A DNA stretch of 36,954 bases. Source: Fidelibacterota bacterium. Its GTDB lineage: Bacteria; Fidelibacterota; UBA8477; JABMPR01. Positions 1-36,954 of this stretch are shown here, piece after piece (the first letter of the stretch is position 1; every line of letters starts with the position of its first letter). The notes beneath the pieces are model-generated. The model did not search any database, was not told the origin of the DNA, and worked only from the letters and a program-made list of their open reading frames with translations. Position numbers and translations under genes: made by a program. The stretch spans positions 1 through 36,954 of the forward strand of contig JABMOS010000133.1 of NCBI GenBank assembly GCA_013203185.1, read 5' to 3'.

Positions 1-60
1 AATTCCTTCAGCCTGTATTGCACCTAGGCTTGGGGAGGTTTCTTCTTTAACTAGTTCCAT
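1..60 (-). CDS. 5' end of an unidentified gene, cut by the window edge
   Basis: A reading frame begins with ATG at 60 (reading leftward) and stays open for 20 codons to the edge, starting M-E-L-V-K-E-E-T. It lies 129 bases downstream of the sigma-54 activator on the same strand, so it could be the next gene of that transcript. A weak purine-rich stretch (GAGAAAG) precedes the ATG. Twenty residues are too few to name a family. A partner histidine kinase would be a natural neighbour, but nothing in the sequence shows it, and the frame could be accidental. Confidence 0.3.
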   Translation of the reverse strand, partial: MELVKEETSPSLGAIQAEGI

Positions 61-189
61 CTACTTTCTCAGTTACTGCGCTTGCAATTAATTAATCATA
101 AGCTACGTAATGTAAACAACATTGATCGAATGTAAAAAGGGGAATATGTCGCTATTCGGCTACAGCCAATCGCAAAATCAGTTTAATTA

Positions 190-1575
190 TCAGTTTTGTA
201 AGCCCAGCTTTTTTAGCTTCAAATGCAGATGTTGACGACTCAATCCTGCAGCTTGGGCTGCTTTACTGATATTCAACTCGGCCTGCTGGAGGAGGGCTTG
301 AAAATATATCCTTTCAAACTCTTCCTTGGCCTCAGCATAATTGTCAACCATGTTATTCTGGTTTAGAACCAGGGCGCCACCACCACTTAATAGGTGTGCA
401 GGTAAATCCGAAACTGAGATGGAATCACCCTTACACATTATCATTGCATTTTCTAACACATTCACCAATTCACGGATATTACCAGGCCAGGCATGGGTAT
501 TGAATATTTGGAATGCCTTTGGAGCAATTCTAGTGACATTCTTTCCCATTGCGCTGGACAGGCGTTTTAAGTGATACTCAATGATCACGGGTAGGTCTTC
601 ACGTCGCTCTCTCAGAGGTGGAATCTCAATATGGAATACATTCAATCGGAAATATAAATCTTCCCGAAATCGTCCCATCTTTACTAATTCTGAAATATTT
701 TGATTGGTTGCAGCTACTACACGCAGATTAAGCGGGATTTCTGTATTCCCACCCACTCGACGAATAGCACTGGTTTCAAGAACTCGTAAGAGTTGAATTT
801 GAAACTCTGGTGTAGTCTCGGTGATTTCATCCAGGAAAATAGTTCCATTATGAGATTCTTCGAAGACACCTTTTTTGCGTTCATTTGCTCCAGTAAAGGA
901 TCCCTTTTCATGACCAAAAAGAGTACTCTCTAATAAGGTCCCCGGAATACTTCCACAGTTAATCGGGATAAAAGAACCGCGGTTGTTGCGACTTTGCTGA
1001 TGAACCAATCGGGCAGCAACTTCCTTACCAGTACCTGACTCGCCAGTAAGCAGAACCGTTGTGTTGTAATCAGCTACCGTGCTGATCTTTTCAAGAATTT
1101 TCTGCATAACTGCAGAATGAGCTTCTATTTCTAGATAATCAGTGTGTCGCTTTAGTTCTTTCTTTAAAGCAATGTTTTCACTGCGGATACGCTTTTCAGA
1201 TAATCCGCGTGAAATTCTTATTTGTAATTGGTTCAGGTCAATGATGGGCTTTGCGAGATAATCATAAGCACCATGCTGGATACATTTGACAACGATATCC
1301 GTATCCTGTATAGCACTCACCATAATGACAATGAGTTGAGGATTTGTTTGTTTGAATTGTTCCAACAACTTCAATCCGCTAATGCGAGGCATATTGATAT
1401 CTAGGACAGCTACGTCAAAATCTTCCTTCTCAAATAGTTCGATGGCTTCTTCAGGTTCAGTGGCTGTTGAAATGTCATAGCCAAGATCACCTAAGAAATT
1501 CTCAAATAGATGGGTGATGTCTGGCTCATCATCTACGATGAGCACTCGGGCGTTATTTTTTTGCTTACTGTTCAT
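190..1575 (-). CDS. NtrC-family sigma-54-dependent response regulator
   Basis: This is a three-domain activator of 461 residues, the usual NtrC length. Residues 10-125 form a receiver domain with acidic pocket D15/D16, phospho-acceptor D59, S87 and K109. Residues 150-385 form the AAA+ sigma-54 interaction domain: Walker A GESGTGKE at 178-185, the sigma-54 contact loop as GSFTGA at 225-230 (usual form GAFTGA), and Walker B IFLDE at 246-250. The C-terminus is a Fis-type helix-turn-helix (ISKAAQAAGLSRQHLHLKLK). The family hydrolyses ATP to remodel RNA polymerase bound at -24/-12 promoters after phosphorylation by a sensor kinase. No kinase gene lies in the window, so signal and targets are unknown. 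It is 167 bases downstream of the suf operon's last gene; linked transcription is possible but unproven. The ATG at 1575 is the only start that keeps the whole receiver domain. Confidence 0.95.
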   Translation of the reverse strand: MNSKQKNNARVLIVDDEPDITHLFENFLGDLGYDISTATEPEEAIELFEKEDFDVAVLDINMPRISGLKLLEQFKQTNPQLIVIMVSAIQDTDIVVKCIQHGAYDYLAKPIIDLNQLQIRISRGLSEKRIRSENIALKKELKRHTDYLEIEAHSAVMQKILEKISTVADYNTTVLLTGESGTGKEVAARLVHQQSRNNRGSFIPINCGSIPGTLLESTLFGHEKGSFTGANERKKGVFEESHNGTIFLDEITETTPEFQIQLLRVLETSAIRRVGGNTEIPLNLRVVAATNQNISELVKMGRFREDLYFRLNVFHIEIPPLRERREDLPVIIEYHLKRLSSAMGKNVTRIAPKAFQIFNTHAWPGNIRELVNVLENAMIMCKGDSISVSDLPAHLLSGGGALVLNQNNMVDNYAEAKEEFERIYFQALLQQAELNISKAAQAAGLSRQHLHLKLKKLGLQN

Positions 1576-1742
1576 ACTCGCTTCTTAGATGTGCATATTT
1601 TTAAGTCACTTTTTGTAAACTTCCCATCATTTCTATAGGGAAGGATTTAATATAGCCAAAAAATATGAATTGTGTAGCAATTATACGACAATTGTAATAT
1701 TTTATTTCCGATGGATGTGACAGTATAAGATATAGTGAAATA

Positions 1743-2219
1743 TTAAGATGACTCTTGTGATAAAAGAGGATTTGCAGTCAAACAAGTCTGCCACCAACCC
1801 AAACCACTGGGGTCCATAAGATGCTTTAAAGTGGTCTGACTAAGTACATGATCCAGTACAGATTGGATAGCACACCAAAAAGATCTCACAGTGCAATGGT
1901 CAAAATGAACACACACATTACCAGTCCCAGCATAGTGGTCACAGAAGCCTTCATCGAATAATTTCCCCCCTAAAACTTCAAAAACCTCACTAAGTAAAAT
2001 ATCCTCTGGTGCCTTGGCCAAGGTGTATCCGCCATCTTTTCCGCGACTACTCTCCACAAATCCATTCATGCGCAGAATGCGAACCAGTTTGGCTGTATTG
2101 CTGGGTGTAATTTTTTCAGCTCTGCTAATGGTAGATATATTGCTACCACCCATCTCGGTCCTACGACCAATATGGAGTAAGCAACGGATACCATATTCTT
2201 CTTGGGCGCTAAGTTTCAT
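1743..2219 (-). CDS. Rrf2-family transcriptional regulator, probably Fe-S sensing and controlling the suf operon
   Basis: A 158-residue winged-helix protein. The start is placed at ATG 2219 because Rrf2 proteins begin M-K-L-S-x-x-x-x-Y and because it sits one base after the sufT stop (TAAAATG). An upstream in-frame start would add 12 unrelated residues inside sufT. The DNA-binding half ends in the Rrf2 wing motif RGKDGGYTLA (59-68). Cysteines 93, 103 and 109 sit where IscR-type members bind an iron-sulfur cluster; the spacing C-x9-C-x5-C differs from IscR's C-x5-C-x5-C, and a fourth cysteine (116) is nearby. Its place as last gene of the SUF operon suggests feedback control of cluster assembly. 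Fe-S binding and the target operon are inferences from family and position. Confidence 0.9.
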   Translation of the reverse strand: MKLSAQEEYGIRCLLHIGRRTEMGGSNISTISRAEKITPSNTAKLVRILRMNGFVESSRGKDGGYTLAKAPEDILLSEVFEVLGGKLFDEGFCDHYAGTGNVCVHFDHCTVRSFWCAIQSVLDHVLSQTTLKHLMDPSGLGWWQTCLTANPLLSQESS

Positions 2220-2220
2220 T

Positions 2221-2556
2221 TTAGAGTAAACCGAGTTGCAGTAATCCAGCCTCACTAATCATATCTTTGTGCCACTGCGGCTCCCAGACCACTTCCACGT
2301 CAGCAAATTCCAATTCGTCAACGTCTTGTAGGATTTGCTGCTTGACTGAAACTGGCAATGATCCAGCCACCGGACAGTTTGGTGCAGTCAAAGTCATCTT
2401 CACATAGGCTTCAAGCTCTTCAGTGACTTTCACATCATAGATTAAACCCAGATCATAAATATTGACTGGTATCTCCGGATCATAGATCGTTTTGATTGTG
2501 GAGACAATCTTGTCTTCGATTTCTTTTAGATCAATTTCTGGCATATTATCGTTCAT
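2221..2556 (-). CDS. sufT: SufT-like MIP18/DUF59 Fe-S assembly accessory protein
   Basis: A 111-residue single-domain protein of the MIP18/DUF59 family. Visible hallmarks are the DPEIPVNIYDLGLIYDV segment near residues 27-43 and a conserved cysteine in the TAPNCPVAG segment near residues 57-65. Proteins of this family (SufT, PaaD, eukaryotic Cia2) help mature or deliver iron-sulfur clusters. It lies 21 bases after sufU and one base before the Rrf2 gene, inside the SUF operon, which supports the SufT assignment over a phenylacetate-pathway PaaD role. ATG 2556 has a weak GGA upstream; a second ATG four codons later is also possible. Confidence 0.88.
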   Translation of the reverse strand: MNDNMPEIDLKEIEDKIVSTIKTIYDPEIPVNIYDLGLIYDVKVTEELEAYVKMTLTAPNCPVAGSLPVSVKQQILQDVDELEFADVEVVWEPQWHKDMISEAGLLQLGLL

Positions 2557-2577
2557 ATATTGAATCCAATTATTTGT

Positions 2578-3030
2578 CTATTCAGTTGCTGCAGTATCAT
2601 CTGTGTCAGTTATGGCAATCCTCAGGGTATGCCAGGAAAGACTGGCACACTTAACTCGAGCAGGAAACTCCTGAACACCGGCGAAAACACCTAATTTCCC
2701 AAGACTCTCCAGTGCACCCTCGTCCAGCTCCTTGCCTGTTACCAGATCATGAAAATGTTTGAAATAATGCTCTGTTTCCACGATTGACTTACCTTTGAGA
2801 AATTGGGTCATCAGGCTGGCTGATGAAGTGGATATTGCACAACCACTGCCGACAAAGGAGATATCTTTAATGATACCATCAACCACATTGAGAAAAAGTT
2901 CCAGCTTGTCCCCGCACAGGGGATTGTGTCCATTTGCGTGATGAGAATGGAGCTCAAGCTTCTTAAAGTTTCGGGGATTTTTATTGTGGTCCAGGATGAC
3001 TTCCTGATACAACTCTCGCAATTCTGACAT
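2578..3030 (-). CDS. sufU: SufU, sulfur-accepting zinc protein of the SUF system
   Basis: A 150-residue IscU/NifU-N-like protein of the SufU type. The zinc ligands and sulfur acceptor are all present: C39 and D41 (PLCGD), C64 (GSGCAIS) and C128 (RVKCASL). The insertion between C64 and C128 that separates SufU from IscU is visible. SufU takes persulfide sulfur from SufS and passes it to the SufBCD scaffold. The gene overlaps sufS by one base (TAATG), so translation is probably coupled, matching the protein partnership. A SufU-type rather than SufE-type system resembles Bacillota and several FCB lineages. Confidence 0.95.
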   Translation of the reverse strand: MSELRELYQEVILDHNKNPRNFKKLELHSHHANGHNPLCGDKLELFLNVVDGIIKDISFVGSGCAISTSSASLMTQFLKGKSIVETEHYFKHFHDLVTGKELDEGALESLGKLGVFAGVQEFPARVKCASLSWHTLRIAITDTDDTAATE

Positions 3031-4247
3031 TAGCCCATGAGTTCCTTCACCTTAGTAATCGCCTTGGTTATTTTATCAATCTCACCCACAGTATTGTAAA
3101 AAGATAGGGATACACGTGTGGTGGCGGGGATGTTATAGTGGTCCATGACTGGTTGTGTGCAATGATGTCCCGTCCTAACAGCAACGCCTTCCATATCCAT
3201 AATGGTACCCACATCGTGGGGATGAATCCCATCCAGTATAAAGGAGATAATGCTACCCTTTTTAGGCGCTGTTCCGATAATCTTCAGCCCTTCTATGTCT
3301 GAGAACTGTTTGGTGGCATAAGCTAAAAGATCCTGTTCATATTCATCTATGGATTCAATACCCAGATCGGATACATAATTGAGTGCGGTTGCCATTCCAA
3401 TGGTTCCCTCAATATTTGGGGTACCAGCTTCAAACTTGTAGGGAATGTCATTGTACTCAGTTTTCTCAAAACTCACACTCAGGATCATATCTCCACCACC
3501 CTGATACGGCAGCATAGTGAGTAAATGTTTTTCTTTTGCATAAAGAGCCCCAATCCCAGTGGGACCATAAATTTTGTGACCTGAAAACACAAAGAAATCA
3601 CAATCAAGCTCTTGAACATCAATTGGCATGTGGGCAATAGATTGAGCGCCATCTACCAAGACTGGGATACCCAAAGCATGAGCACGCTCAATGATGAGGC
3701 CCACATCGTTTATGGTGCCCAATGAATTAGACATGTGCGTCACGGCAACCAGTTTCACTTTTGGACTCAGTAAATCGGGCAATGTACTCAAATCCAATTC
3801 ACCATTTTCCAGGAAGGGAATGATCTTGAGTTTCGCACCAGTTCGCTCTGCAGTTAATTGCCAGGGGATGATATTGGAGTGATGCTCCATTTCAGAAATT
3901 AAAATCTCATCGTCAGGTTTTAACAAAGGTTCCAGATAGCTCCTCGCCACCAGGTTTACTCCCTCTGTTGTCCCACGCACGAAGACGATTTCTTCAACCT
4001 TACTGGCATTGATAAATATTTTTACTGTCTCCCGGGCACTTTCGTACAGTGCAGTGGACTTCTGACTGAGGTAATGAACACCCCTGTGGATATTGGCATA
4101 GTGATTTGAGTATAAATCTGTGATAGAATCTATCACGCGTTGAGGCTTTTGAGTCGAGGCGGCATTATCAGCATATACCAGCGGCTTACCATATATTTTT
4201 GTTCCCAATATGGGAAAATCAGATCGAATTTTATGGATGTCAAACAC
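3030..4247 (-). CDS. sufS: SufS cysteine desulfurase
   Basis: A group II cysteine desulfurase of 405 residues, normal for SufS. It is a pyridoxal-phosphate enzyme that removes sulfur from cysteine as an enzyme-bound persulfide. The cofactor lysine is K225 (FSGHKIYGP), histidines 122-123 (EMEHHSN) fit the cofactor-stacking position, and the persulfide cysteine is C363 in RTGHHCTQP. The start is GTG at 4247, overlapping the sufD stop by eight bases (GTGTTTGA). The encoded N-terminus M-F-D-I-H-K-I-R matches the family, so no downstream ATG is needed. Its partner sufU follows with a one-base overlap. Confidence 0.96.
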   Translation of the reverse strand: MFDIHKIRSDFPILGTKIYGKPLVYADNAASTQKPQRVIDSITDLYSNHYANIHRGVHYLSQKSTALYESARETVKIFINASKVEEIVFVRGTTEGVNLVARSYLEPLLKPDDEILISEMEHHSNIIPWQLTAERTGAKLKIIPFLENGELDLSTLPDLLSPKVKLVAVTHMSNSLGTINDVGLIIERAHALGIPVLVDGAQSIAHMPIDVQELDCDFFVFSGHKIYGPTGIGALYAKEKHLLTMLPYQGGGDMILSVSFEKTEYNDIPYKFEAGTPNIEGTIGMATALNYVSDLGIESIDEYEQDLLAYATKQFSDIEGLKIIGTAPKKGSIISFILDGIHPHDVGTIMDMEGVAVRTGHHCTQPVMDHYNIPATTRVSLSFYNTVGEIDKITKAITKVKELMG

Positions 4248-5562
4248 GTGGGGAAACTATCTCATCCAATGAAGTTGCGATTTTGCCCTTAACATAAGTT
4301 TGCAGGGACTCAATACCAATTTCCTGAGTCACTTCCGCTGCAAAGGCCCTGGTGAGCATCAGTCTGGCATCTTTTTTATCAATTCCCCGGGACTGGAGAT
4401 AAAATAAGGCATCTGAATCCAGTTCACCCACTGTTGCCCCATGGGCACATTTCACATCGTCAGCAAAGATTTCCAGCTGAGGTTTTGCATCAACACGGGC
4501 ATCTCTAGAGAGAAGCAAGTTTTTATTCGATTGCTGAGCGTCCGTTTTCTGTGCATGCTCGCGTACCAGTACCAATCCGTTAAATACACCCCTGGAATGG
4601 CCATTTAATATGCCTCGAAAATGCTGATCACTACTACAATGGGGATGGGCATGATCAAGATAGGTTCTCACATCCAGATGTTGGTTATCATCACCCAGAT
4701 ATACACCCCTTAACACAGCCTCAGCACCGGGTCCAGAAAAGCTAACTTCCAGGTTGGAACGCGTAAGATTTGAGCCCAGAAGATACTGGTGGGATGTGAA
4801 GGATGCCGACGCACCTACTTTTACGGATGTATTGCAGACGTGCTGCGTCTCTGCGTTTTCAATACCAATTCTGTAGTACTCAAGACCAGCACCGTCTTCT
4901 AATTGAATATAATTTGCTGGTACTGTGATAACCGCTGAATCACCTGGTGATGCATATTGTTCGACAATTTTTAAGTGACTATTATTCTCCAGCCTGACAA
5001 CATTTACCGGGTTTGTAAATGAAGTTGCGCTGTGAGCTGTACTTATGTGGATGATGTGTATGGGGGTTTTGGACGCCGCATTCTTCTCCACATGAATGAA
5101 TAAGCCAGCTTGAGATAGCCCTAGAGAGATATGCTGGAAGATGTTATCATCTGTAAGGTTAGAATGGACAATGATGTCCTCCGCCATTTTTAGGGCAGGA
5201 CCCTTCAATTGGGTTAAATGGGTGATGCTCAATCCAGTATCATCAAGACTCAGTGGATCATCAGAATATTTCTCTGAATAATCACCATTGATAAAGATGA
5301 TGGTATGGCCAGTTGGTACTGCCTGCTTCAGGTTTGAAATAAAATCAATATCCAACTCTGATGCCGAATCCTTGCCAGGGCTGGAATCAAGTACTGGGCC
5401 TAGGGGAGTGTATCTCCATTCTTCATCTTTGCGTGTAGGAAAGATCCCTCCAGCCAATTTTGACAGGGAGGGAGACCTCACAGCCTCAGAGAAAGCGAAT
5501 GATGATTCTGTGTCAACCCGCTGATTAAGCCAATCTGAAAAATTATTTGTTAATTGAGCCAC
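4240..5562 (-). CDS. sufD: SufD, scaffold subunit of the SufBCD complex
   Basis: A 440-residue SufB/SufD-family protein with the right-handed beta-helix core and the conserved C-terminal part FADDVKCAHGATVGELD, followed by a FYLQSRGI helix. The histidine in KCAHG corresponds to the residue implicated in cluster formation in E. coli SufD (H360). SufD pairs with SufB on a SufC dimer. The start is GTG at 5562, supported by a GGGGA ribosome site seven bases upstream and a 14-base gap from sufC. It overlaps sufS by eight bases at its end. The N-terminal 120 residues are less conserved, as usual for SufD. Confidence 0.94.
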   Translation of the reverse strand: MAQLTNNFSDWLNQRVDTESSFAFSEAVRSPSLSKLAGGIFPTRKDEEWRYTPLGPVLDSSPGKDSASELDIDFISNLKQAVPTGHTIIFINGDYSEKYSDDPLSLDDTGLSITHLTQLKGPALKMAEDIIVHSNLTDDNIFQHISLGLSQAGLFIHVEKNAASKTPIHIIHISTAHSATSFTNPVNVVRLENNSHLKIVEQYASPGDSAVITVPANYIQLEDGAGLEYYRIGIENAETQHVCNTSVKVGASASFTSHQYLLGSNLTRSNLEVSFSGPGAEAVLRGVYLGDDNQHLDVRTYLDHAHPHCSSDQHFRGILNGHSRGVFNGLVLVREHAQKTDAQQSNKNLLLSRDARVDAKPQLEIFADDVKCAHGATVGELDSDALFYLQSRGIDKKDARLMLTRAFAAEVTQEIGIESLQTYVKGKIATSLDEIVSPRV

Positions 5563-5576
5563 AATGGATTCCCCGT

Positions 5577-6332
5577 TTATACTTTTTCAGAGTCTTCAAG
5601 TAACCAGTCATAGCCGCGTTCTTCCAACTCATAGGCCAATTCTTTGGTACCTGATTTGATAATCTGGCCATCTGAAAGCACATGGACGAAATCAGGAACG
5701 ATGTAATCCAGAAGACGCTGATAATGGGTAATGATTACAAAGGCATTCTCAGGAGTACGCAATTTATTGACACCCCCGGCCACGATGCGTAAAGCATCTA
5801 TGTCGAGCCCTGAATCAGTTTCATCCAGGATGGCCAGTGTGGGATTTAGTACTGCCATCTGTAATATTTCATTCCGCTTCTTCTCACCACCTGAAAATCC
5901 CTGATTCACTGGACGCTTGAGGAGATCCTCTTTCATCTCCACCAGGTTCATTTGCTTTTTGATGAGACTCAAGAAATCGATGGCATCCAATTCTTCTTCG
6001 CCACGATGCTTCCTGACTTCATTCAAAGCCTTCTTTAAAAAGGATGTATTATTAACTCCAGGAATCTCGATAGGGTATTGGAATGCGAGGAACATACCCT
6101 CGCGAGCGCGGATTTCTGGTGCCATTTCCAATAAATCGAGCCCCTTGTAATGGGCAGATCCAGCATCAACACGATATCCTTCACGACCAGACAGAACATG
6201 AGCAAGTGTGCTTTTGCCTGAACCATTGGGTCCCATGATGGCATGAATTTCACCTGCTTTGACCTCCAGGTTTAACCCTTTTAAGATTGGTTTTTCGTCT
6301 ACAGATACTTGTAAATTTTTGATGGATAACAT
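5577..6332 (-). CDS. sufC: SufC ATPase of the SufBCD complex
   Basis: A soluble ABC ATPase of 251 residues. Walker A is GPNGSGKST (34-42), the Q-loop lies in FLAFQYP, the signature is FSGGEKKR (146-153) and Walker B is LAILDE (166-171), followed by the SufC-typical [10 protein letters not shown]. SufC powers conformational change of the SufB-SufD scaffold during cluster assembly. It is the best conserved gene of the operon and starts with ATG at 6332 behind a strong GAGGGGAAATAA leader. The 105-base gap from sufB is the largest inside the operon and carries two short tandem repeats (listed separately). Confidence 0.97.
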
Positions 6333-6346
6333 TTATTTCCCCTCTC

Positions 6347-6370
6347 GCAGAGCCGCAAAGCCGCAAAGAA
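6347..6370. repeat. Short tandem repeat, 8-base unit, between sufC and sufB
   Basis: Units GCAGAGCC, GCAAAGCC and GCAAAG follow one another directly, giving about 2.75 copies of an 8-base motif. The stretch lies in the untranslated gap just upstream of the sufC start. It resembles GCAGAG/GCAAAG-type strings I recall from intergenic DNA of other environmental bacteria, but that is memory rather than a search. No function can be read from it. Confidence 0.55.
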
Positions 6371-6421
6371 TATTTTGTATTTTTATATCGTAAATCAATG
6401 GATCATTCCTCAAACTCATAA

Positions 6422-6442
6422 AACTCAATTAACTCAATTAAC
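6422..6442. repeat. Short tandem repeat, 9-base unit, overlapping the sufB stop
   Basis: AACTCAATT occurs twice in direct succession and then continues AAC; the same AACTC core is also visible just to the left. The sufB stop codon (6438-6440 on this strand) falls inside the second copy. It is 50 bases from the 8-base repeat in the same gap. Confidence 0.5.
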
Positions 6443-7910
6443 CCACAGAGCCTTCAAGACTCACAGACATCAAAGCCTGGGCTTCTACAGCAAATTCCAT
6501 GGGGAGTTGTTGAAAGACTTCCCTGGCATAGCCCGAGACAATCATACCCACAGCATCCTCGGTAGAAATTCCCCGCTGATTTAAATAAAATATTTGATCC
6601 TCTGATACTTTTGAGGTGGTGGCTTCGTGTTCGACCTGTGCGCTGGGGTTTTCAATCTCCAGATAGGGATACGTGTGAGCGCCACATTGATCACCGATAA
6701 GCAGGGAATCACATTGTGAGTAGTTACGAGCGTTTTCAGCCTTCTTATTCACTTTCACCAGACCTCGATAGGTATTGTTGCTTTTTCCTGCAGAAATACC
6801 CTTAGAAATAATGAGACTCCTTGTGTTCTTACCAAGGTGAATCATCTTGGTGCCTGTATCTGCTTGCTGGTAATTGTTGGTTAGGGCTACGGAATAAAAT
6901 TCACCTACAGACTTGTCCCCCTTTAAAACACAACTGGGATATTTCCAGGTAATGGCAGATCCTGTTTCAACCTGAGTCCATGAAATCTTAGAATTGTTAC
7001 CAGCGCAGAGTCCACGCTTGGTGACAAAATTAAAGATACCACCAACACCCTCTTTATTTCCAGCATACCAATTTTGAACTGTGGAATACTTTATTTCCGC
7101 ATCATCCAGAGCAATAAGTTCAACCACAGCTGCGTGTAATTGATTTTCATCACGCATGGGGGCAGTACACCCCTCGAGGTAACTTACATAGCTTCCTTTA
7201 TCTGCCACGATAAGGGTCCGTTCAAATTGACCAGTCTTGGATGCATTAATTCTGAAATAACTAGAAAGCTCCATGGGACAGCGAACACCAGGTGGGATAT
7301 AAACAAAACTTCCATCACTAAAAACGGCGGAATTCAAAGTTGCATAAAAATTATCTGTATAGGGGACCACAGTGCCCAGATATTTTTTCACCAACTCAGG
7401 ATGCTCCTGGATAGCTTCGCTAATGGGGCAAAAGATTATGCCCAACTCTCCAAGTTTACCTTTGAATGTGGTTGCAACAGAAACACTATCAATGACTGCA
7501 TCCACAGCAACACCAGCCAGCAATTCACGTTCCTCTAGCGGTACACCAAGCTTTTCAAAAGTGGCCAGCAACTCTGGATCCACTTCGTCTAAACTTTTTG
7601 GGGCTTCTTTTTTCGGAGCAGCATAATAGTATAGATCCTCATAGTCAACTTCTGAGTATTTCAGTTTAGGCCACTTCGGTTCTTTTTGTTTACGCCAATG
7701 GCGGTAGGCTTTCAGCCGCCATTCAGTCATAAATTCAGGCTCTTTCTTTTTGGCCGAGATCATGCGGACAATATTTTCGTCAAGGCCTTTTGGAAACGCT
7801 TCCATTTCAATGTCGGTGACGAAACCATATTTGTAGTCTTGATCTGTTATATTTTGAATGGTTTGCTGATCATCACTCATGGCGATATTTTTATCATTAT
7901 CTCGGGTCAT
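6438..7910 (-). CDS. sufB: SufB, scaffold subunit of the SufBCD complex
   Basis: SufB, about 490 residues, the usual length. The core contains [20 protein letters not shown], the long beta-helix, and the C-terminal [13 protein letters not shown] whose cysteine corresponds to E. coli SufB C405, followed by [24 protein letters not shown]. It is the main site where the nascent Fe-S cluster is built. The start is placed at ATG 7910 rather than the first in-frame ATG at 7931: the promoter at 7941-7968 predicts transcription from about 7934, leaving almost no leader for 7931, whereas 7910 has an AAAGAGA ribosome site seven bases upstream. ATG 7880 is a third option. First gene of the suf operon. 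Confidence 0.95.
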
Positions 7911-7940
7911 TTTATTATTCTCTTTAATCATTTCGTCCCA

Positions 7941-7968
7941 AGTATAGCATATTGTACAAAAAAGTCAA
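7941..7968 (-). promoter_or_regulatory. Sigma-70-like promoter of the suf operon, with a possible operator
   Basis: Read leftward, TTGACT (7968-7963) and TATACT (7946-7941) are separated by 16 bases; both boxes match the consensus at five of six positions. The predicted start of transcription is near 7934. An imperfect dyad GTA-N10-TAC at 7942-7957 overlaps the -10 and spacer and could be the site of the Rrf2 regulator, although it matches no operator I can name. Confidence 0.6.
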
Positions 7969-8072
7969 GATTAAATGAAATCATCTTCACTGTTGCCCTG
8001 AATTTTGTGAAAAGATACTAGTCCAAAGGGGGGCAGCTTGACTTGAAGCCCTGTCAGACCAAATGGTTTATG

Positions 8073-8101
8073 TTTACAAATGTGCCACGAGAGATTATGT
8101 T
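8073..8101 (+). promoter_or_regulatory. Probable promoter of the carbonic-anhydrase-like / nucleoside phosphorylase pair
   Basis: TTTACA at 8073-8078 and TATGTT at 8096-8101 are spaced by 17 bases, with five and four of six consensus matches. Transcription would start near 8108, about 26 bases before the ATG at 8134. It diverges from the suf promoter 105 bases away. Confidence 0.42.
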
Positions 8102-8133
8102 TAATGCTCTGTTAGGAGTGAACTATATAAATT

Positions 8134-8667
8134 ATGATTAAGAAATCTTATAAGGGGCATAGCCCAAAAATACATAGCGATGCCTGGATCGCCGAGAATG
8201 CTATTATCATTGGCGATGTTGAAATCGGGGCAGGCACAAGTATATGGTACAATGTTGTTATCCGTGGTGATTTGAACAAAATCAGGATTGGTGAAAATGT
8301 CAATATTCAGGATGGCGCTATCCTCCACGTGGAATCGGAGGATGGGCCCTGTATTATTGGAAATCGGGTGACTATTGGTCATCAAGCAATTGTTCATGGG
8401 TGCATTGTAAAAGATGATGCTTTAATCGGTATGGGAGCTACCGTTTTAAGCTGGGCTAAAATTGATGAGGGCGCATTGGTTGCAGCTGGTGCTCTTGTCA
8501 AAGAATATGAGCATATCCCCACCAGAACACTCTGGGCAGGTGTCCCGGCCAAGCAGCGAGCGGAAATTGATGAGGATATGTTTCAGCGTATGCAAACCGG
8601 CTGGAAGCATTACGTTGAACTGGCAGAGAGTTACAGGAGTGAAGATGATACCTTATCAGATCATTGA
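8134..8667 (+). CDS. Gamma-carbonic-anhydrase-like hexapeptide-repeat protein
   Basis: A 177-residue left-handed beta-helix protein of the YrdA/CaiE/PaaY type, seen from repeated hexapeptides starting with I, V or L (for example IIIGDVEIGAGTSIW). The three zinc or iron ligands of gamma carbonic anhydrases are present at H65 (ILHVE), H83 and H88 (TIGHQAIVHG), together with R44, D46, Q59 and D60. The metal site is therefore complete, but the catalytic loop carrying the proton-shuttle glutamate of the Methanosarcina enzyme is absent, as in most short homologues, so activity is uncertain. AGGAG at 8114-8118 is 15 bases from the ATG, longer than usual, but an in-frame stop directly upstream excludes an earlier start. 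It overlaps the next gene by 23 bases. Confidence 0.9.
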   Translation: MIKKSYKGHSPKIHSDAWIAENAIIIGDVEIGAGTSIWYNVVIRGDLNKIRIGENVNIQDGAILHVESEDGPCIIGNRVTIGHQAIVHGCIVKDDALIGMGATVLSWAKIDEGALVAAGALVKEYEHIPTRTLWAGVPAKQRAEIDEDMFQRMQTGWKHYVELAESYRSEDDTLSDH

Positions 8668-9949
8668 AAAAAAATCACTGGGGCAGCCACTCAGTGATAG
8701 GGAGATCAGGGAATTCATACTTGCCTATACCCATGGCACTATTCCCGATTATCAAATGTCCGCTCTCCTCATGGCCATCTTCATCAAGGGTATGAGTACA
8801 GAAGAAACGCTATCCCTCACCAAAGTCATGCTCGAGTCCGGGGAGCGAATGGATTTTAGCTCCGCTCCTGGTTTTGTAGCCGACAAGCACAGCACCGGCG
8901 GTGTGGGAGATAAAGTCTCAATTCTCTTGGCCCCCATTCTTGCAGTGTTAGGTATACATATTCCTATGATATCTGGCAGAGGACTAGGCCATAGTGGTGG
9001 AACCCTTGATAAATTGGAATCAATTCCAGGGTTCAATGTGAATCTTGATTTGAATGACTGGCATAACATGGTTATAAAAGAGCATGTTGGTCTCATCGGT
9101 CAAACTGGAAATATTTGTCCCGCCGATAAGAAAATTTATTCCCTGAGAGATGTTACCGCCACCGTAAGATCTATCCCCCTGATTTCAGCCAGTATCATGA
9201 GTAAAAAAATTGCTGAAGGTATTCAGGGACTGGTTCTCGATGTGAAAACAGGAAACGGTGCTTTTATGCAGACTCCTGATGATTCCCGAGCGCTGGCCAA
9301 CAGTCTGGTTTCCATTGGGAAGGGCTATGGAATTAAAACCACAGCTCTGATTACAGACATGAATCAACCCCTTGGTTCAGCCATTGGCAACTGGTTTGAA
9401 ATGGAGGAGTCAGTGAGGGGCTTGCAGGGAGATGGTCCTGATGATCTCATGGATGTCACCTACGCACTAGGGGCTGAGATTCTGAGAATGTCAGATCCAA
9501 CTCTATCCCAGGAAGCTGCTATTGATTTGCAGGTCAAAACTGTAGCAGACGGCTCTGCCTTTGAGAAGCTCAAAAGAATTACTGAACTTCAGGGTGGTGA
9601 TCCAACTGTTCTGGACAATTTAAGCAGGTACCCCAAAGCAAAATATTCTGGAGCCATCAAGGCAACTGAATCAGGTTATCTCGCTGGCGTAGATACCATG
9701 GCCCTGGGCTTTGCAGGTATACAACTGGGAGCTGGCAGGCGCCAGATCACAGACACCATAGATTATTCCAGTGGGTTGTATATCCATGCAAGAATTGGGG
9801 ATAATTTGATCCAGGGTGATGAGATTCTCACGGTTTATTCCAACGATGAAGCTTCCCTTAAAGAGGTGCTAACCCAAAGTGAGAAATTTTTCAGCATAGA
9901 ACAGTCACCACCTGATTTGCCACCGCTCATCCTAGAACGAATCCAGTAA
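8645..9949 (+). CDS. pdp: Pyrimidine-nucleoside (thymidine) phosphorylase
   Basis: A 434-residue member of the thymidine/pyrimidine-nucleoside phosphorylase family, which splits thymidine, uridine or deoxyuridine with phosphate to base and (deoxy)ribose-1-phosphate. The phosphate-binding KHSTGGVGDK segment lies at 81-90 and the family signature SGRGLGHSGGTLDKLES at 110-126. The later R-x-I-P-L-I-x-x-S-I-M-S-K-K stretch holds the base-binding R, S and K. The start is ATG 8645, 23 bases inside the previous gene, backed by AGGAG five bases upstream; a longer open frame to 8462 lies wholly in the neighbour and is not family-like. Length suits either the dimeric PyNP or DeoA; the name pdp is a best guess. 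Confidence 0.93.
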   Translation: MIPYQIIEKKSLGQPLSDREIREFILAYTHGTIPDYQMSALLMAIFIKGMSTEETLSLTKVMLESGERMDFSSAPGFVADKHSTGGVGDKVSILLAPILAVLGIHIPMISGRGLGHSGGTLDKLESIPGFNVNLDLNDWHNMVIKEHVGLIGQTGNICPADKKIYSLRDVTATVRSIPLISASIMSKKIAEGIQGLVLDVKTGNGAFMQTPDDSRALANSLVSIGKGYGIKTTALITDMNQPLGSAIGNWFEMEESVRGLQGDGPDDLMDVTYALGAEILRMSDPTLSQEAAIDLQVKTVADGSAFEKLKRITELQGGDPTVLDNLSRYPKAKYSGAIKATESGYLAGVDTMALGFAGIQLGAGRRQITDTIDYSSGLYIHARIGDNLIQGDEILTVYSNDEASLKEVLTQSEKFFSIEQSPPDLPPLILERIQ

Positions 9950-9986
9950 ATCACTAAAACAACTGCGCCCTCAAGCAAATATTAAT

Positions 9987-10011
9987 TTCTTCACTTTTAT
10001 AGTTTGAAGAA
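9987..10011. other. Inverted repeat downstream of the phosphorylase gene
   Basis: TTCTTCA (9987-9993) and TGAAGAA (10005-10011) form a perfect seven-base stem with an 11-base loop, about 38 bases after the phosphorylase stop. No T-run follows, so it is not a standard terminator; it may be an mRNA 3' hairpin or chance. Confidence 0.3.
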
Positions 10012-10077
10012 GACCTCCCAGCAACTATATGATCCCTTGATGTCAGAAGTGATTATAAATAGGACAATTATCTACAT

Positions 10078-11661
10078 ATGCTAATTACCAATAATGTTAG
10101 TTTGACCTTTGGTGGTCAGAAGTTATTTGAAGATGTAAACATTAAGTTTACACCAGGAAACTGTTATGGACTCATCGGGGCCAACGGTTCTGGAAAATCC
10201 ACCTTTCTCAAACTACTAGCCAGAGATATCGAAATGCAAAAGGGTAGCATTAGCATGGGTCCCGGGGAACGCATGTCAGTGCTCAAGCAGGATCAGTTTG
10301 CCTATGATGAATTCACGGTTTTGGAGACTGTTCTCAAGGGGAATGAGATCCTCTTTAACATCATGCAGGAAAAAGATAGCATTTACATGAAGCCAGATTT
10401 CTCAGATGCAGATGGGATGAAAGCCGCAGAGCTTGAAGCTGAATTTGGTGAAATGGGTGGTTGGGAGGCCGAGTCGGAAGCCATGGTACTGCTTGCCGGG
10501 CTGGGTCTCGACGTGTCCTATGCTGATCGTAGCATGAAAGAACTCAAGGGGTCTGAAAAAATTAAGGTATTGCTGGCTCAAGCAATATTTGGTAATCCTG
10601 ACATCTTACTCCTGGATGAACCTACAAATCACCTTGACATTAAAGCCAAGGACTGGCTGGAGCAATTCTTACTCGGCTTCAATAATACTGTGATCGTTGT
10701 ATCCCATGATAGACACTTCTTGAACAAAGTTTGTACCATGACTGCTGATATTGATTTTGGTAAAATTACTACCTATGCAGGCAATTATGATTTCTGGAGA
10801 CAATCCAGTGAATTAGCACAAAACCTAAGGAGTAATCAGAACAAGAAAGCTGAGGACAAAGCCAAAGAACTAAAAGCATTTATCTCACGTTTCTCAGCCA
10901 ATGCCAGTAAATCAAAACAGGCCACTTCCAGGCAAAAGCAATTAGAAAAATTGGAATTGGGAGATATGCCGATTTCCACTCGAAAATATCCCTATATCCA
11001 CTTTGAGCCCCAAAGAGAGGCTGGGAAGGACATCCTAACTGTTGAGGGGTTGACCAAGAGCATGAAGGGGAAAAAGATACTGGACAATGTCACCTTCCAT
11101 ATTGCTAAGGGTGAAAAGGTCATATTTCTCTCTGAGAACGAAACGGTAACGACCACTCTTTTTAAAATTCTCGCCGGTGAAATGGAACCAGATGCAGGTT
11201 TTGCCAATTGGGGGGTTACTACAACCCAATCTTATTTTCCAAAGGACAATACTGAATATTTTGAACCAGGGAAATTTAACTTGATCGACTGGCTTCGTAG
11301 ATATTCTGAGGATCAACATGAACCATATATCCGTGGGATGCTTGGTCAGATGTTATTCTCAGGGGAGGATGCCTTTAAGAAAACCAATGTACTCTCTGGA
11401 GGGGAAAGGGTCAGATGTATGTTTGCCAAGATGATGGTGACAGGTTCAAATGTGCTCATGTTCGATGGCCCAACCAATCACCTCGATTTGGAAAGTATCA
11501 CTGCCATCAATGAAGGTCTCATCCGCTTTAAGGGAAATATCCTATTTACTTCCCACGATCATGAGTTCAATCAAACCGTGTCAGATCGCATCATTGATCT
11601 GGATGCCAAGAATATTGAGGTCAATGTCTCAAGCTATGATGAATATCTTGGACTGCATTAG
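10078..11661 (+). CDS. ABC-F family ATPase (YbiT/YkpA-like) with one degenerate ATP site
   Basis: A 527-residue tandem ABC protein without membrane segments, as in ABC-F proteins that bind the ribosome. Domain 1 has a perfect Walker A GANGSGKST (34-42) and Walker B ILLLDEPTNHLD (176-187), but its signature reads LKGSE (156-160) instead of LSGGE. A charged linker (245-300) follows. Domain 2 has a normal signature LSGGE (439-443), but the Walker A position reads SENETVTTT (352-360), lacking the Gly and Lys, and Walker B reads LMFDGPTNHLD, with Gly464 replacing the catalytic glutamate. Because the two ATP sites are composite, all losses fall in the same site. The closest recalled relatives are YbiT/YkpA-type proteins, some of which also have a weak second site. 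The ATG at 10078 follows AGGA at a long 13-base spacing. Confidence 0.9.
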   Translation: MLITNNVSLTFGGQKLFEDVNIKFTPGNCYGLIGANGSGKSTFLKLLARDIEMQKGSISMGPGERMSVLKQDQFAYDEFTVLETVLKGNEILFNIMQEKDSIYMKPDFSDADGMKAAELEAEFGEMGGWEAESEAMVLLAGLGLDVSYADRSMKELKGSEKIKVLLAQAIFGNPDILLLDEPTNHLDIKAKDWLEQFLLGFNNTVIVVSHDRHFLNKVCTMTADIDFGKITTYAGNYDFWRQSSELAQNLRSNQNKKAEDKAKELKAFISRFSANASKSKQATSRQKQLEKLELGDMPISTRKYPYIHFEPQREAGKDILTVEGLTKSMKGKKILDNVTFHIAKGEKVIFLSENETVTTTLFKILAGEMEPDAGFANWGVTTTQSYFPKDNTEYFEPGKFNLIDWLRRYSEDQHEPYIRGMLGQMLFSGEDAFKKTNVLSGGERVRCMFAKMMVTGSNVLMFDGPTNHLDLESITAINEGLIRFKGNILFTSHDHEFNQTVSDRIIDLDAKNIEVNVSSYDEYLGLH

Positions 11662-11691
11662 GGCCGCATCTAAACCCCTACACATTTAATT

Positions 11692-12243
11692 TTATTTTTG
11701 AATCCCGCCAAATATCTTTGGTCCCAGAGAATAAATACGAGGGATATTTTCAGCATGTACATGGCTTGCCACTACTTCACCTGAAAAAATCACATGATCA
11801 CCGGTTACCAGACTATCCTTCAAAATACATTCAAAATTTAGGCTAGCTTCGGCAAGGAGAAGACCATCGATGATGGTAGCTGGTTGAGTTGGTGTACCCA
11901 GCACCTTTAATTTGTCTAGATCTCTTCCAGACTCAGTGCCAAAAAACCGGACTTCCTCTGCCATTCGGGTGGAGGGATAGCTGATGACAAATTCTGTTTG
12001 TTTTAGCATCAGTTCATAGGTATAGCGTTCAAAACCAATTGATATCGCCATCATTCGAGGCTCAATGGATGTAAACATGGACCATGCTGCGGACATGGGG
12101 TTATACCTTCCATCCATATCTTTAACTATGACGATACTCACTGTTTCAGGATAGTGTAATTCTCGGCTTTCCCGGTAATCTGTAATTTTCTGCATGGGCA
12201 CAGTATAGCCAGGCATCCCATCGTTGTCATCGGCAAATCGCAT
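11692..12243 (-). CDS. Flavin-reductase-like FMN-binding protein
   Basis: A protein of about 183 residues with the fold of the flavin reductase-like / FMN-binding split-barrel family. Visible are the NPMSAAWSMFTSIEPRMMAISIG segment (the usual FMN phosphate-binding region) and the C-terminal strand IYSLGPKIFGG. Such proteins bind FMN and often act as NAD(P)H:flavin oxidoreductases or as the reductase half of a two-component monooxygenase. No partner monooxygenase lies nearby, so the substrate is unknown. ATG 12243 is preferred; a GTG at 12261 would add six residues without a better ribosome site. It is convergent with the ABC-F gene, with a 30-base gap that holds no clear terminator. Confidence 0.82.
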   Translation of the reverse strand: MRFADDNDGMPGYTVPMQKITDYRESRELHYPETVSIVIVKDMDGRYNPMSAAWSMFTSIEPRMMAISIGFERYTYELMLKQTEFVISYPSTRMAEEVRFFGTESGRDLDKLKVLGTPTQPATIIDGLLLAEASLNFECILKDSLVTGDHVIFSGEVVASHVHAENIPRIYSLGPKIFGGIQK

Positions 12244-12405
12244 AGGTCCAAGATTTTTCACCTGGGTATGACAAGCGTGTTGTAGTCGTTGTTTTGGACC
12301 AGTGAAGATGAAGCTGCCAAATATGAAAATTAAATAATATCATGCATAGTTAATAGCTACGTAGGCACTATTTTTGCTTTTAGCAAAGAAAATGTTAGTC
12401 TTGGG

Positions 12406-12434
12406 TTGATTCCAATACTAAATTTTTGTGTAAT
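12406..12434 (+). promoter_or_regulatory. Probable promoter of the marR-type gene
   Basis: TTGATT (12406-12411) and TGTAAT (12429-12434) are separated by 17 bases; the -10 matches five of six consensus positions. Transcription would start near 12441, about 70 bases before the MarR start codon. Confidence 0.5.
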
Positions 12435-12437
12435 AGC

Positions 12438-12460
12438 AATCATTAGCATAGACAATGATT
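12438..12460. promoter_or_regulatory. Candidate operator (inverted repeat) at the marR promoter
   Basis: AATCATT (12438-12444) and AATGATT (12454-12460) are perfect inverted repeats separated by nine bases, lying just after the -10 box across the predicted transcription start. MarR proteins commonly bind such dyads in their own promoters, so autorepression is likely but inferred. Confidence 0.4.
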
Positions 12461-12509
12461 ATTGATAACCATAGGGTCAAAAAGATATAAATTTTAAAGG
12501 GGACTTCTG

Positions 12510-12965
12510 ATGGATATGAAATTGAAACAGCAGGCGAGCGCAATTACTGAGCTGACTTTTGATTTGTTGAGGTGTTGTGAAGCCAAAGAAAAGATGTTTG
12601 CTAAAGACCACGGACTCAAAGTTGCTGAATTCCGTTGTTTGAGAATTGTTGAAGCAGGTAAATCCTACTCTGTACAAGAGCTCGCAACAAGCATGCACCT
12701 TTCACCAAGCCGTTTAACAAGAATCATTGATGGTCTTTTTGCAGAGAAACTGGTTGATCGAGTTCAAAGTATTGAAGATCGTAGATTTGCAAAAATTAGC
12801 CTCACCAACAAGGGCCAAACTCTGGTAGGAAAGCTGAAAGAAGAGTATGCAGATCTCCACGGTGAAATGCTAAAAGATATCTCAGTCGAAGATAGGGATA
12901 AAATATTTAATGGTATTTCTTTGATGCAGGGATTGGTGAGTAGCTGGCTAGTCAGAAACGCCTGA
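12510..12965 (+). CDS. MarR-family transcriptional regulator
   Basis: A 151-residue winged-helix regulator. The helix-turn-helix runs through YSVQELATSMHLSPSRLTRIIDGL (53-76) and the wing carries the MarR motif with D90-R91-R92. The N-terminal helix has C22 and C23, and C43 starts the next helical part, so oxidant or metal sensing is conceivable as in OhrR-like members; this is speculation. A strong AAGGGGA ribosome site lies six bases before the ATG. The gene has its own promoter and dyad upstream and a rho-independent terminator 20 bases after its stop, so it appears monocistronic. It is divergent from the flavin-reductase-like gene (248-base gap), a possible regulatory target. Confidence 0.92.
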   Translation: MDMKLKQQASAITELTFDLLRCCEAKEKMFAKDHGLKVAEFRCLRIVEAGKSYSVQELATSMHLSPSRLTRIIDGLFAEKLVDRVQSIEDRRFAKISLTNKGQTLVGKLKEEYADLHGEMLKDISVEDRDKIFNGISLMQGLVSSWLVRNA

Positions 12966-12984
12966 TTCACATCACTTATTTTGG

Positions 12985-13015
12985 AAAAAAGTCCGGTTTA
13001 TGCCGGACTTTTTTT
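12985..13015 (+). terminator. Rho-independent terminator after the marR-type gene
   Basis: GTCCGG (12991-12996) pairs with CCGGAC (13003-13008) around a six-base loop. The stem is extended by the A-run before it pairing with the seven Ts (13009-13015) that follow. Confidence 0.9.
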
Positions 13016-13062
13016 ATTTCACTTGTGGAACAATTGACACAGTAAAGACTTGGACAGACTGA

Positions 13063-13524
13063 ATGAATAAACTGGCAACACTATGTTACATCCGTGATGG
13101 CGAGAAGACCTTAATGCTCCATCGCAATAAAAAAGCCAATGATATGCATGAGGGTAAATGGAATGGTTTAGGCGGAAAAGTCGAGGAGGGTGAATCCCCA
13201 GAGGCCTGCGCCATAAGAGAAGTTATGGAAGAATCAGGCTTGAAAGTATCCAGCCCTCAGCTCAAAGGTTTTATCACCTTCCCTCATTTTGATGGTGAAA
13301 ATGATTGGTATGTATTTGTATATCGTTTTGAAACGTTTAGCGGCGAGTTGATAGATTCTCCAGAAGGTCATCTCCAGTGGATTCCAAAGGCTCAAATGAA
13401 ATATCTTCCTCTGTGGGAGGGCGACCGGATTTTTATGGATTGGTTGGATCAACCAGGTATTTTCTCTGCGGTTTTTAAATATGAGACAGGCAAACTTCTT
13501 AATTGGAATGTGACCTGGTATTAA
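13063..13524 (+). CDS. Nudix hydrolase, MutT/MTH1-like (8-oxo-dGTP diphosphatase type)
   Basis: A 153-residue single Nudix domain. The Nudix box is complete from G38 to L60 (G-x5-E-x7-R-E-U-x-E-E-x-G-U, with E44, R52, E53, E56 and E57). The opening MNKLATLCYI, the GKWNGLGGKVEEGE stretch and the FDGENDWYVFVYR and SPEGHLQWIP segments resemble the MTH1-like group usually annotated as 8-oxo-dGTP diphosphatase, which removes oxidised nucleotides. Substrate is inferred from family resemblance only. It stands between the marR terminator and the outer-membrane receptor gene (36-base gap) and may be co-transcribed with the latter. Confidence 0.88.
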   Translation: MNKLATLCYIRDGEKTLMLHRNKKANDMHEGKWNGLGGKVEEGESPEACAIREVMEESGLKVSSPQLKGFITFPHFDGENDWYVFVYRFETFSGELIDSPEGHLQWIPKAQMKYLPLWEGDRIFMDWLDQPGIFSAVFKYETGKLLNWNVTWY

Positions 13525-13572
13525 AGTATAATGTATATATGTTATTGAACTTTACGGGGAATGAGAAATAAA

Positions 13573-15744
13573 ATGAAAAAAACCTTTATCCGACCTTTGC
13601 TTCTACTGCTTGCTGTACCCATGCTTTTTGCGCAGATCAAATCAATTTCTGGCACCATCAGAAATTCAATTACTCTTGAACCACTGCCCTATGCAAATCT
13701 CACCATAAAAGGTACCTATCTAGGCGGAACCTCAAATGTGGACGGCTACTTTTACCTCAGTGGCTTATCTCATGATAGTCTGCAGGTAGTCTGTTCATAT
13801 ATGGGATACAATTCCTATGGTAAAAAATTCTATTTTGAAAAGGATACTCATATTATTATCCCGATTCATATGGAGCCTCAAACCCTGGGAGGGGAAGAAG
13901 TGGTTGTTGAAGACTCTCTGCTGGAAGTCCCTGAAATAAGAATCACATCACAACTCCCTGGACCTGAACGACCAAAAGATATCGTACTCAAGGAAACTGA
14001 AGAGCTGGAGAACAATGCATTCTCTTACGAGTTGATGGCCCCGACTCGCTGGCTTCATCCAACAGGTGAATTTACCCGCTATGTCATTGATGGTGTTCCA
14101 GTAGAAAATACACGGCACCTGTATAATATTTATCCAGCATTCAACATGGACGCAGTGAAACATATTGAAAATCATGGTGCTGGAAACGTGCGGCAAACAA
14201 CCACTGATCCAGTTAGTACCACTGAATTAATCTATAAAGAAGGCAATCGGTCCAAAATGGATGTCCGTGCCATTCTCGGTCTGGTTGAAAGTGGGCTCAC
14301 CACCTCGGGTCCCCATCCCGCTGGCGGGTCATGGTATTTTTCTGGCCGTCGTGTAGATTTTGATGCGATTTATTCATTGAGCACGACTCAATCTGATAGC
14401 GTTTATCGGAGATTCAGACCCGATTATTATTTTTATGATCTTAATGGGAAAATCACCTTTGATATAAGCGAAGACACCAAAGTTTCAGGAAACATGTACT
14501 TGACCTTTGACAAACTGCATTGGTTAGGGGCAGAAGGACGCAGTGCACATTCAAGCTGGTATAATAGCTTTATCTCAGGACGTCTGCAGCACCGATTCAG
14601 CCCAAGGCTAGCAACTCTGACAAATCTATATGGCAAGAATTATCATACCTTTCTGAGAGCTGACCAGATTCCGTTTGGTTTATCTCAGAGCTTAGATGGT
14701 GATTTTACCAATGATCTGCGAACTTACGGCATATCCACCCATGCTGAATATTTCCTTGGGAAAAATAATATGGTCTCTGCAGGAGTGAGCATTGATTTGT
14801 TAAACTCTGATGTGGCATACGTCGATTCCAGTGGTTTGATGGATGTTTCTGGATTGATCTTTAAAACCAAGGCCGGGTATCGATACACATTGCCCTACAA
14901 TCTATCCACAGACGTAGCACTACATACGGTCTATTCTTCCTTTGCAGAAAAACTGGCTGTGAATCCAAGTCTTCGCGTGATGTGGGAACCCTCCAATATT
15001 TACTCCGCCTATTTTTCACTGGTACAATCCACGCCTACCAACCGGGAAATATCACTATCAAATACATTGAGCCAGCCACTGCTGGACATCCTTATTCCCG
15101 TGGATAAGAGTCTCGAAATGCCTGCTGAAATTGATATTAGCCTTGGTGGTCAGTTCATGCCACTCATCGGTTATAACTTATCGGCAAATGTATTCACCCA
15201 ACTAATTGAAAATCCCACCCTCCTTGATAGCAGTTGGCAGGGTGATTTTAGTGCCCAGGATAAATGGTTAGTCCCCTATAAATCGGGTCTGGTGAGTGGT
15301 CTTAATCTTTCACTGGAGAAATTAACACCAGGTGTGCGCACCCTGGCAAAATATAGATTTTCCACAGCGACCCTCACTGATAGTGCAGGTGTCAAGGATC
15401 TTCTCCCAGGGCACAGGCAGCACGAGTTTTACTTTACGCTCGATGGGAAATTCCGAGATAATATGGGCTACAAAATGGATTTTTCAGTGGCCTCAGGCAA
15501 ACGCTACTATGACAGCAATCAAAACTGGGAATGGTCATCAGCCTATCACAGGCTTGACTTATCCTTCTATCGTGAAGTTTCTTGGGAAAGGGTAGATGGG
15601 AAAGTCAGTCTGAAGCTTAATAATCTGACCCTTAGAAAGAATCTTGAATTTGACGAGAAGAGCTGGGTGACTAACAGCCTCCAGGATAGAACCTTTGTTC
15701 TATTGCCCTTTATGCCAACTATAAATTTTGATTTTGTTTTCTAA
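13573..15744 (+). CDS. TonB-dependent-receptor-like outer-membrane protein with CarboxypepD_reg-like domain
   Basis: A large exported beta-barrel protein, about 723 residues from ATG 13573, whose product starts with a clean signal peptide (MKKTFIRPLLLLLAVPMLFA). The ATG at 13561 would put GGGGA directly against the start codon. Residues about 25-105 form a carboxypeptidase-regulatory-like domain (SGTIRNSITLEPLPYANLTIKGT, later SNVDGYFYLSGL). A short plug-like region follows (FTRYVIDGVPVENTRHLYNIYPAF), then the GNRSK and GGSWYFSGRRVDFDAIYSL segments typical of FCB receptors. The C-terminus is amphipathic strands ending in phenylalanine. It probably sits in the outer membrane and imports an unknown ligand. 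No clear TonB box is visible, and the protein is shorter than typical SusC-type receptors. Confidence 0.82.
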   Translation: MKKTFIRPLLLLLAVPMLFAQIKSISGTIRNSITLEPLPYANLTIKGTYLGGTSNVDGYFYLSGLSHDSLQVVCSYMGYNSYGKKFYFEKDTHIIIPIHMEPQTLGGEEVVVEDSLLEVPEIRITSQLPGPERPKDIVLKETEELENNAFSYELMAPTRWLHPTGEFTRYVIDGVPVENTRHLYNIYPAFNMDAVKHIENHGAGNVRQTTTDPVSTTELIYKEGNRSKMDVRAILGLVESGLTTSGPHPAGGSWYFSGRRVDFDAIYSLSTTQSDSVYRRFRPDYYFYDLNGKITFDISEDTKVSGNMYLTFDKLHWLGAEGRSAHSSWYNSFISGRLQHRFSPRLATLTNLYGKNYHTFLRADQIPFGLSQSLDGDFTNDLRTYGISTHAEYFLGKNNMVSAGVSIDLLNSDVAYVDSSGLMDVSGLIFKTKAGYRYTLPYNLSTDVALHTVYSSFAEKLAVNPSLRVMWEPSNIYSAYFSLVQSTPTNREISLSNTLSQPLLDILIPVDKSLEMPAEIDISLGGQFMPLIGYNLSANVFTQLIENPTLLDSSWQGDFSAQDKWLVPYKSGLVSGLNLSLEKLTPGVRTLAKYRFSTATLTDSAGVKDLLPGHRQHEFYFTLDGKFRDNMGYKMDFSVASGKRYYDSNQNWEWSSAYHRLDLSFYREVSWERVDGKVSLKLNNLTLRKNLEFDEKSWVTNSLQDRTFVLLPFMPTINFDFVF

Positions 15745-15762
15745 GTCTTAGTTGAATAACAG

Positions 15763-15795
15763 AAAAGGGCTATCCAAGTGGATAGCCCTTTTTTT
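15763..15795. terminator. Bidirectional rho-independent terminator
   Basis: AAAAGGGCTATCC (15763-15775) pairs with GGATAGCCCTTTT (15780-15792) around a four-base loop, with seven Ts on the plus side and four on the minus side. It separates the convergent receptor gene and the second PPK2 gene and can serve both. Confidence 0.9.
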
Positions 15796-15800
15796 AAGTA

Positions 15801-16823
15801 TTAACCTGGAAGGTCGCCTGGTGTCATGAGCAAGTCTTCCATGAGCTTGAGTTCTTTAATGCCAGATACCAAAATATCAGAATTCGCTTTAAAGTATTCC
15901 TTATCCAGCTTGCCCTCATAATCCATCTTTCTCAAGATGTATTTGATCGTATTTAAGCGTGCCAATTTCTTATTATCAGATCGAATAATTGTCCAGGGAG
16001 CAATGGTCCTGTTGGTTTCAGAGAGCATTTGAAATTTCTTTACTGAGTACTGATCCCAAAGGTTCTGGGCTTCCATGTCCACAGGAGAGATTTTGTACTG
16101 CTTGAGAGGATCTGTTTCTCTGGCTTTAAACCGAGCGAGTTGTTCTTGCTTGGAGACAGAAAAATAAAATTTAAATAATTTAATCCCATCTTTTACCAAC
16201 ATCTGCTCAAACAGGGGTACATCTTTAATGAAACGCTTGTTCTGTTCATCTGTGCAAAACCCCATAATAGGTTCAACCATGGCTCTGTTGTACCAACTTC
16301 GATCAAACAGGACAATTTCACCGCCAGCGGGAAGGTGTTGAATATATCTTTGGAAATACCATTGCATCTTTTCCACGTCACTGGGCTTTTCCAGTGCAAC
16401 CACCCGAGCGCCACGAGGATTGAGATGCTCCGTAATCCTTTTAATGGTACCGCCCTTACCTGCTGCATCTCGTCCTTCAAAAATCATGAGAACTCTAAGA
16501 TTTTGCTCTTTCACATGGTTTTGAAGTTTAAGGAGTTCAATTTGCAGCCGCTTGAGCTCAATCTCATAGTTCAGCGTTTTCTTTTTAACATAGACAGCTA
16601 CTCGGCCCTTGGAATCCTGAGCATCCTTATTTTTTGTAGCCGTTCCTTCGTGCAAATGAATCTTTTTTGGCTTGCGAGCTTTGACAGAAACAGACTTCGG
16701 ACCCACCTTGACAGCAGGATCATTTTTTGTTTCCACGGGAGCGGGATTGTTTGTGGTTGCTGGCTGAGTCGCAGGACTTTGCTTCCCTGGTGATGGTGTG
16801 GGGGCTGGTGTCTTTTTATCCAT
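15801..16823 (-). CDS. ppk2: PPK2-family polyphosphate kinase, downstream copy with long N-terminal tail
   Basis: A 340-residue PPK2 enzyme that transfers phosphate between polyphosphate and nucleotides. The kinase domain starts near residue 85: Walker A is EGRDAAGKGGTIKR (116-129), and Walker B with the catalytic RSWYNRA stretch is VLFDRSWYNRA (171-181). A lid region (ARFKARETDPLKQYK) and IAPWTIIRSDNK follow. It looks like a single-domain class I PPK2 (polyphosphate plus NDP to NTP). Residues 1-80 are rich in Pro, Thr, Lys and Ala and look disordered, unusual for the family. It lies 17 bases after a second PPK2 gene, with which it shares the C-terminal motif VSG-x-x-ELK-x-ME. Substrate preference cannot be read from sequence. 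Confidence 0.92.
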   Translation of the reverse strand: MDKKTPAPTPSPGKQSPATQPATTNNPAPVETKNDPAVKVGPKSVSVKARKPKKIHLHEGTATKNKDAQDSKGRVAVYVKKKTLNYEIELKRLQIELLKLQNHVKEQNLRVLMIFEGRDAAGKGGTIKRITEHLNPRGARVVALEKPSDVEKMQWYFQRYIQHLPAGGEIVLFDRSWYNRAMVEPIMGFCTDEQNKRFIKDVPLFEQMLVKDGIKLFKFYFSVSKQEQLARFKARETDPLKQYKISPVDMEAQNLWDQYSVKKFQMLSETNRTIAPWTIIRSDNKKLARLNTIKYILRKMDYEGKLDKEYFKANSDILVSGIKELKLMEDLLMTPGDLPG

Positions 16824-16840
16824 ATTTGTAACCCTCTTAA

Positions 16841-17815
16841 TTAGCCAATAAATCGACCATGTTTGCGCCGTTGGCGCTCCATTATTTTCAATTCACGCTT
16901 TCCAGAAATCACTACCTCATCATTGGGCTTAAAATTCAAGCTTCTGCTTCTTCCACGATAGGGGATTGAGCTCAGTATCAATTTCATGGTTTCCAATCTG
17001 GCTGAATGCTTGCTGTCAGAGCGAATAATATACCAGGGAGCTTCTTTGGAATTGGTCTTTTGAAGCAATTTAAATTTTTTTGCAGAAAACTCATCCCAAA
17101 GTTCCTGGGCTTGAAGATCAACCTCACTCAATTTCCACTGACGCAGTGGATCATTCATGCGTCTCTCAAAGCGTCTATTCTGTTCCTCCTTAGAAACAGA
17201 AAAATAGAGCTTGAGCAATATGGTTTGTGAATCGCTGATAAAGTTCTTCTCATATGAATTCACAGTGTTTAGAAATTCACGATATTCTTTATCTGTACAA
17301 AACCCCATGACAGGTTCAACCAGAGCCCGGTTATACCAGCTTCGATCAAAAAGGACCATTTCACCGACAGAGGGGAATCGCTCAATGTAGCGCTTGAAAT
17401 GAAGTTCTGTTTGCTGGCGTGGTGAAGGTTTCCCCGGTACTTCAACACGATAGCGTTTCTCATTCATATAGCGGGTAAGGCGCCGAATTGTGCCCCCTTT
17501 GCCTGATGCATCTCGGCCATCAAAAAGGATAATCATTTTCTTACCGCTTAGTTCAAGATGTTGCTGCATCTTGATCAATTCTGCCTGATAGGGCTTCAAT
17601 TCTTCATTTTGTTGATATTTCCCCAGGGCCGCATTAATAATGCGATCTTTTTGTTTCTTCTTGAGAACGTCCTTGATCTCATCCATACCTGCTTTTCCAT
17701 CGGAGTGATCAATTTTTCTCTCGGCTTTGCTGATAACCGATCTGATTATATGTTGGGGTTTGGGGTCAGAAACTATGGGCTGTTCTTCTTGCTCAATATT
17801 TTCTTCTTGTGACAT
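16841..17815 (-). CDS. ppk2: PPK2-family polyphosphate kinase, upstream copy
   Basis: A 324-residue PPK2 enzyme and clear paralogue of the next gene. Walker A is DGRDASGKGGTIRR (99-112) and Walker B/catalytic segment VLFDRSWYNRA (154-164). The lid (RRFERRMNDPLRQWK) and APWYIIRSDSK follow in the same order. The N-terminal 70 residues are acidic then lysine-rich, unlike the Pro/Thr/Lys tail of its partner. The C-terminus repeats the ISGKRELKIME motif and then becomes basic. It starts at ATG 17815 with a good GGAG site seven bases upstream (GGAGAGAAGGA). With 17 bases to the second gene the two are almost certainly co-transcribed and might form mixed oligomers. Confidence 0.93.
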   Translation of the reverse strand: MSQEENIEQEEQPIVSDPKPQHIIRSVISKAERKIDHSDGKAGMDEIKDVLKKKQKDRIINAALGKYQQNEELKPYQAELIKMQQHLELSGKKMIILFDGRDASGKGGTIRRLTRYMNEKRYRVEVPGKPSPRQQTELHFKRYIERFPSVGEMVLFDRSWYNRALVEPVMGFCTDKEYREFLNTVNSYEKNFISDSQTILLKLYFSVSKEEQNRRFERRMNDPLRQWKLSEVDLQAQELWDEFSAKKFKLLQKTNSKEAPWYIIRSDSKHSARLETMKLILSSIPYRGRSRSLNFKPNDEVVISGKRELKIMERQRRKHGRFIG

Positions 17816-17838
17816 TCCTTCTCTCCGGAATAGAAATT

Positions 17839-17867
17839 AATATTTATCCTCAACCATACTTTATCAA
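17839..17867 (-). promoter_or_regulatory. Candidate promoter of the PPK2 pair
   Basis: Read leftward, TTGATA (17867-17862) and AATATT (17844-17839) are 17 bases apart, matching the sigma-70 consensus at five and four of six positions. The predicted start near 17832 leaves a leader of about 17 bases that contains the ribosome site. Confidence 0.4.
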
Positions 17868-18053
17868 GCACTGGACATGTTGAAGCAAAGCTCAAATATA
17901 GGACAATGTCTGTTAGATTTGTAGATTAAATCAGGCTGAGAGGGTCGCATTTATCAAGTATTGTTCTCTATTTCGGACATCCAAAGTAACTCCTCGTCCG
18001 ATGTCAAATTGCCCAGAAAATAAACTGATTAGCGCAGCTGCTGCGATGCCTTA

Positions 18054-18839
18054 CTAATTGAATTCGTCGAACAGGACTTTATAAGTCACATAAGAGATAT
18101 TCTTCATTTCAACGCCAGGGGGTAGCGTGACTTCCACTCTAAACAGAGCCGATTCTCCAGTTGAGAGCGAGCTTTCACTGATAACTCCTGAATAAAATGA
18201 ATAGGGCTCACCACTAATGTAGGAGGAGTCCTGGGCAATGATAGTGGTTCGTTTGTCATGGAGGCGGTAGCGAACTCTCACAAAATCTGCCCGACGCAAT
18301 CCTTGGTTGATAACCTGCCCAATGAAGACGCGACTATCCGTATGGCGCTGATCCTCAAATTCACCTTTCAAGACAACATCAGCATGAAGCCGATCAAACG
18401 GTTTAAGTTCCTTAATATTTTCCTGAACAATGGAGAGGGTCCCGATATTGGTCTGAACGATGATCTTATCCATATCCTCGGTAATAATTTTGCCTTGTAC
18501 CACCGTTCCATTTTTTAAGGTGATCTCGCTGATATTTTCAGGAAAATTGACAAGTCGCTTGATCTCTTTGCGAATCCTGGGTGCGCTTAAGTCATCATAC
18601 TCACGCAGTTGAATACGCATACGATCCATATCATTCTGGATTTGATTTACTTCTCTGCGGAGTTCCATGACAAGACTATCGGAGCCTTGAACTCTCACAC
18701 TGGGTTGAAAAAACTCACGTTTGTTTGATCCCTCGCTGGTACCCGTTGTTTTCTTTTTCTTCTGGGAAAAGCCCACCAGGGGTATTAAAACAATTATCAT
18801 GAGTAACAGGATTTTGGAGGGACGTAGATGTACAGTCAT
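18054..18839 (-). CDS. Exported protein with FxLYD-like domain, function unknown
   Basis: A 261-residue exported protein. Residues 1-25 are a signal peptide (hydrophobic ILLLMIIVLIPLVGF, likely cut before QKKKK). A lysine-rich stretch and a heptad-like segment (residues about 55-85) follow. The segment EITLKNGTVVQGKIITEDMDKI resembles small Sm-like barrels that read NGxxxxGKI. The last 110 residues (VFIGQVINQGLRRADFVRVRYRLHD onward, ending in a beta-rich part) resemble an FxLYD domain. I do not recognise the whole protein. The ATG overlaps the upstream lipoprotein stop by one base (TAATG), so the two are probably made together and may act together in the periplasm. No terminator with a T-run is visible after it. 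Confidence 0.72.
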   Translation of the reverse strand: MTVHLRPSKILLLMIIVLIPLVGFSQKKKKTTGTSEGSNKREFFQPSVRVQGSDSLVMELRREVNQIQNDMDRMRIQLREYDDLSAPRIRKEIKRLVNFPENISEITLKNGTVVQGKIITEDMDKIIVQTNIGTLSIVQENIKELKPFDRLHADVVLKGEFEDQRHTDSRVFIGQVINQGLRRADFVRVRYRLHDKRTTIIAQDSSYISGEPYSFYSGVISESSLSTGESALFRVEVTLPPGVEMKNISYVTYKVLFDEFN

Positions 18840-19942
18840 TATTCACGCTCCCATTTGCTTTGGGTTATGCGAGCAACATGCTGCAATTTTTGTTGAAGTT
18901 CAGGATCATCGATGGATGCGACTAAATCCTTAATATCATTATAAAAAATGAAATTATCAGGATTGTCCAAAATATCAATCAACTGGTTTGTGATCACAGG
19001 ATCCTTATAGGCTGAGAGGGAAGTAATTGCTCTCTTACGAAAGCGACTTGGCATCTGATCATCACGTGCCACCTTCACCAGCGCCATTTTTAACTCTGGG
19101 TCATCAAAATTACCCAGTGAGGTTGTGATGGCATCCAGCATCCCATAATAGGTTGCCTGCTCATTGTGCAGAGCATCGATCATGCTTGAGAGGAGCCGTT
19201 CATCCTTCATCTCATCCATAAGGGAGATGGCATAAGTCTTAACCTCGTTCTGAGTGGCAGGATTGCTCAGCATTTCAGCCATAAGACGTGCAACGGCAGG
19301 ATCGTTTTTCGTAGCCAGAATCTCCACGGCTAGATTCCTGATTGAAATATCAATTTTTCTGTTTTTGGCAATGGACATAAGAATGGGTACTACCCGGGCA
19401 TCGTCCATTTTTCCCAGAGTAAGGGTCAGGTTCTGTAGAAAGGAAGCATAGTCTTCAGTAGCATCCGCATATAATTTTAATATGAGGGCAACAGAGCGTG
19501 CATCTACCTGATCTTCAATGATGGTAAACATTTCATCCCGAACTGTAACATAGCCAGACCGGCTCGCGGCCATGGCCTGGAGAACAGTTTTTATATTTTC
19601 CGCATCTTTGGTTTTGCCAAGAGCTTGAACTCCTGTCTGAAAGAGGGTGTAGTCAAGATCGCTACCATCCTTGAGGGAATTCCTGATGGCCTGAAGCCCC
19701 ACTGGATCATTGGATTCAATCACCTTTAGCATGGCTTCTTTGCGAAGCTCTATAGGCAGGGAAGTATCCCTGTAGAAGCTAATTAGATTATTTAAGGCTT
19801 TTTTATTTCCATCTCTATAATCGCTATAAGCTTCATCAATTCCAGCTTTGGTGGTTTCCTTGTTGGAGCTACAATTGGTCAAAGACCCAATAGTCAGTCC
19901 AAGTAAGATGATCAAAAGTACTTGTTTGCTTAAATGCTTCAT
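18839..19942 (-). CDS. HEAT-repeat lipoprotein, function unknown
   Basis: A 367-residue lipoprotein. From ATG 19942 the product begins with a signal sequence (MKHLSKQVLLIILLGLTIG) and a lipobox ending LTNC, with lipidated C24. The rest is a run of helical pairs of the HEAT type; recurring pieces are LRKEAMLKVIESNDPVGL, IRNLAVEILATKNDPAV and FRKRAITSLSAYKDPVI, with D/N-DP-x-x at the repeat turns. HEAT solenoids bind other proteins, so a periplasmic scaffold is the likely role. A GGA motif seven bases before 19942 supports this start over ATG 19954. Lies 74 bases after lpxH and overlaps the following exported protein by one base. Confidence 0.78.
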   Translation of the reverse strand: MKHLSKQVLLIILLGLTIGSLTNCSSNKETTKAGIDEAYSDYRDGNKKALNNLISFYRDTSLPIELRKEAMLKVIESNDPVGLQAIRNSLKDGSDLDYTLFQTGVQALGKTKDAENIKTVLQAMAASRSGYVTVRDEMFTIIEDQVDARSVALILKLYADATEDYASFLQNLTLTLGKMDDARVVPILMSIAKNRKIDISIRNLAVEILATKNDPAVARLMAEMLSNPATQNEVKTYAISLMDEMKDERLLSSMIDALHNEQATYYGMLDAITTSLGNFDDPELKMALVKVARDDQMPSRFRKRAITSLSAYKDPVITNQLIDILDNPDNFIFYNDIKDLVASIDDPELQQKLQHVARITQSKWERE

Positions 19943-20016
19943 GTTGAAATCCATCAATTTCTATTCAAAATATCGTGAAAAGTATCAATTCAGTTTATAG
20001 AAAATACAGGTTGAAG

Positions 20017-20787
20017 TCAAGGTAATTCCCTTTGTTCCAATTGCTTAACATGCCATTGTTTAAGTGATAGATTCACTCCATCAAAATAGCCATAGGTGAA
20101 ATAATTCAAGAAATCGCCAATGGTGAGAAAGGTCTTATTCTCGAACTTTTTCAATTTTGGATAGTGTACATGACCTGTAATGAAAAAATCCGCTCCTTCT
20201 GCAAATCTATCTTCTGCGAACGCATAGTTTTTACGTATTAGATTTAGTTGATCAATTGAAGTCTCTTTGCGATATTTTTTCCTGCTATTCCGAGATAGCC
20301 AGTTGGCGATCCAATGGGTGACATTGGGGTGAAGGAGCCACCTGAATGCCCAGATAAAGAGCGGGTGTTGAATAACACTTCGTAATCGATGATAGCCAAC
20401 ATCTTCTGGATCAAGACCATCCCCATGGTTGAAATAGAACTTCTTGTCAGCATACTCAATGGTGGCTGCCTTCGGGTAAATGTTTACACCAATAGTCTCA
20501 GATAAAAATGGACCTATCCAATAGTCATGATTGCCCCCGAAATAATGGATAGTAATCCCGGCGTCAATCAATTCCCTCATCTTTGAATAGACATCCAGAT
20601 AAGCCTGAGAGACTACATAGCCATATTCAAAATAGAAATCGAACCAATCCCCAACGATAAAAAGGGTGGCCTTTTCTGCTTTTACTTTGTCCAAAAGCAG
20701 GAATAGTTCTTTGCGGCGTTCTCGCTCCATGTCATCTATCTGGATGCGCAAATGCACATCTGAAAGGAAGTATGCTTTATTATTCAT
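20017..20787 (-). CDS. lpxH: UDP-2,3-diacylglucosamine hydrolase-like metallophosphoesterase (LpxH type)
   Basis: A 256-residue calcineurin-like phosphoesterase. All metal-binding blocks are present: D10-x-H12 (LSDVHL), GDWFDF with D47, GGNHDYW with N86 and H87, FNHGD with H121, and GHVHYP near 207-212. The GDWFDFY block and the basic helical region around residues 140-190 fit the LpxH/LpxH2 group, which cleaves UDP-diacylglucosamine to lipid X in lipid A synthesis at the inner membrane. No other lipid A gene is adjacent, so a related phosphoesterase role is possible. It heads a minus-strand group with the HEAT lipoprotein and the FxLYD-like protein, and is divergent from the large peptidase-barrel gene. 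Confidence 0.8.
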   Translation of the reverse strand: MNNKAYFLSDVHLRIQIDDMERERRKELFLLLDKVKAEKATLFIVGDWFDFYFEYGYVVSQAYLDVYSKMRELIDAGITIHYFGGNHDYWIGPFLSETIGVNIYPKAATIEYADKKFYFNHGDGLDPEDVGYHRLRSVIQHPLFIWAFRWLLHPNVTHWIANWLSRNSRKKYRKETSIDQLNLIRKNYAFAEDRFAEGADFFITGHVHYPKLKKFENKTFLTIGDFLNYFTYGYFDGVNLSLKQWHVKQLEQRELP

Positions 20788-20886
20788 TCAGTCAAATTAA
20801 CCAACATCACCTAAAGTACCATGCGAATTGTAGGTTGATAGTCATGTAAACGTTTTAAGTTGGCTGAAATCAGGCTGTCTGAGCGT

Positions 20887-20915
20887 TTGACAATTATCAG
20901 AGTGAAGCTTATCTT
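20887..20915 (+). promoter_or_regulatory. Promoter of the peptidase-barrel/mlaE/radA operon
   Basis: A perfect -35 box TTGACA (20887-20892) and TATCTT (20910-20915) are 17 bases apart. Transcription would start near 20922, leaving a leader of about 41 bases before the ATG at 20963. It is the only good promoter I see before a string of ten same-strand genes. Confidence 0.62.
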
Positions 20916-20962
20916 GATCAGAATTATTGGAACCCAAAGGAGCTCTTGGCATACACCATTAT

Positions 20963-23900
20963 ATGAACAATACTAATTCTATAAAGAACATTCTGATTTT
21001 AGCTGTCATAGGCCTAATCGCCTTTGCCACTCCTGTGGAAGCAAAATACGGAAAAAATAAAGTGCAATATCGTGGGATGGACTGGTCATTTATCCAGACT
21101 CCTCATTTTGATGTCTACTTCTATGATGGGGGCGAATCAATTGCCTACTTCGCAGCGGATGTGGCTGAGAAATCTTACGAGCAGATATCTTATCAATTAG
21201 ACTGGCGGCTGAGCAAACGTATATCCATCCTGGTTTATAACTCCCACAATGATTTCCAGCAAACCAATGTGACTTTGGGCTATTTGCAGGAGGGGATAGG
21301 TGGCTTTACTGAATTATTTAAAAACCGGGTGGTCTTGCCCTTTGAGGGTAGTTATGAACAGTTCAGGCATGTTCTCCATCATGAGTTAACCCATGCCATG
21401 GTCAATGATCTCATCTTTGGTGGAAATGTACAATCCATTGTTTCCGGTAAAATGAGAGTGAACATCCCCTTGTGGTTGAGCGAGGGCTATGCTGAATATT
21501 CATCCCTGGACTGGGATTCCAGAGCCGATATGATTATTCGTGATGCGGCCATCAATGGTAGTCTGCCTCCCATACAATATCTGAATTACTATATGGCCTA
21601 TAAGGGTGGTCAAAGCGTGGTCCGGTATATTGGGGAAACTTTTGGTGTAGAGCGTATTGGAGAGATATTGCATGAAACACGACACTTTAAAGATGTTCCC
21701 AAGGCCATCGAGAATACGCTGCATCTGGATTTGGAGACCTTGACTGATAAGTGGCATTTTTCGGTGAGAAAAGACTATTGGCCAGATATTGAAGGCCGTA
21801 GCAACCTGGATGATGTTGGCCATCGGTTGACAGATCATACAAAAACCAGAAACTACTTTAATGTAAGCCCTGCTATTTCTCCCAATGGGGGCAAGGTCGC
21901 CTTCCTGTCAGATCGATCCGGCTATGCAGATATATACATTATGTCGTCTGATGATGGTCGACAGCTAACCAAAATTATTTCCGGGCAACGAACTGCTGAG
22001 CTGGAGGAGTTAAAATGGCTAAGTCCCGGTCTTTCCTGGGCTCCTGATAACAGGCACCTGGTATTCTCCGCCAAATCTGGTAATGAAGATGCTCTGATTT
22101 TCTTTGATACAGAGAAAGAAACGCGTCATAGCCATAAACTTGGCTTGGACGGGATTTTCACAGCTGCCTGGTCTCCTGATGGAAAAAATGTAGTGTTTTC
22201 AGGACTTAAGGATGGCGCCAGTGACCTGTTTCTCTATTCTATAAAAACCAAAGAGATTACACAACTCACTCGCGATTTATTTTCTGATACACGCCCAACC
22301 TGGTCACCGGATGGTAAGGAGTTGGCCTTTGTATCTGATCGTGGCAACTCACTGCTCACTGGGGTTGTATCCCAAGGCTCTGAGCAATCCCGCGACATCT
22401 TGCGAAATCACGATTTTCGCACCACCGATATTTATACCATGAATATAGAATCAGGCCAAATCACGCGTATCACAGATACACCAGGGAGTGAGGATTCACC
22501 AAGTTATGCCAATACAAGCCCTAAATTGGCCTATACCTCAGATCGCAGTGGGATATGGAATATTTACTTCTATGATTTCGAGACAGATATTGAAGTACCT
22601 GTTACAGATATCATGACTGGTATTTTTCAAATAAGTTGGAGCAAAGACGATTCCAGGCTCGTATTTGCCGGATATGAAAAGGGTGGTTGGGATATTTTTA
22701 CCATGAATAACCCCCTCGATGTAAAAAAACAGCTGAGTGCGCCATCATTTTCAAACTATTTAAAGCGCAAAAATCTTCAACTGGATCTGACATATACGGA
22801 TTCAATGCCAGTTCCAGAGCACAAGATTATCAACCCTTTTGAGACACATGTTTTTGCCTATGGCAATCAGTTTTCAGATTCAAAGGGAACAACTGAGGCT
22901 CCAGAACCAATCGTTTTGAACACCATGGATAGTAGCGGTGCTTATGCTGTGAATAAGTATAAGACCAGATTTACTGTAGACCTGGTGGATGCTCAGGCTG
23001 GATATTCAAACTTTTTCGGTGTCCAGGGCAACGCTCTCATGGTTTTTTCAGATATTATGGGTAATCATCAAATTCAGTTTGGTTTTGAGTTGTACCGTAA
23101 CCTGGATAATTCTGACCTCATGCTGGGATACCACTATTTACCCAACAGAGCCAATTTACACCTGATGTTGTATAATCTTCCTGACGACTATTTGAGTAGA
23201 ACCTTTGACAACTTTTTTGCACTATGGCATTTTAGAAAATACGGATCAGTCATTGGCATCGATTATCCATTCTCGAAATATTCTCGGTTTGAAACCAGTG
23301 TAAATTGGTTGAATATTTATCAGAGTATTTCTTACCTGGATATGACCTACCTGGATCGAGAGAAAGACGATTTCTCAATCAATCAAAGCTATGTACTACC
23401 AGAAGTGAAGCTGAGTTTTGATAATGTATTGTATGGTAGTCTTTATCCTGTCTCCGGATGGCGGATGGAAACCAGTTTTCGATTCTCCCCTGACATGCCA
23501 AACTCGTCACGCCAATTTGCAACCTTCAGAACAGATGTTCGAAGATATATCAAGGTCGCCAGAGAATACTCTTTTGCCCTGAGAGCTTCTGCAGCCAGTA
23601 GCTATGGCAAGACCCCTGAAACATTTATGGCAGGTGGAATTTCAAACTGGATCAACTACAGAATGGATAGTGCTTATCTGGATATTATATCAGATTATGA
23701 AGATCTCTACTTTTCTGAATACGTGGTGCCAGTTCGAGGCGTTCCCTATTTTGCATATACTGGTAATCATTACACAGCCTTCAATGCTGAATTTCGCTTC
23801 CCCTTTATTGAATATCTCTCAGTCAAGTGGCCAATTTCCATGGTTATTGGAAACGTCAGAGGAGAACTGTTCAGTGACTGGGTGAAAACCTGGAATGCTG

Positions 23901-24091
23901 AGCAAATAGAAGGTTTAAGTCTTCCTGAAATCCTTTTTAAGGGGCAAAATAACAGTTACTGGGGAACCGGCTTCGGAATGCGCATGAATCTGGGAATTTT
24001 TGTGCTGCGATATGATATGGCTTTTGATATGTCCGAAGAAACAATGTGGGCGTACCGACAGCATATCTGGTCCCTGGGTCTGGACTTTTAA
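20963..24091 (+). CDS. Exported peptidase-like / TolB-like propeller / Omp85-like barrel protein
   Basis: A 1042-residue envelope protein with three parts. A signal peptide covers residues 1-28 (NILILAVIGLIAFATPVEA). Residues about 30-285 are a peptidase-MA-like domain with zinc motif HELTH (140-144) and downstream LSEGYAEY giving E174, the expected third ligand. Residues about 295-595 hold WD40/PD40-type propeller blades as in TolB (SPNGGKVAFLSDRSG, WSPDGKNVVFSG, WSPDGKELAFVSDRG, WSKDDSRLVFAG). Residues about 665-1042 are beta strands whose end (FGMRMNLGIFVLRYDMAFDM) resembles Omp85/BamA barrels. The catalytic residues look intact, so it may be an active outer-membrane-tethered protease; the substrate is unknown. 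The ATG at 20963 is chosen because it starts the signal peptide; an upstream TTG at 20927 would sit within about five bases of the predicted transcript start. Its stop overlaps mlaE by one base. Confidence 0.85.
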   Translation: MNNTNSIKNILILAVIGLIAFATPVEAKYGKNKVQYRGMDWSFIQTPHFDVYFYDGGESIAYFAADVAEKSYEQISYQLDWRLSKRISILVYNSHNDFQQTNVTLGYLQEGIGGFTELFKNRVVLPFEGSYEQFRHVLHHELTHAMVNDLIFGGNVQSIVSGKMRVNIPLWLSEGYAEYSSLDWDSRADMIIRDAAINGSLPPIQYLNYYMAYKGGQSVVRYIGETFGVERIGEILHETRHFKDVPKAIENTLHLDLETLTDKWHFSVRKDYWPDIEGRSNLDDVGHRLTDHTKTRNYFNVSPAISPNGGKVAFLSDRSGYADIYIMSSDDGRQLTKIISGQRTAELEELKWLSPGLSWAPDNRHLVFSAKSGNEDALIFFDTEKETRHSHKLGLDGIFTAAWSPDGKNVVFSGLKDGASDLFLYSIKTKEITQLTRDLFSDTRPTWSPDGKELAFVSDRGNSLLTGVVSQGSEQSRDILRNHDFRTTDIYTMNIESGQITRITDTPGSEDSPSYANTSPKLAYTSDRSGIWNIYFYDFETDIEVPVTDIMTGIFQISWSKDDSRLVFAGYEKGGWDIFTMNNPLDVKKQLSAPSFSNYLKRKNLQLDLTYTDSMPVPEHKIINPFETHVFAYGNQFSDSKGTTEAPEPIVLNTMDSSGAYAVNKYKTRFTVDLVDAQAGYSNFFGVQGNALMVFSDIMGNHQIQFGFELYRNLDNSDLMLGYHYLPNRANLHLMLYNLPDDYLSRTFDNFFALWHFRKYGSVIGIDYPFSKYSRFETSVNWLNIYQSISYLDMTYLDREKDDFSINQSYVLPEVKLSFDNVLYGSLYPVSGWRMETSFRFSPDMPNSSRQFATFRTDVRRYIKVAREYSFALRASAASSYGKTPETFMAGGISNWINYRMDSAYLDIISDYEDLYFSEYVVPVRGVPYFAYTGNHYTAFNAEFRFPFIEYLSVKWPISMVIGNVRGELFSDWVKTWNAEQIEGLSLPEILFKGQNNSYWGTGFGMRMNLGIFVLRYDMAFDMSEETMWAYRQHIWSLGLDF

Positions 24092-24864
24092 TGCAAAAAC
24101 TAGTTCGGCTGCTAGGTCGTGAAACCATTGGTCTGATAGCCAACATTGGTGAGGTATTCATTCTCCTCGGTCAGGCTTTAAAAAATGTACGCTACTTCCA
24201 CCAGGACCGGGTTTTATATAACGAACAGCTCTATCGATTGGGAGTGAAGGCACTTCCCCTGGTAAGCATCATCGCTGTTTTTGCTGGTGCAGTGGCAGGA
24301 TGGCAGGGTGCCTATCAATTGGAAGATACACTCCCTCCAAGGTTTTTTGGGCAGATTGTGGCAGTAGGCATATTGTCTGAGATGGGACCTGTCTTAACGG
24401 CATTGGTATTAGCAGGAAGAAATGGCTCATCCATTGGAGCTGAGCTCGCTACCATGAAGGTTACCGAGCAGATTGATGCCCTGGAAGTTATGGCCATCGA
24501 TCCAATTCGACATCTCGTAGCACCACGTGTGGTCGCCATGATCATTATGATGCCCCTCTTGGTTGTGGTTGCTGATATTATTGCTCTGTTTACAGCCGCA
24601 ATAATAGGTGATGCCTTTTTTAATATCAGCATCCCCATGTTTTTCAACTCATTTCAATCAGTGTTTGTTTTTAGTGAGGATGTGATCCCTGGTCTGGCCA
24701 AAGCCCTGACCTTCGGAATCTCCATCGGCTTGATTAGTTGCTGGGTTGGTTTGAAAGCTACCCGGGGTGCCACTGGAGTAGGTAAAGCAGCCATTCAAGC
24801 ATTTGTTATTTCAGCCACTCTCATTCTGGTGAATGATTACGCGGTAGCAACCCTCGTTTTTTAA
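24091..24864 (+). CDS. mlaE: MlaE-family ABC transporter permease
   Basis: A 257-residue membrane protein of the MlaE/YrbE family, the permease of MCE-type lipid transporters. Hallmarks include PLVSIIAVFAGAVAGWQGAYQL, EMGPVLTALVLAGRNGSSIGAELATMKVTEQIDALEVMAIDP (the conserved cytoplasmic coupling loop with E-Q-I-D-A-L) and about five hydrophobic segments. ATG 24091 overlaps the stop of the barrel gene (TAATG), and the family N-terminus starts here; a longer frame from 24046 lies inside that gene. Neither the ATPase (MlaF) nor the MCE protein (MlaD) is in the window, which is unusual. The coupling to an outer-membrane protein suggests a link between lipid movement and that protein; this is inference. 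Confidence 0.92.
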   Translation: MQKLVRLLGRETIGLIANIGEVFILLGQALKNVRYFHQDRVLYNEQLYRLGVKALPLVSIIAVFAGAVAGWQGAYQLEDTLPPRFFGQIVAVGILSEMGPVLTALVLAGRNGSSIGAELATMKVTEQIDALEVMAIDPIRHLVAPRVVAMIIMMPLLVVVADIIALFTAAIIGDAFFNISIPMFFNSFQSVFVFSEDVIPGLAKALTFGISIGLISCWVGLKATRGATGVGKAAIQAFVISATLILVNDYAVATLVF

Positions 24865-24886
24865 AGAAAGTCAGTAAATAAAGAAT

Positions 24887-26233
24887 ATGGCCAAAATTAA
24901 GACTGTGTACGTCTGTGATGACTGTGGTGCCGAGCATCCTAAATGGGTGGGGCGGTGTGGCAGTTGTGGCGCCTGGGAAACAGTTAAGGAGTTTAAGCAA
25001 TCCAAACTCAAAGGGTCCCCCAGTAGACAAAGAGCAGAATTAAAACCTCTCGACAAAATTACACGTGATGCTGAAAATCGCATAAAAACCTCACAATCAG
25101 AGTTTGACTCAGTTCTCGGCGGTGGACTGGTTAAGGGCAGCATCATTCTATTTGGCGGTCAGCCAGGCATCGGCAAATCCACCCTACTTCTTCAACTCAG
25201 TGGGCTTATGGCAGTTGCCGGTCATTCTATTTTGTACTTTTCTGGTGAAGAAAGTGGTGAACAACTGGCAATGCGAGCGGATCGACTGGGAGTCAAAGCT
25301 GAAAAGCTCATGTTTGCGAATGATTCTATCGTTGAAAATATTGCCAGGAGTATCCATGAACTGAAACCAGCAGTCGTCATCGTCGATTCAATTCAGACCG
25401 CCTATTCTGAAGCAGGTGAAAATCTGCCTGGCAGTATCAGTCAAGTTCGTGAGAGTGCAGCTCAGCTTTTACGTGTGGCGAAGGAAATGAATGTCTGCAT
25501 CATTCTGGTTGGCCACATCACAAAAGATGGTTTTCTCGCTGGTCCCAAAATGTTGGAGCATCTTGTCGATACCGTCCTGTATCTGGAAGGTGATCGACAG
25601 TCGCAAGTACGACTCCTGCGCGCTGCCAAGAATCGCTTTGGCTCCACCAGTGAACTGGGTGTATATGAAATGGCTAGAGAAGGTCTCATTCCTGTAGAAA
25701 ATCCAGCCAAACTGTTTTTATCGCAACGACATTCAGATGTGAGTGGCACCGTTGTTGTCACCAGCCAGGAAGGGAGTCGCACTTTCTTCCTGGAGGTTCA
25801 AGCCCTGGTTGCCAGTGCTTCCTATGGGAATCCGCAACGCAATGTGACTGGTTTTGATCTGCGTAGATTGCAAATGCTCCTGGCTGTATTGGAGCGTAGA
25901 GCTGGTTTCCAATTAGGCAATCAGGACGTATTTATCAATGTTGTAAGCGGTTTGAAAATTGCGGAACCTGCTGCAGATCTGGGTGTGGCAATTGCTATTA
26001 TCTCAAGTCTGAAAAATCGAGTCGTTGATGCAGGAGCTCTCATTATTGGTGAAGTGGGTCTAGGTGGAGAGGTTCGCAATGTGGGGCAAGTCCGAAGAAG
26101 GGTGGAAGAGGCGAAGAAGCTTGGATTCACTCGTATCATCCTGCCCCATGGGGAGCACAAGGGACTTGCAGATTTGGGACTCACAATTGTGCCTGTTCGT
26201 AGTTTAAGTGCAGCCGTTGATGAAATATTTTAA
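24887..26233 (+). CDS. radA: RadA DNA repair and recombination ATPase
   Basis: A 448-residue RadA (Sms) protein. The N-terminal zinc finger has C10, C13, C24 and C27 (CDDCGAEHPKWVGRCGSC). The RecA-like ATPase has Walker A GGQPGIGKST (90-99) and the RadA-specific KNRFG motif at 249-253. The C-terminal Lon-protease-like domain (DLGVAIAIISSLKNR, IGEVGLGGEVRNV) lacks protease function in this family. RadA is a helicase that drives branch migration during homologous recombination. It starts 22 bases after mlaE, in the same apparent operon, although it has no functional link to the envelope genes. Confidence 0.97.
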   Translation: MAKIKTVYVCDDCGAEHPKWVGRCGSCGAWETVKEFKQSKLKGSPSRQRAELKPLDKITRDAENRIKTSQSEFDSVLGGGLVKGSIILFGGQPGIGKSTLLLQLSGLMAVAGHSILYFSGEESGEQLAMRADRLGVKAEKLMFANDSIVENIARSIHELKPAVVIVDSIQTAYSEAGENLPGSISQVRESAAQLLRVAKEMNVCIILVGHITKDGFLAGPKMLEHLVDTVLYLEGDRQSQVRLLRAAKNRFGSTSELGVYEMAREGLIPVENPAKLFLSQRHSDVSGTVVVTSQEGSRTFFLEVQALVASASYGNPQRNVTGFDLRRLQMLLAVLERRAGFQLGNQDVFINVVSGLKIAEPAADLGVAIAIISSLKNRVVDAGALIIGEVGLGGEVRNVGQVRRRVEEAKKLGFTRIILPHGEHKGLADLGLTIVPVRSLSAAVDEIF

Positions 26234-26242
26234 GAATCCTAA

Positions 26243-28105
<1,863 letters not shown>

Positions 28106-28113
<8 letters not shown>

Positions 28114-29767
28114 ATCAAATTACTCCGCCATTATTTCCATCGTATTGCTTGTGCTCATAATGAACTGTGCCAGCGAACGTCCCATTACCGGTGGCCCTGA
28201 GGACAAAGAGGCACCCCGTATTGTTTATAGCTCCCCTGAGAATGAGAGCGTCAATGTGGATCACAACACAGAAATTTTGATCAAATTTAATGAGCAGATG
28301 AAGAAATCAACTTTTTCCCCATCTCTACAAATTTGGCCAAGGCCACCTGGTGAGTATGAGATTAAATCGAGTTGGACCTGGCTAAAAATAAGTTTCAGTG
28401 AAGCACTTGACTCAAATGAGACCTATCTCCTCACCCTTGACAAGGGTGTTCAGGACCTTCGAGGCAATGGGCTTGAGGCTACTTATGTGATGGCATTTAG
28501 TACCGGTGGGGCCGTGAATGCCGGTCGTCTGTCTGGTGCCATATTGGGAGCCAGTGATATCAAAAAGAATGGTGATCTTCTCCTTTATCGAAAATTTGAT
28601 ACTAATCTAGCCCAGTTGCGACAAGAAGATGCTGACTATGTTTTTCAACCTGATGGAGCTGGAAACTTTGAATTGCCCTATCTTGCTGAACGATCCTATA
28701 TGCTTTTTTATCACTGGGACAAGAACAAGAACAAGCTCATAGATGGTGATGATTATTTTGGACGCCCTGAAGTTGCTTCAGTGTGGGCTCGAACAGATAG
28801 TGTCCTCACAAAACATAAAATCTGGCCACAGGTTATTCCTCTGAAAAGCCTGAAGTTGCTTGGTGTATCGCAGTTGGCGGATCAGTTTATACAAATTAGA
28901 GCTAACAGGATGGTTTCAGCAGAAGCCTTGGAATCAATCGAGCTTATCATGGATAATGTGAAAATTCCTACTCTGGGGATTTCAAAGGTTGAAGAAGATA
29001 ATTTTGCCATGAATCTGGACGTTGCCCTGCCTTTGATAGACTCTTCCCAGGTTTGGATACGCAGTTTTCTGGATACTTCTGGCTATGCCTTGAATTCTGA
29101 CACTTTGACCTTCACCAAAGCATTAAGTTTTGACACATTGACGCTGGGAAAAATTAAAGTTGATTGGGCAAATGAGAAGAATTTCGATGTCCCCAAGGAA
29201 ACATCACGAATCAGATTGGATTTCAATTTGCCAGTCCTTGCTACATCAGACAGCGTATTTTCTCTTGTTGATGCACAGGTTGATTCAGTGAAAGTATCTG
29301 GGACTTTAGCGAAAGTAAACACCATGACGTGGATTTTTAGCACAGACTCTTTGCTGAAGGGTGGCAAAACCTACAAGTGGCGACTAGACAGTAGACATCT
29401 TTATGCGCCTCTCAATAGTCATGAATTAGATAGCCTGCTATCAGGGACTCTAAAGCGAGTAGATCAGGATTCTCTCGGTAGCCTGAAGCTCATGCATATG
29501 GGCGTGGATGTTTTGGAATGTCGCCTGACTGGGAAGGGGATTGATCGTCACTTTCAGCTCAGACCAGCTGAGGTGGTTACCCTGGAAAATCTGCCTGCCC
29601 GATCCTATGCCCTGGTGGCCTATATAGATGAGAACGGCGATGGTCGCTATCAGAGTGGTGGAATGGGTCCAGCAGCAAAGTCTGAACCTTTCCGGTTTTA
29701 TCCCAATGAGATTAAGGTGAGGGCCCGCTGGGAAACTGATCTGGGAATCTGGGTGTTACATGAATAA
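28106..29767 (+). CDS. Ig-like-domain lipoprotein, function unknown
   Basis: A 553-residue lipoprotein. A short signal sequence ends in IMNC (lipidated C21), followed by the motif ERPITGGPEDKEAPRIVYSSP. The N-terminal domain (about 40-130) is a Big_5-type Ig-like fold, seen from the SPENESVNVDHNTEILIKFNEQM opening and the ETYLLTLDKGVQDLRGN ending. The later parts are beta-rich with repeated YALVAYIDENGDGRYQSG and MLFYHWDKNKNKLIDGDDYF segments, whose D-N-D-G spacing suggests calcium binding. Proteins with this start are frequent in Bacteroidota and their relatives, with unknown role. It overlaps both neighbours by eight bases (ATGTCTAA with sfsA, ATGAATAA with dapF). Confidence 0.82.
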
Positions 29768-30548
29768 TTCCATCGATTTTTATAAGTATGTAGGTGCCGG
29801 CAATGATTTTGTCATTTTTGAATGCTGGGACGAAGACATGCAAATTTCAGAGCAACAGATAGTCAATATCTGTGACAGGAGATTTGGAATAGGTGCTGAT
29901 GGTGTCATGATTCTTCAATCTCACCCGACTGCAGATTTTAAAATGAATTATTATAATGCTGATGGATCTCGGGGAGAAATGTGTGGGAATGGTGCACGTT
30001 GTCTGGTGAGGTTTGCTGAATTAAAGAGTAGGGTAACATGTTCAGGTACTTTTTCAGCAGATGATGGGATTCATCATTTTAGTATTTTAGAGGATTTAGT
30101 GGCTGTAGAAATTATAGTGAATGGTGAATTGCGCCCATGGGACATCCCAAGAGCGGGTTGCGGATTTATCGATACTGGCGTACCCCATTTGGTGATTCCT
30201 GTTCTGGATGCAGCCCTGGAGAATCTTGTTCACCTCGGCAAAGAGATGAATGCCCATCCTGCACACCCCCAGGGGACCAATACCAATCTTGTTGAGAAAT
30301 TGGCTGAATCGTTGAAGGTTAGAACCTGGGAGCGGGGTGTCAATATGGAAACCCTGGCTTGTGGGACAGGAGCTGCAGCGACAGCGATTTTTGCCAATGA
30401 GAAATGGATGCTTGAATGGCCCATTAAACTCTTGTTTCCAGGAGGGGAATTGGAGGTGGATCATCGGGGAAATCAATATTGGTTAACAGGACCTGCACAG
30501 TTAGTTTTCAAAGGTCACTTATCACTTTCCAAGTTTCAGGGTAATTAG
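29760..30548 (+). CDS. dapF: Diaminopimelate epimerase
   Basis: A 262-residue DapF that interconverts LL- and meso-diaminopimelate for lysine and peptidoglycan synthesis. Both catalytic cysteines are present: C75 in NADGSRGEMCGNGARC and C201 in METLACGTGAAAT. The GAGNDFVIFE opening and GIGADGVMIL match the family. The conserved E-R-G-V-G-E-T-L-A-C block here reads ERGVNMETLAC, a one-residue insertion that keeps the key residues. It starts with an eight-base overlap into the lipoprotein gene and is followed by manC after 15 bases. Confidence 0.96.
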   Translation: MNNSIDFYKYVGAGNDFVIFECWDEDMQISEQQIVNICDRRFGIGADGVMILQSHPTADFKMNYYNADGSRGEMCGNGARCLVRFAELKSRVTCSGTFSADDGIHHFSILEDLVAVEIIVNGELRPWDIPRAGCGFIDTGVPHLVIPVLDAALENLVHLGKEMNAHPAHPQGTNTNLVEKLAESLKVRTWERGVNMETLACGTGAAATAIFANEKWMLEWPIKLLFPGGELEVDHRGNQYWLTGPAQLVFKGHLSLSKFQGN

Positions 30549-30563
30549 GAGAAAAGAGGAGAT

Positions 30564-31634
30564 ATGTCTTTTTTTGCAGTAATAATGGCTGGCGGAGTTG
30601 GTAAACGCTTCTGGCCACAAAGCCGTCGTGCTACTCCCAAACAACTTCTACCTATTGCTGGAGATAATAGCATGCTCCGTATGACCGTTGACCGGCTTGC
30701 GCATTTCACTGGCGCCGATCAAATTCTCATTATCACAAATTCTGATCAGGAAGCGGCGATTCGTCGTGAATGTCCAGAACTCCCCAATGATAACATTCTT
30801 ATTGAACCAGAGGGTAAAAATACGGCACCTGCCATTGGTCTGGCTGCTATTATCATTCAGCATCGAGACCCAGATGCCATCATGGGTGTTTTTCCTGCAG
30901 ATCATTATATTAAGGATATAAAATCCTTTTCCGCCTACATGCAGCAGGGTATTAAAATTGCCAATGAGATGCACGGATTGGTTACCTTTGGCGTGGTTCC
31001 AACTCGGCCGGCAACAGGTTATGGATACATCCAATTTCATGATCGGACCAATCCAGATGAACCCATTTATGCAGTTAAGGCTTTTGCCGAAAAACCTGAT
31101 GCAAAAACGGCAGAGCTGTTTCTCAAAAGTGGTGATTTTTTGTGGAATAGTGGCATGTTTGTCTGGCGGGTCGAAAGTATCCTTCAAAGTTTTCAGGAAT
31201 TCCTTCCAGAAATATGGGACAGTTTGGACAACATTAAGGGAGCTATCGGTAAACCTGTCTGGGACTCAGTACTTACTGTAGAATGGGCCACTCTGAGAAG
31301 TATATCAATTGATTATGGTATCATGGAAAAAGCGCAAAATGTGTATGTGGTTCGTGTGGATTTTTCATGGAGTGATGTGGGCTCGTGGGATGCTGTACAT
31401 GAAATGCGGAAGAAGGATAAGGACAGAAATGTATTCAAGGGTGACGTGATATTTCATAAGTCAGAAAATAATCTGGTATTCGCCGAGGGGAGAACGGTGG
31501 CCATCGTGGGAGTGGATGATCTCGTGGTGATTGATACCAAGGATGCACTGCTCATTATTCCGCGGGGGCAGACGGAAAGAGTGAAGGAGCTGGTAGATGG
31601 CTTTGAAAAAGAGAAAAGGGACACGTTGTTATAA
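30564..31634 (+). CDS. manC: Mannose-1-phosphate guanylyltransferase
   Basis: A 356-residue nucleotidyltransferase that makes GDP-mannose from mannose-1-phosphate and GTP for surface glycans. The nucleotide-binding signature is MAGGVGKRFWPQSRRATPKQLLP (8-30); AFAEKPD and WNSGMFVWR are further hallmarks, and the VFPADHYI segment binds the metal. The C-terminal isomerase domain of bifunctional ManC enzymes is absent, so it is the single-function type. A strong GGAGAAAAGAGGAG ribosome region precedes the ATG. The stop codon is directly followed by the ATG of the next gene with no gap. Confidence 0.94.
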   Translation: MSFFAVIMAGGVGKRFWPQSRRATPKQLLPIAGDNSMLRMTVDRLAHFTGADQILIITNSDQEAAIRRECPELPNDNILIEPEGKNTAPAIGLAAIIIQHRDPDAIMGVFPADHYIKDIKSFSAYMQQGIKIANEMHGLVTFGVVPTRPATGYGYIQFHDRTNPDEPIYAVKAFAEKPDAKTAELFLKSGDFLWNSGMFVWRVESILQSFQEFLPEIWDSLDNIKGAIGKPVWDSVLTVEWATLRSISIDYGIMEKAQNVYVVRVDFSWSDVGSWDAVHEMRKKDKDRNVFKGDVIFHKSENNLVFAEGRTVAIVGVDDLVVIDTKDALLIIPRGQTERVKELVDGFEKEKRDTLL

Positions 31635-31925
31635 ATGAAAGCTGAACGCATACGAGATGAATTCGAGTCTCTCGCTGAAAAATTAGGGTACACCATTCGC
31701 TATGAAAAAGGTGATTTCAAAGGAGATGCCTGCCGTATAAAATCGGAACGGGTAATCATTATCAACAGACTCATCCCAGTGACACATCAGAATTATGCAT
31801 TTTCCAGAATATTTGCCACTGAAGACTTATCCCAGTTAAGTGTGCTTCCTGTTTTACGATCCATGATTGAGGAAGTGGGTGGTGGCGTGGAAACGCTTTT
31901 TGATCAGGGAGAGCAACATGCTTAG
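31635..31925 (+). CDS. Conserved-looking small protein of unknown function
   Basis: A 96-residue soluble protein. The pattern L-A-E-K-L-G-Y-T-I-R-Y-E-K-G-D-F-K-G-D-x-C-R-I, then a basic strand ending in NRLIPVTHQN, and a helical half with LSVLPVLRSMIEE, reminds me of a widespread family of about 90-residue uncharacterised proteins, but I cannot name it. C33 and the KGDFKGD loop would be the residues to compare. It starts immediately after the manC stop and overlaps the RsbU-type phosphatase by eight bases (ATGCTTAG), so it is certainly translated as part of the operon if these starts are right. Confidence 0.75.
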   Translation: MKAERIRDEFESLAEKLGYTIRYEKGDFKGDACRIKSERVIIINRLIPVTHQNYAFSRIFATEDLSQLSVLPVLRSMIEEVGGGVETLFDQGEQHA

Positions 31926-33876
31926 ACGGGAAGAGATTTTAGTCTCCTTAGTGCTCATCCTCATTTTTTCAATATTGGGTTATCTGGTAAACCAATTATT
32001 GGGATTTGGTGAACACCCCATTCTGGCCAACGTTGTTTTTGCCACCCTCATCATCAATTTGTATGCACCCTTAAGATCCCGAGGACGCAAACTGGTGCTG
32101 CGGCTTATTGCTTCTACCTATTATGAGCGAAACGAAAAATTCAGAAATATTTTAGATGATCTTGAAAAGGTAGAGACCTATCGGGATATGCTGGATATGG
32201 TTCCAAGCACCCTGAAATATTTATTCGAATCTGATATTGTAGCACTTTTTGTGCGACGCAAGGGGGTTTTTAAAATTGAGTCCTCCATAGCGCCTAAACC
32301 CATGTTTCTTGATGGTATCACTCTGGATAGCGAGCATGAAATTCTCAAAAAACTCATAGATACCCATCACCATCTCTTGAACATAAAATACTCTGTCAAT
32401 GATTTGCAGACGGAACCACTTGATGTGCCGGCCATGGATTATAGAAGTTTTAAATTGTTTCAATGGGCAATACCCTTGAAAACCAATAATCGTTTAGCCG
32501 GGTTTATTCTCTTGGATAAGATGCCCATGGATATGCAGGCCCGACGTTCTGGAACCCTCTATAATTTTGTCGTTGATCAGATTGCAGTGCTACTTGAAAA
32601 ACGGAAACTCTACCATCGTATCCAATTGGAGGCTCGCAAGCAGGAAGCACTCACACTCATTGCCAATAAAATGGCCGCAACACGGAATACCACACTGATA
32701 TTCAATTTGCTCCTGGACGAAGTAAATTCCATTGTCCCCTTTGACGCCTGCGGTGTATTTCTGGCCTCATCAGAAGGTGTGAATATTGAAAAGTTTGTAC
32801 AGCGCGGATATGATACCCGTCGTCTAAATCCTCTCAAGCTGAAAATTGGGAGGGGAATTGTAGGTAGATGTATTGCCTCAAAGAAACCCATTTCTATTCC
32901 TGATGTGCGCAGAGAAAAAAACTATTTATCTGGAAGACCAGACTCTCGGTCAGAGCTGTGTGTCCCAATTGCAGGTGGGTCCATTGTCTATGGTGCCATG
33001 AATCTAGAATCCAATCGTGTGGCAGCCTTCAGTGAGGATGATCTCGATTTTCTCCAGACCATAGCCACCCAGGCTGGCGTATTAATGGAGCGCTATAAAA
33101 TTGATAAGCATGTCAATATGCAGAGCGGATTAAGTGAGGATATGGCGAAAGCTGAGAGTATCCAGAAATCATTACTCCCCAATGAAATTCCTGTACACGA
33201 TGAGGTTTCATTTGATCTTAGATACATCCCATGCCGGCAAATTAGTGGGGATTTTTATGATCTTTCCAGCAAGACCGAGGATGTGTTTAACATCGGGATA
33301 GGGGATGTAGTTGGAAAGGGAATTTCCGGAGCCCTCATCATGTCCAATTTTTATGCGGCTTATCTCAATGAAAGTCAAAAGAACCTTCCCCTGGCAACCA
33401 TGATGAGTAACTTGAATAAATATTTAACCAATGAAACTGAGTTGGATGAGCAGATCACCTTTTTCTTATCTAAGATGGATGTTGATAAAGGGGTTCTCAG
33501 ATATGTGAATGCCGGGCATCCTGCTCCCCTCATTTTCCATGAGGATGGGAAACTTGAGCGTCTCGAAAACGGGGGGCCACTCCTGGGGTTCGACCCCGAT
33601 TTCACTTACGAAATGGGTGAGGTTCCGCTTAAGAGCGGCGATGTGCTGCTCATGTACACTGACGGCGTTACTGAAACAGTTGGCAGTGCCGGTCAGCTAT
33701 TTGACGAGAGCGGTCTCATCAGTGCGGTGCAAGCTATTCTTAATGATGATGTTTCTATTATGGCTAGTTCCCTACTGGAAAAGATCGAAAAATTTAACCG
33801 TAAATCATCATTTGAAGATGATGTTACATTTATCATAGCCCGCTATATTGGAATCGCTGTAGAAGTTGACAAATAG
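31918..33876 (+). CDS. Membrane-anchored GAF-domain PP2C (RsbU/SpoIIE-type) serine phosphatase
   Basis: A 652-residue signalling protein. Two hydrophobic segments (about 8-26 and 34-50) anchor it in the inner membrane. A divergent GAF-like region (about 82-228) is followed by a clear GAF domain (about 240-400; IGRGIVGRCIASKKPISIPDV, SRSELCVPI) and a C-terminal PP2C/SpoIIE phosphatase (about 411-645). Metal and catalytic motifs are ISGDFYD with D445, GDVVGKGISGAL with D463, NAGHPAP and LLMYTDGVTE with D582. RsbU-type phosphatases dephosphorylate anti-anti-sigma factors in partner-switching stress responses. No anti-sigma or STAS gene lies in the window. ATG 31918 has GGGAGA upstream and overlaps the previous stop; the longer frame from 31867 lies inside that gene. 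Confidence 0.93.
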   Translation: MLRREEILVSLVLILIFSILGYLVNQLLGFGEHPILANVVFATLIINLYAPLRSRGRKLVLRLIASTYYERNEKFRNILDDLEKVETYRDMLDMVPSTLKYLFESDIVALFVRRKGVFKIESSIAPKPMFLDGITLDSEHEILKKLIDTHHHLLNIKYSVNDLQTEPLDVPAMDYRSFKLFQWAIPLKTNNRLAGFILLDKMPMDMQARRSGTLYNFVVDQIAVLLEKRKLYHRIQLEARKQEALTLIANKMAATRNTTLIFNLLLDEVNSIVPFDACGVFLASSEGVNIEKFVQRGYDTRRLNPLKLKIGRGIVGRCIASKKPISIPDVRREKNYLSGRPDSRSELCVPIAGGSIVYGAMNLESNRVAAFSEDDLDFLQTIATQAGVLMERYKIDKHVNMQSGLSEDMAKAESIQKSLLPNEIPVHDEVSFDLRYIPCRQISGDFYDLSSKTEDVFNIGIGDVVGKGISGALIMSNFYAAYLNESQKNLPLATMMSNLNKYLTNETELDEQITFFLSKMDVDKGVLRYVNAGHPAPLIFHEDGKLERLENGGPLLGFDPDFTYEMGEVPLKSGDVLLMYTDGVTETVGSAGQLFDESGLISAVQAILNDDVSIMASSLLEKIEKFNRKSSFEDDVTFIIARYIGIAVEVDK

Positions 33877-33980
33877 TAAAATTAAGGATCAAGATATAGC
33901 CACCAATGTACTTCGTGAGAGTTCTACCCCATTTCCTTATTGATATCCGATTCGTCGAGCTAAAAAATGTCTTGCGAATC

Positions 33981-34020
33981 CTCCAAATATGGAGATTTTT
34001 GGGGGCTCGTTAATTGAGCC
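33981..34020 (+). terminator. Weak double hairpin after the phosphatase gene
   Basis: CTCCA (33981-33985) and TGGAG (33990-33994) form a five-base stem followed by ATTTTT. GGCTC (34004-34008) and GAGCC (34016-34020) form a second five-base stem just after it. Both are short; together they could end the long operon or shape the leader of the EF-G-like gene. Confidence 0.35.
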
Positions 34021-34132
34021 AGAATATTAATATATATGCTTCTCTGGAACCAAAAAAAACCCAGTTTTCATGCCATATTTCATGGGATGAATAATTCAAT
34101 TATATACGCTTAACATTATTGAGGAGTTGAGA

Positions 34133-36202
34133 ATGAAAGACTATTTGACAAAGGATATCCGAAACGTTGCCATTGTCGGCCACGCTTCGTCAGGTAAGAC
34201 CGCCCTGACTGAAGCTATGCTGCATTGTGCGGGGCTAACCACACGGATGGGGACTATTGCAGAAGGGAACACCAAATCTGACTATCGTCCAGAAGAAATC
34301 GAACGTCAGTGTTCAGTAGGCACATCTTTAATGGCTATTGAATGGCAGGACACAAAACTAAATATTTTAGATACCCCAGGATTTACAGATTTTATAGGTG
34401 ATGCTCTAAGTGCAGTGAGGGTCGCCGATACCAGTCTAATCGTTGTAGATGGAACTCACGGTCCCGAAATGGGTACCGAAAATATGTGGAATTACAGTCA
34501 TGATTACCACATTCCTCGTACCTTTGTCGTTACTGGACTGGATAAAGAACATTCTGACTTTCACAAAGCTTTTGCCCGTATCAAAGATACCTATGGCAAC
34601 CATGTCACTGCATTGCAACTTCCTGTTAATGAAGGCATTGGCTTTAACAAGATTATAGACATCATCCGCAAAAAAACCCTGGTCTTCAAGGATGGCAGTG
34701 GCAAGTTTACAATGGAAGATCTTCCTGAATCCATGGTTGACGAAGTAGAAAACATGTACACAGAGCTGGTTGAACAGGTCGCTGAATCTGATGAAGCATT
34801 GATGGAAAAATATTTTGATCAGGGCGAATTATCAGAAGATGACCTGCGACATGGTTTGCGGGAGGCCATTATACACAAACAAATCTTTCCTGTATTCTGT
34901 ATAGCCTCTATTCCAAATGTAGGTGTATCACGCCTTATGGAATTGATTCAGAAATATTTCCCCTCACCAGCAGACATGCCAGTTGCCGTCGCCGAAGATG
35001 GAACTGAATTACATGCCGATGATCCCAAAGATACTGCGGCTCTGATATTTAAAACCATGAGTGAAGCTCACGTGGGAGAGTTAAGTCTTTTTCGTGTGTA
35101 TGCTGGACAGATCACGTCAGGAATGGACCTGGCAAACCCAATCAGAAGTGGTAGCGAACGTCTCGGCCATGTCTATTCAATTAATGGTCATGATAGAGAT
35201 GAGGTTCATTCCATTAATGCTGGTGATATCGGAGCTACCGTGAAATTGAAGATTTCACATACAGGTGACACCCTTTCACATCCCAAAAATCCTGTGACCC
35301 TAAAGGCCACTGAATTCCCAGGTCCAAATATCCAATTTGCCGTGATTTCATTGATCAAGGGTGAGGAAGATAAGATCAGTTCAGGTCTTACATTGCTTCA
35401 CGAAGAAGATCCAACCTTACTCTATGAAGTGGATTCTGAACTTCACCAGACTGTTCTTTCTGGACAGGGTGAACTACAGATTAATGTTGCCTTCGAAAAG
35501 CTAAAAGAGCGCTTCAAAGTGCAGATTGAACTGGTTGAACCAAAAATTGCATATCGTGAAACTATCAAAGGTACTGCTGAGGCGAGATATCGCCATAAGA
35601 AACAATCCGGTGGTGCTGGTCAGTTCGCTGAAGTTATGCTGAGAGTTGCGCCATTGCCACGGGGCGAAGGGATTGTTTTTGAAGAGACACTGGTGGGACA
35701 AAATGTTGATCGTGTCTTTGTACCATCTGTGGAGAAGGGAATTACTGCTGCTTCTCAAGAGGGTTTCATTGCCGGCTTCCCCATTGTAGATGTGAAGGCA
35801 ACTTTCTATGATGGTAAAATGCATCCAGTGGATTCCAAAGATATCGCTTTCCAGATTGCTGGTAAGGGAGCATTCCGGGATGCATGTAAACAGGCGAAAC
35901 CAACCCTGCTAGAACCCATCTTCGATGTTGAAGTTCGTGTTCCTGAAGATTACATGGGTGATGTCATGGGTGATCTGACTGCCAAGCGGGGTCGAATTCT
36001 TGGTATGGATGCTGAGGGTCATTATCAGGTTCTCAAGGCTAAAATTCCCCAGGCAAATCTCTTCAAGTATGCTTCAACCTTGCGTTCTTTGACTCAGGGT
36101 AAAGCCTCTCATAAGCAGAAATTCTCGCATTATGCAGAGTTGCCCAAGGAAGAAGAAGCCAAGCTGATTGCTGCCCTGGAGGCTGCGAAAGAAGAAGAAT
36201 AG
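34133..36202 (+). CDS. Divergent elongation factor G-like GTPase
   Basis: A 689-residue protein colinear with EF-G through domains I-V (for example KKQSGGAGQFAEV in domain IV and LTAKRGRILGM in domain V). The P-loop is GHASSGKT (16-23) and switch II starts DTPGFTDF (80-87), with F84 in place of the histidine that triggers GTP hydrolysis. Switch I reads ERQCSV where EF-G has ERGITI, and the G4 motif is TGLD (134-137) instead of NKxD. This fits the EF-G-like paralogues (Thermus EF-G-2 type) rather than the main fusA product. Its role, ribosome recycling or something else, is unknown. ATG 34133 follows GAGGAG by six bases. A strong terminator follows, so it is probably a single-gene transcript. 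Confidence 0.9.
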   Translation: MKDYLTKDIRNVAIVGHASSGKTALTEAMLHCAGLTTRMGTIAEGNTKSDYRPEEIERQCSVGTSLMAIEWQDTKLNILDTPGFTDFIGDALSAVRVADTSLIVVDGTHGPEMGTENMWNYSHDYHIPRTFVVTGLDKEHSDFHKAFARIKDTYGNHVTALQLPVNEGIGFNKIIDIIRKKTLVFKDGSGKFTMEDLPESMVDEVENMYTELVEQVAESDEALMEKYFDQGELSEDDLRHGLREAIIHKQIFPVFCIASIPNVGVSRLMELIQKYFPSPADMPVAVAEDGTELHADDPKDTAALIFKTMSEAHVGELSLFRVYAGQITSGMDLANPIRSGSERLGHVYSINGHDRDEVHSINAGDIGATVKLKISHTGDTLSHPKNPVTLKATEFPGPNIQFAVISLIKGEEDKISSGLTLLHEEDPTLLYEVDSELHQTVLSGQGELQINVAFEKLKERFKVQIELVEPKIAYRETIKGTAEARYRHKKQSGGAGQFAEVMLRVAPLPRGEGIVFEETLVGQNVDRVFVPSVEKGITAASQEGFIAGFPIVDVKATFYDGKMHPVDSKDIAFQIAGKGAFRDACKQAKPTLLEPIFDVEVRVPEDYMGDVMGDLTAKRGRILGMDAEGHYQVLKAKIPQANLFKYASTLRSLTQGKASHKQKFSHYAELPKEEEAKLIAALEAAKEEE

Positions 36203-36210
36203 CATGACCT

Positions 36211-36236
36211 TTCACACTGATCTGTTTCTGTGTGAA
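36211..36236. other. Hairpin between the EF-G-like gene and its terminator
   Basis: TTCACAC (36211-36217) and GTGTGAA (36230-36236) form a perfect seven-base stem with a 12-base loop, eight bases after the stop codon. It has no T-run and probably protects or extends the transcript end before the terminator. Confidence 0.4.
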
Positions 36237-36251
36237 TAACATATTCTACTT

Positions 36252-36296
36252 AGCCGGATCATTCCTGGGAATCCTGGGGATGATTCGGCTTTTTTT
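36252..36296 (+). terminator. Rho-independent terminator after the EF-G-like gene
   Basis: AGCCGGATCATTCC (36252-36265) pairs over 14 positions (two G-U) with GGATGATTCGGCT at 36277-36290, followed by six more Ts. It is one of the strongest hairpins in the window. Confidence 0.92.
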
Positions 36297-36323
36297 AACT
36301 TAAGACAAAGGTCTGGAGTGATT

Positions 36324-36812
36324 ATGGAGAAAATGTGGGCACCGTGGCGAATGGAGTATATCCGTTCTATCAAGCAAGAGGGTTGTATCTTTTGTGATAA
36401 GCCTGCTGCAGAGGATGACCGGGAAAATTTATTGCTGTTTCGAGGCAAGACCTGTTGTGTTCTCATGAACCTTTTTCCTTACAACAATGGCCATTTGATG
36501 ATTGCTCCCTACGAGCATAACCATGAGATGGAAAATCTGCCTCTGGAAACGCTGACGGAGGTCATGCAACTCAGTCAGGAATGTATCAAAATTTTGAGAG
36601 ATGAATTCAGAGCTGAGGGGTTTAATCTAGGTTTGAATGAAGGTACCATTGCTGGAGCAGGAATAGCAGAGCACATCCATTTCCATATTGTGCCAAGGTG
36701 GGCAGGGGATACCAATTTTATGCCTGTAACAGGACATGCCAAGGTGTTGGTACAGGGTTTAAAAGAGTCCTGGGATGTCTTAAAACCACATTTTGAAAAA
36801 ATCACATTGTAA
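36324..36812 (+). CDS. HIT-family nucleotide hydrolase/phosphorylase-like protein
   Basis: A protein of 162 residues with the histidine-triad motif HIHFHIVPRW near the C-terminus, the catalytic core of the HIT superfamily. An N-terminal CIFCDK pair and the MWAPWRMEYI opening match the group annotated as AP4A phosphorylase-like or ATP adenylyltransferase-like HIT proteins, which often bind zinc through C-x-x-C and a histidine. The actual substrate (diadenosine polyphosphate or nucleotide phosphoramidate) cannot be told. ATG 36324 is preferred because GGAG lies five bases upstream; a GTG at 36318 overlaps that site. It stands alone between the terminator and the tRNA promoter. Confidence 0.92.
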   Translation: MEKMWAPWRMEYIRSIKQEGCIFCDKPAAEDDRENLLLFRGKTCCVLMNLFPYNNGHLMIAPYEHNHEMENLPLETLTEVMQLSQECIKILRDEFRAEGFNLGLNEGTIAGAGIAEHIHFHIVPRWAGDTNFMPVTGHAKVLVQGLKESWDVLKPHFEKITL

Positions 36813-36816
36813 GCAG

Positions 36817-36845
36817 TTGACAGCCTATAAGGCGGAGTTTATATT
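36817..36845 (+). promoter_or_regulatory. Strong promoter of the tRNA-Asn gene
   Basis: A perfect TTGACA (36817-36822) and TATATT (36840-36845, five of six) are exactly 17 bases apart. The following CGCGAGC stretch (36846-36852) is a GC-rich discriminator of the kind found on growth-rate-controlled stable RNA promoters. The start is expected near 36852, about 13 bases before the tRNA. Confidence 0.75.
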
Positions 36846-36864
36846 CGCGAGCTTTTTAGGATAT

Positions 36865-36936
36865 TCCGGAGTAGCTCAGTGGTAGAGCGAGTGACTGTTA
36901 ATCACCAGGTCGGGAGTTCAAATCTCTCCTCCGGAG
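36865..36936 (+). tRNA. tRNA-Asn (anticodon GTT)
   Basis: A full cloverleaf of 72 bases. The acceptor stem TCCGGAG (36865-36871) pairs with CTCCGGA (36929-36935), with G as discriminator. The D arm is GCTC/GAGC with the short loop AGTGGTA. The anticodon loop is CTGTTAA with GTT at 36897-36899, and the T arm is GGGAG/CTCTC with loop TTCAAAT. The anticodon stem has one A-C mismatch at its base. The 3' CCA is not encoded and must be added. Its G34 makes it a queuosine target for the Tgt encoded upstream. Confidence 0.95.
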
Positions 36937-36954
36937 CAAACCAAAAAAGGTTCC

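Follow-up and report, generated by a model that had tools for sequence, protein, structure and literature searches.

A WD40-type Omp85 barrel protein with a predicted N-terminal metallopeptidase, found phylum-wide in Neomarinimicrobiota and in other phyla

In the window analysed here (the whole stretch of 36,954 nucleotides), one open reading frame encodes a 1042-residue protein that carries, in this order, a signal peptide, a metallopeptidase domain of the gluzincin type, a TolB-like propeller with about six blades, and an Omp85 β-barrel of 16 strands (Table 1). Members of the same family occur in nearly every sampled genome of four little-studied phyla, and we consider the assignment of the protein to this family near certain. 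Among described kinds, the WD40-Omp85 subfamily comes closest; going by the main text of the 2014 study that defined it (PMC4104836), the family has been catalogued in part. Our best guess at its function is outer-membrane quality control.

Table 1 Features of the gene, its product and the adjoining genes, in positions of the window
Feature	Positions	Strand	Residues or length	Basis and remarks
Peptidase, TolB-like propeller and Omp85 barrel gene	20963..24091	+	1042 aa	ORF, Pfam, AlphaFold2 model, homologues
Sec signal peptide	20963..21043	+	1-27	Ends ...TPVEA, no lipobox cysteine; cleavage site predicted
Gluzincin-type metallopeptidase domain (Peptidase_MA_2)	21044..21817	+	28-285	PF13485, E 1e-9; domain model
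HELTH, predicted zinc-binding/catalytic motif	21380..21394	+	140-144	H140, E141, H144 invariant
E174, predicted third zinc ligand, in PLWLSEGYAEY	21482..21484	+	174	Invariant with W171, G175; putative role, from gluzincins
TolB/PD40 β-propeller, about six blades	21839..22732	+	293-590	PD40, TIGR02800, fold matches
Low-confidence linker, probably disordered	22769..22915	+	603-651	pLDDT < 50
Omp85 16-strand β-barrel	22979..24076	+	673-1038	Strand list in model; PF01103; BamA by profile and fold
Loop 6, joining barrel strands 11 and 12	23606..23767	+	882-935	Longest connection; invariant R925-G926
MlaE-type lipid ABC permease	24091..24864	+		PF02405, E 6e-69; ATG overlaps stop of barrel gene (TAATG)
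LpxH-like UDP-2,3-diacylglucosamine diphosphatase	20017..20787	-		Divergent neighbour; stays linked in several families of the phylum

Three domains on one chain

The reading frame is open throughout, from an ATG at 20963 to a TAA stop at 24091; a TTG at 20927 offers an alternative start that would add 12 residues, and homologues align from the ATG. Three Pfam domains (Peptidase_MA_2, PD40 and Omp85) each score above their gathering thresholds, and the architecture is further backed by two AlphaFold models and by fold searches of the PDB. The full-length AlphaFold2 model, built from 23 sequences of six phyla (mean pLDDT 73.9, pTM 0.70, with low pLDDT in the linker and in parts of the barrel), retrieves TolB first and BamA next. 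NCBIfam also returns TolB-like and BamA-like matches, both below their equivalog cut-offs; the protein is therefore neither TolB nor BamA as such. A chance or chimeric reading frame, or an assembly artefact, is ruled out because full-length homologues with this domain order recur in hundreds of genomes across phyla. The signal peptide proposed in the initial annotation was borne out, the model placing a hydrophobic helix at residues 4-20. Scans for promoters and terminators gave results at chance level.

The Peptidase_MA_2 match spans residues 82-268 and contains the HExxH motif and downstream glutamate by which gluzincins are recognized. These residues (H140, E141, H144 and E174), which the initial annotation had singled out, are invariant in the 23-sequence, six-phylum alignment, and none of the 74 distinct homologues covering all four has lost any of them. 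Because this set persists while overall identity falls to about 25%, the sequences argue for a working enzyme, and the reading as a pseudoenzyme was rejected. A separate model of the domain (pLDDT 80.1) finds its best folds in the catalytic domains of clostridial M9 collagenases and M1 aminopeptidases, all of them gluzincins; the zincin fold is matched in 4ar9 (ColT) at E 1.9e-4 and in M1 aminopeptidases with TM up to ~0.6, and sequence profiles likewise indicate microbial collagenases. The initial annotation had suggested M48 (PF01435) as the family, and this did not hold: a Pfam scan of the protein gave no PF01435 match. Zinc binding and proteolysis are predicted for this domain of the Peptidase_MA_2 family.

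The propeller matches PD40 in five stretches (E 1.4e-28) and has ~23 strands in the AlphaFold2 model, which amounts to about six blades, as first described. It resembles TolB of the Tol-Pal system in both sequence and fold, TolB structures being its best matches in the PDB. Unlike TolB, it is joined to a barrel, the N-terminal domain of TolB is not seen, and its match to TIGR02800 (E 1.3e-45, 156 bits) does not reach the TolB equivalog cut-off of 343 bits.

The C-terminal region is an Omp85-class barrel with BamA-like features, the class originally put forward. PF01103 is matched over residues 761-1028 (E 1.6e-7, 31.6 bits against a curated cut-off of 24), and 16 strands can be counted between residues 673 and 1038 of the model. 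A profile of the barrel alone retrieves BamA chains (E ~1e-10), the BamA-like structure 9ccg (3e-13) and, weakly, TamA, and a fold search with the full model retrieves BamA at E ~6e-11. Between strands 11 and 12, R925-G926 (bases 23735-23740) does not vary among the 23 aligned sequences of six phyla, nor do its partner positions, E943 in strand 12 and D972 in strand 13. The R925-G926 pair, which we take to be the Omp85 loop-6 RG motif, aligns with the RG of 9ccg and with that of a TamA-like protein of the same genome. Pfam detects no POTRA domain in the 1042-residue protein, which excludes membership of the BamA, TamA or FhaC groups but not of the Omp85 superfamily, since the main text of PMC4104836 includes subfamilies that lack POTRA.

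These features bear on the side of the membrane at which the protein would act. We expect the propeller and peptidase on the periplasmic side rather than at the cell surface, because the segment before strand 1 is periplasmic in the 16-strand Omp85 topology and because the loop-6 RG motif sits between strands 11 and 12. Surface proteolysis or secretion, which the initial annotation had entertained, would have the barrel export the peptidase and propeller, as in two-partner or type Vd models, and the layout of an N-terminal passenger followed by a barrel does resemble one once proposed for PlpD. That export model was contradicted by experiment (PMC11116518), which for this related layout gave the periplasmic location that we predict here; moreover, an even number of strands, with short turns on one side and loop 6 on the other, should keep the segment before strand 1 periplasmic, and a folded propeller of ~300 residues would not pass the barrel. 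We regard a surface protease as very improbable.

Distribution, descent and genomic setting

Matches were found in 147 of 149 genomes of Neomarinimicrobiota, the phylum of the window (92 of the 94 high-quality genomes and all 70 genera), in all 60 Zixibacteria genomes, usually as two paralogues each, in 39 of 40 from Calditrichota, in 79 of 81 from Gemmatimonadota, and in 51 of 119 from Acidobacteriota. Full-length homologues are present in these five phyla and in Eisenbacteria, the phyla being named as in the titles of the sequence records. The architecture, initially called unusual, is thus not rare and instead represents the standard form of a phylum-wide family. In a tree of 53 proteins, a Neomarinimicrobiota clade (support 97) stands beside Calditrichota, followed by Zixibacteria and then Eisenbacteria, and at least two older paralogue groups are apparent; mainly vertical descent is the simplest reading. 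A set of 14 control genomes that includes E. coli and a Bacteroides yields no Peptidase_MA_2 match, and this absence may explain why the family has escaped study.

More remote relatives were also encountered. A second, more distant set of paralogues of ~1000 residues has HEFxH, a propeller and a barrel-like C-terminus; most of these give no match to the Omp85 barrel profile, and their barrel may be of another type. On plasmid pSR116 of Salinibacter ruber (4920-6821), a 634-residue relative annotated as "basic secretory protein-like protein" comprises a peptidase and a propeller with no barrel recognized. The next open reading frame likewise gives no barrel-profile match, and a separately encoded barrel at that position was rejected.

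The genome from which the window derives also has a canonical BamA of its own, which shows four POTRA stretches and is encoded on another contig beside Skp and LpxC/FabZ, and a TamA-like Omp85 protein adjoining TamB. Replacement of BamA or TAM is ruled out in this genome by the presence of both, and the protein is thus an addition to them. No M48 match was found anywhere in this genome, which is 82% complete. In eight streamlined genomes, 0.8-1.0 Mb in size and 89-98% complete, all from a single genus, the Omp85 matches consist of a BamA-sized protein and this family, a family member being counted if found by either search. No TamA-like match of 600-650 residues is listed for these eight genomes, and seven of them have no M48 protease. 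Retention of the family under genome reduction suggests a core role.

Immediately downstream, the start codon of the MlaE-type permease gene overlaps the stop codon of the barrel gene, and translation of the two is therefore probably coupled. No MlaF or MlaD was recognized among the scanned open reading frames of the window. The overlap with MlaE and the divergent LpxH-like gene would suit a role in lipids just as well: the barrel might thin the membrane or join an MlaE-linked lipid route, and the peptidase might regulate that machinery, for instance through maturation or turnover of LptD, the best-known substrate of BepA (PMC8423444). The order of these genes is kept in several families of the phylum. 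MlaE is adjacent, however, only in families f1, f2, f4 and f8 of Neomarinimicrobiota, and not in f3, f9, f10 or f11 or in other phyla, and the protein has no lipid-binding domain. Lipid or LPS homeostasis is in our estimation an improbable explanation.

No gene neighborhood conserved across phyla was found. Several families of the phylum do keep two further minus-strand genes beside LpxH, one for a HEAT-repeat protein with a lipoprotein-like N-terminus (18839-19957) and one for a 261-residue protein with no Pfam match (18054-18839). Farther along the same strand lie tandem PPK2 polyphosphate kinase genes (15801-16823 and 16841-17815) of clearly different sequence. On one Eisenbacteria contig, an isolated case, an RseP-like M50/PDZ gene (983-2329) runs into the beginning of the homologue's reading frame; the position after an RseP-like gene is taken by bamA in many bacteria.

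Known relatives and a candidate role in outer-membrane quality control

Heinz and Lithgow (PMC4104836) placed WD40-Omp85 among the subfamilies of the Omp85/TpsB superfamily and compared it with a fusion of BamA and BamB. The protein studied here shares with that subfamily, as presented in the main text, an Omp85 barrel, an N-terminal TolB-like propeller and the lack of any POTRA found. That text mentions the propeller only; the peptidase, its catalytic residues and the phylum-wide occurrence are not described there. The kind is thus already known, and the new part is the peptidase in front of the propeller, though this may appear in the supplements of the 2014 paper. Our literature search, which for the 2014 study covered the main text, found no paper with the exact architecture or reporting the peptidase. 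The WD40 and related Omp85 subfamilies were still not well characterized in 2024 (PMC11116518), and we found no experiments on any member of the family in the literature.

A second subfamily in PMC4104836, "Metallo", is likewise described in the main text as an Omp85 barrel with an N-terminal metalloprotease, defined there by PF00149. In Pfam, PF00149 is Metallophos, the calcineurin-like phosphoesterase, which suggests that the published "metalloprotease" label is mistaken and looks to have rested on a phosphoesterase accession. The peptidase of our family is instead PF13485, and PF00149 was not found in the protein.

Two experimentally studied systems provide points of comparison. The patatin-Omp85 proteins PlpD and FplA also place a catalytic domain N-terminal to an Omp85 barrel, and in PlpD this domain is periplasmic by experiment (PMC11116518); they differ in that the enzyme is a patatin lipase rather than a peptidase, one POTRA is present, and there is no propeller. 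In E. coli, a BamA-type barrel, a propeller and a zinc metallopeptidase act at one site, as BAM, BamB and BepA. The propeller BamB binds BamA (PMC13067283), and BepA targets substrates that are being assembled on BAM (PMC8423444; PMC13067283) at the BamA seam, where it promotes or degrades LptD (PMC8423444). There the parts are separate proteins, BamA has POTRAs, and BepA belongs to M48.

The most economical reading is that one chain combines the jobs of BamA, BamB and BepA as a periplasm-facing factor for assembly and quality control, a reading to which we give an even chance. In this scheme, a POTRA-less WD40-type Omp85 barrel of 16 strands would be seated in the outer membrane, with the propeller, which is TolB/BamB-like, and the zinc-dependent gluzincin peptidase hanging into the periplasm by a flexible linker. 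The propeller, or an exposed edge strand, would take outer-membrane polypeptides that are immature or have stalled, at the seam of the barrel. The barrel itself would aid their insertion or thin the membrane, and the tethered peptidase would cleave those that stall. The protein would work alongside canonical BAM and would not replace it. Against such a role, the protein lacks POTRA, the usual substrate-handling part, its peptidase family differs from that of BepA, and its neighbors are not conserved across phyla.

The main rival is an enzyme on a barrel anchor, modeled on PlpD. Under it, the barrel would serve as an anchor or dimer platform with no insertase activity, and the peptidase would process or turn over periplasmic or membrane-associated proteins selected by the propeller. 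An Omp85 barrel does not have to act as an insertase, since PlpD, an Omp85 protein with an enzymatic N-terminal domain, has not been shown to assemble proteins; that domain is periplasmic, PlpD dimerizes, and its deletion alters lipid levels (PMC11116518). The absence of POTRA is consistent with an anchor, and the Salinibacter relative suggests that the soluble part may act alone. Yet the invariant loop-6 RG and its partner positions represent more constraint than a passive anchor would seem to need, and all other characterized Omp85 proteins assemble or translocate proteins (PMC11116518). We hold this explanation to be rather unlikely.

A more far-reaching form of the assembly and quality-control reading can be only tentatively advanced. 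The family may constitute a second core machine of outer-membrane biogenesis in whole phyla (Neomarinimicrobiota, Zixibacteria, Calditrichota, Gemmatimonadota and part of Acidobacteriota), a single-chain insertase, propeller and protease that is kept with BamA even when TAM and M48 are lost and that may be essential.

Protein assembly or translocation is the task of every characterized Omp85 protein apart from PlpD; the WD40 subfamily still awaited characterization in 2024 (PMC11116518). The N-terminus of the WD40-Omp85 type is most likely an intact, conserved metallopeptidase. In several phyla the family is part of the core set of envelope genes, and it is retained next to BamA in genomes that have shrunk below about 1 Mb. 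It provides a defined, testable candidate for quality control of the outer membrane in these phyla.
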